NCBI RefSeq assembly: GCF_001424755.1
Contig: NZ_LMRF01000001.1
Location: 1 to 64,000, forward strand
Direction of reading: 5' to 3'
DNA length: 64,000 nucleotides
Origin: Marmoricola sp. Leaf446
GTDB lineage: Bacteria; Actinomycetota; Actinomycetes; Propionibacteriales; Nocardioidaceae
How positions within the stretch are numbered: the first letter of the stretch is position 1; each line of letters opens with the position of its first letter. A model generated the notes under the pieces. It did no database searches, was not told the DNA's origin, and saw only the letters and a list, made by a program, of their open reading frames with translations. Below, piece by piece: positions 1-64,000 of this stretch. A program made the translations under genes and the position numbers.

Positions 1-1
1 C

Positions 2-124
2 GGCGCGACGAGCGTGGAGAACGGTCGGCTGCTGTGCGGTCACCACCACCGCCGGGTCCACGATCCGGCCTACCACCACCGGGTCAGGCCCGACGGCAAG
101 GTCGAATTCCACCGACGGGAGTGA
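2..124 (+). CDS. HNH endonuclease, C-terminal fragment (cut by window edge)
   Basis: Only the last 40 codons are inside the window. The readable peptide contains LLCGHHHRRVHDP, the second half of a beta-beta-alpha-metal HNH nuclease motif (Cys, then the His cluster that holds the metal). In actinomycetes this ending is typical of the DUF222/13E12-repeat HNH family, which exists in many copies per Nocardioides genome and whose biological role is unsettled. The start and the DUF222 part lie upstream. I judge it intact at its 3' end because the frame stops normally right after the motif. Assignment to HNH is firm; to the DUF222 subfamily it is inferred from the motif style. Confidence 0.75.
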   Translation, partial: GATSVENGRLLCGHHHRRVHDPAYHHRVRPDGKVEFHRRE

Positions 125-177
125 GGGTGACCCGGTCGCGGAGCGACCTCCCGAGAGAGTCGGGTCCCAGGTCGTCG

Positions 178-654
178 TCAGTGGTGCTGGTGCGGCGGCT
201 GGGGCGTGCCGGGGACGAGGTCGGCCCAGAGGGCGATGAGGGCGGCGGCCGTGAGGGCCACGACGAGCGGGGCGTACGACGCGACGACGGGGGTGGCGGC
301 GATGGTGCCGAACAGCCAGCCGAGGAGCGTGCCGCCGACCAGGCTCGAGACCGCGCCACCGATGGAGTGCAGCCCGCCGAGGCCCCGGAGGGCGAAGCCC
401 TGGCAGTAGAGCAGCAACGGCCCCCCGAGCCCGACGACCACCACCTGCTCGAGGAAGCAGCCGAACGGGTCGTTGATCGAGGTGCGGCACCGCTCACCGG
501 TGCCGAAGGCCTCGTAGGCCAGCACCAGGACGTGCACGCCGACGAACGTCACCAGTGCGGCTCGGACCGGACGTCGTGCCCACCAGCGCCGGCGCGGCGC
601 CGCGCCCCCGTCCTCCCGCTCCACGCGCACGTTCCTAGCCCACCTCGCCACCAC
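178..654 (-). CDS. small integral membrane protein, unknown function
   Basis: A 158-residue protein if the first GTG is used; a GTG eight codons in (start at 630) has a better-placed purine-rich site and would give 150 residues. After a basic N-terminus (RRRWW) there is a membrane segment around residues 31-48, then a loop with three cysteines (near ERCRTS and FGCFLE), and three further hydrophobic stretches up to the His-rich tail (PQPPHQHH). No catalytic motif or known family is recognised. It is transcribed divergently from the ABC exporter with about 70 bases between the starts. The tail could bind metal, but that is speculation. Confidence 0.6.
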   Translation of the reverse strand: MVARWARNVRVEREDGGAAPRRRWWARRPVRAALVTFVGVHVLVLAYEAFGTGERCRTSINDPFGCFLEQVVVVGLGGPLLLYCQGFALRGLGGLHSIGGAVSSLVGGTLLGWLFGTIAATPVVASYAPLVVALTAAALIALWADLVPGTPQPPHQHH

Positions 655-713
655 GGACCGTGCGACACCCGGGAGGGGCCGAAAACGGTTCGCCCCGCAC
701 GGGGCCCGCTCCG

Positions 714-719
714 TAGCGT
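714..719 (+). promoter_or_regulatory. -10 box TAGCGT of a probable leaderless promoter
   Basis: TAGCGT ends 6 nt before the GTG start of the first ABC-exporter gene, and no Shine-Dalgarno sequence lies between. The spacing places transcription start at the start codon, as in other leaderless actinobacterial mRNAs. Confidence 0.5.
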
Positions 720-725
720 GGGCGG

Positions 726-2447
726 GTGCGCCACCTCCCCCTCACCCACCCCGGGACCGCCGACCACCGGTCGCCGGACCGGTTCTTGTGGTGGATGGCG
801 CGCGGGCAGTGGCGCACGCTCGTGGTGGCGATGCTGTTCGGCATCGTGTGGATGGGCGCGCAGGCGGTGATGCCCGCGGTGATCGGTCGCGCCATCGACC
901 AGGGGGTGGCGGCGCAGGACCTCCGGACCGTGGCGGCGTACGGCGGCCTGATGCTCGCCCTCGGCCTGGTCCAGGCGGGCAGCGGCATCATGCGGCACCG
1001 GTACGCCGTGACCAACTGGCTCACGGCGGCCTACCGCACCGTGCAGCTCGTGGGTCGGCAGACCACCCGGCTGGGCGGTTCGCTGCCACGGCAGGTTTCG
1101 ACCGGCGAGGTCGCCGCGATGGGCACCAGCGACCTCGAGCACCTCGGCCACGTGATGGACGTGCTGGCGCGGTTCGCCGGGGCGGTCGTGTCGTTCGTGC
1201 TGGTGGCGGTGATCCTGCTGCAGACCTCGGTCACGCTCGGGCTGGTCGTGCTCGTCGGCGTGCCGGTGCTGGTGCTGCTCGTCGGGCCGCTGCTCTCCCC
1301 GCTGCAGCGGCGCAGCACCGCCCAGCGCGAGCTGATGGGGTCGCTGTCCAACACCGCCAGCGACATCGTCGCGGGCCTGCGGGTGCTGCGCGGGGTGGGT
1401 GGCGAGCAGGTCTTCGCCCGCCGCTACGCCGCCGAGTCGCAGCGCACCCGCCGCGCGGGGGTCGAGGTGGCGCGGCTGCAGTCGGTGCTCGACGCGCTCC
1501 AGGTGTTCCTGCCCGGTGTCTTCGTGGTCGTGGTGGTCTGGCTCGGCGCGCGGTACGCCGTCGCGGGCGACCTCACCGCCGGCGAGCTCGTCGCCTTCTA
1601 CGGGTACGCCGCGTTCCTGGTGCTGCCGCTGCGGACCGCCACCGAGTTCGTCAACCGGCTGATCCGGGCCCACGTGTCCGCGCAGCGCCTGGTCAGCTTC
1701 CTGGCGCTGCAGCCCGAGCACGCCGACCCGGCCGTGACGCGGCCGGAGCCGCCCGTCGGGTCCGACCTCGCCGACGCGGTGAGCGGGCTGCACGTGCGCG
1801 GCGGGACGGTCGTGGCCCTGGTCGGCGAGCGGCCCGACGAGACGGCCGCGCTCGCGGAGCGGCTCGGGCTGGCGACGCCGGCGCGCGACGCGGCGGTGAC
1901 GCTGGGCGGCGTACCCCTGACGGCGCTGCCGCTCGAGGTCGTACGCCGGCGCGTGGTGGTCTCCGACACCGGCGCGGCCCTGTTCTCCGGGCGGCTGCGC
2001 GACGTGGTCGACGTGACCGGGACCGGCGACGTCGGGGCGGCCCTGGCGACCGCGTCGGCGCAGGACGTCGTCGAGGCGCTGCCCGACGGGCTCGACCACG
2101 TCGTCACCGAGCGCGGCCGCAGCTTCTCCGGCGGCCAGCGGCAGCGGCTGGTGCTCGCCCGCGTGCTCGCCCTCGACCCCGAGGTGCTCGTGCTCGTCGA
2201 GCCCACCTCGGCCGTCGACGCCCACACCGAGGCGGCGATCGCCCGGCGGCTGTGCGAGCACCGCCGTGGCCGGACCACCGTGGTGACCACGTCCAGCCCG
2301 CTGCTGCTCGACGCGGTCGACGAGGTGGCCTACCTCCGCGACGGCCGCGTGGTGGCGAGCGGCCGGCACCGCGACCTGCTGGTCTCGGTGCCGGAGTACC
2401 GCCTGACCGTGACCCGCGAGGACCTCGAGGAGGTGGCCCCGAGGTGA
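726..2447 (+). CDS. ABC exporter half-transporter, degenerate-site subunit
   Basis: A 573-residue exporter subunit: six-helix transmembrane domain (roughly residues 20-320), then an ATPase domain. The ATPase is degenerate where it binds its own nucleotide. The Walker A loop reads GERPDETAA from residue 367 with no lysine, the Q-loop glutamine is missing (VVVSDTGAAL), the Walker B aspartate is Val (LVLVEPTS) and the H-loop histidine is Ser (TTSSPLL). Its signature motif is perfect (FSGGQRQR, 467-474). It overlaps the next gene by GTGA, so the two are co-translated as a heterodimer. Substrate is unknown; drug or lipid export is usual for the type. GTG start chosen because a TAGCGT -10 lies 6 nt upstream. 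Confidence 0.85.
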   Translation: MRHLPLTHPGTADHRSPDRFLWWMARGQWRTLVVAMLFGIVWMGAQAVMPAVIGRAIDQGVAAQDLRTVAAYGGLMLALGLVQAGSGIMRHRYAVTNWLTAAYRTVQLVGRQTTRLGGSLPRQVSTGEVAAMGTSDLEHLGHVMDVLARFAGAVVSFVLVAVILLQTSVTLGLVVLVGVPVLVLLVGPLLSPLQRRSTAQRELMGSLSNTASDIVAGLRVLRGVGGEQVFARRYAAESQRTRRAGVEVARLQSVLDALQVFLPGVFVVVVVWLGARYAVAGDLTAGELVAFYGYAAFLVLPLRTATEFVNRLIRAHVSAQRLVSFLALQPEHADPAVTRPEPPVGSDLADAVSGLHVRGGTVVALVGERPDETAALAERLGLATPARDAAVTLGGVPLTALPLEVVRRRVVVSDTGAALFSGRLRDVVDVTGTGDVGAALATASAQDVVEALPDGLDHVVTERGRSFSGGQRQRLVLARVLALDPEVLVLVEPTSAVDAHTEAAIARRLCEHRRGRTTVVTTSSPLLLDAVDEVAYLRDGRVVASGRHRDLLVSVPEYRLTVTREDLEEVAPR

Positions 2448-4216
2448 CCGCGACGACCACCCTGCCCGTGGCCCAGGGTCCGCAGGTGCGGCGCTACGCC
2501 CTCGACCTCGCCCGTCGCCACCCGCGGATGCTCGGCGCCGCGGTGCTGCTGCACCTGCTCGCGGCACTGGCCGGCCTGGCCGCCCCGCGGCTGCTGGGCG
2601 ACCTCGTCGAGGGCGTCGAGACCGGCACCACGCTGGCCGCGGTTGACCGGGTGGGGGTGCTGCTGGCCGGGTTCCTGGTGCTGCAGACGGTGCTCACCCG
2701 GTTCGCGCGCTACCTCAGCCAGGTGCTGGGCGAGCAGGTGCTCGCCGAGCTGCGCGAGGACTTCGTCGGCCACGTGCTGCGGCTGCCGCTGGGCACCGTC
2801 GAGGACGCCGGGTCGGGCGACCTGCTGACCCGCACCGGCCGCGACACCGACCAGCTCGCCTGGTCGGTGCGCTGGGCTCTGCCCGAGTGGACGATCGCGG
2901 TGATCACCGCCGTGGTCACCTTCGCCGCCGCGCTCAGCGTCGGCTGGTGGGTGCTGCTGCCGTGCCTGCTCGGCGTGCCCCCGCTGGTGGCCGGGCTGCG
3001 GTGGTACCTCGCCCGCGCCAAGGACGGCTACCTGCGCGAGAGCGCGTCGTACTCCGCCATCAACGCGACCCTGACCGAGACCGTCGAGGGCGTCCGCACC
3101 GTCGAGGCGCTCGGGCTGGGCGAGCAGCGGGTCGGCGCCGTCGACGACGCCATCGCCACGTCGTACGCCGCTGAGCGCTACACCCTGCACCTGCGCACCG
3201 TGTTCTTCCCCAGCATGGAGCTGTCCTACCTGCTGCCCACGGTGGGCACCCTGCTCGTCGGCGGCTACCTCCACACCCAGGGGCAGGTCTCGCTGGGCGA
3301 CGTCACCACGGCCACGCTCTACGTGCAGATGCTCATCGACCCGGTCGACCGGATCGTCTCGATCCTCGACGAGCTGCAGCTCGGCGCCGCGGCGCTGGCG
3401 CGGCTGCTCGGCGTGGCCCAGGTGCCCGACGACCGCGAGGCCACCGGGGTCCGCGCCCACGGCGAGGACCTGCGGGCCACCGGCGTGCGGTTCTCCTACG
3501 TCGAGGGGCGCGAGGTGCTCCACGGGGTCGACCTCGCGGTCGCGCCGGGGGAGCGGGTGGCGATGGTCGGGCCGTCGGGCGCCGGCAAGTCGACCCTGGG
3601 TCGGCTGCTCGCGGGCATCCACCCGCCGGGCTCCGGCAGCGTCCGCGTCGGCGGCGCCCCGCTCGTCGAGCTGCCGCTGGAGGAGCTGCGCGGCCACGTC
3701 GCGCTGGTCACCCAGGAGCACCACGTCTTCGCCGGCACGCTGCGCGAGAACCTCGCGCTCGCGCTGCGCGAGGACGCCGACGACGCCCGCATCCACGACG
3801 CGCTGGCCGCGGTCGACGCCGCGGAGTGGGTCGGCCTGCTGCCCGAGGGCCTCGACACCGTGGTCGGCTCGGGCGGGCTGGCGCTCAGCGCCTCGCAGGC
3901 CCAGCAGGTCGCGCTGGCCCGGCTGGTGCTCGTCGACCCGCACACGCTGGTGCTCGACGAGGCGACCTCGCTCATCGACCCGCGCGCGGCGCGCCACCTC
4001 GAGCGGTCGCTGGCCGCGGTGCTCGAGGGCCGCACCGTGGTGGCCATCGCCCACCGCTTGTTCTCGGCCCACGACGCCGACCGCGTCGCGGTCGTCGAGG
4101 ACGGCCGCATCGCCGAGCTCGGCAGCCACGACGAGCTGGTCGCGGCCGACGGCTCGTACGCCGCGCTCTGGCGCAGCTGGCACGGCGAGGACGCCCCCGA
4201 AGTGGACCAGCGGTAG
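2444..4216 (+). CDS. ABC exporter half-transporter, catalytic-site subunit
   Basis: Partner of the preceding gene, 590 residues, GTG start inside the upstream stop. The transmembrane domain occupies about residues 20-330. The ATPase domain has an intact Walker A (GPSGAGKST from 376, Lys382), Q-loop (LVTQEHH), Walker B with catalytic Glu (LVLDEATS) and H-loop His537 (AIAHRL). Its signature is broken instead: LSASQAQQ at 481 replaces LSGGQ. Paired with the upstream subunit this gives exactly one consensus ATP site (Walker A/B here, LSGGQ there) and one dead site, the arrangement known for asymmetric heterodimeric exporters such as TM287/288 and BmrCD. Transported compound not deducible. Confidence 0.88.
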   Translation: MTATTTLPVAQGPQVRRYALDLARRHPRMLGAAVLLHLLAALAGLAAPRLLGDLVEGVETGTTLAAVDRVGVLLAGFLVLQTVLTRFARYLSQVLGEQVLAELREDFVGHVLRLPLGTVEDAGSGDLLTRTGRDTDQLAWSVRWALPEWTIAVITAVVTFAAALSVGWWVLLPCLLGVPPLVAGLRWYLARAKDGYLRESASYSAINATLTETVEGVRTVEALGLGEQRVGAVDDAIATSYAAERYTLHLRTVFFPSMELSYLLPTVGTLLVGGYLHTQGQVSLGDVTTATLYVQMLIDPVDRIVSILDELQLGAAALARLLGVAQVPDDREATGVRAHGEDLRATGVRFSYVEGREVLHGVDLAVAPGERVAMVGPSGAGKSTLGRLLAGIHPPGSGSVRVGGAPLVELPLEELRGHVALVTQEHHVFAGTLRENLALALREDADDARIHDALAAVDAAEWVGLLPEGLDTVVGSGGLALSASQAQQVALARLVLVDPHTLVLDEATSLIDPRAARHLERSLAAVLEGRTVVAIAHRLFSAHDADRVAVVEDGRIAELGSHDELVAADGSYAALWRSWHGEDAPEVDQR

Positions 4217-4229
4217 ACCAGTCATCGGC

Positions 4230-4273
4230 CCTTCCCGCCGCCCGGCCCCCGTAGGGGGCCCGCCGGGAGGGCC
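4230..4273 (+). terminator. strong hairpin, probable terminator of the ABC exporter operon
   Basis: A GGCCCCC/GGGGGCC stem (4244-4250 with 4254-4260, loop GTA) is nested inside a second pairing of TCCCG with CGGGA. It starts 14 bases after the ABC stop codon. There is no U-tract, which is common in high-GC actinomycetes. Confidence 0.6.
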
Positions 4274-4397
4274 GGTGAGCGGCCGGTCGGGCGGGTTTGC
4301 CGAGCCGTTGCAGCAAGGCGTTACGGTGACGCCGCATCCCCCTTGCACCACCAGCGCACCACCAGCGCACCATGAGCGAAGGACGAGAAACCCAGAC

Positions 4398-7157
4398 GTG
4401 GCACACAAGCTCGTGATCGTGGAGTCGCCCGCCAAGGCCCGCACCATCGAGGGATACCTCGGTCGGGGCTACAAGGTCGAGTCCTCCATCGGTCACATCC
4501 GCGACCTCCCCCAGAGCGCCGCCGACATCCCGGCCAAGCTCAAGGGGGAGCCCTGGGCGCGCCTGGGGGTCGACGTCGACCACGACTTCGCACCGGTCTA
4601 CGTCGTCTCCCGCGACAAGAAGTCGCACATGACCAAGCTCAAGGGCCTCCTCAAGGACGCCGACGAGCTCTTCCTCGCCACCGACGAGGACCGTGAGGGC
4701 GAGGCCATCGCGTGGCACCTGCTCGACGAGCTCAAGCCCAAGGTGCCCGTACGCCGGATGGTGTTCCACGAGATCACGCCGGCCGCCATCAACGCGGCCG
4801 TGGCGAACCCCCGCGAGATCGACATGGACCTCGTCGAGGCCCAGGAGGCGCGGCGCATCCTCGACCGGCTCTACGGCTACGAGGTCTCCCCGGTGCTGTG
4901 GCGCAAGGTCATGTCCGGCCTGTCCGCCGGCCGCGTGCAGTCGGTCGCGACCCGCCTGGTGGTCGACAAGGAGCGCGAGCGGATGGCGTTCCGCGTCGCG
5001 TCGTACTGGGACCTCGAGGGCACCTTCGACGCCGGTTCGGACCACGAGCAGCGGATGTTCCCGGCCCGGCTGCACTCCGTCGACGGCACCCGCGTCGCCC
5101 GCGGCTCCGACTTCGGCCAGGACGGCGAGCTCAAGGCCGCTGCGGCCAGCGGCTCCAAGGCCGTCGTCCACCTCGAGAAGACCCGCGCCGAGGCGCTGGC
5201 CGACGCGCTGTCGGACACCGAGTTCTCGGTCCGCAGCCGCGAGTCCAAGCCCTACACGCGCAAGCCCTACGCGCCGTTCCGCACCACCACGCTGCAGCAG
5301 GAGGCCAGCCGCAAGCTCGGCTACGGCGCCTCCCGCACGATGTCGATCGCGCAGCGGCTCTACGAGAACGGCCACATCACCTACATGCGCACCGACTCCA
5401 CGACGCTGTCGGAGACGGCCGTGAACGCGGCGCGCAACCAGGCCCGCGAGCTGTACGGCGCGGAGTACCTCCCCGACAGCCCTCGCACCTACACCTCCAA
5501 GGTCAAGAACGCCCAGGAGGCGCACGAGGCGATCCGGCCCGCCGGCGACGCCTTCCGCACCCCGGCGCAGAGCGGCCTGACCGGCGACGAGTTCCGGCTC
5601 TACGAGCTGATCTGGATGCGCACCATCGCCTCGCAGATGCGCGACGCGCAGGGCCAGTCGGTCACCATCCGGCTCGGCGGCGCCGCCGCGACCGGCGAGG
5701 ACGTCGTGTTCTCGGCCAGCGGTCGCGTCATCACCTTCCACGGCTTCCTCAAGGCCTACGTCGAGGGCAGCGACGACGACGGCGCGACCGACGACCAGGA
5801 GACGCGGCTGCCCAACGTCTCCGAGGGCGACCGCGTCACCGCGGCGCAGCTGCGCGCCGAGGGCCACGCCACCAAGGCGCCCGCGCGCTACACCGAGGCG
5901 ACGCTGGTCAAGGAGCTCGAGGAGCGCGAGATCGGTCGCCCCTCGACGTACGCCTCGATCATCGGCACCATCCTCAACCGCGGCTACGTCTACAAGAAGG
6001 GCACCGCGCTGGTCCCGGCGTGGCTGGCCTTCTCGGTGATCCGGCTGCTCGAGGAGCACTTCACCCGGCTGGTGTCCTACGAGTTCACCGCCCAGATGGA
6101 GGACGTGCTCGACGACGTCGCCGGCGGGCGTCGTGACCGCAACTCCGAGCTCGGCGAGTTCTACTTCGGCACCCCCGAGGTCGAGGGCCTGCAGAAGCTG
6201 GTCAACGAGCTCGGCGACATCGACGCCAAGGAGCTGGCCACCTTCCCGATCGGCGGCCCCGACAGCGGGGTCCACCTGCGGGTCGGCAAGTACGGCCCCT
6301 ACCTCGAGGGTCCGGGCGACGACGGGACGGCGTACGCCACCAAGGCCAACGTGCCCGACGACCTGCCGCCCGACGAGCTCACCATGGCCAAGGCCGAGGA
6401 GCTGCTCGCCAACCCCGCGGGCGAGGAGACGGTGCTCGGCGAGCACCCCGAGACCGGGCTGACCGTGGTCGCGAAGAACGGCCGCTACGGCCCCTTCGTC
6501 ACCGAGCTGCTCCCCGACGACCCTTCGACGGGCTCAGGACAAGCGCGCAAGAGCAAGGACAAGCCGAGGACGGCGTCGCTGTTCAAGGACATGTCGCTGG
6601 AGACCATCGACCTCGACCAGGCGGTCAAGCTGCTCTCGCTGCCGCGCGTGGTCGGCGTCGACGACGACGGCGAGACGATCACGGCTCAGAACGGCCGCTA
6701 CGGCCCCTACCTCAAGCGCGGCACCGACTCGCGCTCGCTCGCCACCGAGCAGCAGCTGTTCGACATCACGCTGACGGAGGCGCTGGAGATCTACGCCCAG
6801 CCCAAGCAGCGGGGTCGCGCGGCTGCCGCGCCGCCGCTCAAGGAGCTCGGCAACGACCCGGTCTCCGGTCAGCCGATGGTGGTCAAGGCGGGCCGCTTCG
6901 GGGAGTACGTCACCGACGGTGAGTACAACGCCACCCTGCGCAAGGACGACTCCGTGGAGGAGCTGACCGCCGAGCGCGCGGCCGAGCTCCTCGCCGAGCG
7001 CCGGGCGAAGGGCCCGGCCAAGAAGACGGCCAAGCGCGGGGCGAAGAAGACCACCGCCAAGAAGTCGACGGCCAAGAAGACCACCACGAAGAAGACGACG
7101 GCCAAGAAGACGACAGCCAAGAAGACGACCAAGAAGGCGGCCGCCGAGAAGTCCTGA
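4398..7157 (+). CDS. topA: DNA topoisomerase I
   Basis: Type IA topoisomerase, 919 residues, relaxes negative supercoils behind RNA polymerase. The N-terminal Toprim domain starts KLVIVESPAKA and carries the acidic DEDREGEAIAW motif; the active-site tyrosine is Tyr329 in ITYMRTDSTTL. The C-terminal half holds repeats with GRYGPF, GRYGPY and GRFGEY, then a lysine tail of about 50 residues built from KKTTAKK-like units, typical of actinobacterial TopA and important for processivity in known members. GTG at 4398 is chosen over an upstream in-frame start because conserved protein begins there and GAAGGACGAG precedes it. An unusual PSTGSGQAR segment near residue 710 interrupts the linker (see the repeat entry). 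Confidence 0.96.
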   Translation: MAHKLVIVESPAKARTIEGYLGRGYKVESSIGHIRDLPQSAADIPAKLKGEPWARLGVDVDHDFAPVYVVSRDKKSHMTKLKGLLKDADELFLATDEDREGEAIAWHLLDELKPKVPVRRMVFHEITPAAINAAVANPREIDMDLVEAQEARRILDRLYGYEVSPVLWRKVMSGLSAGRVQSVATRLVVDKERERMAFRVASYWDLEGTFDAGSDHEQRMFPARLHSVDGTRVARGSDFGQDGELKAAAASGSKAVVHLEKTRAEALADALSDTEFSVRSRESKPYTRKPYAPFRTTTLQQEASRKLGYGASRTMSIAQRLYENGHITYMRTDSTTLSETAVNAARNQARELYGAEYLPDSPRTYTSKVKNAQEAHEAIRPAGDAFRTPAQSGLTGDEFRLYELIWMRTIASQMRDAQGQSVTIRLGGAAATGEDVVFSASGRVITFHGFLKAYVEGSDDDGATDDQETRLPNVSEGDRVTAAQLRAEGHATKAPARYTEATLVKELEEREIGRPSTYASIIGTILNRGYVYKKGTALVPAWLAFSVIRLLEEHFTRLVSYEFTAQMEDVLDDVAGGRRDRNSELGEFYFGTPEVEGLQKLVNELGDIDAKELATFPIGGPDSGVHLRVGKYGPYLEGPGDDGTAYATKANVPDDLPPDELTMAKAEELLANPAGEETVLGEHPETGLTVVAKNGRYGPFVTELLPDDPSTGSGQARKSKDKPRTASLFKDMSLETIDLDQAVKLLSLPRVVGVDDDGETITAQNGRYGPYLKRGTDSRSLATEQQLFDITLTEALEIYAQPKQRGRAAAAPPLKELGNDPVSGQPMVVKAGRFGEYVTDGEYNATLRKDDSVEELTAERAAELLAERRAKGPAKKTAKRGAKKTTAKKSTAKKTTTKKTTAKKTTAKKTTKKAAAEKS
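6521..6545 (+). repeat. REP-like palindromic repeat unit inserted in frame in topA
   Basis: The bases CCTTCGACGGGCTCAGGACA belong to a widespread short repeat type (TTCGACnnGCTCAGGaC) found in many bacterial genomes, mostly between genes. Here it is read in frame as DPSTGSGQAR, a low-complexity peptide unlike its surroundings, between two conserved TopA C-terminal repeat domains. Family identity is from memory of the motif, not a search. Confidence 0.5.
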
Positions 7158-7175
7158 GCGTCGCCGGTGAGACCG

Positions 7176-7181
7176 TAGGGT
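7176..7181 (+). promoter_or_regulatory. -10 box TAGGGT, leaderless promoter
   Basis: TAGGGT lies 6 nt upstream of the ATG of the lipoprotein gene with no ribosome binding site between, implying transcription starts at the ATG. Confidence 0.55.
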
Positions 7182-7187
7182 CGGGGC

Positions 7188-7811
7188 ATGGCTCTGCCTC
7201 CCGTGACTCGTGCTGCGGCTGTCCCGGCCGTCCTCCTCCTCACCGCCCTGGCCGCGTGCGGTCAGTCGGCCGACACCTCCGAGCCGAGCGGCTCCCCGTC
7301 CCCGTCGGCCTCGGCATCGCCGTCCGGGTCGCCCTCGGGCTCGGCCGGAGCCGTCGAGCCCGGGGCCGCTGCGGACGGGAAGTGCGGTGGCGGGGCCTTC
7401 GAGACCACGACGGTCGACCTCTTCCAGGACGCCCGCATCACGGTGCCGGCCGACTGGGAGGTCGAAAGCTTCCGTGCCGGCCTGCAGAACCGCTTCTACC
7501 CGCCCGACCGGGACGTCGGCGACGGCTACCTGGCGATCGAGCCGTCGACGCAGACCCTCGACGAGGCCGTCGACGACGTGCTGGAGGCCACGCGGGCATC
7601 GGCCAGGACCACGTCGGAGCAGGAGCTCGAGCTGCCGGGGTTCGACGGCGCACGCATGGTCACCTTCGCGTACGACGACAGCACGTTCGCCGTCAACGTG
7701 GTGGCGGTCTACCGGGGCTTCCGGCTGCAGGCGAACATGACCCGCGAAGGGGTCCCGGAGGAGCAGCCGGTCGCCGAGTCCTGCCTGAGCTCGATCTCCC
7801 GACCGTCCTAG
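7188..7811 (+). CDS. secreted lipoprotein, unknown function
   Basis: 207 residues with a type II signal peptide: hydrophobic core VPAVLLLTALAAC and lipobox LAAC with the lipidated cysteine at residue 24. A flexible Ser/Pro/Gly spacer (about residues 28-56) leads to a compact domain of 150 residues. That domain (FETTTVDLFQDARITVPADWEVE... YLAIEPSTQTLDEAVDDV) resembles the PsbP-like/LpqN-type folds that bind small molecules on the actinobacterial surface, but the resemblance is only general. The gene has its own leaderless promoter directly after topA and converges with a minus-strand gene, overlapping it by four bases. Confidence 0.7.
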   Translation: MALPPVTRAAAVPAVLLLTALAACGQSADTSEPSGSPSPSASASPSGSPSGSAGAVEPGAAADGKCGGGAFETTTVDLFQDARITVPADWEVESFRAGLQNRFYPPDRDVGDGYLAIEPSTQTLDEAVDDVLEATRASARTTSEQELELPGFDGARMVTFAYDDSTFAVNVVAVYRGFRLQANMTREGVPEEQPVAESCLSSISRPS

Positions 7812-8194
7812 GGGGCCGGCCGGTCGGTCCCCTCCAGCACCGAGCCGGACACGATGGACTCCTGGCCGCACTTCTCGGCCCGGTACGTCAGGACGTGGCG
7901 GGCGGGAGAGGTCGGGTCGATGCAGGCGCGGAGCTTCGTGCCCGGGGTCCAGTAGTCGTCGGCCACCGAGTCGTCCCCGCCGTACCAGGTCCCGTCGCGC
8001 TCGTAGGCGTAGTCGAAGACGTAGCCGCTGCCCGTGGTGGAGTCGTAGGTCTCCCGGGGGTCGATCACGGTCACCGTCACGCGCTCGGTCAGGGCGCTCT
8101 GGTCGTCGCCCCGCGTCACGACGAAGGCTGCGACCGCGAAGAAGCCGCCGAAGAGCACCACGACCGCCAGGGCGGCGCAGCCGAGCGCCTTCAT
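7808..8194 (-). CDS. small membrane-anchored protein of the WXG-like locus
   Basis: 128 residues. ATG start overlaps the stop of the upstream gene (ATGA), which fixes the start. An N-terminal membrane anchor (ALAVVVLFGGFFAVAAFVV, residues 6-24) is followed by an extracellular domain with aromatic residues (GYVFDYAYERDGTWYGGDD) and two cysteines (LRACIDP, AEKCGQ) that could pair outside the cell. Last gene of a four-gene operon with an EspC/WXG100-like protein and a large WXG-headed protein. No family recognised; a role as immunity or anchoring partner is only a positional guess. Confidence 0.65.
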   Translation of the reverse strand: MKALGCAALAVVVLFGGFFAVAAFVVTRGDDQSALTERVTVTVIDPRETYDSTTGSGYVFDYAYERDGTWYGGDDSVADDYWTPGTKLRACIDPTSPARHVLTYRAEKCGQESIVSGSVLEGTDRPAP

Positions 8195-8661
8195 GCGGTC
8201 AGGCTCCAGGGACGTACGCGCAGGCTGCGGGTGACCCGCTCGACCAGCTCGGCTCCTGCCTCGTCGTCCGGGACCAGGATGCGGACGACGTGCATGAGCT
8301 CGCCGTCGGTCGTCACCACGACGCGCTGGTGGACCAGGTTGCCGCGCACCTCCCCGAACTGGTCGGCGGCCGACGCCGCGGCCCCCTCGACGAAGACGCC
8401 CACGTGGGTCTCGCGCAGGGTGTCCGACCCGGGCTCCGGTCCTGGTCGGAGCTGGGTCAGCTCGTGGTTCAGGTGGTGGCGAGCCCCCGTGGCGGTGCCG
8501 AGCCGCGTCTCGCGGGCCGCCACCGACAGGCTGAACAGGTCGGACCCGTCGCCCGTCCACTGCCACAGGTGACCGTAGGTGGCACGGACGTGCCGCGGCG
8601 CGGTGTCAGGGGCGAGCAACGACACGGGGCCGAGATCGGTCCGCAGCAGCAGGGTGCCCAC
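8191..8661 (-). CDS. 156-residue cytoplasmic-type protein of the WXG-like locus
   Basis: A compact alpha/beta protein without signal peptide or membrane segment. It starts at GTG one base after the stop of the large WXG-headed gene and overlaps the next gene by four bases, so it is translated with them. The fold looks like alternating strands (FVEGAAASAADQFGEV, LVHQRVVVTTDGELMHVVRILV) ending in a helix. In secretion loci such a small soluble protein between effector and anchor is often a chaperone or immunity factor, but nothing in the sequence proves either. No family recognised. Confidence 0.6.
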   Translation of the reverse strand: MGTLLLRTDLGPVSLLAPDTAPRHVRATYGHLWQWTGDGSDLFSLSVAARETRLGTATGARHHLNHELTQLRPGPEPGSDTLRETHVGVFVEGAAASAADQFGEVRGNLVHQRVVVTTDGELMHVVRILVPDDEAGAELVERVTRSLRVRPWSLTA

Positions 8662-8662
8662 G

Positions 8663-10252
8663 TCAGCCTCCCAGCCCGCCGTAGTGCGGCAGGTCCGTCG
8701 CGGGGTTCACCCGGATCATCTCGCTGCTCCCGGGCTCGCGGTGCCAGATCTGGGTGGCGGTCTCTCCGGACGCGCCCCACCCGGCCTCCACTTCGCCGAA
8801 CTTGAAGTCGTACTCGCGGTCTTCCTCGGCGTACTTCTCGATCACGGTCTGGCGCACGTTGAGCTCTCCGTTGGCGAGGGCCAGGTCCTTGGCCCGGTCG
8901 ATCTCACCGGCCTGCAGGGCCGCCTTGATGTCGTCGAGGGCCGGGTTCTTGGCATCGACCTTGAGCTCGACGTCGACGCCGGCACCGGTGCTGGTGTGGG
9001 GGGGAGCGGCGAGGCCCAGCGTGTCGTTGGCCACGGCCCCGTCCATCTTCCCGGCCAGGATGAACGAGTCGAAGTCGCCGTTGTCCTTGATCTTGATCTC
9101 TCCCGAGAGCTGTGCGGCAGCGCTGTACCCCGAGTCCTTCTGACCGAGCTCTGCCTCGGCGCTCGCGGCGACCTTGAGGCCGAACTGGTCCTTGACGTGG
9201 TCGTAGTACGCCTCGGCACGTCCCTCGACGGCACCGCGCGCCCACGAGGAGTCGAACTCCATCTCGCCGGAGGCGTAGACGCCGGTGCGGAAGCTGTCGA
9301 TCTCCTGCTCGTTGACGTAGCGGGCCACGTTGAGGGCGACCTCGCGTGGGGCGTCACCCGTGGCGACGTCCCAGACGCCGACGTCCTTGAAGGCCTCGGA
9401 CCGCAGGTTCTCCAAGAACTCCTGGGCCTCCTGGGGGTTGTCGAACTTCAGGTCCAGGTCGGTCGTGCCCCCGGCGCCCACGTCGGCCTCGGCGTCACCG
9501 ACCTCGATCTCGCGACCCAGCCCGGCCTCGAGGTGCAGCGAGAGGACGGTGGTGCCGTCGGCCATGACCTTGTAGTCGGCCTGGGCCTTGCCCTCGAACT
9601 CGAAGCTGCCGATCTCGGCCTCGAGCTCGAGGTACGCCGAGACGGTGTGGATCGTGACGTCGTCACCGAGGAGGGCCGCCAGCTCTTCGGGGTCGAGGCG
9701 GTCCATGCTCACGGGTCGCTGGTTGATGGCGTCGTAGAGCGAGCCCGTCCCACCGTCGGTCTTCCCGTCCGCTGCCGCGGTGAGCGCCGCCGCGAGGTCC
9801 AGGTCTGCCTCCTGGGCGGCCATCAGGGCGGCGTCGATGTCGGCAGAGACGCGGTCGACCTCGACGCCCACCGCGTCGCGCTCGAGCGGGTCGTCGTAGG
9901 TGCGGGGGTCCTTCACGACGCCGGTCTGCTTGTCGACCGTGAACCCCTTGGCGGCCGCGGAGGACAACGCGTCCTGCAGCGCCTGCTTCGCCGACTTGAT
10001 GCGGTTCGCGGCATCGTCGAGGTTGACCGTCACGTCCGAGACCTCGGCGGCCATGTCGAGCAGGCGTAGCCGCAGCTTCTCGTGGCCGGTATGGGCGCGC
10101 GACGCCGACCCGGCCACCCAGGTGGCCGGCGGCTTCGCCCCGTCGATCTCGTCCTGCAGGTCCACCAGCTTCTTGCGCTTCGCGGACAGCGTGTCGGCGA
10201 CCTCGCCGAGGGTGCCCGGCTTCCAGTCCAGGAGCGTGTCGATCGAGACCAT
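8663..10252 (-). CDS. large WXG100-headed, beta-rich protein (possible type VII-like substrate)
   Basis: 529 residues. The first 110 form a helical hairpin with the centre TWVAGSASRAHTG, matching the W-x-x-G turn of WXG100/LXG-type proteins. A second helical stretch follows (about 120-170). Residues 190-480 are dominated by alternating polar and hydrophobic residues (YLELEAEIGSFEFEGKA, EMEFDSSWARGAVEGRAEAY, QLSGEIKIKDNG) that look like long antiparallel strands or a barrel, not like a known toxin. ATG start; the EspC-like gene ends 6 bases upstream. No signal peptide, consistent with export through a WXG-type route if it is exported. Function unknown. Confidence 0.7.
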   Translation of the reverse strand: MVSIDTLLDWKPGTLGEVADTLSAKRKKLVDLQDEIDGAKPPATWVAGSASRAHTGHEKLRLRLLDMAAEVSDVTVNLDDAANRIKSAKQALQDALSSAAAKGFTVDKQTGVVKDPRTYDDPLERDAVGVEVDRVSADIDAALMAAQEADLDLAAALTAAADGKTDGGTGSLYDAINQRPVSMDRLDPEELAALLGDDVTIHTVSAYLELEAEIGSFEFEGKAQADYKVMADGTTVLSLHLEAGLGREIEVGDAEADVGAGGTTDLDLKFDNPQEAQEFLENLRSEAFKDVGVWDVATGDAPREVALNVARYVNEQEIDSFRTGVYASGEMEFDSSWARGAVEGRAEAYYDHVKDQFGLKVAASAEAELGQKDSGYSAAAQLSGEIKIKDNGDFDSFILAGKMDGAVANDTLGLAAPPHTSTGAGVDVELKVDAKNPALDDIKAALQAGEIDRAKDLALANGELNVRQTVIEKYAEEDREYDFKFGEVEAGWGASGETATQIWHREPGSSEMIRVNPATDLPHYGGLGG

Positions 10253-10258
10253 GGCGGC

Positions 10259-10570
10259 TCACAGCCCCCCGGTACGGCGCAGCAAGATCTTCTGCTCGAC
10301 GTCGGCGCGGTAGTCACTGGCGTCATACGCGCCGGCGCTGTCCTCCATGCGCTGGGACTGCGCCTCCGCGTCGTCGTGCCACCCGGTGAAGCGGTCGCGC
10401 CACGCCGTGACCAGCTTGGCCGCCGCGGCAGCGCTCTTGCTGCTCGGCAGTGCGGTCGCGACGTCGTCGACGCTCGCGCTGGGGTCGGCCGACGTGACGC
10501 CCGTGGCTGCCGACGACATCTCCTTGCTCGCCGCGCGGATGTCTGCGGCGACCGCCTCGAAACCACTCAC
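10259..10570 (-). CDS. EspC/WXG100-like small helical protein
   Basis: 103 residues, almost entirely helical. It opens with MSGFEAVAADIRAASKEMSSAA, has a central break with W (AWRDRFTGWHDDAE), and ends with DASDYRADVEQK, close to the Y-x-x-x-D/E export signal of type VII secretion substrates. It is the first gene of a tight four-gene minus-strand operon whose second gene also has a WXG head, so the two may form the usual helical heterodimer. No ESX ATPase or membrane core is encoded in this window. GTG start; the family call is from pattern, not from a search. Confidence 0.65.
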   Translation of the reverse strand: MSGFEAVAADIRAASKEMSSAATGVTSADPSASVDDVATALPSSKSAAAAAKLVTAWRDRFTGWHDDAEAQSQRMEDSAGAYDASDYRADVEQKILLRRTGGL

Positions 10571-10690
10571 TGTGCGCGTCCCCCTGGTACGTCAGGGAAA
10601 CGGTAGGTGATCTCGTGGGCGTCGGCCACGAACTCTCCTGATTCGGGCGTGAACCCGCCAGGACCGTGCGCTGCCGTCGCCCAGCACGGC

Positions 10691-10696
10691 TACGGT
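10691..10696 (+). promoter_or_regulatory. -10 box TACGGT, leaderless promoter
   Basis: TACGGT followed by 6 nt and the ATG of the next gene; no ribosome binding site in between. Confidence 0.5.
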
Positions 10697-10702
10697 CGGC
10701 GC

Positions 10703-11431
10703 ATGCCGTGGCCCGGGTACGTCTTCCTCTCCCTGCTCGCCCTCCTCGTCGTCGCAGCGGTGCTGCTGGTCGTCCACGCCGTGAAGAAGCAGGGGGCGGG
10801 CCAGGAGGAGCTCTCGCAGCGGGGCTGGACCGCGTTGCCCGACGAGGCCGGGCCCGACGTGGTCGCCGGGTGGCGAGGCTGGCCCTTCGACCGCGGCACG
10901 AAGCCCGGCGACGCGAGGGACATCGCCACCGGGCAGTACCAGGGCGTGCACTTCCTGCACCTGCGGTGGAACCAGCACGAGGGGAGCACCAACGGCGGCG
11001 CCAGCAGCGACAACGAGAGCTACACGATCCTCGCCCTCCGGGTGGAGCAGCAGTACCCGCACCTCTCGGTCGTGCGCGGCAACTACAAGGTCGACCGCTC
11101 CCGGCTGACCGAGGAGACGGCGGAGTTCGAGACCGGCGACGCGCGCTTCGACCGTCGTTGGCAGACCCTGGGCGACGCCGAGTTCGGGCGGGCGGTGCTC
11201 AGCCCGGAGGTCCGCGCCGCCCTCGACGCCGACAACCACGCCCTGGTCTTCCAGCCCGGCTCGATCACCAAGGTCCGGCCCTGGCGCTACTACGCCGGGG
11301 AGGACCAGATGACCGAGGACCTCGACCAGCTCGCGGCGGTGGTGCGGCTGGTCCCCACCGAGGTGTGGAAGCGGTACGGCGGCGCGCCGAGGTTCCTGCA
11401 GAGCCTGGGCCACGGCCAGGTCGGCGGCTGA
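10703..11431 (+). CDS. membrane-anchored hypothetical protein
   Basis: 242 residues. An N-terminal membrane helix (PGYVFLSLLALLVVAAVLLVVHAV, residues 4-26 or so) is followed by a basic stop-transfer (KKQ) and a soluble domain. The domain (WPFDRG, YQGVHFLHLRWNQHEG, ILALRVEQQYPHLSVVRGN) resembles the strand-rich DUF3137-like domains of bacterial membrane-anchored proteins, and the topology puts it in the cytoplasm or outside depending on orientation. ATG at 10703 preferred over an upstream in-frame ATG because a TACGGT -10 sits 6 nt before it and the upstream extension is not protein-like. Function unknown. Confidence 0.65.
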   Translation: MPWPGYVFLSLLALLVVAAVLLVVHAVKKQGAGQEELSQRGWTALPDEAGPDVVAGWRGWPFDRGTKPGDARDIATGQYQGVHFLHLRWNQHEGSTNGGASSDNESYTILALRVEQQYPHLSVVRGNYKVDRSRLTEETAEFETGDARFDRRWQTLGDAEFGRAVLSPEVRAALDADNHALVFQPGSITKVRPWRYYAGEDQMTEDLDQLAAVVRLVPTEVWKRYGGAPRFLQSLGHGQVGG

Positions 11432-11444
11432 CACCCCTCCCGCC

Positions 11445-11450
11445 TAGGGT
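11445..11450 (+). promoter_or_regulatory. -10 box TAGGGT upstream of tmk
   Basis: TAGGGT lies 7 nt before the GTG start of tmk and supports that start and a leaderless transcript for tmk-holB. Confidence 0.5.
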
Positions 11451-11457
11451 GTGCGGC

Positions 11458-12096
11458 GTGCAGGACTTCCCCGGGACGTACGCCGAGACCGGGCTCTTCG
11501 TCTGCTTCGAGGGCGGCGAGGGCGCCGGCAAGTCGACCCAGTCCGGCCTGCTCCGTGAGCGCCTCGAGGCCGCCGGCCGCACCGTGCTGCTGACCCGCGA
11601 GCCGGGCGGCACCCCCGTCGGCGCCGAGGTGCGCCGCATCGTGCTCGACCCCGCCACCGGCGTGCTCGCCGACCGCACCGAGGCCCTGCTCTACGCCGCC
11701 GACAAGGCCGAGCACGTCGAGTCGGTCGTGCTCCCCGCGCTCGCGCGCGACGAGGTCGTGGTGACCGACCGCTACGTCGACTCCACGCTGGCCTACCAGG
11801 GTGCCGGCCGCGCGCTCGACCCCGGCGAGCTCGAGCAGGTCGCCCGCTGGGCCACCGGCGACCTGCGGCCCCACCTGACCGTGCTGCTCGACCTCGAGCC
11901 GAGCCGCGGGCTGGTGCGCTTCGCCGAGCGCGACCGCATCGAGGGCGAGTCGCTGGAGTTCCACGAACGGGTCCGGGCGGCTTTCGTCGCGCTCGCCGGT
12001 GCCGACCCCGAGCACTACCTCGTGCTCGACGCCCGTGCCGAGGTCGACGAGATCGCCGCGCTGGTGTGGTCCCGCGTCGAGGGGTTGCTGGCGTGA
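11458..12096 (+). CDS. tmk: thymidylate kinase
   Basis: 212 residues; phosphorylates dTMP to dTDP with ATP for DNA synthesis. The P-loop is GGEGAGKST (residues 19-27), the DR(Y) motif is TDRYVDSTLAYQG near residue 103, and REPGGTPVG binds the dTMP phosphate region. The lid region (RFAERDRIEGESLEFHERV) carries the basic residues. Length fits the family. GTG at 11458 is chosen from the upstream -10 box; a GTG three codons earlier is possible. It overlaps holB by four bases, the standard tmk-holB pairing of actinobacteria, coupling dTTP supply and the clamp loader. Confidence 0.95.
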   Translation: MQDFPGTYAETGLFVCFEGGEGAGKSTQSGLLRERLEAAGRTVLLTREPGGTPVGAEVRRIVLDPATGVLADRTEALLYAADKAEHVESVVLPALARDEVVVTDRYVDSTLAYQGAGRALDPGELEQVARWATGDLRPHLTVLLDLEPSRGLVRFAERDRIEGESLEFHERVRAAFVALAGADPEHYLVLDARAEVDEIAALVWSRVEGLLA

Positions 12097-13235
12097 GCGA
12101 CGTCTGGAGCGGGCTGGTCGGCCAGGCCCCGGTGATCGCGCTGCTGCGGCGGGCGGTCGCGGGCGACATGACCCACGCCTGGCTGTTCACCGGACCGCCC
12201 GGGTCCGGCCGGTCCAACGCCGCGCTCGCGTTCGCCGCCGGCCTGCAGTGCGAGCGTGGCGGGTGCGGCGAGTGCCACAGCTGCCACGAGGTCTCGGTCG
12301 GGTCGCACCCCGACGTGCGCCTGACGCGCACCGAGAAGCTCTCGATCGGCGTCGACGAGGTGCGCGAGCTGGTCCGCACCTCTGCCCTCGCGCCGGCGGG
12401 CCGGCGCTGGCAGGTGATGGTGGTCGAGGACGCCGACCGGCTCACCGACCAGGCCGCCAACGCGCTGCTCAAGGCGGTCGAGGAGCCGACCGAGCGCACG
12501 GTGTGGCTGCTGTGCGCCCCCACCGTCGAGGACGTCCTGCCCACGATCCGCTCGCGCACCCGCCTGGTCGTGCTGGCCACGCCCTCGGCCGACGACGTCA
12601 CCGACTTCCTGGTCCAGCACGACGGGTTGCCGGTCGAGACCGCGTCGTACGCCGCCCGCGCCTCGCAGGGCCACATCGGCCGCGCCCGGGCGCTGGCCCG
12701 CGACGAGGACACCCGGCGCCGTCGCCGCGAGGTGGTCTCGGTGCCCGGTCGGCTGAAGAACCTCGGCGCCTGCATGGCGGCCGCCGCCGACCTCCACGAC
12801 CTCGCCAAGGAGGAGGCCGACGCGCTGACCAGCGAGCACGACCGGCGCGAGAAGAGCGAGCTCGAGCGGTCCTACGGCGTGGTGGAGCGGGGCCGGCGGC
12901 CCAAGGAGTACGCCCCCGCCCTGCGCGACATGGAGAAGGCCCAGAAGACGCGGGCCAAGCGGCGGGTGCTCGACGTCGTCGACCGGGGGCTGATGGACCT
13001 CGTCTCGGTCTACCGCGACGTGCTGACGCTGCAGCTGGCCACCGGCACCGACCTGGTCAACGAGGAGCTGCGCGGCGAGGTGGTGGCCCTGGCGCGTGCC
13101 TCGACCGCCGAGCTGACGCTGCAGCGGATCCAGGCGATCTTCGACGCCCGCGAGCAGATGCTGGAGTTCAACGTGCCGCCGCTGCTGGCGCTGGAGTCGA
13201 TGACCGTCGCGCTGCAGCACCGCGCGCCCGCCTAG
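12093..13235 (+). CDS. holB: DNA polymerase III subunit delta prime
   Basis: 380 residues; clamp-loader subunit that opens the sliding clamp with gamma/tau and delta. The Walker A region is degenerate (GPPGSGRSN, Arg in place of Lys), as expected of the non-hydrolysing delta prime. A four-cysteine zinc knuckle follows (CERGGCGECHSC, near residues 50-61). The sensor helix region with ADRLTDQAANALLKAVEEP matches the conserved delta prime/gamma core. The C-terminal half is a charged helical collar. Translationally coupled to tmk through GTGA. Confidence 0.94.
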   Translation: MSDVWSGLVGQAPVIALLRRAVAGDMTHAWLFTGPPGSGRSNAALAFAAGLQCERGGCGECHSCHEVSVGSHPDVRLTRTEKLSIGVDEVRELVRTSALAPAGRRWQVMVVEDADRLTDQAANALLKAVEEPTERTVWLLCAPTVEDVLPTIRSRTRLVVLATPSADDVTDFLVQHDGLPVETASYAARASQGHIGRARALARDEDTRRRRREVVSVPGRLKNLGACMAAAADLHDLAKEEADALTSEHDRREKSELERSYGVVERGRRPKEYAPALRDMEKAQKTRAKRRVLDVVDRGLMDLVSVYRDVLTLQLATGTDLVNEELRGEVVALARASTAELTLQRIQAIFDAREQMLEFNVPPLLALESMTVALQHRAPA

Positions 13236-13260
13236 GCCGACGGGCTCGGGGCCCCGCCCC

Positions 13261-13266
13261 TAGGGT
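13261..13266 (+). promoter_or_regulatory. -10 box TAGGGT, leaderless promoter
   Basis: TAGGGT, 6 nt, then ATG of the peptidase gene. No ribosome binding site is present. Confidence 0.55.
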
Positions 13267-13272
13267 GGCGCC

Positions 13273-14913
13273 ATGGCCTTCCCGCCCCCGCCGCAGCAGG
13301 TCCCGCCGCCGCCCGGGGACGGGGGCCCCCCGAAGCGGGGCTGGGGGACGACCGCGATCGTGCTCACGGTGGTCGGTGCGCTGGTCGCGGCGTTCGTGGT
13401 CGTGGGGATCGCGGGCTTCGTGACCTACCGGGTGGTCAGCGACGACGGCGACGCCGCGTCGTCCCCGAGCGTGACGCCGCCGTCCGACCCGGACTCGGAG
13501 GCCCCGGAGCCCGAGGTGCCCGCCGAGCTCCGGTCGTTCTACGACCAGGAGCTGGACTGGAGCGATTGCGGCGAGAACCAGTGCGCCCGGCTCACCGTGC
13601 CGCTGGACTACGCCGAGCCCGACGGCGAGACGATCGAGATCGCGGTGCTGCGCGTGCGAGCCGGTGACCCGGACGAGCGGGTGGGCCAGCTCGTGGTCAA
13701 CCCCGGAGGCCCCGGCGGCTCCGGCGTCGACTACGCCGCCGGTGGGGAGGCCGTCTTCGGCGCGACCCTGGCCCGCTTCTACGACATCGTCGGCTTCGAC
13801 CCGCGCGGCGTCGGCCAGAGCACCGCCCTGGAGTGCGCCACCACCGCGCAGACCGACGAGTTCCTCGCCTCCGACCCCGACCCCGACACCGACGCCGAGG
13901 TGCAGCGCAACGACCGCCTCACCCGCGCCTACGGCGAGGGCTGCCTCGAGCGCAGCGGCGACCTCGCCCGGCACGTGTCGACGGTCGAGGTCGCGAAGGA
14001 CGTCGACGTGCTGCGCGGTGCGCTGGGCGAGCGGCAGCTGGACTGGTTCGGCGCGTCGTACGGCACCACGATCGGGGCGACGTACGCCGAGCTGTTCCCC
14101 GCCCAGGTGCGCCGGATGGTGCTCGACGGAGCCGTGGCGCAGAACCTGCCCGAGGACCAGATGGACGTCGACCAGGCCCGCGGCTTCCAGACCGCGCTGG
14201 ACGCCTACCTGCGCGACTGCCTCGACCAGGGCTGCTTCCTCGGCGACGACCTCGGTGAGGCGCAACGCCGGCTGAGCGCGTTCCTCGCGGACGTCGACGC
14301 CGAGCCGCTGCCGACGGGAACGGCCGACCGCCCCCTGACCGAGGGGTTGGCGGTCTACGGCATCTTCCTGCCGCTCTACGTGCAGTCCTACTGGCCGCTG
14401 CTCACCGAGGCGCTGCGCCGGGCGATCCAGGACGGCGACGGCACGCAGCTGCTGACGCTGGCCGACCAGTACACCCAGCGCACCCCCGAGGGCTACCAGG
14501 GCAACCAGACCGAGGCGCTGTACGCCGTGAACTGCGCCGACTCCTCGGAGTCGGTCCCGCTGGCCGAGGTGCCGGACCGGTTCGGGGAGTTCGAGGCGGT
14601 CGCCCCGGTGTTCGCCCGGATCTTCGCCTACGGGCTCGCGACCTGCGACAGCTGGCCGATCGAGCCGGCGGAGAAGCGCCCGGAGGTCGACGGGAAGGGG
14701 GCGGCCCCGATCCTGGTGGTCGGCACGACCCGCGACCCGGCGACGCCGTACCGCTGGGCCGAGGAGCTGTCCCAGGAGCTGGACTCCGGTGTCCTGCTCA
14801 TCCGGGACGGCGACGGCCACACCGCCTTCCAGCAGGGCAACGCCTGCATCGACGAGGCGATCGAGGCCTACCTGGTGGCCGGCACCGTGCCGCGCGACGG
14901 TACCTCCTGCTGA
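13273..14913 (+). CDS. membrane-anchored S33 alpha/beta-hydrolase (tripeptidyl aminopeptidase-like)
   Basis: 546 residues. A Pro-rich cytoplasmic head (PPPPQQVPPPPG) precedes one membrane helix (about residues 26-52), leaving the catalytic domain outside. The catalytic triad is visible: nucleophile Ser262 in GASYGTT, Asp488 in TTRDPATP and His516 in GDGHTAF. The oxyanion loop is NPGGPGGSG. GFDPRGVGQS is the family hallmark of the SlpD/SlpE-like tripeptidyl aminopeptidases of Streptomyces, which trim secreted peptides from the N-terminus. Several cysteines probably form disulfides. Located directly after tmk-holB in the usual order of this group. Substrate range is inferred from family. Confidence 0.87.
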   Translation: MAFPPPPQQVPPPPGDGGPPKRGWGTTAIVLTVVGALVAAFVVVGIAGFVTYRVVSDDGDAASSPSVTPPSDPDSEAPEPEVPAELRSFYDQELDWSDCGENQCARLTVPLDYAEPDGETIEIAVLRVRAGDPDERVGQLVVNPGGPGGSGVDYAAGGEAVFGATLARFYDIVGFDPRGVGQSTALECATTAQTDEFLASDPDPDTDAEVQRNDRLTRAYGEGCLERSGDLARHVSTVEVAKDVDVLRGALGERQLDWFGASYGTTIGATYAELFPAQVRRMVLDGAVAQNLPEDQMDVDQARGFQTALDAYLRDCLDQGCFLGDDLGEAQRRLSAFLADVDAEPLPTGTADRPLTEGLAVYGIFLPLYVQSYWPLLTEALRRAIQDGDGTQLLTLADQYTQRTPEGYQGNQTEALYAVNCADSSESVPLAEVPDRFGEFEAVAPVFARIFAYGLATCDSWPIEPAEKRPEVDGKGAAPILVVGTTRDPATPYRWAEELSQELDSGVLLIRDGDGHTAFQQGNACIDEAIEAYLVAGTVPRDGTSC

Positions 14914-14959
14914 GCCCCCGGCCTCGCCAGGTCGGCCCGTCGAGACCCCCGGACCCGGT

Positions 14960-14990
14960 TTGGCGACCGCCCTGACCGCGCCCCTATACT
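14960..14990 (+). promoter_or_regulatory. tRNA-Thr promoter
   Basis: A -35-like TTGGCG (14960-14965) and a -10 TATACT (14985-14990) with a 19-base spacer lie about 36 bases before the tRNA. A GCCCGG/CCGGGC hairpin (15001-15020) sits in the leader and is probably removed during tRNA processing. Confidence 0.55.
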
Positions 14991-15025
14991 CGTCCGGCGT
15001 GCCCGGCTGACCGGCCGGGCACTGC

Positions 15026-15098
15026 GCCGCCTTAGCTCAGTCGGTAGAGCGTCTCACTCGTAATGAGAAGGTCGTCGGTTCGATTCCGACAGGCGGCT
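15026..15098 (+). tRNA. tRNA-Thr (anticodon CGT)
   Basis: Full cloverleaf of 73 bases: acceptor GCCGCCT/AGGCGGC, D arm GCTCAGTCGGTAGAGC, anticodon stem TCTCA/TGAGA with loop CTCGTAA (anticodon CGT at 15059-15061), and T arm GTCGGTTCGATTCCGAC. Discriminator T; CCA is not encoded. It reads ACG codons, frequent in this high-GC genome. The boundary between core genes and the accessory patch lies just after its 3' end. Confidence 0.97.
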
Positions 15099-15137
15099 CC
15101 CAACGTTTCGCTGACTTGACGGTCCGGCAGGTCACGG

Positions 15138-15737
15138 TCACTGCGGTGCGCCGGTCAGGCTCGGATCCATGCCGTACTGGGCGGGGACGCCGAGGTGCTC
15201 GCGCAGGGTGCTGCCCTCGTAGTCGCGGTGGTAGATGCCGCGGTCCTGCAGGATCGGGACGACGTGGTCGACGAAGGCGTCGATGCCGTCGTGGTAGGAG
15301 TCGATGGCCAGGGAGAAGCCGTCGCAGGCGCCGGCGTCGAACCAGGCCTGCATGTGGTCGGCGACCTCGGCGGCGGTGCCGGGGACGACCGGGTGGTAGT
15401 CGAGGACGCCGTGGGCGATGACGTCGCGCACGCTCCAGCCCTCCCGGGCGACGGCCGCGGCCCGCGGCGATCGCGGGTCCAGCGGGCTGGGTCGTAGCCG
15501 GGTGAGCTGGTCGGCGGTGAGCGGCTCGTCGAGCTGGGCTGGGTCGAGGGAGAGTCCGAGCATGGCGCCGAGGTGGCGTACCCGCTGGTCGAGGTCGACG
15601 GACTCGTCGAGGAAGCGGCGGTGATCGAGTGCGGCCGGGGTGTCGGTGAAGAAGGTGGTCTGGATCTTTCCACGCTCGGCGGCCTGGGCGTGGCGCACGT
15701 AGACGTCGAGGTCGGTGTAGCTCTGCAGGTTGGTCAT
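15138..15737 (-). pseudogene. NtaA/SnaA-type flavin monooxygenase remnant with internal deletion
   Basis: Open frame of 199 residues. The first 40 (DLDVYVRHAQAAERGKIQTTF) match the N-terminal strand-helix of NtaA/SnaA/DszA-family FMN-dependent monooxygenases, which are about 440 residues long. The rest (FLDESVDLDQRV, GTAAEVADHMQAWFDAGACDGF, STLREHLG) matches their C-terminus. Roughly 200 central residues, including most of the flavin barrel, are missing while the reading frame is kept. Such a protein should not fold as a TIM barrel, so I call it a pseudogene. It is divergent from an MFS exporter, which may once have worked with it. Confidence 0.75.
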
Positions 15738-15772
15738 CTGGTCGGTTGTGGTCGCTCCGGATCGTCCGAAGC

Positions 15773-15860
15773 GGGGGCTGGCCCCATGTGAAAGTAAACG
15801 GGGGACCCCCCTGTTTGACAAGTGGGGGTTGACCCCGTTTCACTGTTCCGGGGTTACCCC
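15773..15860. repeat. array of four G4/C4 palindromes at ~25-bp period (possible operator array)
   Basis: Four palindromic cores of the form GGGG-N3/4-CCCC are centred at about 15779.5, 15805, 15830.5 and 15855, spaced 25.5, 25.5 and 24.5 bases. The linkers are relatively A/T-rich and share GTTTGAC, GTTTCAC and GTGAAA elements. The array fills the gap between the divergent monooxygenase remnant and the MFS gene, where a regulator would bind. The regular period suggests side-by-side dimers on the helix. Confidence 0.6.
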
Positions 15861-15948
15861 CCACATCCAGAACCCTCCCGCACGCCCAGCTGCCGACCGC
15901 CCATCCGGGGCCGCTGCGCCGTGCGCACCGCGAAGGAGCGCCTCCACC

Positions 15949-17409
15949 ATGTCCCTGCACGACACCCCCACCGACGAGCGTCGGGGCCAGGGCGCCGCGG
16001 TGGTCGAGGACAGGCTGCCGCGCGCAGACGTCGTCGTCATCGCGTTGCTGATGGTCTCCACGTTCATCGTGCTGCTCAACGAGATGCTGCTCGGCGTAGC
16101 GCTGCCGACCCTCATCGAGGACCTCGACATCTCCGCTACGACGGGCCAGTGGCTCACCACCGGCTACCTGCTCATCCTGGCCGTGCTGATCCCGGCCACC
16201 GGGTTCGTGATGCGCAAGTTCCACCTGCGCACGATCTTCTTGACCTCCATGTCGCTGTTCGCGCTCGGCACCGCGTTGGCCGCGGTCGCGCCCGCGTTCG
16301 GACTGCTGATGACCGGCCGCGTCGTCCAGGCCATCGGCACGGCCGTCTTCCTGCCGCTGCTGATGACGACCACCATGCGGTTGGTCCCGCCCGCCCGCCA
16401 GGGGAGCGTCATGGCGTTCGTCGTGGTCGTCACCGCGGCCGCACCCGCCGTCGGCCCGGCCATCTCGGGCCTGGTCCTCTCCCAGCTCGGCTGGCGCTGG
16501 CTGTTCATCGCCATGCTCCCCATCGCGGTGCTGGGTCTCGTCCTCGGTGCGGCGATGCTGCGCAACATCACGACCCCCGAACCGGTCCGGCTGGACCTGT
16601 TCTCGCTCGCGCTGTCGGCGCTCGGGTTCGGCGCACTGGTCTTCGGGCTCGCCTCGATCGGTGAGTCGCTGTCCGGCCACACCCTCGTGTCGCCGTGGAT
16701 CCCCCTGGTCGTCGGCGTGCTCGGTGTGGCTGCGTTCGTGCTGCGCCAGCGCCAGCTCCAGCGCGACGACGACGCCCTGCTCGACACGAGGATCTTCGCC
16801 GTGCCCGCGTTCGCGGTGCCGGCCCTGGGCATGCTCGCCCTCACCATGACCGCGTTCGGGACGGCCGTGATCTTCCCGCTGCTGCTCAGCAACGTGCGCG
16901 GACTCAGCTCGCTCGAGATCGGTCTGTTCCTGGTCCCCGGTGGCGTTACCATCGCGGTCGTCTCCGCGATCGGTGGCCGGTTCTACGACCGCTTCGGCCC
17001 CCGCCCCCTGGTGACTCCCGGTGCTGTCATCGTCGCTGCGTCGCTGTGGTTCCTCACCCAGACCAGCGCGACCACCAGCACCTGGACCCTCCTGGTCGCC
17101 TATGTGGTGATGATCGTGGGCCAGGCGCTGATGTGGTCGCCACTCACCACGGCCGCGCTCTCGTCGCTCCCCGAGCACCTCTACCCGCACGGCAGCGCCG
17201 CGTTCGGCGCCATCCAGCAGCTCGGCGGCGCCGCCGGCGCCGCGGTGCTGATCTCGGCGTACACGCTCGGATCGGGCACCAGCAACACCGGCGCCCTGGA
17301 CGTGGCCAGCTCCGTCTCGGCCGCATCTGCCGCCTTCGCCGCCGCCGCCGTCATCGCCACTGTCTCGGCTCTGATCAGCCTGGGGGTACGGCGCCCCACT
17401 ACCGCCTGA
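15949..17409 (+). CDS. MFS drug exporter, DHA2 (EmrB/QacA) type
   Basis: 486 residues with about 14 hydrophobic segments, the DHA2 pattern. Segment 1 begins VIALLMVSTFIVLLNEMLLGVALPTL; the TTGQWLTTGYLLILAVLIPATG stretch is the family motif around helix 2, and the helix-5 motif C region is TAAAPAVGPAISGLVL. Proton-driven efflux of lipophilic compounds is typical. ATG at 15949 is preceded by GAAGGAG; longer in-frame extensions run through the palindrome array and are not protein-like. It lies upstream of a frameshifted reductase and a TetR gene, probably one transcription unit. Confidence 0.87.
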   Translation: MSLHDTPTDERRGQGAAVVEDRLPRADVVVIALLMVSTFIVLLNEMLLGVALPTLIEDLDISATTGQWLTTGYLLILAVLIPATGFVMRKFHLRTIFLTSMSLFALGTALAAVAPAFGLLMTGRVVQAIGTAVFLPLLMTTTMRLVPPARQGSVMAFVVVVTAAAPAVGPAISGLVLSQLGWRWLFIAMLPIAVLGLVLGAAMLRNITTPEPVRLDLFSLALSALGFGALVFGLASIGESLSGHTLVSPWIPLVVGVLGVAAFVLRQRQLQRDDDALLDTRIFAVPAFAVPALGMLALTMTAFGTAVIFPLLLSNVRGLSSLEIGLFLVPGGVTIAVVSAIGGRFYDRFGPRPLVTPGAVIVAASLWFLTQTSATTSTWTLLVAYVVMIVGQALMWSPLTTAALSSLPEHLYPHGSAAFGAIQQLGGAAGAAVLISAYTLGSGTSNTGALDVASSVSAASAAFAAAAVIATVSALISLGVRRPTTA

Positions 17410-17469
17410 CCCCCTCCTGCACGCCCATCCGACCCACCTGTCCCGACCTCAGCACACCAGGAGCACCAC

Positions 17470-18217
17470 ATGAAGATCGGCATCATCGGCGCAGGCAACA
17501 TCGGCGGGTCCCTCGCCCGCACCCTCAGCCAGCTGGGCCACGACGTCCGTCTCGCGAACTCCCGCGGAGTCGAGGGCGTCCGCGAGGTGGCCGAGCAGGT
17601 CGGCGCCACTCCCGTCGATGCACGGGGAGCGGTCGAGGGCGCCGAGGTCGTCGTGCTCTCGATCCCGCTGCCGGCCGTGGCCGCCCTGCCCGAGGACCTG
17701 TTCGACGACCTGTCGGGCGACGTCCCGGTCATCGACACCGGCAACTACTACCCCGGCCTCCGCGACCCCCGCATCGGGGCCCTCGACGCCGGGCAGCCCG
17801 AGAGCGAGTGGGTCGCCGAGCAGATCGGACGCCCCGTCATCAAAGGCGTTCAACAACATCCTCGCCCCGTCACTGACCGACCGGGGTCGACCCGCGGGGG
17901 AGCCCGGACGGCTCGGCATCACGGTCGCCGGCCCGGACGGGTCCGCGAAGCGGACGGTGATGGACCTCGTCGACGCCGTCGGGTTCGACCCGGTCGACGG
18001 CGGCACCCTGGCCGAGTCGTGGCGCCAGCAGCCCGGCACCCCCGGCTACTGCTGCGACCACGACGCCGAGACGCTGCGCCGAGGCCTCACCCAAGCGGTG
18101 CCCGGCCGGGCACCGCAGAACCGCGACGAGATCACCCGCGCCCTGACCACCCCCGGCAGGGCCGTGGGCCTCCAGGACGTCGTCGCGGTCAACCGCGCCG
18201 TCAACGCCGTCTCCTGA
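17470..18217 (+). pseudogene. F420-dependent NADP reductase-like gene with a single-base frameshift
   Basis: The N-terminal Rossmann part (MKIGIIGAGNIGGSLARTL, SIPLPAV, DTGNYYP) is read in one frame up to GRPVIK. The rest (AFNNILAPSL, GLQDVVAVNRAVNA) is in the +1 frame. Removing one A from the AAA at 17842-17844 restores a 248-residue protein of the NADP-oxidoreductase coenzyme-F420 family. Either a recent inactivating mutation or a base-calling error in a short run; both are possible. It shares an operon with the MFS exporter and a TetR regulator. Confidence 0.8.
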
Positions 18218-18282
18218 CCCGCGGCGCGCAGTACGCTGGCCAAACGGGGCCACCCCCCGGCACAGACGAGGAGAAGGCGACG

Positions 18283-18882
18283 ATGGCGGCTGGTGAGACC
18301 CGGGCACGACGTACCCGGTCCGACTCCGAGCGCAACCGCTCAGGGATCCTGGACCAGGCCGAGAAGCACTTCACCGACCACGGCGTCGGTGCCTCCCTGG
18401 AGGCGGTCGCCCGCGACGCGGGCGTGGGCTCGGCCACGCTGTACCGGCACTTCCCGACCCGGGACGCGCTGCTGGCTGAGCTGCTGCAGCGTCGGGCGTC
18501 GCAGATCGAGGCCGAGAAGGAACGCATCGACGCCCTCGAGGACAGCGCAGCAGCTCTGGAGGAGTGGACCGTGGCCCTGGAGGAGTTCTTCGCCGCTTTC
18601 GACGGACTCCCGGGGCCGCTGCGCAGCGCGTTCCAGGAGGAGCACAACCCGCTCGCCGTCACCTGCGTCGGCTTCATCGAGTCCACCGACCACTTCCTCA
18701 CCGCCGCCCAGCGCGACGGCCGGGCTCCGGACTGGCTCCGTGGCCGCGACATCTTCCTCGCCGCGCTCGCCGCGAGCTGGGTCCGCGGCTCGTCCCTGGC
18801 GGACGAGGTCTCGCAACAGCAGGTGCGGGCACTGCTGCGGGACGGCTACCTCTCGACGTCCCGCGACGCGTCGCGCCGCTAG
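18283..18882 (+). CDS. TetR-family regulator
   Basis: 199 residues. N-terminal helix-turn-helix (residues about 20-65): EKHFTDHGVGASLEAVARDAGVGSATLYRHFPTRDALL, a clear TetR DNA-binding domain. The C-terminal ligand domain has the hallmark of the SACE_7040-like group (AFQEEHNPLA, FLAALAASWVRG). ATG with GAGGAGAAGG upstream. It follows the MFS and damaged reductase genes and probably represses them; the palindromic array at 15773-15860 is the most likely target, but that is inference. Confidence 0.88.
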   Translation: MAAGETRARRTRSDSERNRSGILDQAEKHFTDHGVGASLEAVARDAGVGSATLYRHFPTRDALLAELLQRRASQIEAEKERIDALEDSAAALEEWTVALEEFFAAFDGLPGPLRSAFQEEHNPLAVTCVGFIESTDHFLTAAQRDGRAPDWLRGRDIFLAALAASWVRGSSLADEVSQQQVRALLRDGYLSTSRDASRR

Positions 18883-18964
18883 GACGGGTCGGTACGACGG
18901 TCGAGCACGCCGCGGGCGGTCAGCCACCGCTCGGTCAGTCTCGCCAGGCCGACTTCGGAGCCGG

Positions 18965-21433
18965 TCAGGTCACGGGGTGGCTGCGCTCCAGCCTGGTGCC
19001 CTCGACGTCGAGGTCGGGCAGGAGGCGGTCCAGCCACCGCGGGAGCCACCAGGCCTTCTCGCCCAGCAGGTGCATCGCGGCGGGGATGAGCAGCATCCTG
19101 ACCACGAACGCGTCGACCAGCACGCCGAACGCGAGCCCGAAGCCGATGGGCTTGATGGTCGCGTCGTGGCTGAAGATGAAGCCGGCGAAGACCGAGATCA
19201 TGATGATCGCGGCCGCGGTGACCACCGAGCGCCCCGCGCGCAGGCCGCGCCGCACGGCGACGCGGGCCGGCGCACCGTGGGCGTAGGACTCGCGCATGCC
19301 GGAGACGAGGAACAGCTGGTAGTCCATGGCCAGCCCGAACAGGATGCCGGTCGCGATGATCGGCAGGAAGCTCAGCACCGGCCCGGGCGCGTTGACTCCG
19401 AACAGGTCGCCGAGGAAGCCCAGCTGGAAGATCGCCGTGATGCCGCCGAACGCCGCGAGCAGCGAGAGAACGAAGCCGAGCGTGGCGGTGACGGGCACCA
19501 GGACCGAGCGGAACACGAGCACCAGGATCAGCATCGACAGGCCCACCACGAGGGCGAGGTAGACGGGCAGGACGTCGAAGAGCTGGTCGGAGATGTCGAT
19601 GCCCGCGCTGGCGTTGCCGGCCACGCCCAGGGTGGCCTCGTCACCGGAGGTGGTCGTGGGGGTCGAGGACCGGAGGTTCTGGACCAGCTCGGCGGTCGAC
19701 GCGCTGGTGGGCGAGCCCTCGGGGATGACCTGGAACGCAAGGGCCGAGCGGTCCTTGGAGGCACCGATCGGCACGACCGCCTCGACGCTCCAGGCGTTGC
19801 CGACCTGTTCGCCGATCCTCGCCTGCTCGGCGGTGACGTCGTCCTCGGCGACCGGCTGCGGCAGGGTGGCGAGGACCAGCAGGGGGCCGTTGGCGCCCTC
19901 GCCGAACTCGTCGGCCTGCACGGCGTACGCCCGGTAGCCGCTGGAGTCCGGCGCCTGGGTCGAGCCGTCCGGGAGCCCGAGCCGCATCTGGGTCGCGGGG
20001 GCGGCCACGACCAGCAGGGCCACGATCCCCAGCCCCAGGACGGCCCAGGCGCGCGAGCTGCGCCTCGGGCGGTCGCGATCGGCGCGCCCGTCGGTGGGCG
20101 TCGGTGTCGACCCGAGCCGCTCGCGCTCGCGCCGGCGCAGGATGCGCATGCCGATGAGGGCGAGGACGGCCGGGGTCAGGGTGATCGACATCAGGACGGC
20201 CACGAGCACGGCGACGGCGCCGACGGTGCCCATCAGGCCGAGGAAGCCGACGCCGGTCACGTTCAGGGCCAGCAGCGCGACCATCACGGTGACCCCGGCG
20301 AACACGACCGCGTTGCCCGAGGTGCCGGTGGCCACCCCGATCGACTCGTGCAGGCCCACGCCTCGCATCAGCTCGCGACGGTGGCGGTTGATGATGAACA
20401 GCGAGTAGTCGATGCCGACGGCCAGGCCCAGCATCACGCCGAGCACGGGTGTCACCGACACGAACTCCACGACGCCGGACAGGGACAGCGAGGCCAGCGA
20501 GGCCACGCCGACGCCGAGCAGGGCGGTGAGCAGCGGTAGTGCCGCGCCGATCAGGGTGCCCAGCACGACGACGAGCGCGATGGCGGCGATGACGACGCCC
20601 GCGATCTCGCCCGGGCCCAGGATCGAGGGGACCGTCTGGGCGATCTCCTGCGAGGGGTGGATCGCGACGCCCGCGATGTCGGCGTCGGCGACGATCTCCT
20701 CGATCGCGGTCTTGGTCTCGGGCGAGACCTCGTTGACCGGGACGTCGAAGACCACGTTGGCCACGGCCGCCGAGCCGTCCTCGGACACGGTGCGGTAGCC
20801 GGCCGACAGCGAGGTCAGGGTCTCGCCGTCCGCGAGACGTGACTCCTGCACGTCGAAGTCCTGCCGCCCCCGGTCCAGCCGCTCCTGGCCCTGGTCGAGC
20901 TGCTGCGCCGCCGCTCGCAGCTGGGGCTGGGCCTGCGCGAGGGCGCCGGAGTCGCGCGCCAGCTCGCGCTGGGCCGCCAGGCCCTGACGTCCCGCGGTGA
21001 TCTGCCCCTGCGCCCGGCTCAGCTCGGCGCGACCCTGCTCGAGCTGCTGACGCCCGTCGGCGACCTGTCGGGCGGCGGCGTCGAGCTGACGCTGCGTCGC
21101 GAAGGGGTCGTTCACGTCCGTGACCCCCTCGACCTCGGCGACCCGGTCGAAGGTGTCGGCGAGCTCCGCCTGCCGCTCGCGGGAGATGCGGGACCCGTCC
21201 GTGGCCTCGGCGACGAGCGCGCCGTTGCCGCCGCCGGCCGCCTCGAAGTCCCGCTCGAGCTGCTGCGAGACGCGTGTGGTCGGGGTGTCCGGCAGCGTGA
21301 TGGAGGGCGACAGGGTGCCGGCGAAGGACACGTAGGTCACCGCGGTCACGGCGAGGACGCCCAGCCATGCGCCGATGACGGTCCAGCGGCGGCGGGTGGC
21401 GAACAGTCCGAGGCGGTAGAGGAGCTCAGCCAT
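18965..21433 (-). CDS. MMPL-family RND transporter
   Basis: 822 residues, two repeats of one helix, an extracytoplasmic domain and five helices, as in MmpL-type proton-driven exporters. Helix 4 of the first half has the conserved GLAVGIDYSLF (proton relay Asp-Tyr pair) and the second half has GLAMDYQLFLVS. Unusually, the first extracytoplasmic domain holds about 75 residues of heptad-like QL/LA repeats (from RQLDAAARQVADGRQ to DRGRQDFDVQ) that predict a coiled-coil hairpin protruding from the membrane. Preceded by a TetR gene in the same direction 62 bases away, which likely controls it. Substrate unknown; lipids or drugs are usual. Confidence 0.88.
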   Translation of the reverse strand: MAELLYRLGLFATRRRWTVIGAWLGVLAVTAVTYVSFAGTLSPSITLPDTPTTRVSQQLERDFEAAGGGNGALVAEATDGSRISRERQAELADTFDRVAEVEGVTDVNDPFATQRQLDAAARQVADGRQQLEQGRAELSRAQGQITAGRQGLAAQRELARDSGALAQAQPQLRAAAQQLDQGQERLDRGRQDFDVQESRLADGETLTSLSAGYRTVSEDGSAAVANVVFDVPVNEVSPETKTAIEEIVADADIAGVAIHPSQEIAQTVPSILGPGEIAGVVIAAIALVVVLGTLIGAALPLLTALLGVGVASLASLSLSGVVEFVSVTPVLGVMLGLAVGIDYSLFIINRHRRELMRGVGLHESIGVATGTSGNAVVFAGVTVMVALLALNVTGVGFLGLMGTVGAVAVLVAVLMSITLTPAVLALIGMRILRRRERERLGSTPTPTDGRADRDRPRRSSRAWAVLGLGIVALLVVAAPATQMRLGLPDGSTQAPDSSGYRAYAVQADEFGEGANGPLLVLATLPQPVAEDDVTAEQARIGEQVGNAWSVEAVVPIGASKDRSALAFQVIPEGSPTSASTAELVQNLRSSTPTTTSGDEATLGVAGNASAGIDISDQLFDVLPVYLALVVGLSMLILVLVFRSVLVPVTATLGFVLSLLAAFGGITAIFQLGFLGDLFGVNAPGPVLSFLPIIATGILFGLAMDYQLFLVSGMRESYAHGAPARVAVRRGLRAGRSVVTAAAIIMISVFAGFIFSHDATIKPIGFGLAFGVLVDAFVVRMLLIPAAMHLLGEKAWWLPRWLDRLLPDLDVEGTRLERSHPVT

Positions 21434-21495
21434 GACGTGGGGGAAGGCCTTTCGGGCTGGGAGGTGGGAGGGGTCGGTGCCGGGCGCGGACCGGC

Positions 21496-22149
21496 TCAGC
21501 CGGTGCGGACCCGGACCAGGACCCGGTCGAGGAGCTGGGCCCAGTCGGCGCGGGCCGTCGGCGACACCTCGCTGGTCGGGTCGCGGTGCCGGTCGAGCCA
21601 GATCTCGGCGATGACCGCGATCCCGGCGAAGAGCAGGGCCAGGCCGATCTCGAGGTCGACCGGGTCGAGGTCGGGGGCGCGGTGGAGGAGCTGCTCCCGC
21701 AGCCGACCGCCCGCGTGGTCGAACGCGGTGCGCGAGATGACCTGGAGGCGTTCGTCGTCGGAGTCCGGGGAGCCGAGGGCGCGGTCGATCGACGCGATCG
21801 CGCTGGGCAGGTCGATGCTGCGGGTCGCCTGGGCCACGGCGTCGAGCAGTGCCGGCGCGGCCGTCCCGGCCGCAGCGTCGTCGTCGCCCCAGCGGCGGAA
21901 GATCTCGGCCAGGAGCGCCGTGGTGGCGTCGTCCAGGATCTGCTCGCACACCTCGACGAGCAGCTGGTCGAGGCCCGCGACGTAGTTGAAGATGGTCCGC
22001 CGCGAGACGCCGGCGCGCTCGGCGACCTGCTCGACGGTGAAGCCGTCGGCGCCGTGCTCGGTGGCCAGCGCCCGGGTCGCCTCCAGGATGGCGCGTCGTC
22101 GTGCCTCGCGGAGAGCACTGAGCCCACGCGGGGGAGCGAGCGGTGCCAT
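21496..22149 (-). CDS. TetR-family regulator of the MMPL transporter
   Basis: 217 residues. DNA-binding domain: EATRALATEHGADGFTVEQVAERAGVSRRTIFNYVAGLDQLL (residues 22-64), with the recognition helix RRTIFNYV. The C-terminal domain is helical, with no ligand motif I can read. It precedes the MMPL exporter in the same orientation. Its own promoter region holds a perfect 17-bp palindrome that overlaps a -10 box (AATACT, 22162-22157 on the minus strand, 7 nt before the ATG), so autorepression is very likely. Confidence 0.9.
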   Translation of the reverse strand: MAPLAPPRGLSALREARRRAILEATRALATEHGADGFTVEQVAERAGVSRRTIFNYVAGLDQLLVEVCEQILDDATTALLAEIFRRWGDDDAAAGTAAPALLDAVAQATRSIDLPSAIASIDRALGSPDSDDERLQVISRTAFDHAGGRLREQLLHRAPDLDPVDLEIGLALLFAGIAVIAEIWLDRHRDPTSEVSPTARADWAQLLDRVLVRVRTG

Positions 22150-22159
22150 GCCGATCAGT

Positions 22160-22176
22160 ATTGCACTCAGTGCAAT
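22160..22176. promoter_or_regulatory. perfect 17-bp operator palindrome (TetR)
   Basis: ATTGCACTCAGTGCAAT is a perfect inverted repeat of 8+1+8 bases. It begins 10 bases from the tetR start codon and overlaps the AATACT -10 element, the classical position for a repressor. TTGCACT-N-AGTGCAA is a shape commonly bound by TetR proteins of MMPL and RND transporters. Confidence 0.75.
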
Positions 22177-22246
22177 TCCGGGCTCGGGCGCCCGGCCCTC
22201 TGAGGCGCCGCGGGAAGCCCGGGCCGCTCCAGGACGTTGGCGCCAC

Positions 22247-22741
22247 GTGAAGGTCTCGCTGCTCGACCGGTCGCGGACCCGGCTGCACGAGCCGGACGCC
22301 GAGGCGCTGCACGGGTCGGTGGCCCGCGCCGTGCACGCGGAGCGGGTCGGCTACGACCGGTTCTGGGTGGCCGAGCACCACGGGGACAGCGCGGCGCACG
22401 TCACTATCTCGCTGGACGTGCTGGTGGCCGACGACGACTCATCGGCGCGCCGGCTCGCGCTGCCCGAGGCGTGGGCGATGGCACGGTCGCGGCAGACGGG
22501 GGGAGTTCCCGCCGCTGGAGCCCGTCGAGGACGTCGAGGCCGCCCCGCGGTCGGACCAGGTGGAGCAGCGGGTGGAGAGCCGGCTGGCCTCGGCCATGAC
22601 CGGGAGCCCCGCCAGCGTGCGGCGACGCCTCGACCAGCTGGTGGGGTCGACGGGGCGGACGAGGTGATGTCGAGCGCCTCGACGTACGACCGGGAGGCGC
22701 TGGCCGAGTCCGACGAGCTGCTGCTGGAGCTCCTCGCCTGA
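22247..22741 (+). pseudogene. luciferase-like flavin monooxygenase remnant (deletion plus two frameshifts)
   Basis: From GTG 22247 the frame reads KVSLLDRSRTR... ERVGYDRFWVAEHHGD, the N-terminal 45 residues of the MsnO8-type bacterial luciferase-like family (about 330 residues). It then jumps to the C-terminal part (HVTISLDVLVADDDSSARRL), with about 150 residues missing. Near 22497-22503 (a run of Gs) the frame shifts: TGEFPPLEPVEDVEA continues in another frame. Near 22648-22655 it shifts back to GADEVMSSASTYDREAL. Three separate lesions make this a clear pseudogene. Transcribed divergently from the TetR gene. Confidence 0.78.
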
Positions 22742-22798
22742 CGCCGGTGCCTGGCCGGGAAACGGGACGGGCGACCTGTCCGGGACGTCTGTCGTGGG

Positions 22799-23374
22799 TC
22801 AGGTCAGCTCGGCCGTGACGGCGTCGCAGAACTCTCCCGACTCGTTGCCGTGGAAGTCGCCGGAGACCTCCTCGACGAGCTGCGACCCCGGCATCTTGTC
22901 GCCGAGCGTGTCCTGGATGTTGGTGGCCTTGTAGACGCCGCTGATGCTGACGAGGCGGCCGCCGTCGGCGGCGTACATCCGGAACGTCCCGGCGTCCACG
23001 GTCGTGAACTGGTAGATCGTCGGCTTCGCGGGATCCAGCAGCGTCGCGGTCGTCTCGACGAAGCTGCCGCTGCCGATCGTGGTGACGTAGGGGCCGTCGG
23101 GGTCCGACGCGAGCGTGATCGTCTCGGTGAAGCGGTAGCGGTCGTGGAGCAGGAACGCCTCGTTGGAGCCGGGTGCCGGCTTGACGAACGACGTCCCGCT
23201 GTAGGACACCTCGAAGTGCAGCGCCAACCCGCAGTCCGTGGCGTCGAAGCTGTCGGTGCCGGAGTAGTGGTCGACGGGGTCGAGGGGTGGGGCGGCGCTC
23301 GCGATGCCCGGAGCTGCGCCCACGAACAGGACCGCCGTACCTGCTGCCGCTGCGACTGTCCGTGCTCGTGCCAT
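22799..23374 (-). CDS. secreted protein of unknown function
   Basis: 191 residues with a Sec signal peptide: MARARTVAAAAGTAVLFVG, then AXA-type cleavage site IASA-AP near residue 27. The mature part is strand-rich (LALHFEVSYSGTSFVK, DRYRFTETITLASD, GRLVSISGVYKATN) with two cysteines (TDCGLAL and GEFCDAV) placed to close a disulfide. It resembles small single-domain beta-barrel exported proteins of actinomycetes. A GGGGAT ribosome binding site precedes the ATG. No enzyme motif and no family recognised. Confidence 0.7.
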   Translation of the reverse strand: MARARTVAAAAGTAVLFVGAAPGIASAAPPLDPVDHYSGTDSFDATDCGLALHFEVSYSGTSFVKPAPGSNEAFLLHDRYRFTETITLASDPDGPYVTTIGSGSFVETTATLLDPAKPTIYQFTTVDAGTFRMYAADGGRLVSISGVYKATNIQDTLGDKMPGSQLVEEVSGDFHGNESGEFCDAVTAELT

Positions 23375-23527
23375 CGGGATCCCCTGTGTCGAGTCAGGTC
23401 CTCAGACGACGCTCATCCCCGCCGTGCGTCAACACGTCGACCTTCGCGGTCTAGTGCGACGGGTGCCACGGTCGGTGGCGGAGCCGAGGTCCGACGGGAC
23501 GGGCTCCACGGCGGGTGTCCTGGCCCG

Positions 23528-23564
23528 CTGGCGAGGGGTGCCCTGCGAGTACACCCCTCGCCAG
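23528..23564. promoter_or_regulatory. perfect 13-bp hairpin in a divergent intergenic region
   Basis: CTGGCGAGGGGTG (23528-23540) pairs exactly with CACCCCTCGCCAG (23552-23564) across an 11-base loop. It is about 95 bases before the lipoprotein hydrolase gene. The 284 bases between the two secreted-protein genes hold nothing else I can identify. It may be an operator, an mRNA leader structure or a terminator of the opposite strand. Confidence 0.5.
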
Positions 23565-23658
23565 GGACTTCCTGGCCGGTCGTCGCGCGCGTTGAATCGA
23601 CGGGTGGGGCGTCGGGTGCGCCGCCACCGCCGTTCCCGGCTCGAGCGAGAGGACCCCG

Positions 23659-24720
23659 TTGTCCCGTCACCTCCACCTGCTGACCCGCCTCCTCGTGGCC
23701 CCGGTCGTCGCGGCCGCGACCCTGGCCGGGTGCGGGCCGTCCGGCACCGAGCAGCAGCAGGCCGACGCTCCGGTCCCCAGCCCCGACGCCACCGGCAGCG
23801 GGTCGGCACCGGGTGCCACGGAGTCCCCGTCCGGCGACCCGGTGGCAGACGCCCTGGCCGAGCACGACCCGTCGCTCGCGGACTACTTCGACCGGGCGCC
23901 GGCCGCGTCGGCGTTGCAGCTGGGACAGGTCCGGTCGCGCACCGCGACCCAGACCTCCTACGACGTGTCCTTCCGCAGCGAGGGCCTGCGGATCACCGGT
24001 GTCGTCGACGTGCCCACGGGCCCGGGGCCCTTCCCGGCCGTCGTGCTCGCGCACGGCTGGATCGACCCCGAGGTCTACGTCCAGGGCCAGGGGATGAACC
24101 GGGAGCGCGACCACTTCGCACGCGGCGGCCACGTCGCCCTGCACGTCGACTACCGCAACCATGCCGGCTCCGACGACGATCCGGGCCTGGTGGAGCAGAT
24201 GTACCTCGGGTACGCCGCGGACGTCCTCGCCGCCGTCGCCGCCCTGCGTGCCTCGGACCTGCCCGTCGAGGACGACCGGGTCGCCCTCGTGGGGCGCTCG
24301 ATGGGTGGCAGCGTCGTGCTGCAGGCCCTCGAGATGTTGCCGGGCTACGTCGAGGCCGGCGTCGTCTACTCGGGCCAGTCCTCGCTGGAGTCGGAGAACT
24401 ACGTGCAGTGGGGCGGTCCCGGCGCGTCGTACGCCGCGGACTACGTACGCCGCCACGGCACGCCGGCCGAGGATCCCCTCGCCTGGCGGGCGGTGTCCAC
24501 GCGGCCCTACTTCTCCCGGGTCACCGAACCCGTGCTGATGGTCCACGGCACACGTGATGAGCAGTGCCCGCCGCGCTGGGCGCGGGCCACACGCGACGCG
24601 CTCGCTCGTGCCGACGTCGACGTGCGCCTGCGCTGGTACGACGACCAGCACGCCTTCAGCCCCCGGTTCGAGGACTCCATGCGCGACATCGACACCTTCC
24701 TCGACCGCCACCTGACCTGA
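23659..24720 (+). CDS. alpha/beta-hydrolase lipoprotein
   Basis: 353 residues. Type II signal peptide ending in TLAGC, so a surface lipoprotein; a Ser/Gly-rich linker runs to about residue 65. The hydrolase fold has the oxyanion region AVVLAHGWIDP, the nucleophile elbow GRSMGGSV, the acid loop MVHGTRDEQCPP and the final histidine in DDQHAF. This is the arrangement of dienelactone-hydrolase-like or prolyl-oligopeptidase-like extracellular esterases and peptidases. Start is TTG at 23659 after GAGAGGA; the signal peptide fits. Substrate unknown. Confidence 0.8.
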   Translation: MSRHLHLLTRLLVAPVVAAATLAGCGPSGTEQQQADAPVPSPDATGSGSAPGATESPSGDPVADALAEHDPSLADYFDRAPAASALQLGQVRSRTATQTSYDVSFRSEGLRITGVVDVPTGPGPFPAVVLAHGWIDPEVYVQGQGMNRERDHFARGGHVALHVDYRNHAGSDDDPGLVEQMYLGYAADVLAAVAALRASDLPVEDDRVALVGRSMGGSVVLQALEMLPGYVEAGVVYSGQSSLESENYVQWGGPGASYAADYVRRHGTPAEDPLAWRAVSTRPYFSRVTEPVLMVHGTRDEQCPPRWARATRDALARADVDVRLRWYDDQHAFSPRFEDSMRDIDTFLDRHLT

Positions 24721-24781
24721 TCCCCCCCACCGGCACCGCGGACCCGCGGCGACCGTCCAGCACGAAGCAAGGAGCACCACC

Positions 24782-25819
24782 ATGCGAGCAGCACTCATGT
24801 ACGAGGCCGGCGACGTCCGCGTCGAGTCCGTCCCCGACTCCGTCGTCAAGGAGCCGACCGACGCGCTGGTCCGCGTCACCGCCAGCTGCATCTGCGGGAG
24901 CGACCTCCACCCCTACCACTCGATGACGTCGGAGAACGGGCCCGCGCGCATGGGCCACGAGTTCATCGGCGTCGTCGAGGAGGTCGGCGGCAACGTCACG
25001 ACGCTGTCCAAGGGCGACCTCGTGGTCGCGCCGTTCGCCTTCTCCGACGGCACCTGCTCCTACTGCCGCGAGGGGCTGCAGACCTCCTGCGAGAACGGCA
25101 CCTTCTGGGACGCCCTGCCCGACGAGGGCGGCCAGTCCGAGCTCGTCCGCGTCCCGCTCGCCGACGGCACGCTCGTCAAGCTGCCGGTCGCGCCCGACTC
25201 CGCGCTGATGCCCTCGCTGCTCACCTTGTCCGACGTCTACGGCACCGGCTACCACGCCGCCGTCAGCGGCGGTGTCTCCGCCGGCAAGACCGTCACCGTC
25301 ATCGGCGACGGGGCCGTCGGCCTGCTGGCCGTGCTCTCGGCACGCCAGCTGGGCGCCGAGCAGATCATCCTGATGGGCCGTCACCAGTCCCGCACCGACC
25401 TCGGCCGCGAGTACGGCGCCACGGACGTGGTCGCCGAGCGCGGCGAGGAGGGCGTGGAGAAGGTGCGTCAGCTGACCGGCGGTCAGGGCACCCACGTGGT
25501 GCTCGAGGCGGTCGGACACATGCCCGCCTACGAGCAGGCCTACGGCGTCGTCCGGCGCGGTGGCGTCATCAGCCGGGTCGGCGTACCCCAGTACGAGGAG
25601 GCCCCCGTCGGCTTCGGCAGCCTCTTCGCGCACAACATCACCCTGACCGGTGGACCGGCCCCTGTCCGCGCCTACATCGAGCAGCTCCTGCCCGCGGTGC
25701 TTGATGGGACTGTCGACCCGGGCAGGGTCTTCGACCGGACGATCGGCCTCGACGACGTTCCCGAGGGCTACCGCGCCATGGACGAGCGGAAGGCGCTGAA
25801 GATCCTCGTGAAGCCGTGA
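24782..25819 (+). CDS. zinc-dependent alcohol dehydrogenase
   Basis: 345 residues, medium-chain dehydrogenase/reductase. Catalytic zinc ligands: Cys in CICGSD, His and Glu in GHEFIG. The structural-zinc lobe has only three cysteines (GTCSYCREGLQTSC); the usual first one is replaced in the FSDGT stretch, as in several alcohol dehydrogenases that keep three Cys and an acidic ligand. NAD-binding GDGAVGLLAV begins near residue 175. ATG with AAGGAGC upstream. It stands alone, ends before a strong bidirectional terminator and has no neighbour that names its substrate. Confidence 0.88.
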   Translation: MRAALMYEAGDVRVESVPDSVVKEPTDALVRVTASCICGSDLHPYHSMTSENGPARMGHEFIGVVEEVGGNVTTLSKGDLVVAPFAFSDGTCSYCREGLQTSCENGTFWDALPDEGGQSELVRVPLADGTLVKLPVAPDSALMPSLLTLSDVYGTGYHAAVSGGVSAGKTVTVIGDGAVGLLAVLSARQLGAEQIILMGRHQSRTDLGREYGATDVVAERGEEGVEKVRQLTGGQGTHVVLEAVGHMPAYEQAYGVVRRGGVISRVGVPQYEEAPVGFGSLFAHNITLTGGPAPVRAYIEQLLPAVLDGTVDPGRVFDRTIGLDDVPEGYRAMDERKALKILVKP

Positions 25820-25855
25820 ACACCTGCCACGGGTGCTTCCTGCACCGGTAGGAAG

Positions 25856-25893
25856 ACGTCGGGTGCCCGTCCCTGAGGACGGGCACCCGACGT
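25856..25893. terminator. bidirectional intrinsic terminator
   Basis: A perfect 17-bp stem (ACGTCGGGTGCCCGTCC with its complement) closes a CTGA loop between two convergent genes, the alcohol dehydrogenase and the lipocalin-like gene. No U-tract. Confidence 0.8.
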
Positions 25894-25911
25894 GCTCTGG
25901 TGCCGCTTCCG

Positions 25912-26397
25912 TCAGCGGCTGACGCGCTCGTAGGTGACGCGGAAGCCCTCGGCCGGATCGGCGGGGGTGAGGACGAGGGTGTCGCCCCGGACCTCGAAGC
26001 CGCGGGCGAGCTCCTGGCCGACCAGCGCGTCCGCCAGGGCGTTCTCGACGGTGACGACGAAGCTGCTCGACCGTCGGTCGACCGCGACCGAGCCGTAGAA
26101 CGCCTCGTAACCGTCCACGGTGTAGGCCGTGTCGGGCGCGTTGGGGTCGGGGTTGGAAGCCTGGACCGACATGGTGCCGGAGCGGGTGAACACCACCTGC
26201 CCGGAATAGGGAATGGGCCGCAGGTCGCCCGGCGTCCCCACGCGGAGCTCGGTCATCCTCCACGCGCCCACCAGGGCGCCCAGACCGTGCTGGGCGGGCG
26301 CCGGTTTCCGCGGACCGCTGTGAGCGAGCGCGGGCGCGAACACCAGCAGGGCCGAGCTGAGCACGAGGGCGAGCAACGGAACGAGCCTCTTGGTCAT
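25912..26397 (-). CDS. secreted lipocalin-like protein
   Basis: 161 residues with a Sec signal peptide (LVPLLALVLSSALLVFAPALA, cleavage after ALA near residue 25). The mature part is one lipocalin-like domain: LVGAWRMTELRV, PYSGQVVFTRSGTMSVQ, YTVDGYEAFYGSV, FEVRGDTLVLTP. The GxW motif at the start and the strand pattern match the Lipocalin_5 family, which is expected to bind small hydrophobic ligands outside the membrane. The ligand is unknown. ATG at 26397, preceded by a GGAAGGC site. Confidence 0.8.
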   Translation of the reverse strand: MTKRLVPLLALVLSSALLVFAPALAHSGPRKPAPAQHGLGALVGAWRMTELRVGTPGDLRPIPYSGQVVFTRSGTMSVQASNPDPNAPDTAYTVDGYEAFYGSVAVDRRSSSFVVTVENALADALVGQELARGFEVRGDTLVLTPADPAEGFRVTYERVSR

Positions 26398-26545
26398 GGG
26401 GTTTGTGCCTTCCGAGGGGAGAGATGGGTTGCCTGCGGAGCCCGACGGAGCCGGGCGCGGATCCAGGACAGCCCATTCCGCGGTCTGGGGGGAGTCACGC
26501 TCGTGAGGCGTACTGCCAGGGAACCCCAGGACAGGCGGCAAGCTC

Positions 26546-27814
26546 TCAGTCCAGACGCCCCAGGGGATCGTCGCTGGGGGCGGCCTGGTCGCGCTTCCCC
26601 GGGGTCGCCGGACTGCGGTCCGGCAACCAGATGACGAAGGTGCTGCCCACGCCCGGTCGGCTGGACAGGGCGAGCCGCCCGCCGTGCGCCTCGACCGCCT
26701 GCCGGGCGATGGTGAGCCCGATCCCGGATCCCGCATGGGCAGCCGGGTCCTCACCGGGGACCCGCGAGCTGAAGTAGCGGTCGAAGACCCGTTCCTGGTC
26801 GGCAGGCTCGATGCCCGGTCCGTCGTCCCTGACAGCGACCCAGGCCCAACCGCGTCTGCTGCCGACGGCGACCGTGAGGGTGCCACCCACGGGGGAGAGG
26901 CGCACGGCGTTGGCCATCAGGTTGTCCAGGACCCGGATGAGGGCCTGCCGGTCGGCGACCACGACCGGCCCGCGCTCGAGCCGCAGCTGGAGTCTCAGCG
27001 ACCGCTCCTCGCTGGCGAGCCGGTGCTCCTCGACCACTTCGGTGGCGAGCACCGACAGGTCCACCTCCTCCTCGTCGAAGGCCCCGGAGCGTTGGCGTGC
27101 GGTCGCGAGCAGGTCGTCGAGGATCGTCGCGATCCGTTGGGTCGCCCGGGAGACGACGGCTGCCGCCTGGTGGCGCTGATCGGGCGTGGCGTCGTCGTGG
27201 CCGAGGACGGCGTCGACGTTGGTGCGGACGACGGCGACCGGGTTGCGCAGCTCGTGGGACACGTCGTCGACCAGGTGACGCTGGGCGGCGAAGGAGTCCT
27301 GGAGGCGCTGCAGCATGTCGTTGATGGTCTCGGCCAGGGTCCGAAGCTCGTCCCGCGGACCGGTGGTGGGGATACGACGGGACAGGTCGCTGGCGGTGAT
27401 CTCGCGCGTCGTCGTCGTGATCTCCCCGATGGGGCGGAGCACCCGTCCCGACACCCACCAGCCGATGCCTAGGCTCACCAGGAACAGCGCGCCGAGGGCG
27501 ACGCCGGAGTACGCGCCCAACGTGTCGAGCGTGCCCTGGTTGACCGCCTGCTGCAGGCTCCCGATGTCGGCGGCCTCGAAGGTCTCGCCCTCCTTGAGGA
27601 CGTACTCGCCGTTGATCTTCACGACCTTCTTGATGGTCTTGCCCTCCAGGGGCTTGGCGTCGACGGTCTGGCTGACGGCGAGGTAGACGCCGGCGACCAG
27701 CAGGGCGGAGACGGCGAAGAGCAGGGCCGAGGAGATCAGGGCGAGGCGGAACCGCACGGTGCGGGCCCAGGAGGGCACCTGCACCCCGAGCAGGCGCGGT
27801 CGGGGTCCGGCCAC
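26546..27814 (-). CDS. sensor histidine kinase
   Basis: 422 residues. Membrane helix 1 about 22-44, an extracytoplasmic loop of some 50 residues with KTIKKVVKINGEYV, helix 2 about 98-115, then a HAMP linker (RPIGEITTTTREI). The HisKA box contains the phosphorylated His in VSHELRNPVAVV. The ATP-binding domain has the N box (NLMANAVRLS), G1 (DDGPGIE), F box (VFDRYF) and G2 (GSGIGLTIA). It receives a signal at the cell surface and phosphorylates the response regulator encoded 1 base upstream. Confidence 0.92.
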   Translation of the reverse strand: MAGPRPRLLGVQVPSWARTVRFRLALISSALLFAVSALLVAGVYLAVSQTVDAKPLEGKTIKKVVKINGEYVLKEGETFEAADIGSLQQAVNQGTLDTLGAYSGVALGALFLVSLGIGWWVSGRVLRPIGEITTTTREITASDLSRRIPTTGPRDELRTLAETINDMLQRLQDSFAAQRHLVDDVSHELRNPVAVVRTNVDAVLGHDDATPDQRHQAAAVVSRATQRIATILDDLLATARQRSGAFDEEEVDLSVLATEVVEEHRLASEERSLRLQLRLERGPVVVADRQALIRVLDNLMANAVRLSPVGGTLTVAVGSRRGWAWVAVRDDGPGIEPADQERVFDRYFSSRVPGEDPAAHAGSGIGLTIARQAVEAHGGRLALSSRPGVGSTFVIWLPDRSPATPGKRDQAAPSDDPLGRLD

Positions 27815-27815
27815 G

Positions 27816-28526
27816 TCAGGCGCTGCCCTCGGCCAGTGCCTGCTCCCGGAGCCGGTAGCCGCGGCCGATGACGGTCTCGAGCAGGGCGTGCTCGCCGTCG
27901 ACGGTCAGCTTTCGGCGAAGCGTCCCGACGGTGACGCGCACGGTCTGGGTGAACGGGTCGGCGTTCTCGTCCCACACGTGCTCGAGCAGCTCCTCGGCCG
28001 AGACCACGTGGTCGGGTCTGGACATCAGGTAGCGCAGCACACCGAACTCCTTCAACGTCAGCGACAGCTCTCTGTCCGAGCGGTGGGCCAGGTGGCGAGC
28101 GGGGTCGAGGCGGAGCTCGCCCACGACCAGGACCGGAGCGTTCGCCGACACGTCGCGACGCAGCAGCGCACGCACACGTGCCGTCAGCTCGGGCAGCGCG
28201 AACGGCTTGACCAGGTAGTCGTCGGCTCCCGAGTCCAGGCCCCGGACCCGGTCGGCAAGGCCACCGCGCGCGGTGAGCATGAGGATGCGCAGCTCGCGCC
28301 CAGCCGCACTGTCCACCTCGCCTGACCGGACGCGTGCGGCCAGGTCCAGGCCGTTGCCGTCGGGCAGGGTGAGGTCCAGCAGCATCAGGTCGTAGGCCGA
28401 GGCAGCCAGCTTGAGCTCGGCGTCGGCACACGAGCCCGCGACGTCGGCGGCGTAGCCCTCACGGACGAGGCCGATCTGGACGGCGCCCGCCAGGCCGTGC
28501 TCGTCCTCGACGATCAGCAACCGCAT
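27816..28526 (-). CDS. OmpR-family response regulator
   Basis: 236 residues. Receiver domain: acidic pocket EDE (residues 7-9), phosphoacceptor Asp51 in LLDLTLPDG, conserved Thr and Lys (MLTARGG, LVKPF). The C-terminal winged helix (LRYLMSRPDHVVSAEELLEHVW, TQTVRVTVGTLRRKL) is of OmpR/PhoB type, which binds 11-bp direct repeats in tandem. Four such repeats (28568-28611) lie upstream. The gene has a leaderless -10 (TACGGT, 28538-28533 on this strand). It precedes its kinase and is divergent from the MoxR operon. Confidence 0.93.
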   Translation of the reverse strand: MRLLIVEDEHGLAGAVQIGLVREGYAADVAGSCADAELKLAASAYDLMLLDLTLPDGNGLDLAARVRSGEVDSAAGRELRILMLTARGGLADRVRGLDSGADDYLVKPFALPELTARVRALLRRDVSANAPVLVVGELRLDPARHLAHRSDRELSLTLKEFGVLRYLMSRPDHVVSAEELLEHVWDENADPFTQTVRVTVGTLRRKLTVDGEHALLETVIGRGYRLREQALAEGSA

Positions 28527-28532
28527 GGCGAC

Positions 28533-28538
28533 ACCGTA
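28533..28538 (-). promoter_or_regulatory. -10 box TACGGT of the response-regulator gene
   Basis: On the minus strand TACGGT is followed by GTCGCC and the ATG, a 6-nt spacer, so the transcript is probably leaderless. The four direct repeats begin about 42 bases upstream of this start. Confidence 0.55.
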
Positions 28539-28567
28539 GCCGCGGTCGCGGCCTTCTCCGGGCTGTC

Positions 28568-28611
28568 CTTTCGGTGCACTTTCGGTCGGCTTTTCGCTGG
28601 CTTTCCACCCG
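28568..28611. promoter_or_regulatory. four tandem 11-bp direct repeats, response-regulator binding region
   Basis: CTTTCGGTGCA, CTTTCGGTCGG, CTTTTCGCTGG and CTTTCCACCCG start at 28568, 28579, 28590 and 28601, an exact 11-base period as in PhoB/OmpR boxes. An inverted copy (CTTTCGGTCCT on the minus strand, about 28640-28650) lies close to the start of the divergent small-protein gene. Located between the two-component system and the operon it probably controls. Confidence 0.65.
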
Positions 28612-28656
28612 GCTTGGTGGGGTGGTGCCTTCCCCAGGACCGAAAGAGGACAGACC

Positions 28657-28925
28657 ATGAGCGACCCGAACTCCAGCACGGCATCCGCCCCCGACCGACT
28701 CTCCCTGACCACTCGGCTCGTCGTCGCCGGCTTGGGCGGGCTCGCGCTCGCCCTCGGCGCGGCCGGGGTGGCGCTGGCCGCCTCGGCGGACAGCGACGGC
28801 GCCCAGGAGGACTCGGCCTGGGTGACCGTCGAGGACGCCGGCGACTCCAGCGCCCCTGCGAGCTCCGACTGCCCGGAGAGGGACGGCTCCGGCAGCACGG
28901 ACACGGCCGAGCTGCGGGAGTCGGC

Positions 28926-28929
<4 letters not shown>
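28657..28929 (+). CDS. small membrane or secreted protein
   Basis: 90 residues. One hydrophobic helix (TRLVVAGLGGLALALGAAGVALAASA, residues 20-45) that may be an anchor or, with the ALA-AS site, a cleavable signal. The remaining 45 residues are acidic and Ser-rich with one Cys. ATG with AAAGAGGAC upstream. It is the first gene of the MoxR-DUF58-VWA-protease unit and overlaps moxR by GTGA. No family recognised; a small membrane subunit or regulator of the complex is possible. Confidence 0.6.
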
Positions 28930-29953
<1,024 letters not shown>

Positions 29954-29957
<4 letters not shown>

Positions 29958-30913
29958 GGTCCCTGACCGAGGCGCAGCACGCGCTGCGGACCATCGAGCT
30001 GGCCGTGCACCGGCGGCTCGCGGGTCGTCGTCTGGGGTCCCACGGCGGGATCGCACTGGGTCCGGGGACGGACCCCGAGGAGGTGGTCCGCTACCGCCCG
30101 GGCGAGGACGACGTCCGTCGCATCGACTGGAACGCCACGGCGCGCAGCCAGGAGCCGCACGTGTGGCGCACCCGGGCCGAGCACGAGCTGGAGGTCTGGG
30201 TCCTGGTCGACGAGACGGCGAGCATGGACTTCGGCACCGTGGAGGTGGAGAAGGGCGAGCTCGCCGCCTGGGTCACCGGCGCCGTCGGGCTGCTCACCGA
30301 CGCGCCGGGCAACCGGCTGGGCGTGGCGCACCTGGGTCACGCAGGAGTGACCTGGTCGCCCCCGGAGCGCCCCCGCCGGGCGGCACTGCGCGCGCTGGCC
30401 CGCCCGGCCACACGACCCCCGTGCGGGCGGGAGGAGTCCCCGGCCCCCGCCCGTACGGGCCTGGCTGCTGCCCTGGTCGAGCTCGGTCGGCGGCAGCGTC
30501 GCCCCGGCACCCGCGTGGTCGTCACGGACTTCGTCGAGCCCGACGGTGCTGCGGCGCGGCCGTTCCCGTGGGAGACCGCGCTGCGTCGTCTGGCGAGCCG
30601 GCACGACGTGGTGGTGGTCGAGGTCCTCGACCCTCGTGAGCTGGAGCTGCCCGACGTCGGCCCGGTGGTCCTCGTCGATCCCGAGAGCGGGCACCGGTGC
30701 GAGGTCTGGACCTCGCTGCCGCGGTTGCGGCAGCAGTACGCCGAGCTCGCCCACGCCCACCGCGCCGCGGTCGCGGACGCCGTCCGGTCGAGCGGCGCCC
30801 GCCACCTGGTGGTCCGCACCGACCGCGACTGGGTCGCCGACCTCGTCCACTTCGTCCGCGCCGATCGACGCCCTGCCGGGCGTCGTGCAGCCGTCCCGAG
30901 GAGTCCGCGATGA
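29954..30913 (+). CDS. DUF58 domain protein
   Basis: 319 residues. The DUF58 core is recognised from RRLGSHGG, then the E-x-x-x-Y-x-x-G-D-D/D-x-R-x-I-D-W box (EVVRYRPGEDDVRRIDWNAT, about residues 40-59), followed by a VWA-like fold (VLVDETASMDFG, a degenerate MIDAS). DUF58 proteins work with MoxR ATPases and Bat-type VWA proteins in envelope assembly or stress response. Both neighbours overlap by four bases. No membrane segment is obvious. Confidence 0.88.
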
Positions 30914-31860
30914 GCCTGCTGTCCCCGTGGTTCGCTCTGCTGCTGGTCCCCGTGGCGGCCCTCGCCGCGGCGTACGTGGTGCAGCAACGGCGGCGCAGCC
31001 GCTACGCGGTGCGGTTCGCGTCGCTGCCGATGCTCGAACGCCTCGCTCCGCACCGGCCCGGCTGGCGTCGGCACGCCGCGCCGGCCGCGCTGCTGCTCGC
31101 GTTCGCGCTGCTCGCCCTGGCCGCGGCCCGGCCCGAGGTCGAGGTGCGGGTGCCGCGCGAGACCGCCACCGTGGTCGTGGCCGTCGACGTGTCGGGCTCG
31201 ATGCGCTCCACCGACGTGGGACCCAACCGGATCGAGGCCGCGCAGGCCGCCGCCACCCGCTTCGTCGGGGACCTTCCCGACGGGTTCAACGCCGGCGTGG
31301 TCACCTTCGCCGCGACCACGACGGTCCGGGCCGGCGCCGACCAGGATCGCGAGGCCGCGATCGCAGCGCTCCAGGACCTCTCGCTCGCCGACCGCACCGC
31401 GATCGGGGAGGGCGTCTTCACCTCGCTCGAGCAGGTGGCCCTGGCCGCCCGCGAGGCGGGCGAGGGCGAGGTCCCGGCCCACGTCGTGCTGCTGTCCGAC
31501 GGGAGCAACACCACCGGACGGTCGCCGGAGGAGGCGGCCGCCGCGGCGCGGGCGGCCGGTGTCCCGGTGTCGACCATCGCCTACGGCACCCCCGACGGCA
31601 CCATCACCGCTCCGGACGGTCGCGAGGTCCCGGTGCCGGTCGACGAGGAGACCCTGGCTGAGGTCGCCGACGTCAGCGCCGGACGCGCCTACACCGCGCA
31701 GAGCAGCGACGAGCTCAACGAGGTCTACGACGACATCCAGTCCTCCATCGGGTGGCGTCTGGAACCCGTCGAGGTCACCCAGTACGCCGCCGCGCTGGCC
31801 CTGCTCGTCGGCCTGCTCGGAGCCGCACTGTCGCTGCGTTGGTTCGCCCGACTGCCATGA
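30910..31860 (+). CDS. BatA-like membrane VWA protein
   Basis: 316 residues. Two N-terminal membrane helices (about 5-27 and 54-72) and one near the C-terminus (about 292-311) flank an external VWA domain. MIDAS metal site DVSGSM begins at Asp93; the downstream Thr and Asp residues (TFAATTTV, LSDGSN) complete it. This is the BatA/YfbK-like partner of MoxR. It ends with ATGA overlapping a possible ATG of the next gene. Confidence 0.88.
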   Translation: MSLLSPWFALLLVPVAALAAAYVVQQRRRSRYAVRFASLPMLERLAPHRPGWRRHAAPAALLLAFALLALAAARPEVEVRVPRETATVVVAVDVSGSMRSTDVGPNRIEAAQAAATRFVGDLPDGFNAGVVTFAATTTVRAGADQDREAAIAALQDLSLADRTAIGEGVFTSLEQVALAAREAGEGEVPAHVVLLSDGSNTTGRSPEEAAAAARAAGVPVSTIAYGTPDGTITAPDGREVPVPVDEETLAEVADVSAGRAYTAQSSDELNEVYDDIQSSIGWRLEPVEVTQYAAALALLVGLLGAALSLRWFARLP

Positions 31861-31889
31861 CGACCCCGTCCACACCCGAGAGGAACCCG

Positions 31890-32753
31890 ATGAGCGCCAC
31901 TCCGAGCTGGCCCGGGGTCGGGGCCCCCACGGGCTCCGACTTCAGCGCTCCCGTCCCACGCCCGTTCCCGGGCGACGAGACGGTGCGACCGGCCCCCGTC
32001 CCGACGCGGCCATCGAAGCGGTCGCGGGGTGCCGTCGTGGCCCTGTCCACCGTGTTGCTCGGGGGAGCCGCCGGTGTGGGGGGCGCCTGGGCCCTCGGGC
32101 CGGGTGACGGCACCGTCGTCTCCGCACTGCAACGGTCCGGACCTGGTCGCGAGCCGGCGGTAGCAGGCACCCAGGCAGCCGCAGCCGCAGCGGTGCTGCC
32201 CAGCGTGGTCCAGGTCCGCAGCGACCGCGGCAGCGGGTCGGGGTTCGTCTTCGACCGGTTGGGGCACGTCCTGACCAACCAGCACGTGGTGGACGGCGAC
32301 CGGAGCCTGCTGCTCCAGCTCGACGGCGGTCGTCAGGTGAGGGCCGCCCTGGTGGGAGAGGACGAGGCCAACGACATCGCGGTGCTCCGCGCCGACCCCG
32401 AGGACCTGCCAGCGGCGGCCATGGGCGACTCATCGACCGTCCGGATCGGAGAGCCCGTCATCGCCATCGGCTCGCCCCTGGGTCTGAGCGGCACGGTGAC
32501 CGCCGGCATCGTGAGCACCACGGCGCGAGAGGCTCGGCTCGGCTCGTCCAGCCGTCAGGCCGTCATCCAGACCGACGCGTCCATCAACCCGGGCAACTCC
32601 GGGGGCCCGCTGGTCGACCTGGACGGCCGCGTGGTCGGCGTGAACACCGCCATCGCCACGGTGCCCGGCACCGGGTCGGGCAACATCGGCATCGGCTTCG
32701 CGGTGCCGATCGACCGGGCGCTCCGCGTCGCCGAGGGGATCCTGCCCGACTGA
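31890..32753 (+). CDS. membrane-anchored trypsin-like serine protease (HtrA-type, no PDZ)
   Basis: 287 residues. A Pro-rich cytoplasmic N-terminus, one membrane helix (GAVVALSTVLLGGAAGVGGAWAL, about residues 50-72) and an extracytoplasmic protease domain with triad His132 (NQHVV), Asp162 (NDIAVL) and Ser237 (GNSGGP). The domain ends right after the protease fold, so the PDZ domain typical of HtrA/DegP is missing. ATG at 31890 has GAGAGGA in place; an ATG at 31857 overlaps the VWA stop. In mycobacteria the MprAB system controls a similar protease (PepD); here a two-component system lies at the head of the same cluster. Confidence 0.86.
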   Translation: MSATPSWPGVGAPTGSDFSAPVPRPFPGDETVRPAPVPTRPSKRSRGAVVALSTVLLGGAAGVGGAWALGPGDGTVVSALQRSGPGREPAVAGTQAAAAAAVLPSVVQVRSDRGSGSGFVFDRLGHVLTNQHVVDGDRSLLLQLDGGRQVRAALVGEDEANDIAVLRADPEDLPAAAMGDSSTVRIGEPVIAIGSPLGLSGTVTAGIVSTTAREARLGSSSRQAVIQTDASINPGNSGGPLVDLDGRVVGVNTAIATVPGTGSGNIGIGFAVPIDRALRVAEGILPD

Positions 32754-32871
32754 CCCGGTGGAGGACAGGGGGCACAGCGTGACCTGGAACCGCCCTGGGA
32801 TCTGAGTGATGGTCGTCACGGCCAGTTCCGCAGCTGACGCGCGGAGCCCACGCAGGGACAGGGAGAAACGC

Positions 32872-34233
32872 ATGGCGACCGAGACGAACCAAGCGGGCAC
32901 ACGTACGTCGATCACGTCGGACGACACGCCCCGAGGCGCCAACGGGTCGTCGGGGTCCACCGACCAGGGAAGGCGCGCGGCGCTGGCCGGGTTCTTCGGC
33001 ACTGCGCTGGAGTACTACGACATGTACATCTACGCCGCCGCGTCGGCGCTGGTGTTCAGCCGGGTGTTCTTCCCCGACGCCGGCGCCACCGGTCTGTTGC
33101 TCTCTCTCGGGACCTACGGCGTGGCCTATCTCGCCCGTCCCCTGGGTGGCTTCGTCGCCGGTCACTTCGGCGACCGGTTCGGGCGGCGCAACGTCATGAT
33201 CGCGACGCTGCTGACCATGGGTGTCGCCACCTTCGCGATCGGCTGCCTGCCGTCGTACGGGACCGCGGGCATCCTGGCCCCCTCGCTTCTGGTCGTCCTG
33301 CGCCTGCTGCAGGGGCTGTCGGTCGGTGGCGAGCTATCCGGGACCACCGGTCTGACGATCGAGCACGCCCCCGAGGGGCGTCGCGCGTCCTACAGCGTGT
33401 GGGCCCTCAACGGGTCGCTCGTCGGCTACATCATCGCCACGCTGGCCTTCATCTGGGTCGCCTCACTCCCCGAGGACGACCTGCTCGCGTGGGGCTGGCG
33501 GGTCCCGTTCTGGGCGAGTGCAGTCATCGCCCTCGTCGGTCTCTACATCCGTCGTCAGGTCGAGGACCCCGAGGTGTTCGAGGAGCAGCGGGAGCAGGGA
33601 GGAGTGGCCAAGGTCCCGCTGGTCGAGGTGTTGAGGCGGCAGCCGGCCGACGTAGCACGGGTCGTCTTCTCCTCCCTGCTGATCGTGGTCAGCGTCGTGG
33701 TGCCGGTGTACGGACTGTCCTACGCCACGAGCGTCATGGACATCGGGGCGGACACCATGCTCTGGGCCGTGGTGACGGCCTACGCGATCGCTCTGGTCAC
33801 CCAGCCGTTCTTCGCAGCCCTGAGTGATCGAGTGGGGCGCAAGCCGGTGCTCATCGGCGGCAACATCGTCGCAGCGGTGGCCGTGTGGGAGTTCTTCTGG
33901 GCGGTCTCGCAGCGTGACGTGCCCATGATCTACCTGGGCATGGTGCTGTGCTTCTCCGTCGCGTACGCATCGATGAACGGCGTCTACCCGGCGTTCTTCT
34001 CGGAGATGTTCGCCACCCGTGTCCGGGTCACCGGCATGGCTGTCGGGCTCCAGGTCGGGCTGCTCGTGACCGGCTTCTCCCCGCTCATCGTGGCGGCGCT
34101 GTCGTCGGCGAACGCGGACGCCTGGTGGCCGGCGGCCGTGGTGACCTCCATCGCCTGCGTCATCTCGATCGGTGCGATCAGCACGGCCCGCGAGACGCAC
34201 CGGACACCCATCGCGGAGCTCGGCCGGAGCTGA
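32872..34233 (+). CDS. MHS-family metabolite:H+ symporter
   Basis: 453 residues with about 12 membrane segments. Helix 1 and its loop (FFGTALEYYDMYIYAAASALVF) and the GHFGDRFGRRNVM motif are typical of the metabolite:H+ symporter branch of the major facilitator superfamily (KgtP, ShiA, ProP relatives), which import organic acids or osmolytes. The second-half copy of the motif is ALSDRVGRKPVL. ATG at 32872 is preceded by GGGAGAAA; a longer frame lacks this. Its neighbours are an MFS of a different branch and an SDR, so it is not part of a clear pathway. Substrate not deducible. Confidence 0.88.
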   Translation: MATETNQAGTRTSITSDDTPRGANGSSGSTDQGRRAALAGFFGTALEYYDMYIYAAASALVFSRVFFPDAGATGLLLSLGTYGVAYLARPLGGFVAGHFGDRFGRRNVMIATLLTMGVATFAIGCLPSYGTAGILAPSLLVVLRLLQGLSVGGELSGTTGLTIEHAPEGRRASYSVWALNGSLVGYIIATLAFIWVASLPEDDLLAWGWRVPFWASAVIALVGLYIRRQVEDPEVFEEQREQGGVAKVPLVEVLRRQPADVARVVFSSLLIVVSVVVPVYGLSYATSVMDIGADTMLWAVVTAYAIALVTQPFFAALSDRVGRKPVLIGGNIVAAVAVWEFFWAVSQRDVPMIYLGMVLCFSVAYASMNGVYPAFFSEMFATRVRVTGMAVGLQVGLLVTGFSPLIVAALSSANADAWWPAAVVTSIACVISIGAISTARETHRTPIAELGRS

Positions 34234-34264
34234 TGGGCAGGAGATCCTCGACGACGGCGGCGTC

Positions 34265-35413
34265 GTGAGGGGAACAGTCCTCGGGCTCTACACGAGCACC
34301 CTGCTCGTCCAGGCCCTGACGTTCGTCCTCCGCCCGACGTCGGCCTACCGCGCCATCGAGCTGGGGGTGTCGGCGCAGTGGCTCGGCCTCCTCGCCGCCA
34401 GCTTCGCGCTGCTCCCGCTCGTGCTCGCCGTCGTCGTGGGCCGTCTCTCGGACCGCGTGGGCGAGAAGCTCGTGATGGTCGGCGGCGCGCTCCTGGTCCT
34501 CCTGGCGGCCCTGGTCCTCGCCGTCGGTGCTGGCCGGCTGCTCGGTCTGCTGGTGGCCAATGCGCTGCTCGGGCTGGGGCACCTGGCGTCGAGCGTCGCC
34601 CAGCAGGCATACGTCGCCAACACTGCCGATCCACGTCGTTACGACGCGGCGTTCGGCGTCTACACCTTCGCGTCCTCTGCCGGGCAGGCCGTTGGGCCGG
34701 CGATGCTGGCGGTCCTCGGTGGGAGTGGTGCCATCCCGGACACCTCGCGCGTCTTCTGGGCCGCGGTGGCCGCCGCGTGCGTACTGGTCGTGTGCACGTC
34801 CTGCCTTCCGGGCGGACGGACTGCGCGGGCGGACGGACCCGACGACTCCGGGTCGATCGGCACGCTGGTGCGGCGCCGGGGCTTCTTCGCCGCGCTCGGC
34901 GTCAGCTGCGTCCTCCTGGCGGCGATCGACATCACCCTGGTCTACCTGCCCGTCCTCGGCGCTGAGCGCGGCATCGCCGCGGCGACGATCGGTGGCCTGC
35001 TGACGGTGCGTGCCGTGGCGTCGATGGCCTCACGGCTGTGCTTGGGCCCCCTGTCGCGGCTGCTGGGCCGGTCGCGTCTGCTGCTCGGCAGCCTCGTGGT
35101 CTCGGCCATCGGGATGGCGCTCGTACCCGTGCCGATGCCGCTCGGGATGCTCGCAGCGGTCGTCGCGGTGATGGGGCTGGGTCTGGGAGTAGGACAACCC
35201 ATGACGATGTCGTGGCTGGCCGAGGTGACGCCCGCAGGACAGCGGGGCCGGGCGATGTCGCTGCGTCTCACCGGGAACCGGCTCGGCCAGGTCGTCGTGC
35301 CCAGCGTGGCGGGGCTGGTCGCCGCCGGAGCAGGGGCAGTAGGGGTGTTCGGCGCGACGGCGGCCGCACTCCTGGGGGTGGGTTTCGCCGCTCGACGCAT
35401 GGGGCCTCGGTGA
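34265..35413 (+). CDS. MFS transporter
   Basis: 382 residues with about 12 hydrophobic segments: GLYTSTLLVQALTFVLRP begins helix 1, and the motif-A loop reads GRLSDRVGEKLVMVGG. The second half has RLLGRSRLLLGS. It belongs to the multidrug or sugar-efflux-like MFS branches without a specific signature. GTG at 34265 is chosen because it begins the first helix; no good ribosome binding site is visible there, so the true start could be a little upstream. 31 bases after the symporter gene, same strand. Confidence 0.78.
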   Translation: MRGTVLGLYTSTLLVQALTFVLRPTSAYRAIELGVSAQWLGLLAASFALLPLVLAVVVGRLSDRVGEKLVMVGGALLVLLAALVLAVGAGRLLGLLVANALLGLGHLASSVAQQAYVANTADPRRYDAAFGVYTFASSAGQAVGPAMLAVLGGSGAIPDTSRVFWAAVAAACVLVVCTSCLPGGRTARADGPDDSGSIGTLVRRRGFFAALGVSCVLLAAIDITLVYLPVLGAERGIAAATIGGLLTVRAVASMASRLCLGPLSRLLGRSRLLLGSLVVSAIGMALVPVPMPLGMLAAVVAVMGLGLGVGQPMTMSWLAEVTPAGQRGRAMSLRLTGNRLGQVVVPSVAGLVAAGAGAVGVFGATAAALLGVGFAARRMGPR

Positions 35414-35518
35414 TGAGTGCCGCCGGCCCATCCCACGGGCACGGTCACCGACGAGGTGAGGGGTGCCCGTTCGCGTACCGTCGGGACCTCGACCTCGACT
35501 GCAGGACAGGAGGCGGGC

Positions 35519-36250
35519 ATGTCACTCGTGCTCGTGACCGGGGCTTCCACGGGACTTGGGCTCGCGGCGACCACGGCTCTGCTCGACGCCGGTCACCAGG
35601 TCGTCATGCACGCTCGGCGTGCCGATCGCGTCGAGGACCAGTCCGTCCTCGACCGGGTCCACGCCGTCGTCACCGGGGACCTGGCTGACCCAGGGGTCAC
35701 GGTGGGCCTTGCCGAGCAGGTCAATGCGTTCGGCGCTCTCGATGCGGTTATCCACAATGCCGGCACGATGCGCGGGCCCGTCATCGAGACGAACCTCGTG
35801 GCGCCGTACCTGTTGACGGCCCGACTGCGCACCCCGGGACGTGCCGTGTTCCTCAGCAGCTCGCTGCACCGGGGTGGACGGACCGACCTCGAGGCGATGG
35901 CGGTGCTCGGTGGCCCTGACGGTCGCCAGTCCTACGAGGACAGCAAGCTGCTCGTGACCGCGCTGGCGATGGCCCTCGCTCGGTCCTCGCCCGCGACCCC
36001 GTCGCACGCGGTCGACCCCGGCTGGGTGCCGACGAGGATGGGCGGCAGGGGCGCTTCGGACGACCTCGCGCTCGGTCACGAGACCCAGGTCTGGCTCGCG
36101 ACGGCACCAGTCGGGACGGTGCAGCCGGCGACCGGCGGCTACTGGTACCACCGCCGGGCGCAGCAGCCGGACCCACGCGCGGAGGACGAGCGGTTCCAGC
36201 AGGAGCTGCTCGACCGCCTGCATGCTGCCACCGGCGTGGCGCTCAGCTGA
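35519..36250 (+). CDS. short-chain dehydrogenase/reductase
   Basis: 243 residues. Rossmann motif TGASTGLG (residues 7-14), NAG motif HNAGT, catalytic Tyr and Lys in YEDSK. Shorter than average, with C-terminal substrate loop different from the fatty-acid reductases. ATG with AGGAGG upstream. Its 3' end overlaps the convergent MmyB-type regulator by 8 bases. SDRs next to MmyB-like regulators are a common pairing in actinomycetes, where the regulator probably controls the SDR. Substrate unknown. Confidence 0.82.
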   Translation: MSLVLVTGASTGLGLAATTALLDAGHQVVMHARRADRVEDQSVLDRVHAVVTGDLADPGVTVGLAEQVNAFGALDAVIHNAGTMRGPVIETNLVAPYLLTARLRTPGRAVFLSSSLHRGGRTDLEAMAVLGGPDGRQSYEDSKLLVTALAMALARSSPATPSHAVDPGWVPTRMGGRGASDDLALGHETQVWLATAPVGTVQPATGGYWYHRRAQQPDPRAEDERFQQELLDRLHAATGVALS

Positions 36251-37097
36251 GCCCGAGGAGGCTGGCGCCGGCCAGGACCTCGTGGAGCCTCGCCGCAGTG
36301 GGGGAGTCGAACGGGGCGACGTAGGTCACCACCGTCAGGTCCGGTTCGGCCGATACCTGCAGAGCCTCCAGGTCGAGGGTGATGGGCCCTACCTCGGGGT
36401 GCAGGAAGGTCGTGCTCTCGGTCACGAGGCGGCGTACGTCGTGCGTCGACCACAGGCCGGCGAAGTCCGCGCTCGCGTCAGCCAGCCGCTCGACGAAGTC
36501 GTGCGTGCGACGGTCCGTCGGGTGTCGGACCAGCTCGGCGTGAAGGAGGGCGACCATCTCGCTTGCGGCCGCCGACCAGTCGGCGAAGAAGGTCCGGGCA
36601 CGCGGATCGGTGAAGCAGAAGCGGGCCAGGTTGGGCGTCGGGTCGTCGCAGTCGAACAGGGGCGGGTAGAGCCAGCGGGCCAGTGCGTTGTGCGCCAGGA
36701 TGTCCATCCGGCCGTTGCGGACGTAGGCGGGCGAGGTCGTCATCGTGTCGAGCAGCCGCTGCAGGCGTGGCCTCACCCCGGCCCGCTCCCGGGCCGGGGC
36801 GCCGGGGTCGAGCTCGCCCCGCGCAGCCCTGGCGAGGGACTGGAGGTGGGACCGCTCCGCATCGTCCAGATCGAGGGCGCGTGCGATGGCGTCCAGGACG
36901 GCGGCCGACGCCGTCTCGAGGTGCCCCTTCTCCAGACGGGTGTAGTAGTCGACGCTCACACCGGCGAGGTCGGCGACCTCCTCGCGCCGCAGCCCGGGGA
37001 CACGCCGACGACCACCGACCGTCACGCCGGTGCTCTCGGGATCCAGCTTCGCTCGACGGCTCTGCAGGAACTCCCTGGCCTCGGTCCGGGTGTCCAC
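36243..37097 (-). CDS. XRE-family regulator with MmyB-like ligand domain
   Basis: 284 residues. The N-terminal helix-turn-helix reads RVPGLRREEVADLAGVSVDYYTRLEKG (residues 32-58), the hallmark sequence of this group. The C-terminal PAS-like MmyB domain (DILAHNALARWLYPP, RARTFFADW) binds hydrophobic molecules in known relatives of mycelial antibiotic regulators. GTG start, with a -10 TATGCT exactly 6 nt upstream (37109-37104 on the minus strand), so the mRNA is probably leaderless. Converges on the SDR gene and is divergent from the catabolic cluster. Confidence 0.88.
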   Translation of the reverse strand: MDTRTEAREFLQSRRAKLDPESTGVTVGGRRRVPGLRREEVADLAGVSVDYYTRLEKGHLETASAAVLDAIARALDLDDAERSHLQSLARAARGELDPGAPARERAGVRPRLQRLLDTMTTSPAYVRNGRMDILAHNALARWLYPPLFDCDDPTPNLARFCFTDPRARTFFADWSAAASEMVALLHAELVRHPTDRRTHDFVERLADASADFAGLWSTHDVRRLVTESTTFLHPEVGPITLDLEALQVSAEPDLTVVTYVAPFDSPTAARLHEVLAGASLLGLS

Positions 37098-37103
37098 GAC
37101 CGC

Positions 37104-37109
37104 AGCATA
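37104..37109 (-). promoter_or_regulatory. -10 box TATGCT, leaderless promoter of the MmyB-type regulator
   Basis: TATGCT on the minus strand is separated by 6 nt from the GTG start. Confidence 0.5.
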
Positions 37110-37150
37110 GGTGTCGGTGTGAGGGGGGTCACGCCCTGCCCTGGAAACGT

Positions 37151-37173
37151 TCTGACATTTGACCGATAGTCAA
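37151..37173. promoter_or_regulatory. candidate GntR operator and promoter of the first catabolic operon
   Basis: TTCTGACATTT resembles the reverse complement of the TGTCAGACA box (7 of 9). It is followed by TTGAC-CGATA-GTCAA, a 5+5+5 inverted repeat (37159-37173) that contains a possible -10 (GATAGT). It lies about 65 bases before the SDR gene. The match is weaker than at the two strong sites. Confidence 0.45.
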
Positions 37174-37240
37174 GGTCGTTCCGACGTCCGCCGAGCGAGC
37201 CCGAGAGTGAACCGGCTCGCCGCCAAGAAAGGGGAGCGCC

Positions 37241-38005
37241 GTGGCCGGCCTCACCGACAAGTCCATCGTCATCACCGGTGCCGCGAGCGGCATGGGTGCA
37301 TCCACCGCCAAGCGTGTGCTGGAGGCCGGAGGGCGGGTGGTGGCGGCCGACCTCGACGAGGCCAAGCTCAAGGCGCTCGTCGAGGATCTCGGTGACCGCG
37401 ACCGCGTCGTGGCGGTGGTCACGGACGTGACGCAGAGCGACCAGGCCGAAGCCCTCGCCGATCGCGCCGTCGCCGAGTTCGGGGCGCCCTACGGCCTCGT
37501 GAACGCCGCGGGCATCACCTGCGTCGGGTCCCTCCTCGACGTGCCCGCCGACGCGTGGAGCCGCGTGCTGGCCGTGAACGTCGACGGCACCTTCAACGTC
37601 AGCCGCGCCGTCGTCCGCACGATGGTCGATGCGGGGGTGCGCGGGTCCGTCGTGAACTTCTCCTCGGGCGCCGGTATCCGCGGCGTGGCGAACCGCATCG
37701 GCTACGTCGCCTCCAAGTTCGCCGTCACCGGGATGACCTACACGATGGCCCTCGAGCTGGCCCCGCAGGGCATCCGTGTCAACGCTGTCGCGCCCGGGAT
37801 GATCCGGACCCCGCTGACGCAGTACATGTTCGACGACCCCGAGAACGCCGCCCGCATCGCGGCCTCGCACCCCATCGGCCGCGCGGGGGAGGCGCACGAG
37901 GTCGCCGACGCGGTGACGTTCCTGCTCTCGGAGCAGGCGAGCTTCGTCACGGGCGCGGTCCTCACCGTGGACGGTGGCAACACCATCGGCATCGGCAACT
38001 TCTAG
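37241..38005 (+). CDS. SDR family oxidoreductase
   Basis: 254 residues, classical SDR. TGAASGMG at residues 11-18 binds NAD(P), NAAG is in GLVNAAGITC, the catalytic Ser is in FSSGAG, and YVASK gives Tyr and Lys. NAD is more likely because the residue after strand 2 is acidic (AADLDEAK). GTG start after AAAGGGGAG. First gene of an SDR-lactonase-aldehyde dehydrogenase operon, overlapping the next by one base. Probably oxidises a secondary alcohol of the unknown substrate to a ketone or lactone. Confidence 0.88.
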   Translation: MAGLTDKSIVITGAASGMGASTAKRVLEAGGRVVAADLDEAKLKALVEDLGDRDRVVAVVTDVTQSDQAEALADRAVAEFGAPYGLVNAAGITCVGSLLDVPADAWSRVLAVNVDGTFNVSRAVVRTMVDAGVRGSVVNFSSGAGIRGVANRIGYVASKFAVTGMTYTMALELAPQGIRVNAVAPGMIRTPLTQYMFDDPENAARIAASHPIGRAGEAHEVADAVTFLLSEQASFVTGAVLTVDGGNTIGIGNF

Positions 38006-38766
38006 TGGCCACCGCCAGCTACCAGGTCCACGCCCTACGGCTCGGCACCATCCGGGCCGACAAGAGCGGCACCGTCTACGGCTACCCCAGGGGAACCGTG
38101 CTCGACGTCCCCGTGTGGGCGGCCGCCATCGAGGGCGGTGGGCGCAAGATCCTCGTCGACACGGGCATCAAGGACGCCGAGAAGTGGTCCCGGATCGAGC
38201 CGCACACCATCGCCGCCGAGGAGACCATCGACGCCGCCCTGGCCGAGCTGGGCTGGCGACGCCAGGACGTCGACACGGTCATCAACACCCACCTGCACTA
38301 CGACCACGCGGAGAACAACCTGGCGTTCCCGCAGGCGCAGTTCTACGTCTCCGAGGCCGAGTGGAACTGGGCGTCGGACCCGAGCAGCTCGCAGGCGTGG
38401 TCCTACGACATCGAGTGGACCGACGACGAGGTGACCTTCATGGACTACCACCTCGTGCAGCGGGACCACTTCGACGTCGCCCCGGGCCTGCGCATCATCC
38501 AGACCCCCGGCCACACACCCGGGCACCAGTCCGTTCTCGTCACCACCGAGGAGGGCGTGCTCTGCGTCAGTGGTGATGCCGCTTGCATGATCGAGAACCT
38601 CGAGCTGCCCACCCCGCCCGGGACCCACATCGGTTCCGCGGTCTCGCTGGCCTCGCTCAAGAAGATCTCGGACCTCTCCGACCGGGTCCTGATGAACCAC
38701 GACCCCGAGCTGGCGCGCTTCCAGAGCTCGGGCTTTCCGATCACACCTCAGGTGCAGCTGCCCTGA
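38005..38766 (+). CDS. metallo-beta-lactamase-fold hydrolase, lactonase-like
   Basis: 253 residues. Zinc-binding HxHxDH is THLHYDH (His96, His98, Asp100, His101), with further ligands in PGHTPGHQ, SGDAACM and NHDPEL. The two-zinc site and spacing match the AttM/AiiA-like N-acyl homoserine lactonase group, which open lactone rings. In this cluster it more likely opens a lactone formed by the preceding SDR than a signalling molecule. GTG start overlaps the SDR stop by one base, so the two are translated together. Confidence 0.84.
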   Translation: MATASYQVHALRLGTIRADKSGTVYGYPRGTVLDVPVWAAAIEGGGRKILVDTGIKDAEKWSRIEPHTIAAEETIDAALAELGWRRQDVDTVINTHLHYDHAENNLAFPQAQFYVSEAEWNWASDPSSSQAWSYDIEWTDDEVTFMDYHLVQRDHFDVAPGLRIIQTPGHTPGHQSVLVTTEEGVLCVSGDAACMIENLELPTPPGTHIGSAVSLASLKKISDLSDRVLMNHDPELARFQSSGFPITPQVQLP

Positions 38767-38771
38767 GGCCC

Positions 38772-38788
38772 CGGCACGGTCCGTGCCG
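38772..38788 (+). terminator. hairpin between lactonase and aldehyde dehydrogenase genes
   Basis: CGGCACGG and CCGTGCCG form a perfect palindrome around one T, 6 bases after the stop codon. Too short to be a certain terminator; it may attenuate expression of the downstream gene. Confidence 0.4.
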
Positions 38789-38823
38789 ACAACACGCCGA
38801 CGCACCTCACCGGAGGAACACGC

Positions 38824-40311
38824 ATGAGCATCATCGACCAGCACGCCCGAGTCGGCTACATCTCCGCACGTGGGCACGTCGTGCCCGAGCACGGTGACTA
38901 CCTGCCGCTGCAGAACCCCGCCACCGGCGCCGGGACCGGTGAGGTCTTCGAGATGGACGCAGCGACCCTGGACGAGGTGGTCGTCCAGGCTCGTACGACG
39001 TACGAGCAGACCTGGCGCCGAACCGCTCCCGACGTCCGCGGGGCCATGCTCGCGCGCTGGGCGGACCTGATCGAGCAGCGCCGCGAGGAGCTGGCCGACC
39101 TGGAGGTCTCCGACGTGGGGCACCTGCGTCGTGAGGCCCTCGGCGACATCGACACCGGCACCAGGCTGATCCGCTACTACGCGGGCATGGCCGACAAGAT
39201 CGAGGGGAAGACCTACTCCCAGTTCCCGGACCGGATCGCGTACGGCGTCGGGGAGCCGTTCGGCGTCGTGGGAGCGATCACCCCCTTCAACGCCAACGCG
39301 GTCATGGTCGGCCTGAAGGCAGCGCCCGCCCTGGTGGCGGGCAACTGCATGGTGCTGAAGGCGCCCGAGTCCGCACCGCTGCTCGTCCTCAGCCTGATCG
39401 AGCTGGCGCTCGAGGCCGGCATCCCGCCGGGCGTGCTGAGCGCGTTCACCGGGCGCGGGCACGTGGTCGGTCCGATGCTGATGGAGAACAAGGGCGTCGG
39501 CATGCTGTCCTTCACTGGCAGCGTGGAGGCGGGTCGTGCCGTCATCCGACAGTCGGCCGACCGCATCATCCCCCTGGTCCTGGAGCTCGGCGGCAAGAGC
39601 CCGATCATCCTGCTGCCGGACGCCAAGCTCGACTTCGCGATCCCCTCCGCCGTGCACTCGAACTTCGTCAAGAGCGGGCAGAGCTGTGTAGCGGGGTCGC
39701 GCATCCTGGTGCACAGCTCCATCTATGACGAGGTCGCCGCCCGGGTCGCCGAGCTGGCGGGACGCATCAGGGTCGGTCTTCCCACCGAACCCACGTCGCA
39801 GATGAGCACCCTGATCAGCACGCGTCAGCGCGAGAGCGTCGATGCGCTGGTCACGTCGGCGGTCGCCGCCGGTGCCACCCGGTTGGCCGGTGGCGCTGCC
39901 GCCGACTGGGACCCGCTGGGTGGCGGCGCCTTCTACCAGCCGACCGTCCTCGCCGACGTCACCGATGACAACCCCGCGGCGAGGACCGAGGCCTTCGGGC
40001 CCATGGCCAGCCTGCTGCGGTTCGACACCGTGGACGAGGCGCTCGCGCGCGCGAACGACTCCGAGTTCGGTCTGAGCGCCCAGGTGTGGGGAAACGACGC
40101 CGGCGCCATCCAGCACCTCGCGCAGAACCTCGAGGCGGGAGCCGTCTGGGTCAACACCTATCGCGCGGCGCACCCGACCCTGCCGCTCGCGGGCATGAAG
40201 ACCAGCGGGTACGGCCAGGAGTACGGCTTCGAGGCGGTCCTGGCGTACACCCGACCCAAGTCGGTCATGTGGGACCTCACCACCGAGCGCGTGCTGCCCT
40301 ACCAGGACTGA
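38824..40311 (+). CDS. aldehyde dehydrogenase
   Basis: 495 residues, NAD(P)-dependent oxidation of an aldehyde to the acid. Catalytic cysteine Cys288 in SGQSCVAGSR and general base Glu in LELGGKSP, nucleotide-binding Lys in VLKAPES. Length and order fit the superfamily. ATG after CCGGAGGAAC. Third gene of the SDR-lactonase-ALDH operon, followed by a likely terminator. A second ALDH in this locus (51341-52789) is distantly related, so each probably takes a different intermediate. Confidence 0.9.
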   Translation: MSIIDQHARVGYISARGHVVPEHGDYLPLQNPATGAGTGEVFEMDAATLDEVVVQARTTYEQTWRRTAPDVRGAMLARWADLIEQRREELADLEVSDVGHLRREALGDIDTGTRLIRYYAGMADKIEGKTYSQFPDRIAYGVGEPFGVVGAITPFNANAVMVGLKAAPALVAGNCMVLKAPESAPLLVLSLIELALEAGIPPGVLSAFTGRGHVVGPMLMENKGVGMLSFTGSVEAGRAVIRQSADRIIPLVLELGGKSPIILLPDAKLDFAIPSAVHSNFVKSGQSCVAGSRILVHSSIYDEVAARVAELAGRIRVGLPTEPTSQMSTLISTRQRESVDALVTSAVAAGATRLAGGAAADWDPLGGGAFYQPTVLADVTDDNPAARTEAFGPMASLLRFDTVDEALARANDSEFGLSAQVWGNDAGAIQHLAQNLEAGAVWVNTYRAAHPTLPLAGMKTSGYGQEYGFEAVLAYTRPKSVMWDLTTERVLPYQD

Positions 40312-40324
40312 GGCCCGGCACCGC

Positions 40325-40354
40325 GACGGCCGCCCCGGCGACGGGTCGGCCGTC
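40325..40354 (+). terminator. hairpin after the first catabolic operon
   Basis: GACGGCCG (40325-40332) pairs perfectly with CGGCCGTC (40347-40354) across a 14-base loop, 13 bases after the aldehyde dehydrogenase stop codon. Confidence 0.45.
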
Positions 40355-40414
40355 GACGCCGGTCCTGGGTGATCGAAACCCGGTATAGACGGTCAACAAC
40401 GTTGGCGGACTTCT

Positions 40415-40426
40415 ATATGTCAGACT
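40415..40426. promoter_or_regulatory. candidate GntR operator before the ABC importer operon
   Basis: TATATGTCAGAC contains TGTCAGACT, one base from the TGTCAGACA box at 51209 and 52825. It lies in an unusually A/T-rich 55-base stretch, about 110 bases before the importer operon. The rest of the leader shows no structure I would call a riboswitch. Confidence 0.45.
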
Positions 40427-40532
40427 CTTGTCGGGTTGCAAAATGTATGGTCTCATTCCTGTGGTCGGCGTCACTTCTTGTCCAACGTGACAGCCGGCTC
40501 GTGACGACGGACTGAGGAAGAAGGGCCCGGAG

Positions 40533-41582
40533 ATGGCGATCCAGACCAGCACCCCCGACGAGGCTGTGACCACACGGCGCTGGTCGCGCAAGGTGGACCT
40601 GGGCTACCGCTGGCCGAGCCGCTTCCTCGTCGCCTGGTACGCCCTCATCGGTGCCCTGGTGATCGTCGGGATCTTCGAGCCGAGCACCTACTCGAGCGCC
40701 TCGCGCGAGCTCGTCACCGCGCTGGCGGCCTGCCTCCTCGTCGCGGCGCTGGGCCAGCTGCTCGTCGTCATGGTGGGCGCCATCGACCTCGCCGTTCCCG
40801 GCTACATGACGCTGGCGGCGGCGGTGAACGTGCACTACGTGGAGACCCGTGGTCCCGTCTTCGCGATGGTCGCGGCCGTCGTGCTGTGCGCCCTGCTGAG
40901 CGCGGTCAGCGGCGCTCTGGTGAGCGTGCTGCGGCTCAACGCCCTCATCGTCACGCTTGCGATGAACACGATGATCACCGGTGCGCTCATCATCTGGATG
41001 GGCCAGACCTTCTCCACCGGTGGCCGCGCGCCCCAGTGGCTGCAGACCATCGGCGGCCAGGACGTGGCGAGCATCAGCATGCTGTTCGTGATCGCCGTGG
41101 TGCTGGCGGCCGCCGTCAGCTTCGTGGTGCACCGCACCCGGGCCGGCCGACAGATCGCCGCCGTCGGGTCGAACCCCACCGCAGCCCGTCTCCTGGGCAT
41201 TCGGGTGCACGCCGTCGTGGTTCTGACCTTCCTGGGAGCCGGCGTGCTGTACGCATTGGCCGGGTCGCTCGCCGCAGGCTACGTGCAGACCCCGGACTCG
41301 ACGCTGGGCGTCACCTACCAGATCACCACCCTCACGGCGGTCGCGATCGCCGGCGCCATGTTCGGTGGCGGGCCTGCGAGCGTCTCCCCGCTGGTCGCCG
41401 GGTGCCTGCTCCTGCCGCTCATCGACCAGGCCCTCGCCCTGCACGACCTCAGCTCGGGTCTCAGGGTCGTCGTCCAGGGCGTGATCCTCGTCGCCGCCGT
41501 CGCGGCGGGCGCCCTGACCCAGATGGGCCGCTCCGGCCTCAAGCGCTTGGTGGGCTCGGGCTCCACCAGGGGAACGTCCTGA
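40533..41582 (+). CDS. sugar-type ABC importer permease (RbsC family)
   Basis: 349 residues with 8-10 membrane helices. IDLAVPGYMTLAAAV corresponds to the conserved DLSVG-like segment and GSNPTAARLLGIRV to the cytoplasmic EAA-like loop that contacts the ATPase. It belongs to the carbohydrate-uptake-2 group (ribose, AI-2, inositol, purines). ATG with GAGGAAGAAGGG upstream. First gene of an operon with a binding protein and a fused ATPase-permease, which supplies the second membrane subunit, so the transporter core is a permease heterodimer. Substrate unknown. Confidence 0.88.
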   Translation: MAIQTSTPDEAVTTRRWSRKVDLGYRWPSRFLVAWYALIGALVIVGIFEPSTYSSASRELVTALAACLLVAALGQLLVVMVGAIDLAVPGYMTLAAAVNVHYVETRGPVFAMVAAVVLCALLSAVSGALVSVLRLNALIVTLAMNTMITGALIIWMGQTFSTGGRAPQWLQTIGGQDVASISMLFVIAVVLAAAVSFVVHRTRAGRQIAAVGSNPTAARLLGIRVHAVVVLTFLGAGVLYALAGSLAAGYVQTPDSTLGVTYQITTLTAVAIAGAMFGGGPASVSPLVAGCLLLPLIDQALALHDLSSGLRVVVQGVILVAAVAAGALTQMGRSGLKRLVGSGSTRGTS

Positions 41583-41658
41583 ACCCGGGACCTCTCCGCA
41601 GCACCCCCACCACCCTCACAAGCACCGCTTTCATCAAGAACCCCACCGGAGGTACATC

Positions 41659-42963
41659 GTGACAACCGCTATGACTCGAAGCGCGCGGCTCAGGCGGCTC
41701 GCGCTCGCGGGCGTGAGCGTCCTGCTGGCCGCATCCGCAGCAGCCTGCGGCAGCTCCTCGGGTTCTTCGGGCGGAGGTGGTGAGGCCAGCGACTCCGAGA
41801 AGGCGGCATGGGCCGACACTGCCTACCCGGAGCCCGACGAGGCGAAGATGAAGGAGTACGCCACGCGGCTGATGAACCCCGACGTGGACGTCAACAAGCT
41901 CGCCCCGGAGATCCAGACGGCGCTGATGGTGGCGCACACGCCCCTCACGGACGCGCAGCAGAAGGTGTTCGACAAGTGCATGACGCAGGACACCTGTGAG
42001 ACCGGCACCGGCAAGTACTACCTCGCGATCGTCGACGACCAGGTGAACACCTACTACAGCGTGTCCCGCGCCGAGACCACGGCGTACGCCATCAAGACGG
42101 GTGCGATCGCCAAGATCTCCTACAACACGGTCAACATGAACGTGCAGCAGTACCTCTCCAACTTCCGCACCGCCATCGGTCAGAAGGCGGACCTCATCGT
42201 CAGCAACTTCGGCGGACTGGGCAACCAGGCCGGACAGGTGATCGCCCAGGCGAAGGCCGCAGGCATCCCGATGACCAACGGTGTGGCCACGCTGTCGGAG
42301 GACGTGATGTCCAAGCTCAGCGTCCAGTTCAGCGCCAACCTCTGCGACATGTGGGCCAACGGGGCCCAGTCCATCGCCGACAAGCTCGAGGAGGAGGGCA
42401 AGCCCCTCACCTACTCCCTGTTCACCGGGCCTGCGGGCAACGCCTACGCGGCGTTCTGGCAGCCGTGCGCCGAGAAGGCGCTCGACGAGGCCGGCATGAA
42501 GAAGGTCTACACCGGCAACACCGAGTGGACCCCGCAGGGCACCGTGAAGGCGGCCGCGGCGCTGCGAGCGTCCGGGAAGAAGCCGTCGCTGATCGCCTAC
42601 GACACGTTCCCCGAGAACTTCATGCAGGCCTACATCGACGCCGGTGACAAGGACATGCCGGCGTTCGCCCTCACCGGGGCCTCGGACATCGGAACGGCCA
42701 AGGCCTACAAGGACGCGCAGGACGCGGGCCTCGCCCCGATCGTGTTCGTCTCCCCGAACAACACGTGGCTGAGCTCGATCGAGCTGTCGATCAACCTGGC
42801 GATCAAGGACGGCAAGGGGCCCTCCTCGACCAAGATCGACTGGCCGGTCAACTTCAGCGACTTCGAGCAGTTCGTCCCGCAGTTCGACCTCACGCAGAAC
42901 AACTTCGCGTTCCTCGGCTCGCCGCTCTCCGCGGAAGAGCAGGCCGCGGCGCTCAAGCAGTAG
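41659..42963 (+). CDS. substrate-binding lipoprotein of the ABC importer
   Basis: 434 residues. Signal peptide with lipobox SAAAC (less usual Ala at -3), then a Gly/Ser tether, then a two-lobed periplasmic-binding-protein type 1 fold related to RbsB (DDQVNTYYSVSRAETT, LIVSNFGGLGNQAGQVIAQAKAAGIPM, FALTGASDIGTAKAYKDA). It is longer than RbsB (about 300), with an extra 70-residue N-terminal part including CMTQDTCETGTG. Captures the substrate outside the membrane. GTG start after CGGAGG. A strong hairpin follows the gene. Confidence 0.88.
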   Translation: MTTAMTRSARLRRLALAGVSVLLAASAAACGSSSGSSGGGGEASDSEKAAWADTAYPEPDEAKMKEYATRLMNPDVDVNKLAPEIQTALMVAHTPLTDAQQKVFDKCMTQDTCETGTGKYYLAIVDDQVNTYYSVSRAETTAYAIKTGAIAKISYNTVNMNVQQYLSNFRTAIGQKADLIVSNFGGLGNQAGQVIAQAKAAGIPMTNGVATLSEDVMSKLSVQFSANLCDMWANGAQSIADKLEEEGKPLTYSLFTGPAGNAYAAFWQPCAEKALDEAGMKKVYTGNTEWTPQGTVKAAAALRASGKKPSLIAYDTFPENFMQAYIDAGDKDMPAFALTGASDIGTAKAYKDAQDAGLAPIVFVSPNNTWLSSIELSINLAIKDGKGPSSTKIDWPVNFSDFEQFVPQFDLTQNNFAFLGSPLSAEEQAAALKQ

Positions 42964-42997
42964 CACCACCTCTCCCCGCACGTCACCGACAGGTTGG

Positions 42998-43039
42998 GTG
43001 CCGGTCGGCTCGATGCACGTCGCTCGAGCCGGCCGGCAC
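42998..43039 (+). promoter_or_regulatory. 16-bp hairpin between binding-protein and ATPase genes
   Basis: GTGCCGGTCGGCTCGA (42998-43013) pairs with TCGAGCCGGCCGGCAC (43024-43039), one G-T pair, loop of 10. It ends just before the ribosome binding site of the ATPase-permease gene. Such intercistronic stems after binding-protein genes stabilise the upstream mRNA and limit the downstream gene, giving the excess of binding protein typical of importers. Confidence 0.6.
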
Positions 43040-43053
43040 GCGGAAGGACCCTC

Positions 43054-45561
43054 ATGACCAGCTCCCAGACCGTGACCGAGCAGCTGCACCACCTCGCTCG
43101 GCCCGAGGGCGGCCTCCGGATCACCGGCGTCACCAAGACGTATCCCGGTGTCGTCGCCGTCAACGACGCCACCTTCGAGTGCCTCGCCGGGGAGGTGCAC
43201 GCCCTCGTCGGAGAGAACGGGTCCGGCAAGTCGACCATGATCAAGGTGGCCGCGGGGCTCGTGGCACAGGATTCGGGGCTCGTCCAGATCGGTGGCCAGA
43301 CCCTCACCAAGAGCGACCCCCGCCTGGCGCGTCGCCTCGGGCTGATGACGGCCTACCAGGACACCTCACTGGTCAACCAGCTCACGGTGGCCGACAACGT
43401 GGAGATGTCCTTCTACTGCCTGGGCGAACCGGCGCCCAAGAACCTCAAGCAGGTGCTGAAGGAGTTCGACCTGCCCTTCGGACCGAAGGACCTGCTGACC
43501 TCGCTCGGTCCCGGCGGACGTCAGATGCTCGAGGTCGTCCGCGCCATGATCCACCGGCCCCAGGTGCTGCTCGTGGACGAGCCGACGGCCGTGCTCGACC
43601 TCAACTCCGCCGACCAGCTCGAAGGCCTGATCTCCAACATCCGTGACGAAGGCTGCGCAGTCGTCTACGTCAGCCACCGGCTCGAGGAGGTACGTCGGCT
43701 CGCCGACCGCCTCACCGTCATCCGTGACGGTGTCATCCAGGGCACCCACGACCGCATGGACTGGGACGTCGAGACGATCGTCGAGCTCATGGTCGGCGCG
43801 CCCATCGACCTCGAGTTCCCCGGAAAGGTGCCCAGCACCGGCGCCGCCCCCGCTCCGCTGTTCGAGGTCGCAGGCCTGATGGGCACGGCGGTCGGCCCCA
43901 TCGACCTCCACGTGGGTGCTGGCGAGATCGTCGGCGTGGCCGGGGCCGAGGGCAACGGCCAGCGCCACCTGCTGCGCGCGATCATCGGTGTGGACCGCAA
44001 GGCCGGCTCGGTCACCCTGGAGGGCAAGCCGGTCGGTGGCGGGCCGGCCGGAGCGTTGAAGTCCGGCATCAGCTTCCAGAGCGGCGACCGGGTGGCAGAG
44101 TCCGTCTTCCCGAGCATGTCCATCGGCGCCAACGGCACCATGCAGCTGGGTCCTGCGCTCGGCCCGGCAGGCACGATCCAGACGAAGAAGCTGAAGGACA
44201 AGTTCGGTGCCGCCGTCCGCAAGCTCGGCATCGTCAGCGCCTCGGCCTACCAGCCCATCAGCGCGTTGTCGGGCGGCAACCAGCAGAAGGTGGTCCTGTC
44301 CCGCGCCTCGATGCGTCGACCCAAGCTGCTGGTGATCGACGAGCCGACCCAAGGCGTGGACGCCAAGGCACGGCTGGACATCTACCAGCTGGTCTCGGAG
44401 ACGGCGCAGAGCGGGGTCGGGGTCCTGGTCAACTCCTCGGACTCCTTCGAGCTCGCCGGGCTGTGCGACCGCGTCTACGTGATGTCGGAGGGGACGGTCA
44501 TCGACGAGGTGACCGGTTCGTTCACGGAGTCCGACATCGTCCGACGTTTCGTGAGCACGACGGGCAAGCGCGACGAGATCGTCGACGAGGGGGCGCGCAA
44601 GGCGCGCCGCCTGGCGACCACCCTCGCCTCCCCGCGTGTCCCGGTGGTCGTCCTCCTGCTCCTCATGCTTCTGCTGGGCGGCTACGCGGCCAGCCGCTCC
44701 CCGCTGTTCCTGCAGGGCTTCAACCTGAACAACCTGTTCCTCTCCGCACTGCCGCTGCTGTGGGTGGTGATCGGACAGCAGTTCGCGCTGCTCGTGGGCG
44801 AGCTCGACATCTCCATCGGCGCCTCCATGACGTTGTCCGTCGTCCTGGCCTCCTTCGTCCTCGCTGAAGCAGGGGTGGGATCGATAGCCCTCGGCGCGGC
44901 CATCATCCTCGGGGTCGCGCTCGTGGTCGGCTTGTTCAACGCGTTCGTGACCCAGATCCTCGGCGTGACGCCACTCGTGGCGACGATCGGGACGCTCGGG
45001 ATCGTGTCCGGCATCTGCGTCCTGCTGCGGCCCGAGCCCTCGGGAAGCATCGACGTCAACCTGGGCCTGGCGCTGTCGCAGGGCATCGCCTACGTGCCCA
45101 TCGGCTTCATCGTCGCCATCGCGGTCGCGGCGGCCATGGACTTCTGGCTGTTCCGCACCGGCGGTGGTCTGGCCACACGAGCAGTCGGGCTGGAGAGCAA
45201 GGCCAGCGAGCGCGTGGGGGTGCGCGTACGGACCATCAAGATGGCCGGCTACGTGCTGGCCGCGATCGGGGCCGCAATCGGAGGCGTGTTCCTCGCCGTC
45301 CAGGTCGGGGTGGGCAGCAACGACGTGGCGCTCTCGCTCGCGCTCCCGGCCTTCACCGCGTGCTTCCTGGGCGGTGCCAGCCTCACGGGTGGCAGGGGAA
45401 CCTTCATCGGGGCCGCGCTCGGTGCCTTGTTCCTGACCCTCATCGGCAACACCGCACAGCTGATCAACCTGTCGTACGCGTGGACGCAGGTCGTCTACGG
45501 ACTCATCCTGCTGATCGCGGTGACGGTCTACTCCGTCGCTGCACGCCGCGCCGTCGCCTGA
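43054..45561 (+). CDS. ABC importer ATPase-ATPase-permease fusion (RbsA-RbsC type)
   Basis: 835 residues, three modules normally encoded by two genes. ATPase domain 1 (about 25-260): Walker A GENGSGKST, Walker B LLVDEPTAVLD, weak signature LGPGGRQM. ATPase domain 2 (about 275-515): degenerate Walker A GAEGNGQRH, signature LSGGNQQKV, Walker B LVIDEPTQGVD. The last 300 residues are an RbsC-like permease (VVIGQQFALLVGELDISIGASMT, RAVGLESKASERVGVRV). ATG at 43054 after CGGAAGGA. Together with the separate permease and binding protein this completes one importer. The fusion is continuous, with no stop or frameshift. Confidence 0.9.
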   Translation: MTSSQTVTEQLHHLARPEGGLRITGVTKTYPGVVAVNDATFECLAGEVHALVGENGSGKSTMIKVAAGLVAQDSGLVQIGGQTLTKSDPRLARRLGLMTAYQDTSLVNQLTVADNVEMSFYCLGEPAPKNLKQVLKEFDLPFGPKDLLTSLGPGGRQMLEVVRAMIHRPQVLLVDEPTAVLDLNSADQLEGLISNIRDEGCAVVYVSHRLEEVRRLADRLTVIRDGVIQGTHDRMDWDVETIVELMVGAPIDLEFPGKVPSTGAAPAPLFEVAGLMGTAVGPIDLHVGAGEIVGVAGAEGNGQRHLLRAIIGVDRKAGSVTLEGKPVGGGPAGALKSGISFQSGDRVAESVFPSMSIGANGTMQLGPALGPAGTIQTKKLKDKFGAAVRKLGIVSASAYQPISALSGGNQQKVVLSRASMRRPKLLVIDEPTQGVDAKARLDIYQLVSETAQSGVGVLVNSSDSFELAGLCDRVYVMSEGTVIDEVTGSFTESDIVRRFVSTTGKRDEIVDEGARKARRLATTLASPRVPVVVLLLLMLLLGGYAASRSPLFLQGFNLNNLFLSALPLLWVVIGQQFALLVGELDISIGASMTLSVVLASFVLAEAGVGSIALGAAIILGVALVVGLFNAFVTQILGVTPLVATIGTLGIVSGICVLLRPEPSGSIDVNLGLALSQGIAYVPIGFIVAIAVAAAMDFWLFRTGGGLATRAVGLESKASERVGVRVRTIKMAGYVLAAIGAAIGGVFLAVQVGVGSNDVALSLALPAFTACFLGGASLTGGRGTFIGAALGALFLTLIGNTAQLINLSYAWTQVVYGLILLIAVTVYSVAARRAVA

Positions 45562-45635
45562 GGGCGGCGACCGGACGTCCACCCCGTCGGAGCGGCATGC
45601 TCCCACCACACAGTCACCCGAGACAGGAGAGTCAG

Positions 45636-46187
45636 ATGGCAGGCAAGTACGACGACGTGAGGGTCCGCCGCGTGGTGGCCGGGCTCGCGGAGAACGGTAG
45701 GTCAACCATCGTCAGCGACGGGTTCACCGAGACCCGCCTCGTCACCGACGCCTTCGTCCTCAACCAGATCTGGCAGGTCCCCAACTGCCCCCCGAACGTC
45801 GACGACGAGAACACCCTGGGCTCGGAAGCGGTCATCCCACCTCCTCCGAACGGGTTCACCCACGTGCTGGCGACGTTCCCCCCGGACAGCTCGTGGGCGT
45901 ACGGATCCGGTGGCTACGAGGCGTCCATGGCGGCAGCGGGAGCCGCGGACGGGTACGTCGAGGACGGGACCGACCCGGGCATGCACCAGACCGACAGCGT
46001 CGACATCATCACGATCGTCTCCGGCGAGTGCGTGGTCATCCTGGAGGAGGCCGAGACGGTGCTGCGCGCCGGGGACACGTTCATCCAGCGAGGGACCAAG
46101 CACGCCTGGCGTGTGAGCGGCGACGAGCCGTGCGTCCACTCGACCCTCATGGTGGGCGCCCGACGCGCCACCGCACCAGGCAGCTGA
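45636..46187 (+). CDS. cupin-domain protein
   Basis: 183 residues. The cupin strand pair is MHQTDSVDIITIVSGECVVILE followed by LRAGDTFIQRGTKHAWRV; His residues in MHQ and TKHAW and the acidic neighbour could hold a metal, though the set differs from the classical three-His-Glu site. Cupins in such loci are isomerases, dioxygenases or binding proteins. ATG with GACAGGAGAG upstream. It sits between importer and dehydrogenases. The N-terminal 90 residues have no clear match. Reaction not deducible. Confidence 0.78.
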   Translation: MAGKYDDVRVRRVVAGLAENGRSTIVSDGFTETRLVTDAFVLNQIWQVPNCPPNVDDENTLGSEAVIPPPPNGFTHVLATFPPDSSWAYGSGGYEASMAAAGAADGYVEDGTDPGMHQTDSVDIITIVSGECVVILEEAETVLRAGDTFIQRGTKHAWRVSGDEPCVHSTLMVGARRATAPGS

Positions 46188-46234
46188 GCCCACGACATGG
46201 CAGCACGAGCATCGGGTCGAAGGACGGTGGATCG

Positions 46235-47266
46235 ATGAAGGCGGCAGTCTTCCTCGGCGACAAGCAGGTCGCGCTCACCGACGTGGAGGAACCCCGACCC
46301 GGGCCGGGTGAGGTGGTCGTGCAGGTCTGCTCCTCTGGCATGTGCGGGAGCGACCTGAAGTACTACCGCGGCCCCGGCAACGACACCTACGCCTCGGGCA
46401 CCATCACCGCAGGCCACGAGCCCGCCGGTGTGGTGCACGCCGTCGGACCGGGTGTCCCGGACAGTGCCGCGGTCGTGGGCGACCGCGTCATGGTGCACCA
46501 CTACATCGGGTGCGGCTCGTGCGCACAGTGCCGGTCGGGATGGACGCAGATGTGCACCCGGCAACCGGTGGTCGTGCTCGGCATGAACGGCAACGGATCC
46601 CACGCCCCCTACCTCACGGTGCCGGCGGCCACGCTGGTCAAGCTCGACGATCGCCTCAGCTTCGACGCGGGAGCAGCGATCGGGTGCGGCACCGGCACCG
46701 CCTGGGGCGGTCTACGTCGCCTCGGCGACCTCGGAGGTGCCACGGTGGCGATCTTCGGGCAGGGTCCGGTCGGCCTGTCGGGCACCATGCTCGCCGTGGC
46801 GCTCGGCGCGCGGGTGATCGCCGTCGACATGGCCCCCAGCCGGCTGGCGCAGGCGCGCGCCCTCGGAGCCACGGCGGTCGTCGACCCGTGCCAGGACGAC
46901 CCCGTCGCGGCCATCCGCGACCTCACCGGTGGGCGGGGGGCGCACGCCGTGCTCGAGTCCTCGGGATCGTCTGCCGCTGCCTCGGCCGGTCTGCGCGCCC
47001 TGGGCCCCTGGGGGAGGTTCTGCGTCGTCGGCCTCGGGGGCGAGGTGCGCTTCGACGTCCTGGAGTTCCACCGATCCCAGATGACGGCGATGACCTCGTG
47101 GTCGATGTCTCTTGTCGGTCAGGAGGAGTGCGCCGCGTTCGTCGCGGAGAACGCCGTGCCGGTCGACGACCTCTTCACCCACCGTTGGTCCCTGGACGAG
47201 GTCGTGGAGGCCTACGAGCTCTTCGACCGACAGGACGCTGGCAAGGGCGTCATCCAGTTCACGTGA
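46235..47266 (+). CDS. zinc-dependent alcohol/polyol dehydrogenase
   Basis: 343 residues, medium-chain dehydrogenase. Catalytic zinc: Cys in SSGMCGSD, His-Glu in GHEPAG. Structural zinc: all four cysteines in CGSCAQCRSGWTQMC. The GQGPVGLSGTML loop binds NAD(P), with acidic DMAPS after strand 2 favouring NAD. It resembles threonine/sorbitol dehydrogenase-like enzymes that act on secondary alcohols. ATG at 46235; AGGACGG lies upstream. Part of the importer operon, so likely oxidises the imported compound. Confidence 0.88.
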   Translation: MKAAVFLGDKQVALTDVEEPRPGPGEVVVQVCSSGMCGSDLKYYRGPGNDTYASGTITAGHEPAGVVHAVGPGVPDSAAVVGDRVMVHHYIGCGSCAQCRSGWTQMCTRQPVVVLGMNGNGSHAPYLTVPAATLVKLDDRLSFDAGAAIGCGTGTAWGGLRRLGDLGGATVAIFGQGPVGLSGTMLAVALGARVIAVDMAPSRLAQARALGATAVVDPCQDDPVAAIRDLTGGRGAHAVLESSGSSAAASAGLRALGPWGRFCVVGLGGEVRFDVLEFHRSQMTAMTSWSMSLVGQEECAAFVAENAVPVDDLFTHRWSLDEVVEAYELFDRQDAGKGVIQFT

Positions 47267-47307
47267 CGCGTCGGCGTCACGCCACACCACCCACCAGGAG
47301 CACACAC

Positions 47308-48195
47308 ATGTCAGAGGCAGTCGGTTTCATCGGGGTCGGGGCCATGGGCTCGGCGATCGCGAGCAGGCTCGTGGACAACTACGAGCTGCACGTCAACGAC
47401 CGCAACCCCGCGGTGGCCGACAAGCTGGTCGAGCGGGGCGCCACCTTCTCGTCCTTGACGGACATCGCTTCCCGCTGCTCCTACGTGTTCCTGTCGCTGC
47501 CGCGCCCCACCGACGTCGCCGACCTGCTCCAGGGTCAGGACGGCCTGGCGCAGCAGCTCAAGCCCGGGTCCGTCATCATCGACACGACGACGGGCACCCC
47601 CACGAGCGACCAGGCACTGCTCGCGCTGTTGAATCCCCTGGGTGTCGACTACGTCGACGCGCCCATCGGAGGGGGCGTCCGTCGCGCGGAGGCCGGCAAC
47701 GCGGCACTGATGATCGGCGCGAGCGACGACGTCTACGCGCGGGTGGAGCCACTGCTGCGCGCCGTCACCGAGGACGTCATCCACGTGGGCCCGGTGGGGT
47801 CTGGTCACGCCGCGAAGCTCGTGAACAACCTGCTCAACAGCTGCAACCGTTTCGCAGCGATGGAGGCGATCCGGCTCGGCGAGGTCGCCGGGATCTCGCG
47901 CGAGATGATCGTCGACGTCATCAACCGAGGTTCGGCGCGCAACTACGCCACCGAGAACACCTACCCGCAGCTGCTCATGGGTGGCACGGCCGAGCAGCCC
48001 TACAAGCTGCAGAACTTCACCCTCCAGCTGTTGGAGAAGGACCTGCGGCTCGCCAACCAGCTCGCCGAGGAGCTGGGCCACGACACCCCGATCGGGCACC
48101 TGGTGCAAGAGTTCGTCGCGCAGGCGGTCGAGCGCTTCGGCCCTGATGCCGACCAGAGCCAGATGATGGCCGAGTGGTACCCGGAGACGCCGTGA
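47308..48195 (+). CDS. 3-hydroxyisobutyrate dehydrogenase-family oxidoreductase
   Basis: 295 residues. Rossmann start GFIGVGAMGSAIASRL, substrate-binding GGGVRRAEAG in DAPIGGG, and the catalytic lysine in GSGHAAKLVNN define the beta-hydroxyacid dehydrogenase family (3-hydroxyisobutyrate, tartronate semialdehyde, glyoxylate reductases). A short C-terminal segment (YKLQNFTLQLLEKDLRLA) matches the family. ATG after ACCAGGAGC. Overlaps the next SDR by GTGA. Probably acts on a 3-hydroxyacid intermediate. Confidence 0.9.
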   Translation: MSEAVGFIGVGAMGSAIASRLVDNYELHVNDRNPAVADKLVERGATFSSLTDIASRCSYVFLSLPRPTDVADLLQGQDGLAQQLKPGSVIIDTTTGTPTSDQALLALLNPLGVDYVDAPIGGGVRRAEAGNAALMIGASDDVYARVEPLLRAVTEDVIHVGPVGSGHAAKLVNNLLNSCNRFAAMEAIRLGEVAGISREMIVDVINRGSARNYATENTYPQLLMGGTAEQPYKLQNFTLQLLEKDLRLANQLAEELGHDTPIGHLVQEFVAQAVERFGPDADQSQMMAEWYPETP

Positions 48196-48968
48196 ACGCC
48201 GGGAACCCGGCCTACGACTTCGGCGGCCAGGTCGCCCTCGTCACGGGCGCCGGCATGGGGATGGGGCTGGCCGCCGCCACGGCGTTCGCCGAGAGCGGGG
48301 CCAAGGTGGTCCTCGGTGACCTCGACGAGCAGGCGCTGGACGAAGCGACCACCACGCTCGGCGACCGCGGGTTCGACGTCGTCGGAGTGCGGTGCGACGT
48401 GTCCGACGAGCACCAGGTCGCCGGGCTCGTCGACACGGCGGTCCAGCGATACGGCCGTCTCGACATGGCCTTCAACAACGCCGGCATCATGGCGCCCGCC
48501 ACGGACGCGGCCGAGGAGTCGCTGGAGCAGTTCGAGCGGATCAACGCCGTCAACCTCCGGGGTGTGTGGGCCAGCGTCAAGCACGAGCTGCGCGTGATGG
48601 GACCCCAGGGATCTGGCGCGATCGTCAACAACTCCTCCCTCGGGGGCCTCGTCGGCAACCCCGGCCGGGCGGCGTACCACGCCTCCAAGCACGGGGTGAT
48701 CGGCCTCACCGGGAGCGTCGCGCTCGAGTACGCCCCGCGCGGGGTGCGGGTCAACGCCGTCTGCCCCGGCACGATCGTCACCCCGATGGTGCAGTCGATG
48801 CTCGACGGGGGAGACCTCGCCGAGGCGGACGCGGTGGCTGCTACCCCGATCGGTCGCATGGGCGGCGCGAGCGAGGTCGCGGCGGCGGTCCTGTGGTTGT
48901 GCAGCCCCGGCGCCAGCTTCGTCGTCGGCGTGGCCCTGCCCGTCGACGGTGGTTACGTCGCTCGCTGA
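48192..48968 (+). CDS. SDR family oxidoreductase
   Basis: 258 residues. TGAGMGMG, NNAG in FNNAGIMAP, catalytic Ser in NNSSLGG and YHASK. An acidic residue after strand 2 (GDLDEQA) suggests NAD. GTG start overlapping the upstream stop (GTGA) is chosen over a slightly earlier in-frame start. Seventh gene of the importer operon. The set of alcohol dehydrogenase, hydroxyacid dehydrogenase and SDR in one operon suggests successive oxidation of several hydroxyl groups. Confidence 0.88.
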   Translation: MNAGNPAYDFGGQVALVTGAGMGMGLAAATAFAESGAKVVLGDLDEQALDEATTTLGDRGFDVVGVRCDVSDEHQVAGLVDTAVQRYGRLDMAFNNAGIMAPATDAAEESLEQFERINAVNLRGVWASVKHELRVMGPQGSGAIVNNSSLGGLVGNPGRAAYHASKHGVIGLTGSVALEYAPRGVRVNAVCPGTIVTPMVQSMLDGGDLAEADAVAATPIGRMGGASEVAAAVLWLCSPGASFVVGVALPVDGGYVAR

Positions 48969-49001
48969 CCTGCAGCGAGCACAGACACGAGGAGGCACTT
49001 G

Positions 49002-49424
49002 ATGGCGAACGTGATCGTGGTGGGCGTGGACGGCACCGACACGTCCCGACATGCGGCACGACGGGCAGCCGAGCTCGCCGTCCGGCTCGGGGCAGACCTG
49101 CACGTCCTGACCGCGGCGGACAAGGCCATGGTCGAGGAGTTCCCGGACCGGCCCGGCGCCAGCCTGCTGACCTCCGGCGAGCTCGCCGAGGCGGTGGCGT
49201 CGGAGGTGGCCGACGAGCTCCGGGCCACGGCGCCGAGCGTCACGAGCTCCCCGCTGCAGGGAAAGCCCGCCACGGCGCTCGTGGACGAGGCGACCCGGCT
49301 GGGTGCGGCGGTCATCGTCGTGGGCAACCGGCGAGTGCAAGGAGTCGGACGCCTCCTCGGCAGCGTGGCGTCGGGTGTCGCGGCGCATGCTCCGTGCGAC
49401 GTCTACATCGTCAAGACGATCTGA
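49002..49424 (+). CDS. universal stress protein (UspA domain)
   Basis: 140 residues, single Usp domain. Start VIVVGVDGTDTSRHAARRA and the ATP-binding G-x2-G-x9-G-S motif region (GNRRVQGVGRLLGSVASGV) identify an ATP-binding Usp. ATG at 49002 after CGAGGAGGC; a TTG directly before it is unlikely. Last gene of the importer operon and converging on the GntR gene. Usp proteins adjust cell physiology under energy stress; here it may respond to growth on the unusual carbon source. Confidence 0.88.
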   Translation: MANVIVVGVDGTDTSRHAARRAAELAVRLGADLHVLTAADKAMVEEFPDRPGASLLTSGELAEAVASEVADELRATAPSVTSSPLQGKPATALVDEATRLGAAVIVVGNRRVQGVGRLLGSVASGVAAHAPCDVYIVKTI

Positions 49425-49463
49425 CCGGCTGTACTGCTCGCCGTGGCCGTCCCGCGTCCCGCG

Positions 49464-50192
49464 CTACCTCGAGTGCGAGTAGCGCAGCACGAAGTCGAGG
49501 TGCTCCCGCATCGCCTCACCGGCGGCATCGGGGTCGCTGTCCTCGATGGCGGCCAGGATGGCGATGTGCTGGCGCACCGTCTTCTGGGCGACCGGCTTGG
49601 TCACCTCGAGGAACTGGGCCGGGTGGGTGGCGCCGTGGACGGCGGCGATGAAGGCCTCGAGGAGCCGGTTGCCCGACGCCCGTCCGATGGTGGTGTGGAA
49701 GCGGAGGTCGTACGTCGGGATCTCGGGATCGTCCAGCGTCGTGCTCTTCTGCGTCTCCACGACCGACCGCATCACCTCGATGTCCTCGTCGGTGCGGTTG
49801 CGCGCCGCCCACTGTGCAGCAGGGATCTCCAGCACACGCCGCACCTCGGTGATCTCGTCGATGGTGAGCGCCCCGATGCGCACGATCGTGTCCATGGACT
49901 CGCTGAGCATCTGGCTCAGCGAGTCGGGCGTGACGGTGTTGACGAAGCTGCCGCCCGCGACGCCGGGGATCTTGCGGATCAGGCCCGAGCTGACCAGCGC
50001 ACCGAGCGCCTCGCGGACCGTCGGTCGGCTGACACCGAACTGGGCGGCGAGCTCGGTCTCGGCGGGGAGCTTGTCGCCCTGCGCGAAGTGGCCGTCGAGG
50101 ATGGCCTCGCGCAGCTGCGACTCCACCTGGTCTCGAGGCCGCGTGACCTGACGGGCTTGGAAGCGCTTGTCCTCGGTGCCGGTGGTGGCCAT
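49464..50192 (-). CDS. GntR-family regulator (FCD/FadR subgroup)
   Basis: 242 residues. Winged helix at about residues 15-75: QLREAILDGHFAQGDKLPAETELAAQFGVSRPTVREALGALVSSGLI. The C-terminal FCD domain has the metal-ligand pattern typical of organic-acid sensors (EVRRVLEIPAAQWAA, DLRFHTTIGRASGN, RQHIAILAAIEDSD, with the His/Asp set). ATG at 50192, preceded by GAGGAGAC. A TTGTCCTACA box lies over its -10 region and closely similar boxes lie in the cluster promoters, so it is the likely repressor of the locus, released by a carboxylate intermediate. Confidence 0.92.
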   Translation of the reverse strand: MATTGTEDKRFQARQVTRPRDQVESQLREAILDGHFAQGDKLPAETELAAQFGVSRPTVREALGALVSSGLIRKIPGVAGGSFVNTVTPDSLSQMLSESMDTIVRIGALTIDEITEVRRVLEIPAAQWAARNRTDEDIEVMRSVVETQKSTTLDDPEIPTYDLRFHTTIGRASGNRLLEAFIAAVHGATHPAQFLEVTKPVAQKTVRQHIAILAAIEDSDPDAAGEAMREHLDFVLRYSHSR

Positions 50193-50268
50193 GGTCGTGT
50201 CTCCTCGGGTGGCAGAACTACGCCGCATCACCGGCTGCGGGCCGGTAGCAAAGTGCGACGCTCCCATA

Positions 50269-50278
50269 TTGTCCTACA
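50269..50278. promoter_or_regulatory. candidate autoregulatory box of gntR
   Basis: TTGTCCTACA fits the TnGTnnnACnA consensus of FCD-type GntR operators and overlaps a possible -10 (CAATAT on the minus strand) of the gntR gene. A TGACA follows after two bases. It also lies in the 5' region of the divergent lyase gene. Confidence 0.5.
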
Positions 50279-50356
50279 GATGACACGATGGTGTGAGCCG
50301 CCCCGACGGCGAGAGCGGCGGTGTCCGGTGCTCGCCGGTCGACCCAGGACAGCGTC

Positions 50357-51196
50357 GTGAGTGCCGACGAGCCGCGCGCGGCGATCGAGACCGCACGCAG
50401 CTTCTTGTTCGTGCCGGGCAACCGGCCCGACCGCTTCGCCAAGGCGGAATCGGCCGGTCCGGATCTCGTCATCCTCGACCTCGAGGACGCCGTCGCCCCG
50501 GCGGAGAAGGAACGCGCGCTGCACGAGGTCGTCCCGTGGGCCGCGGCCCACGGTCGCTGCATGGTGCGGGTGAACGGGCTCTCGACCCCCTGGGGCCGTT
50601 CCGAGCTGGAAGCGTTGCGCGGCGCAGGCGTCCCGATCATGCTGCCGAAGTCCGATCGCGTGGCTGACCTGCTCGAAGCCGCGGAGCTGTCCGGCGGCGC
50701 GCCGCTCCTTGCGCTCGTCGAGACACCGCGCGGTGTCCAGGCCGCGTCCGCTCTGGCTGACAGTGGCATGGTGGCGCGACTGGCCCTCGGCAACGTGGAC
50801 CTCGCGGCCTCGCTCGGGGTGGACCCTGCGTCGCGGGCCGCCCTCGCAGCCGCGCGCAGCGCGTTGGTCGCGGCCAGCGCCGCGGCCTCGCTGCCGGGTC
50901 CGGTCGACGGCGTCACCACGGCGCTCGACGACCCAGACCGGCTCGTCGACGACCTCGACCACGCCAAGGAGATGGGCCTCACCGGGCGGCTGTGCATCCA
51001 CCCGCGCCAGGTCGGGCCCACCAACACGGCGATGAGTCCGTCGCCCGCGGAGCTGGCCTGGGCGCAGGGCGTGCTGGACGCCGAAGGGGGTGGCGGGGTG
51101 GTGGTCCTGGACGGGGCGATGCTCGACGCCCCCGTGTTCGACCGCGCGCGACGTCTCGTCGCGCGGTCGCGAGCATCGCGCATCGACAACATTTGA
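50357..51196 (+). CDS. HpcH/HpaI aldolase family, CitE-like lyase
   Basis: 279 residues. The TIM-barrel begins RSFLFVPGNRPDRFAKA; LVILDLEDAV holds the Mg-binding residues, LVETPRGV the catalytic glutamate, LALGNVDLAASLG a metal ligand and CIHPRQV the conserved final strand. This is the citrate-lyase-beta/malyl-CoA-lyase-like group, which cleaves 3-hydroxyacyl-CoA into an acyl-CoA and an oxo acid. GTG at 50357 is preferred; a GTG 12 codons earlier lacks a ribosome binding site. Its end overlaps the -35 of the next promoter. Confidence 0.85.
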   Translation: MSADEPRAAIETARSFLFVPGNRPDRFAKAESAGPDLVILDLEDAVAPAEKERALHEVVPWAAAHGRCMVRVNGLSTPWGRSELEALRGAGVPIMLPKSDRVADLLEAAELSGGAPLLALVETPRGVQAASALADSGMVARLALGNVDLAASLGVDPASRAALAAARSALVAASAAASLPGPVDGVTTALDDPDRLVDDLDHAKEMGLTGRLCIHPRQVGPTNTAMSPSPAELAWAQGVLDAEGGGGVVVLDGAMLDAPVFDRARRLVARSRASRIDNI

Positions 51197-51221
51197 CTAA
51201 CGCGTAGTTGTCAGACATATT
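51193..51221 (+). promoter_or_regulatory. promoter with GntR box upstream of the second aldehyde dehydrogenase
   Basis: -35 TTGACT (51193-51198), 17-base spacer, -10 CATATT (51216-51221). The palindrome TGTCAGACA (51209-51217) overlaps the end of the spacer and the -10 box, the classical place for a repressor. The block TAGTTGTCAGACATATTAC recurs exactly at 52821-52839. Confidence 0.72.
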
Positions 51222-51340
51222 ACAAGGAACCGGCGCGTCAGCGCAGCCCGGGTGTCCCAGGTCCGGCACGGCAGGCCGTGCATCGGCAGCAGCGGGAGGG
51301 CGAGCTCGACGCCGAGCCCGACCGACCTGGAGGAACACCT

Positions 51341-52789
51341 GTGGAGCACTTCGGAGAGCTGTACATCGACGGGCGCTGGATCGCCCCCTCGGGCGACACC
51401 CGGACCCTGATCGACCCGACCACCGAGGACCCGTGGGCCACCGTGACCGCTGGAGGCGGCGAGCAGGAGGTCGATCTGGCCGTGGCTGCGGCCACCCGCG
51501 CCTTCGCGACGTTCTCCCGGACGACGGTCGCGGAACGTGTCGAGCTCATCGACCGGATCATCGAGGCCTACGAGCGCCGTGAGGACCAGCTCTCGCAGCT
51601 CATCGCCCGGGAGGTGGGCGTGCCCGTGTCCTTCAAGGCGCAGGTCACGGGCCCTGCTGGACACATGAAGGTCGCTCGCGACCTGGTCAGCAGCTACGCG
51701 TTCGAGCACCAGATCGCCGACACGGTCGTCCGGCGCGAGCCGATCGGGGTGTGCGCCCTGATCTCACCGTGGAACTGGCCCATCCAGACCTCCGTCATCA
51801 AGGTCATCTACGGGATCGCGGCCGGCTGCACCATGGTGCTCAAGCCCTCGGACGCCTCGCCCGCCTCGGGCGTCGCCCTGGCCGAGATCATGCACGAGGC
51901 CGGCACGCCGGCGGGCGTGTTCAACCTGGTGATCGGTCCGGGACGCGTGGTGGGCGAGGCCCTCTCGCGCCACCCCGACGTAGCCATGGTCTCGTTCACC
52001 GGGTCCACCGGCGCCGGAGCCCGCGTCGGTGAGGCCGCGGCGCAGACCGTCAAGCGCACGTGTCTCGAGCTCGGCGGCAAGTCGGCCAACGTCGTGCTCA
52101 CCGACGGAAACCTCGAGAAGGCTGCCCGCTGGAACGTCTCGAGGGCGTTCTCCAACTCCGGTCAGTCCTGCCACGCTCCCAGCCGACTCCTGGTCCACCG
52201 TGACCAGGTCGACGGGCTGGTCCCGTTCCTGGTCGACGAGATCGACCGCATGTCGATCGGTGACCCGCGTGACCCGGCGACGACGCACGGACCTCTCGTT
52301 CACGCCCAGCAGTACGACAGCGTGCAGCGGCACATCGGCATCGGCCTCGACGAGGGTGGCCGGCTCGTCACGGGAGGGCTGGGGCGGGTCGAGGGTCTCG
52401 ACCGGGGCTACTTCTGCAAGCCCACGGTGATCGCCGGCGTGACGCGCGAGATGACCCTGGCTCAGGAGGAGATCTTCGGGCCCGTCATCGTCGTGATGCC
52501 CTACGACTCCGAGGAGGAGGCGCTGGAGATCGCGAACGACTCCGTGTTCGGGCTCGGTGGTTACGTGTTCAGCGAGGACCGCAAGCGCGGGTACGACTTC
52601 GCCTGCGGCATCCGAGCCGGTCGCGTCGCCTTCAACGGGGCCGCCGTCAACTCCCATGCGCCCATGGGCGGCTACAAGCAGTCCGGGGTGGGTCGGTCGA
52701 TGGGTGTCTTCGGGCTCGAGGAGTACCTCGAGGTCAAGTCGGTCTTCGGTTTCGAGGACGAGTCGCACGACCTGCCCACCTTTTCGTGA
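51341..52789 (+). CDS. aldehyde dehydrogenase
   Basis: 482 residues. Catalytic Cys277 in SGQSCHAPSR, general base Glu in LELGGKSAN, and the SPWNWPIQT and FTGSTGAG nucleotide-binding loops. A betaine/semialdehyde dehydrogenase-like member acting with NAD(P). GTG at 51341 after CTGGAGGAAC, about 115 bases downstream of its own promoter. Monocistronic or followed at a distance by the next operon, which has its own promoter. Distinct in sequence from the ALDH at 38824. Confidence 0.9.
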   Translation: MEHFGELYIDGRWIAPSGDTRTLIDPTTEDPWATVTAGGGEQEVDLAVAAATRAFATFSRTTVAERVELIDRIIEAYERREDQLSQLIAREVGVPVSFKAQVTGPAGHMKVARDLVSSYAFEHQIADTVVRREPIGVCALISPWNWPIQTSVIKVIYGIAAGCTMVLKPSDASPASGVALAEIMHEAGTPAGVFNLVIGPGRVVGEALSRHPDVAMVSFTGSTGAGARVGEAAAQTVKRTCLELGGKSANVVLTDGNLEKAARWNVSRAFSNSGQSCHAPSRLLVHRDQVDGLVPFLVDEIDRMSIGDPRDPATTHGPLVHAQQYDSVQRHIGIGLDEGGRLVTGGLGRVEGLDRGYFCKPTVIAGVTREMTLAQEEIFGPVIVVMPYDSEEEALEIANDSVFGLGGYVFSEDRKRGYDFACGIRAGRVAFNGAAVNSHAPMGGYKQSGVGRSMGVFGLEEYLEVKSVFGFEDESHDLPTFS

Positions 52790-52808
52790 CCGAGCCCGAC
52801 AGCAGTAC

Positions 52809-52837
52809 TTGACTGTCGGTTAGTTGTCAGACATATT
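52809..52837 (+). promoter_or_regulatory. promoter with GntR box, leaderless, of the CoA operon
   Basis: -35 TTGACT (52809-52814), 17-base spacer, -10 CATATT (52832-52837). TGTCAGACA (52825-52833) overlaps both. The ATG of the SDR gene is 6 nt after the -10, so the transcript starts at the ATG. No ribosome binding site is present. Confidence 0.72.
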
Positions 52838-52843
52838 ACCTAC

Positions 52844-53587
52844 ATGTCTAATCGCGTGGCCGTCGTCACAGGTGCCGGTAAGGGGCTGGGTGAGGCCATC
52901 GCCCGCGAGATCGCCGCCTCCCAGGTGAGCGTCGTGCTCGCCGGCAGGGCTCTCGAGCCGCTCGAGCGGACGCGAGAACGGATCGTCTCGGCCGGAGGGA
53001 CGGCGATCGTCAAGCGCACCGACGTGACCGACGCCCAGTCGGTGGCCGAGCTGTTCGACACCGCCGAGGCGGAGTTCGGTCGTCTCGACGTCCTGGTCAA
53101 CAACGCCGGCGTCACCGCGCACGTCAACCTGGACGACCTCGACGAGTCCGAGTTCGACCGGATCTTCGCCACCAACGTCCGAGGCATGTTCCTCTGCAGC
53201 CGCGAGGCGGGCCGGAGGTTCGCCGCCGCAGGCTCGGGTCGTGCCATCAACGTGGCCTCCGTCTTCGGCTTGCTGGGACGTCCCGGGTTCTCGGCGTACT
53301 GCGCCTCCAAGGGAGCGGTCGTGAACTTCACCCGCTCGGTGGCCGCGGAGTGGGCAAAGTTCGGCGCGCAGATGAACGCCGTGGCGCCCGGCTACTTCGC
53401 GACCGACATCAACGCCGAGCTGCGCGAGGACGACGCCGCCATGGCGAAGGTCCTGCGCCGCATCCCGGCATACCGGATGGGGACTCCGGACGAGCTGGCC
53501 AACATCGTGGCCTACCTCGCCCTGCAGGCCCCTGACTTCCTCACCGGACAGACGATCGCCGTCGATGGCGGCGAGTCGAGCGTCTGA
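52844..53587 (+). CDS. SDR family oxidoreductase
   Basis: 247 residues. TGAGKGLG, NNAG in VNNAGVTAH, VASVFG near the catalytic Ser and YCASK. NADP is suggested by the basic residue after strand 2 (AGRALEPLERT). It looks like a 3-oxoacyl reductase-like member. ATG at 52844 is fixed by the leaderless promoter and by the frame. First gene of the ten-gene CoA operon ending with pntB. Confidence 0.88.
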   Translation: MSNRVAVVTGAGKGLGEAIAREIAASQVSVVLAGRALEPLERTRERIVSAGGTAIVKRTDVTDAQSVAELFDTAEAEFGRLDVLVNNAGVTAHVNLDDLDESEFDRIFATNVRGMFLCSREAGRRFAAAGSGRAINVASVFGLLGRPGFSAYCASKGAVVNFTRSVAAEWAKFGAQMNAVAPGYFATDINAELREDDAAMAKVLRRIPAYRMGTPDELANIVAYLALQAPDFLTGQTIAVDGGESSV

Positions 53588-53607
53588 GGACGACAAAGGA
53601 GATCAGC

Positions 53608-54822
53608 GTGGTGGAAGCAGTCATCTGCGAGCCGGTGAGGACCCCGGTCGGACGCTACGGCGGGATGTTCAAGGACGTGCCCGTCACGGCGCTCGCCTCG
53701 ACGGTCGTCAAGGGCCTCGTCGAGCGCACCGGCATCACCTCCGGTGACATCGACGACGTCATCTTCGGCCAGGGTTACCCCAACGGGGAGGCAGCCGCCC
53801 TGGGGCGGATCGCCGCACTCGATGCGGGGCTCGACATCGACGTGCCGGGGCTGCAGATCGATCGCCGTTGTGGATCGGGCCTCCAGTCGGTGCTGTACGC
53901 CTGCATGCAGGTGGCCACGGGCGGCTCCGAGCTGGTGCTCGCGGGCGGTGCGGAGAGCATGAGCCAGGCGGAGTACTACGTCCCCGACATGCGCTGGAAC
54001 AACGGCGGAGCTCCTCAGCTCCACGACCGGCTCGCCCGCCCACGACACAACTCAGGCGGTCACCGCTTCCCTGTCGAGGGCGGCATGATCGAGACCGCGG
54101 AGAACGTCGGGCGCGAGTACTCCATCAGTCGGCTCGAGCAGGACGAGTGGGCCGTGCGCTCCCACGCGCGCGCCGTGGCAGCGATGGACGGTGGGCTCTT
54201 CGACGACGAGACCGTCCCGGTCGTCGTGCCCCAGCGCAAGGGGGACGCGCTCACCATCACCCGGGACGAGCACCCCCGTCCGGGCACCACCGTCGAGAGC
54301 CTCGGCCGGTTGCGGCCGATGATGTCCCGGACACGGCCCGACGCCACGGTCACGGCCGGGAACTCCTCCGGCCAGAACGACGCGGCTGCCGTCGCCATCG
54401 TGACCACGCCCGAGAAGGCGGAGGCGCTGGGCCTGCGTCCGCTCGCGAGGCTCGTGACCTGGTCGCTCGCCGGCGTCGAGCCGAGGCTGATGGGTATCGG
54501 TCCGGTCCCGGCCGCGCAGCGTGCGCTCAAGAACGCCGGCCTCTCCTGGTCCGACATCGACCTCATCGAGCTCAACGAGGCCTTCGCGGCCCAGGTGCTG
54601 GGCTGCTTCCGGGGCTGGGGGCTGGCCGAGGCCGACCTCGAGCGGGTCAACGTCAACGGTTCGGGCATCTCGCTGGGGCACCCCATCGGCGCCACCGGCG
54701 GCCGGATCCTGGCCAACCTGCTGCGTGAGATGGACCGTCGGGAGTCGCGCTTCGGCATGGAGACCATGTGCATGGGCGGCGGACAGGGCCTCGCGGCCAT
54801 CTTCGAGCGGATCGCCCGATGA
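53608..54822 (+). CDS. thiolase (acetyl-CoA C-acyltransferase)
   Basis: 404 residues. Nucleophile Cys88 in RRCGSGLQS, His in NVNGSGISLGHPIGATG and the second Cys in MCMGGGQG complete the thiolase active site. EPVRTPVGRYGG is the usual N-terminus. It can cleave a 3-oxoacyl-CoA or condense two acetyl-CoA; degradation is likely here. GTG at 53608 after AAAGGAGA. Overlaps the next gene by ATGA. Confidence 0.92.
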   Translation: MVEAVICEPVRTPVGRYGGMFKDVPVTALASTVVKGLVERTGITSGDIDDVIFGQGYPNGEAAALGRIAALDAGLDIDVPGLQIDRRCGSGLQSVLYACMQVATGGSELVLAGGAESMSQAEYYVPDMRWNNGGAPQLHDRLARPRHNSGGHRFPVEGGMIETAENVGREYSISRLEQDEWAVRSHARAVAAMDGGLFDDETVPVVVPQRKGDALTITRDEHPRPGTTVESLGRLRPMMSRTRPDATVTAGNSSGQNDAAAVAIVTTPEKAEALGLRPLARLVTWSLAGVEPRLMGIGPVPAAQRALKNAGLSWSDIDLIELNEAFAAQVLGCFRGWGLAEADLERVNVNGSGISLGHPIGATGGRILANLLREMDRRESRFGMETMCMGGGQGLAAIFERIAR

Positions 54823-55652
54823 CCCGCATCCTCTACCTCAGCATGTCGCGCGAGGAGTACTCGCCCAACTACTTCCCCTTCCTGCGCTCCTACCTCGATC
54901 AGATCAGGTCGCCGGACACCGAGGTCGACCTGCGCGGCACCCGCGTTGGTCGCATCGACAGCTTCCGGTTCTTCGAGACCCTCGACTGGATCTCCATCCT
55001 CGACTCGGTCATCGAGGCCGAGCTCGACGGCTACGACGCCGTGGCGATCGGCAACATCCTCGATCCCGCCCTTCGTGAGGCCCGCTCCATGGTGGACATC
55101 CCGGTCCTCGGGCTGGGCGAGACCTCCATGCTGACGTCGTGCCTGATGGGCAGCTCGTTCTCGCTCGTCGGGGTCAACCCCTACTTCGGCGGTCGGTTCG
55201 AGGAGAACGTGGCCAAGTACGGCCTGCGGGAGCGGCTCGCCAGCATCGAGTGCATGGGGCTCACCCCACACGAGCTGGACGCCTGCTTCTCCGACCCGGA
55301 GCAGCGGGGGAAGGCCATCGCGTCCTTCGAAGAGGCTGCCCGCGCATCGCTCGACAAGGGCGCGGAGGTCGTGATCCCCGCGGGCGGGAGGCTGACCGCC
55401 TTCCTCAACGCCAACGGCATCCGTGAGGTGGACGGGGCGCCCCTGCTGGACGGGACCGTCTCGCTGATCACCGCCACCGAGTCGGCGGTCCGCATCAGGC
55501 AACAGAGCGGCACCTTCGTGAGCAGACGACGTCTCTACGCGCGCGCGCCGCAGGCCTCGATCGAGGCCGCTGGTGCGGAGTACGCCGAGCGCTACCAGCT
55601 GCCCGCGCTCGGCCGCCTCGCTGCGCGCACCGACACCGAGGAGAAGGCATGA
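54819..55652 (+). CDS. Asp/Glu/hydantoin racemase-fold protein lacking both catalytic cysteines
   Basis: 277 residues. Fold match: DYDAV-like strands (ELDGYDAVAIGNILDPALREARSMVDIPVLGLGETSM) are those of the hydantoin-racemase group, but where the first catalytic Cys should be (ACF/GDP) the protein has GNILDP, and where the second should be (GCAG) it has PAGGRLT. A racemase or isomerase using two cysteines is therefore ruled out. ATG in the upstream stop fixes the start. Conserved place in the operon suggests another function on a carboxylate or CoA-bound intermediate. Function unknown. Confidence 0.78.
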   Translation: MTRILYLSMSREEYSPNYFPFLRSYLDQIRSPDTEVDLRGTRVGRIDSFRFFETLDWISILDSVIEAELDGYDAVAIGNILDPALREARSMVDIPVLGLGETSMLTSCLMGSSFSLVGVNPYFGGRFEENVAKYGLRERLASIECMGLTPHELDACFSDPEQRGKAIASFEEAARASLDKGAEVVIPAGGRLTAFLNANGIREVDGAPLLDGTVSLITATESAVRIRQQSGTFVSRRRLYARAPQASIEAAGAEYAERYQLPALGRLAARTDTEEKA

Positions 55653-55987
55653 GCTTCGACTACCCGCTCAGCAAGCAGGACGAGTTCATCTCGAACCTCG
55701 ACCGGCTCCGGACGTATGCGCCGGACCTCGCCACGGCGTTCCGCGGGGTGCGGGTCGCGGCCGACGCCCACGGCCCGCTCGACCACAAGCAGCGCGAGCT
55801 CACCCTCCTCGCCGGCTTCGCGGCCACACGCAACGAGGGTGGCTTCCGGGTGCACTGCACCCGGGCGAGCGAGGCCGGCGCCACCGTGGCGGAGATCGAG
55901 CACGTGGTCGTCCTCCTCCTGGGCACGAGCCTGGGCCTCGTGCCCGTGGTCGAGGCGCTGACCTGGCTGCACGACGAGCTCGACTGA
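55649..55987 (+). CDS. carboxymuconolactone decarboxylase-family (CMD) protein
   Basis: 112 residues, single CMD domain. The helix pair HKQRELTLLAGFAATRNEGGFRVHCTRASEAGAT matches the family; the C-x-x-C of AhpD-type members is absent, with only RVHC present. Members open or decarboxylate lactones in aromatic and alicyclic catabolism or act as peroxidase partners. ATG overlapping the racemase-like stop by four bases. Its presence suits a ring-derived or lactone intermediate; exact reaction unknown. Confidence 0.82.
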   Translation: MSFDYPLSKQDEFISNLDRLRTYAPDLATAFRGVRVAADAHGPLDHKQRELTLLAGFAATRNEGGFRVHCTRASEAGATVAEIEHVVVLLLGTSLGLVPVVEALTWLHDELD

Positions 55988-56007
55988 CCACCCGAGGAGA
56001 GGACCCC

Positions 56008-56772
56008 ATGACCAACGCCAACGACACCTCCGAACGCCCCGAGACCGCCCTGGTCGTCGGCGCGGGGTCCGGTATCGGCCGCGCCGTCGCCGAGCTCTTC
56101 GCGAGCCGAGGAATCCGCACGGTCGCCGCCGACCTCGACCCCACGGGTCCCCGGCAGCTGGCCGACGAGCACGAGCACGTTCACGTCGTCGGCGACGAGG
56201 GCTGGGACGCCACCGACCCTGCTGCGTGCGACCGGCTGCTCGAGGCGACGGTGGCCGAGCTCGGCTCCGTCGACCGTGTCGTGTCGACCGTCGGCTGGAC
56301 CGCGATCACCCGCTTCCTCGACGAGTCGCCGGACTACTGGCGCCGCATCATCGACCTCAACCTCATGTCGGCCATCTACCTGTCGGCCGCAGCAGGTCGG
56401 GTGATGAAGGACAACGGTGGCGGCAGCATCGTGCTCACCAGCTCCGAGGCCGGGGTGGCCGGTCAGTCAGGTGAGGCCGTGTACTCCGCGGCCAAGGCCG
56501 GCGTGGTGACCCTGGGGAAGGCACTGGCCCGCGAATGGGCGCGCTTCGGGGTCCGGGTCAACGTCGTGGCGCCGGGCGTCACGCAGACGCCCCTGCTCGA
56601 CAGCCAGGGTGGCGAGGAGCTGCTTGCGAGCGTGGTGCGAGCGATCCCGCTGCGACGCGCCGGTGACCCGGCGGAGATCGCCGCGGCGATCGAGTTCATG
56701 TCGTCCCCGGCCGCCAGCTACGTCACGGGCCAGACGCTCTGCGTCGGTGGCGGTCTCACGATGAGCTCGTGA
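56008..56772 (+). CDS. SDR family oxidoreductase
   Basis: 254 residues. GAGSGIG at the N-terminus, catalytic Ser in LTSSEAG and YSAAK. An acidic residue after strand 2 (AADLDPTG) suggests NAD. The usual NNAG motif is changed to STVGW, so the fold around the fourth strand differs. ATG after CGAGGAGAGG. Follows the CMD gene by 20 bases. Substrate unknown. Confidence 0.85.
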   Translation: MTNANDTSERPETALVVGAGSGIGRAVAELFASRGIRTVAADLDPTGPRQLADEHEHVHVVGDEGWDATDPAACDRLLEATVAELGSVDRVVSTVGWTAITRFLDESPDYWRRIIDLNLMSAIYLSAAAGRVMKDNGGGSIVLTSSEAGVAGQSGEAVYSAAKAGVVTLGKALAREWARFGVRVNVVAPGVTQTPLLDSQGGEELLASVVRAIPLRRAGDPAEIAAAIEFMSSPAASYVTGQTLCVGGGLTMSS

Positions 56773-56836
56773 CGATCCCCGATGCCCCGCACCACCACCG
56801 TTCCGACACGACCGACCGCACCACAGAGGTGAAGCC

Positions 56837-57616
56837 ATGAGCATGCAGGACAAGACCGTCATCATCACTGGAGGCTCCCGCGGGATGGGCCAGCGTCTGG
56901 CTCTCAAGCTGGCGGCGCAGCAGGCCAACGTCGTCGTCAACTACCGGCGCGACGACCAGGCCGCCAAGGACACGGTGGCCGAGATCGAGGCCCTCGGCGG
57001 GACCGCCCTCGCGGTGCAGGCCGACGTCGCCGACACCGCGGCCGTCGAGTCCCTCGTCGCCCAGTCGGTCGAGCGCTTCGGGAGCATCGACGTCGTCGTC
57101 GCCAATGCCGCGGCGAGCGCCTTCAAGCCGCTCTCGCAGATCCACGGCCGGCACATCGACAAGACGATGAGCCTGACCGTCCAGGGGTTCCTCGACCTGG
57201 TGCGCCTGACGACCCCGCACATGAACCACGGTGGGCGGGTGATGGCGGTCTCCGGGTGGGACAGCTTCCGGGTCCTGCCGGGTCACGCGCTCCTGGGGGC
57301 GGCCAAGGCCGCGATGGAGACCTTGGTGAAGTACCTCGCCATCGAGCTCGCGCGCGACCACATCACCACGGTCGGGGTGTGCCCGGGCCCGATCGACACC
57401 GACTCGTTCCGGTACTACGCGGGCGACGCCTGGGAGGACTACGCCCAGCAGTGGCTGGCGCAGACCCCGTCCGGGGCCTACCCCACGCCCGACGAGGTCG
57501 CCGACGTCATGGCCTACCTCGTGTCGCCCCAGAGCGCGGCCATCAACGGTCAGACCATCGTCGTCGACGGCGGCCTGTCGCTGGCCACGATGCCGATCGG
57601 CTTCGGGCAGGACTGA
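56837..57616 (+). CDS. FabL-like SDR with catalytic Tyr replaced by His
   Basis: 259 residues. TGGSRGMG binds NAD(P); NAAAS and the PIDTDSFRYY region resemble enoyl-ACP reductase III (FabL), in which the active Tyr and Lys are spaced Y-x6-K. Here the aligned stretch is GHALLGAAK: His stands where Tyr is expected, with Lys kept. The classical YxxxK Tyr is absent too. Either the His takes over proton transfer, or the enzyme acts on a different substrate or is regulatory. ATG after AGAGGTGAAG. 2 bases before the CoA ligase gene. Confidence 0.8.
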   Translation: MSMQDKTVIITGGSRGMGQRLALKLAAQQANVVVNYRRDDQAAKDTVAEIEALGGTALAVQADVADTAAVESLVAQSVERFGSIDVVVANAAASAFKPLSQIHGRHIDKTMSLTVQGFLDLVRLTTPHMNHGGRVMAVSGWDSFRVLPGHALLGAAKAAMETLVKYLAIELARDHITTVGVCPGPIDTDSFRYYAGDAWEDYAQQWLAQTPSGAYPTPDEVADVMAYLVSPQSAAINGQTIVVDGGLSLATMPIGFGQD

Positions 57617-57618
57617 CG

Positions 57619-59238
57619 GTGAGCAGCGCGAATCCGGCGGTCGCTCAGACCGTCGTGCAGCTCGTGCGGCAGGTGGAGCGTCGTCCCCTCGCACAGGTTG
57701 CGGTCGAGGAGTCCGGGGGCGGTCGGGCCCTCACCATCGGCCAGCTGGCCGAGTCCTCCAACCGTCTCGCCAACGCCTTCGTGGGGATGGGTCTCGCGCG
57801 AGGAGCCCGGGTCGCCTACGTGGCTCAGAACCACCTGGAGTACGTCGTCCTGGAGTTCGCGCTCCTCAAGGCGGGGCTCGTCAAGGTGCCCCTCAACCCT
57901 CGCTTCACCCCGCACGAGCTGCGTCGCTGCCTGGAGCTCGCCGAGGTCCGCCTCGTCGTCGCCGACGAGGCCTCGGCTGCCGCGGTCGACGAGGTGTTCG
58001 ACGACGGGGGACCCCTCCGGGCCGTGATCGGCACGCGTGAGGGCTGGATGGGCTTCGACGACCTCGTCGCCTCCGGCGCGGCCGGTCCGGTCGCTGTGGA
58101 GGTCGCGCCCGACGACCTGTACCACATCCGATTCAGCTCGGGCTCGACCGGAAAGCCCAAGGGAATCGCCATCTCCCATCGCGGGGCCCGCGCCGCGATC
58201 TTGGGCAACACCTGGGTGATGTCCACCAGTGGTCCGACGCTCTCGCCGCGGACCCTGCAGGTCGCCCCCCTCGTGTACGCCGGCGGGTGGAGCGTCCTGC
58301 CGACCCTCGTGTGCGGCGGCACCAACGTCGTGATGAACCGGTTCGATCCCGACGAGATGCTGCGCGTCGTCGTCGAGGAGCGCATCACCTGGATGTTCGC
58401 GGTGCCGACGATGCTCCGACGAGCGGCCGGCTCCTCGGAGCTGCCACGGCTGCGAGGGTCTGCCCTGTCCTGCCTCATGCTTGCCGGGGAGCCGGCCGCC
58501 CTCCCCGCGCTCGAGGCCGTCAGCGAGCACACCGACGCGTTGGTGCAGTGCTGGGGCCAGACGGAGGCGCCCGCGTCGACCACGTTGCTCAGCCGTGAGG
58601 AGATGGCCCGACCCGAGCTGTGGTCGTCCATCGGGCGGGCCGTGCCGGGTGTGGAGTTCTCGTTGTACGCCGACGGACACGTCCTCGACCGACCCGAACC
58701 CGGCGTCGACGGCGAGCTCGTCATCCGCACGCCCAGCATCGCCGCCACGCTGCTGGGCGGGGAGGCGGAGCACGCCGAGCGCCTGCTCCCGGACGGGTGG
58801 TGGCGCACCTCCGACCTGGGTCACCTCGACGAGGAGGGCCGCATCTACATCGTCGGACGCGCGAGCGAGACCATCATCACCGGCGGCACGAACATCCAGC
58901 CGGTGGAGATCGAGCGGGCGCTCGAGGCGCACCCCGACGTCCGGGAGGCCGTCGTCGTCGGCGTGCCCGACGAGGACTGGGGCGAGACCCCGGCGGCGTA
59001 CGTCCACGTGGAGGCGCTGGATGCGTCGATGGGGGAGCGGCTCCAGGAGCACCTCCGCTCGCAGCTCGCCGGGTTCAAGCGACCGCGCCACTTGTTCCTG
59101 TCCTCCGACCCCCTGCCGCGCGCGTCGGGCGAGTCGAAGATCGCGCGCGGCGACGTCAAGCGCCTGGTGCGGTCATGGGTCGAGGACCCGTCCAGCAGAC
59201 CTCAGAACGTGGAGAAGGTGGTGCGCCATGGTGGATGA
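57619..59238 (+). CDS. acyl-CoA synthetase (AMP-binding)
   Basis: 539 residues. Adenylation motif FSSGSTGKPKGIAISH (P-loop), the A5 region WGQTEAP, A7 TSDLGHLDEEG and A8 GRASETIITGG, and the final catalytic Lys in SGESKIARGD. Activates an acid as its acyl-CoA with ATP. It is the medium/long-chain-like branch, but the acid cannot be named. GTG at 57619 after GACGG, very close to the FabL-like gene. Overlaps the crotonase gene by 11 bases. Confidence 0.92.
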   Translation: MSSANPAVAQTVVQLVRQVERRPLAQVAVEESGGGRALTIGQLAESSNRLANAFVGMGLARGARVAYVAQNHLEYVVLEFALLKAGLVKVPLNPRFTPHELRRCLELAEVRLVVADEASAAAVDEVFDDGGPLRAVIGTREGWMGFDDLVASGAAGPVAVEVAPDDLYHIRFSSGSTGKPKGIAISHRGARAAILGNTWVMSTSGPTLSPRTLQVAPLVYAGGWSVLPTLVCGGTNVVMNRFDPDEMLRVVVEERITWMFAVPTMLRRAAGSSELPRLRGSALSCLMLAGEPAALPALEAVSEHTDALVQCWGQTEAPASTTLLSREEMARPELWSSIGRAVPGVEFSLYADGHVLDRPEPGVDGELVIRTPSIAATLLGGEAEHAERLLPDGWWRTSDLGHLDEEGRIYIVGRASETIITGGTNIQPVEIERALEAHPDVREAVVVGVPDEDWGETPAAYVHVEALDASMGERLQEHLRSQLAGFKRPRHLFLSSDPLPRASGESKIARGDVKRLVRSWVEDPSSRPQNVEKVVRHGG

Positions 59239-60034
59239 CATCGTCGTCGAGGTGACCGACTCGGTCGGCACGGTGCGGCTGAACCGCCCCGACCGGGGCA
59301 ACTCGGTCACGCCCGACGTGGTGACCCGGCTCGCGGAGTCGGTCCTGGACCTGACGGCCAGGCACGACGTCGGGGCCGTGGTGCTCACGGGCACGGGGTC
59401 GGTCTTCTGCGCCGGCGCCGACGTGAAGGACATGTACGAGATCCAGACCGCGCACGGCGCCGACGGCCTCATGGACTACCTCGGCGAGACCTGGATGCCG
59501 GCGGTCCAGCGCACCGTGCGGGCGCTGTGGTCGGCACCGAAGCCCGTCGTCGCGGCGTACAACGGTGCCGCGACCGCAGGGGGCCTCGACTTCGGCCTGA
59601 GCTGCGACGTCCGCCTGGCCGCTCGGTCGGCACGCTTCGCCGAGAGCTACGTCAACCTCGGCATGGTGCCGGTCGCTGGAGGCGCCTACCTGCTGCCCAT
59701 GCTGGTCGGGCTCGCCGACGCCACGCGGATGATCGCCTCGGGCGGCTTTGTCGACGCCGGCGAGGCGCTGCGGCTCGGGATGGTGAGCGAGGTCTGCGAC
59801 GACGGGTCGCTGCTCTCACGCGCCCACGAGGTGGCGGTGGAGATGACGCACGGTCCGTCGGCGACCTTCGCCCGTGCGAAGACGGTGGCACGCGGGGCGC
59901 GGACGGCCGAGCTGCATGCCGCCCTCGACGAGAGCCTGGCCGCGAACATCGACCTCATCGCCCTGCCGGAGGTCCGGTCCAAGATCCTCGACGTCATGGA
60001 GCGCTACGCCCGGGCGCGTGCCCGTCGTGGCTGA
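59228..60034 (+). CDS. enoyl-CoA hydratase/isomerase (crotonase) family protein
   Basis: 268 residues. Oxyanion-hole motifs [10 protein letters not shown] and [11 protein letters not shown] define the crotonase fold. The two glutamates of classical hydratases are changed: the residue at the first site is Asp ([10 protein letters not shown]), and at the second Tyr stands in ([12 protein letters not shown]). The reaction may be an isomerisation, hydrolysis or other CoA chemistry. ATG overlaps the ligase; the 3' end overlaps pntA by 17 bases. Confidence 0.85.
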
Positions 60035-61637
60035 GCCGGGACCCGTACTGACCGACGACGGCGGCCGGGTCGACCCGGGTGCCGTCGTGGGCGTCGTGGG
60101 CGAGTCGACGCCCGGGGAGCGGCGGGTAGCGGCGACCCCCGACACCGTCGCTCAGCTGGTCAGGCTCGGCTACCGGGTCCGAGTCGAGGCCGGAGCGGGC
60201 ACCGGCGCCGACTTCAGCGACGCGGCCTACGCAGCGGCCGGAGCGTCAGTGGCATCACTCACGGAGGCGTGGTCGGGGGATCTGGTGCTCAAGATCAATC
60301 CGCCCGACCTTCAGGAGCTCGACCTCCTGGCGGCCGGTGCGACGCTGGTCTCGCTGCTGTCGCCGGCCTTGAGGCCCGACCTCGTCGAGGCGCTGGCCGC
60401 CCGTCCCGTGACGGCGTTGGCGATGGACGCCGTCCCGCGGATCTCGCGCGCGCAGTCGCTCGACGTGCTGTCCTCCATGGCCAACATCGCCGGCTACCGC
60501 GCCGTGATCGAGGCCTCGCACGCGTTCGGGCACTTCTTCACCGGGCAGATCACCGCGGCTGGCAAGGTCCCGCCGGCCAAGGTCCTGGTCGTGGGCGCCG
60601 GCGTCGCGGGCCTGGCGGCCATCGGGACCGCCGGCTCGCTCGGTGCCGTGGTGCGAGCGACCGACCCGAGACCGGAGGTCGCCGAGCAGGTGAGATCACT
60701 CGGCGGCACCTACCTGGCCGTGGCGGAGGAGCAGGACGAGGTCTCGTCCACCGGCTACGCCCGCGAGATGGGGGACGACTACCAGGCCCGCGAGCGACGG
60801 CTGTACGCCGAGCAGTGCGCCGACGTCGACATCGTCATCACCACCGCGCTCATCCCCGGACGACCCGCGCCGCGCCTCGTCACCGCCGACATGGTCGCCG
60901 CCATGCGGCCGGGAAGCGTCATCGTCGACATGGCGGCCGCCAACGGCGGCAACGTGGAAGGGACCGTGACCGGCGAGAGCGTCACGACCCCCCATGGCGT
61001 CACGATCATCGGCTACACCGACCTGGCCGGGCGTCTGCCCGCCCAGGCCTCCCAGCTCTTCGGCACCAACCTCCTCAACCTCGTGAAGCTGATGACCCCC
61101 GAGCGCGACGGGCGTCTCGTCGTCGACTGGGACGACGTGGTGCTGAGGTCGATGACCGTCGTGCGGCACCACGACGGGGTGACGGAGACGACCTGGCCAC
61201 CCCCACCTGTGAAGGTCTCCGCGACACCCGCACCGCCTGCCCCGACTGCGACCACGCAGTCCGCCCCCGACCGCGCTCCGAGCCGGCTCCGCCGCCCGAT
61301 GGCCGTCGCGGGCGCGATCGCACTGTTCGCGCTCGCCGCCCTCTCCCCGCCGCCGCTGCTCGGACACCTGACGGTCTTCGCCCTGGCCGTCGTCGTCGGC
61401 TACTACGTGATCGGTCACGTCCACCACGCGCTGCACACGCCGCTGATGTCGGTGACCAACGCCATCTCCGGGATCATCGTGGTCGGAGCCGTCCTGCAGA
61501 TCGGTCACGGCGACGTCGTCGTCACCGTGCTGGCGACGGCGGCCGTCCTGCTGGCCAGCATCAACGTGTTCGGCGGGTTCGCGGTCACCACGCGGATGCT
61601 CTCCATGTTCTCCCGCAGCGGGGGCGGGTCCGCGTGA
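60018..61637 (+). CDS. pntA: NAD(P) transhydrogenase subunit alpha
   Basis: 539 residues. NAD-binding domain [50 protein letters not shown], Asp after strand 2 (RATDPRP). A Pro/Ala-rich linker ([16 protein letters not shown]) at about 420-450 joins it to four membrane helices (about 450-530). GTG at 60018 is chosen; a GTG three codons later is possible. With pntB it moves hydride between NADH and NADP, driven by the proton gradient. An odd companion for a catabolic operon, likely balancing cofactors. Confidence 0.93.
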
Positions 61638-63064
61638 GCGACGTCGTGACGGTGGAGACGACGGCCCGTGCGGCGTACGTGGTGGCGGCGCTGCTGTTCA
61701 TCCTGGCGCTGGCAGGCCTCTCCCGGCACGAGTCGGCCACGCTGGGCAACCGGCTGGGGATCACCGGCATGACCGTGGCGTTGGTCGCCACGGTGGCGTT
61801 GGCGGTGGACCGCGGGATCTCTGCGACGGGGCTGTCGTTGCTGGTGCTCGCGACCCTGGTCGGCGCAGCCATCGGACTCTGGCGTGCCCGGGTCGTGGAG
61901 ATGACCGGTATGCCGGAGCTCATCGCCCTGCTGCACTCGTTCGTCGGCCTCGCCGCCGTGCTGGTCGCCTGGAACGGCTACCTCGGTGTCGAGGCGGACC
62001 CTTCCGGTGCGGAGCGCTTGGCGCTGGAGGCCCAGGGGATGGCGGGCATCCACTCGGGGGAGGTGGTCGTCGGGGTCTTCATCGGGGCCGTGACGTTCAC
62101 GGGCTCGGTGGTGGCGTTCCTCAAGCTGTCCGCGAGGATCGGTTCGCGCCCCCTGGTGCTGCCCGGCAAGAACGCGCTCAACATCGGCGCCCTGGTGCTG
62201 TTCGCCGGGCTCACCGTCTGGTTCGTCGTCACCCCGGAGCTGTGGGTCCTGGGTCTGGTGACCGTGGTCGCGCTGGTCCTCGGCTGGCACCTCGTCGCCT
62301 CGATCGGCGGCGGGGACATGCCCGTCGTGGTCTCGATGCTGAACTCCTACTCCGGGTGGGCAGCAGCTGCCTCCGGGTTCCTGCTGGACAACGACCTGCT
62401 CATCATCACCGGCGCCCTCGTCGGATCGTCCGGTGCCTATCTCTCTTACATCATGTGCGCCGCCATGAACCGCTCGTTCGTCTCGGTGATCGCCGGGGGG
62501 TTCGGGATCGAGGCCCCGGCCTCGGGCGACACCGAGCACGGGGAACACCGTGAGACCACGGCGGAGGCCGTCGCGGAGCTGCTCGGCTCGGCCTCCTCCG
62601 TGGTCGTCACCCCCGGTTACGGCATGGCGGTGGCGCAGGCCCAGCACGGTGTGGCCGACCTGTGCCGGCTGCTGCGCGAACGCGGCGTCGACGTCCGCTT
62701 CGGGATCCACCCGGTGGCGGGGCGCCTGCCCGGTCACATGAACGTCCTCCTGGCCGAGGCGAAGGTTCCCTACGACGTCGTGCTGGAGATGGACGAGGTC
62801 AACGACGACCTCGCGGCCACCTCGGTCGTGCTGGTGATCGGGGCCAACGACACGGTGAACCCGGCCGCCATGGACGACCCGACCAGCCCGATCGCCGGCA
62901 TGCCCGTCCTGCGCGTGTGGGAGGCGCAGGACGTGGTCGTCTTCAAGAGATCCATGGCTGCGGGCTACGCCGGTGTGCAGAACCCACTGTTCTTCCGCGA
63001 CAACACCCAGATGCTGTTCGGCGACGCCAAGGACCGCGTGGAGGACATCCTCCGCGCCCTGTGA
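61634..63064 (+). CDS. pntB: NAD(P) transhydrogenase subunit beta
   Basis: 476 residues. N-terminal membrane domain of about 9 helices (residues 10-260) and a NADP-binding domain [53 protein letters not shown], and [10 protein letters not shown] at the end. GTG overlaps the pntA stop. Last gene of the ten-gene operon; no terminator seen in the 36 bases before the convergent dehydrogenase gene. Confidence 0.94.
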
Positions 63065-63100
63065 GGGGCGCGCCGCAGCAAGCGGGCCAGGCGCGAAGGC

Positions 63101-64000
63101 CTACGTCGGCAGCCGGAGCCGACGACTCGCCCGGTAACGGGTGTCGTGGTACGCCGACCAGAGGCCGTCGACCAGCTCGAGCACATCGGCCTGTCCCCAG
63201 CGTCGCGTCCATTCGAAGGGGCCCGACGGGTAGTTGGTGCCGAGCTGCATCGCGACGTCGATGTCGTCGGGCGACGCCACGCCGTGGAGCGCTGTCTCCC
63301 AGGCCTCGTTGATGATGACGGCCAAGGTGCGTGCGAGGACCAGGCCGGGTGCGTCCGCGACCTCGTGGACGCTCACCCCGGCGTCGCCGAGGATCGTCGC
63401 GAGCTGACCGAGGGTGTCGCCGGTGCCGGCTGAGGTGGCCACCGCGACGGCAGAGGCGTCGTCAGGACTCAGCACGCGGTCGACCAGCACCACGGGAGCT
63501 CCGCCCAGGGCTGCGGACTCCTCCTGGGCCGTGCGTCCCCGCGTGATCCGCACGACCGTGTCGTCGAGGAGCACCACGCCAGGCTCGGACTGCGGGTCGT
63601 GCTCGACCTCGACGCCGGCGCGCACCAGGAACGAGTCGAGCTGCGAGGACCCTCGGCCGGAGACCACCTGCAGCGGGCGGCCGGCGGGTGCGACGGGGGT
63701 CGACCGAGGTGGGGTCGCGCCCTCGGCGTAGGAGTAGAAGCCCTGGCCGCGCTTGCGGCCGTACCGGCCTGCGGCCACGAGCTCGTCCTGGATGCGCGAC
63801 GGCTCGAACCGAGGGTCGAAGTTGAAGGCGGTCCACACCGACCGGGTGACCGCCGCGTTGACGTCGTTGCCGATGAGGTCCATCAGCTCGAAGGGGCCCA
63901 TGCGGAACTGCCCCGCCCCCCGCACCACGGCGTCGATCGTCGCGGGGTCCGTGACCTGCTCCTCGACCAGGCGCAGCGCCTCGCCGTAGAACCCGCGCGC
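63101..64000 (-). CDS. 3-hydroxyacyl-CoA dehydrogenase, C-terminal part (cut by window edge)
   Basis: 300 codons remain; the N-terminal NAD domain lies beyond the window. The readable sequence contains the C-terminal dimerisation domain twice: GAGQFRMGPFELMDLIGNDVNAAV, RYGRKRGQGFYSYAEG and, at the end, EAWETALHGVASPDDIDVAMQLGTNYPSGPFEWTRRWG. Two tandem C-domains with a degenerate middle (SRGSSQLDSFLVRAGVEVEH) are typical of the PaaH/PaaC-like 3-hydroxyadipyl-CoA dehydrogenases. It oxidises 3-hydroxyacyl-CoA to 3-oxoacyl-CoA, the step before thiolase. Opposite strand to the operon. Confidence 0.87.
   Translation of the reverse strand, partial: ARGFYGEALRLVEEQVTDPATIDAVVRGAGQFRMGPFELMDLIGNDVNAAVTRSVWTAFNFDPRFEPSRIQDELVAAGRYGRKRGQGFYSYAEGATPPRSTPVAPAGRPLQVVSGRGSSQLDSFLVRAGVEVEHDPQSEPGVVLLDDTVVRITRGRTAQEESAALGGAPVVLVDRVLSPDDASAVAVATSAGTGDTLGQLATILGDAGVSVHEVADAPGLVLARTLAVIINEAWETALHGVASPDDIDVAMQLGTNYPSGPFEWTRRWGQADVLELVDGLWSAYHDTRYRASRRLRLPT

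Follow-up and report, generated by a model that had tools for sequence, protein, structure and literature searches.

AnsR of Corynebacterium glutamicum, a GntR-family regulator of the FadR subfamily, represses the asparagine operon through the site ACCTGTCTGACAGCT, which was confirmed by mutation and matches the full FadR-subfamily consensus TNGTNNNACNA only in part (PMC9145765). In the same organism, GntR1 and GntR2 are two functionally redundant FCD regulators that share one operator set, with proven sites carrying one or two mismatches to TNGTNNNACNA (PMC2230225). LhgR, a GntR-family regulator of Pseudomonas, leaves footprints over TTGTCTGACAA and TAGTCTGACAA (PMC8206213). A published specificity rule further states that Arg at position 28 of the helix-turn-helix (HTH) prefers G and avoids A/T, with G/C at site position 6/14 (PMC4494728).

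The 64,000-nucleotide stretch of Marmoricola sp. Leaf446 DNA analysed here (the window) contains the first part of a 46-kb gene cluster (36-82 kb). Judged from the sequence, the palindrome TGTC(A/T)GACA, together with its AT-rich flanks, is very probably the operator of an FCD-type GntR regulator that represses this cluster by occluding the -10 element and also regulates its own gene. The genes concerned are the following.

36243-37097, minus strand: XRE/MmyB-like (MLTR) regulator, beside a short-chain dehydrogenase (SDR) gene
40533..45561, plus strand: ABC transporter operon encoding a permease, a solute-binding protein and an ATPase-permease fusion (Pfam BPD_transp_2, Peripla_BP_4 and ABC_tran; the Peripla_BP_4 match, at 34.9 bits, is just under the cutoff of 35.1)
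49467..50192, minus strand: gntR1, GntR regulator with FCD domain, 242 aa from ATG (Pfam GntR E=1.3e-20, FCD E=4e-27)
50321..51196, plus strand: HpcH/HpaI aldolase or CitE-like lyase, divergent from gntR1 (Pfam HpcH_HpaI E=1.1e-30)
51341..52789, plus strand: aldehyde dehydrogenase (ALDH; Pfam Aldedh E=2.6e-145), with a GTG start after GGAGG predicted from this ribosome-binding site
52844..53587, plus strand: short-chain dehydrogenase, first gene of the SDR-thiolase operon (Pfam adh_short_C2 E=4.6e-57)
53608..54822, plus strand: acetyl-CoA C-acetyltransferase (thiolase; NCBIfam NF004853, 667.5 bits, cutoff 551)
54819..55652, plus strand: Asp/Glu racemase-superfamily protein (Pfam Asp_Glu_race E=1.8e-19), 82-89% identical in four related clusters
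65748-66440 (G000:C1), plus strand: gntR2, FCD-GntR paralog 66% identical to GntR1, 1.7 kb beyond the window end

Further enzymes of the cluster include an acyl-CoA ligase, acyl-CoA and 3-hydroxyacyl-CoA dehydrogenases, and CoA-transferases, and this enzyme set fits a carboxylate or acyl-CoA as the signal. Only generic thiolase and dehydrogenase models passed the equivalog-level search. Assigning the pathway substrate through mesaconyl-CoA isomerase-like, RipC-like and HIBADH-like families was rejected, all of them scoring below equivalog cutoffs, and the abstracts of the isolation notes for the Pedococcus and Tsukamurella relatives give no substrate.

The most conspicuous repeat is the 19-mer TAGTTGTCAGACATATTAC, which a search of the window located in exactly two copies (51205-51223 and 52821-52839); allowing up to three mismatches brought up no third copy there, and shuffles expect 0. 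Both copies fall into a promoter-like layout. Operator scores are given in bits from a matrix trained on candidate sites in related clusters of Pedococcus, Kribbella, Modestobacter and Tsukamurella, the cluster studied here being left out; its training set was a visual selection from matches with one mismatch, in DNA that is AT-rich and for the most part intergenic.

51193..51198, plus strand: TTGACT, -35 of the ALDH promoter, read from the sequence (TTGACTAACG kept in Pedococcus)
51209..51217, plus strand: TGTCAGACA, predicted ALDH operator (21.4 bits), kept in Pedococcus and also found before the Tsukamurella ortholog
51216..51221, plus strand: CATATT, -10 of the ALDH promoter, read from the sequence after a 17-base spacer
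52809..52814, plus strand: TTGACT, -35 of the SDR-thiolase promoter, read from the sequence (TTGAC[TA] across 5/5 genera)
52825..52833, plus strand: TGTCAGACA, predicted SDR-thiolase operator (21.4 bits), 10 bases from the ATG in 5/5 genera
52832..52837, plus strand: CATATT, -10 of the SDR-thiolase promoter, read from sequence and conservation

TTGACT and CATATT are separated by 17 bases at both promoters (51193/51216 and 52809/52832), and TGTCAGACA, at 51209 and 52825, runs from the spacer end into CATATT, overlapping its first two bases. The original prediction had described the same 19-base block at 51205 and 52821, the same spacing, and a palindrome overlapping spacer and -10, and it was accurate on each count. 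Since the -10 of the SDR-thiolase promoter ends 6 bases before the ATG at 52844, which leaves no space for a ribosome-binding site after the expected transcript start, the message is probably leaderless, beginning at or next to that ATG.

These boxes had also been likened to the known FCD-type site TnGTnnnACnA. The palindromic GT-N3-AC core is indeed there, as TGTCWGACA in the promoters of ALDH, SDR and the ABC operon and as the variant TGTAGGACA at gntR1, but the full match fails: TTGTCAGACAT, at 51208 and 52824, ends in T and thereby differs from TNGTNNNACNA at one base, the last. A full match to TNGTNNNACNA is nevertheless a soft criterion, because the C. glutamicum GntR1/GntR2 sites deviate from it as well and the AnsR site fits it only partly.

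Three weaker boxes, proposed at 40418, 50269 and 37150, were likewise found in place, and all are among the matrix sites given below.

37149..37157, plus strand: GTTCTGACA, weak candidate operator upstream of the SDR gene at 37241 (14.6 bits), first noted as TTCTGACAT at 37150
40418..40426, plus strand: TGTCAGACT, predicted operator upstream of the ABC operon (19.5 bits; TATATGTCAGACTCTTG kept in Pedococcus)
50270..50278, minus strand: TGTAGGACA (top strand TGTCCTACA), presumed autoregulatory site in the gntR1 promoter (15.1 bits), first noted as TTGTCCTACA at 50269

The box in the gntR1 promoter lies between gntR1 and the CitE-like gene and represents a variant, TGTAGGACAAT, that is identical in Pedococcus and Kribbella; across the same promoter, ATCTGTAGGACAATA is identical in Pedococcus and TATTGTAGGACAATT in Kribbella. 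The box at 37150 is the weakest claim of this set, because its counterpart in Pedococcus, the nearest relative, scores only 10.8 bits and is thus not well conserved. An inverted repeat of the form TGTC-N6-GACA, TGTCCAACGTGACA, was seen at 40475-40495, some 60 bases past the predicted ABC operator. Separately, a matrix match of 17.2 bits, AAACCTCTGACATTT, lies outside the cluster at G000:C1:95632, just after another MLTR-like gene, and may be chance.

The product of gntR1 combines an N-terminal GntR-type winged HTH (PF00392, 73.2 bits, cutoff 27) with a C-terminal FCD ligand-binding domain (PF07729, 95.5 bits, cutoff 24.3), which bears out its earlier classification as an FCD-type GntR protein. 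None of the specific NCBIfam regulator models was reached, including the LldR equivalog (116.3 bits, cutoff 311) and the NanR subfamily model (136.1 bits, cutoff 260). Metal-binding FCD domains typically carry the residues D-x3-H, H and H, and the alignment shows all of them kept in GntR1, GntR2 and their close orthologs. The second gene, gntR2, appears to form an operon with its neighbours, an acyl-CoA dehydrogenase-like gene before it and a CoA-transferase gene after it, and this operon starts behind tandem boxes at 64627 and 64647, which are 20 bases, or about two helical turns, apart.

From the sites, their clustering, their conservation together with the GntR gene, the layout of the promoters and the known use of this core by other GntR proteins, we infer binding, repression, autoregulation and a releasing ligand as follows. 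GntR1, and probably GntR2 as well, would bind as a dimer to the 9-base palindrome before the ABC transporter operon, ALDH, the SDR-thiolase operon and gntR1 itself. Beyond the window the dimer would occupy the divergently transcribed promoters of the 3-hydroxyacyl-CoA dehydrogenase and acyl-CoA dehydrogenase-gntR2 units, and those of an SDR and acyl-CoA dehydrogenase pair. RNA polymerase would be blocked at 51209 and 52825, where the dimer would lie over the last bases of the spacer and the beginning of the -10. Induction of the cluster would come with release of the dimer by a pathway intermediate, which is probably a carboxylate or acyl-CoA bound in the FCD domain. A GntR protein is the likely binder because the same core is an established operator of AnsR (PMC9145765) and of LhgR (PMC8206213).

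Which GntR protein acts does not follow from the sites alone, because the two paralogs have the same recognition helix. This helix, VSRPTVREAL, is identical in GntR1, GntR2 and the Pedococcus, Kribbella, Modestobacter and Tsukamurella copies, and the alignment shows the whole HTH to be identical or nearly so across orthologs and paralog. The expectation of one repressor for the complete cluster therefore stands in part: a promoter box is shared by the regulator gene and several transcription units, but with a paralog of 66% identity "one" does not follow from the sites, and genes without a box speak against "complete". Upstream of ALDH 38824, Zn-ADH, the transhydrogenase and acyl-CoA dehydrogenase 68430 no box was found, so these would be controlled by read-through or not at all.

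As a refinement of the preferred reading, GntR1 and GntR2 could share the operator and answer to different ligands, forming a two-signal switch, which we consider possible but somewhat unlikely. The degree of identity between the paralogs and their common helix are consistent with it, as are the paralog pairs also present in Pedococcus and Kribbella (the Modestobacter and Tsukamurella sequence analysed shows one copy each) and the tree, which groups GntR2 of this genome with its Pedococcus counterpart with support. The redundancy of C. glutamicum GntR1 and GntR2 makes simple redundancy equally possible, however (PMC2230225). The second Kribbella copy has no supported placement in the tree, and dating of the duplication was dropped on that account. 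Somewhat unlikely, too, is the wider proposal that the locus is a sporadic catabolic island whose two FCD-GntR paralogs, with the same specificity and different ligands, read two metabolites through shared boxes, the tandem boxes before the gntR2 operon giving cooperative cross-control. The cluster is rare: of 395 genomes drawn from the class, this one alone has a close copy of either gntR1 or the racemase-like gene. Plasmid relatives were set aside, since they amount to proteins of only 44-45% identity in two Streptomyces.

Conservation in other genera supports repression through the palindrome by a GntR protein. Orthologs of GntR1 in Pedococcus, Kribbella, Modestobacter and Tsukamurella are 78-90% identical, and in 5/5 genera the SDR-thiolase promoter reads TTGAC[TA], 10 or 11 bases, [TA]GTCAGACA, exactly 10 bases, ATG. 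A box precedes SDR52 in all five genera, ALDH51 in the three that have their own ALDH51 promoter (this genome, Pedococcus and Tsukamurella), the ABC operon in 3/3 (this genome, Pedococcus and Kribbella), 3HCDH in 3/3 (this genome, Pedococcus and Modestobacter), and SDR75 or its operon in 3/3 (this genome, Pedococcus and Kribbella). It is also present in the gntR1 promoter of 4/5 genera, although the co-occurrence of box and GntR arises partly by construction, because the related clusters were fetched via GntR. Matrix matches, for example TAATGTCGGACATTA and AAATGTCAGACGATA, were also observed near distant FCD-GntR genes with 39-47% identity (L158 G040, L159 G090, L157 G026 and L162 G059). The sequences suggest that the core of the box may be common to a wider GntR clade.

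The same comparison bears on the XRE/MmyB-like (MLTR) protein, which could be the true owner of the operator if the GntR link were one of proximity. Each of the four related clusters does have a relative of this protein close by (48-61% identity), and the 37149 box lies between the MLTR gene of this genome and SDR 37241. Against this, identity in three genera is only 48-49% for the MLTR relatives, compared with 78-82% for GntR1, yet the box does not differ by a single base; the other MLTR promoters have no comparable box (best scores -4.5 to 9.2 bits, and 10.8 in Pedococcus); the gntR1 promoter carries the box in four genera; and the core is that of a proven operator of FadR-subfamily GntR proteins. 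We consider this reading improbable, and the XRE/MmyB-like regulator was rejected as the binder, its own promoters in Kribbella, Modestobacter and Tsukamurella being without the box.

Bare counts of the 9-mer are no evidence by themselves. With one mismatch allowed, it occurs 9 times in the window against 10.6 expected, which is no enrichment, and its 6 exact copies in the 3.81-Mb genome, with about 8 expected from a composition estimate, correspond to random density. The original prediction had named random density as grounds against the box, and this is true of the bare 9-mer but not of the clustered, AT-flanked and matrix-scored sites, which concentrate in the cluster. What goes beyond chance is the clustering of the boxes and their sequence context. 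Half of the exact genomic copies (3/6) lie inside 13.4 kb (scan P about 7e-4), the third of them at 64627, 0.6 kb beyond the window end. All four genomic copies of the AT-flanked pattern WNNTGTCAGACWNNW (starts 40415, 51206, 52822 and 64644) and all three of WWNNGTCWGACNNWW (40415, 64644 and 75851) are in the cluster, but both patterns were devised post hoc, after the sites had been seen, and the matrix test therefore carries more weight. Across five genomes, 14 of the 28 copies of the strict pattern fall inside the clusters, against 0.23 expected, with Modestobacter adding none.

Scanned with the matrix, the 46-kb cluster yielded 11 sites scoring over 13 bits (37149, 40418, 50270, 51209, 52825, 62442, 64627, 64647, 75854, 75935 and 77171), against 0 in a 400-kb background from this genome, where no site exceeded even 12 bits; site 62442, inside a coding region, is probably chance. 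This background took the place of unrelated GntR loci, which were dropped as a control because many come from AT-rich genomes and, scored against a 71% GC background, give counts that are not comparable. Matrices with a scrambled core found a mean of 0.6 cluster sites, and 1 of about 300 reached 11, since a scrambled core can approach the true one. That the repeats arise by chance or simply reflect common promoter sequence, with TTGACT and CATATT conserved and the palindrome incidental, is thus highly improbable: the random density of the bare 9-mer and the general likeness of promoters within one genome would suit it, but the palindrome is present where the -35/-10 layout differs (64627/64647, 75854 and 40418), the 400-kb background, which holds many promoters, has no site above 12 bits, and the scrambled matrices give a mean of 0.6.

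With repression by an FCD-GntR protein as the preferred reading, a motif read by eye becomes a testable regulon comprising a regulator, an operator and six conserved promoter classes, within a sporadically distributed cluster of at least five actinobacterial genera, and the regulator's ligand would point to the substrate of the cluster. The regulon is ordinary though neat and its type of control well known; what it adds is the second paralogous regulator with tandem sites beyond the window.

Like AnsR, this system would pair a FadR-subfamily GntR protein with an actinobacterial catabolic operon and the same palindrome, which in AnsR is read on the other strand as the core TGTCTGACA. The AnsR site, in contrast, lies downstream of the transcript start and acts as a roadblock, with one operon, one regulator and asparagine as ligand, whereas here the box covers spacer and -10 and there are many promoters and two paralogs. 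LhgR, which we take to be a FadR-subfamily member, is not actinobacterial and controls a small operon, not a large cluster with many promoters. Its footprints share the core found here, and it binds its own and a catabolic promoter and has a carboxylate ligand (PMC8206213). C. glutamicum GntR1 and GntR2 resemble the present pair in being paralogous FCD-GntR proteins with sites near TNGTNNNACNA; they differ in governing a gluconate regulon, in the prophage location of gntR2 and in targets that do not form one cluster. The locus offers a case for how two paralogs may share one operator.

An ungapped alignment to the FadR sequence presumably places Thr at HTH position 28 of GntR1. The box has T/A, not G/C, at site position 6/14, and the two together agree with the published Arg-G rule (PMC4494728). 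E. coli FadR shares the GT-N3-AC palindrome, the GntR-FCD architecture and the equivalents of Arg45 and Arg49 with the system described here (PMC4494728). The differences are Thr at the equivalent of Arg35, in place of a base-reading Arg, and a site with TTGT in place of TGGT, and they make this a clean case for the specificity rules of the FadR subfamily.
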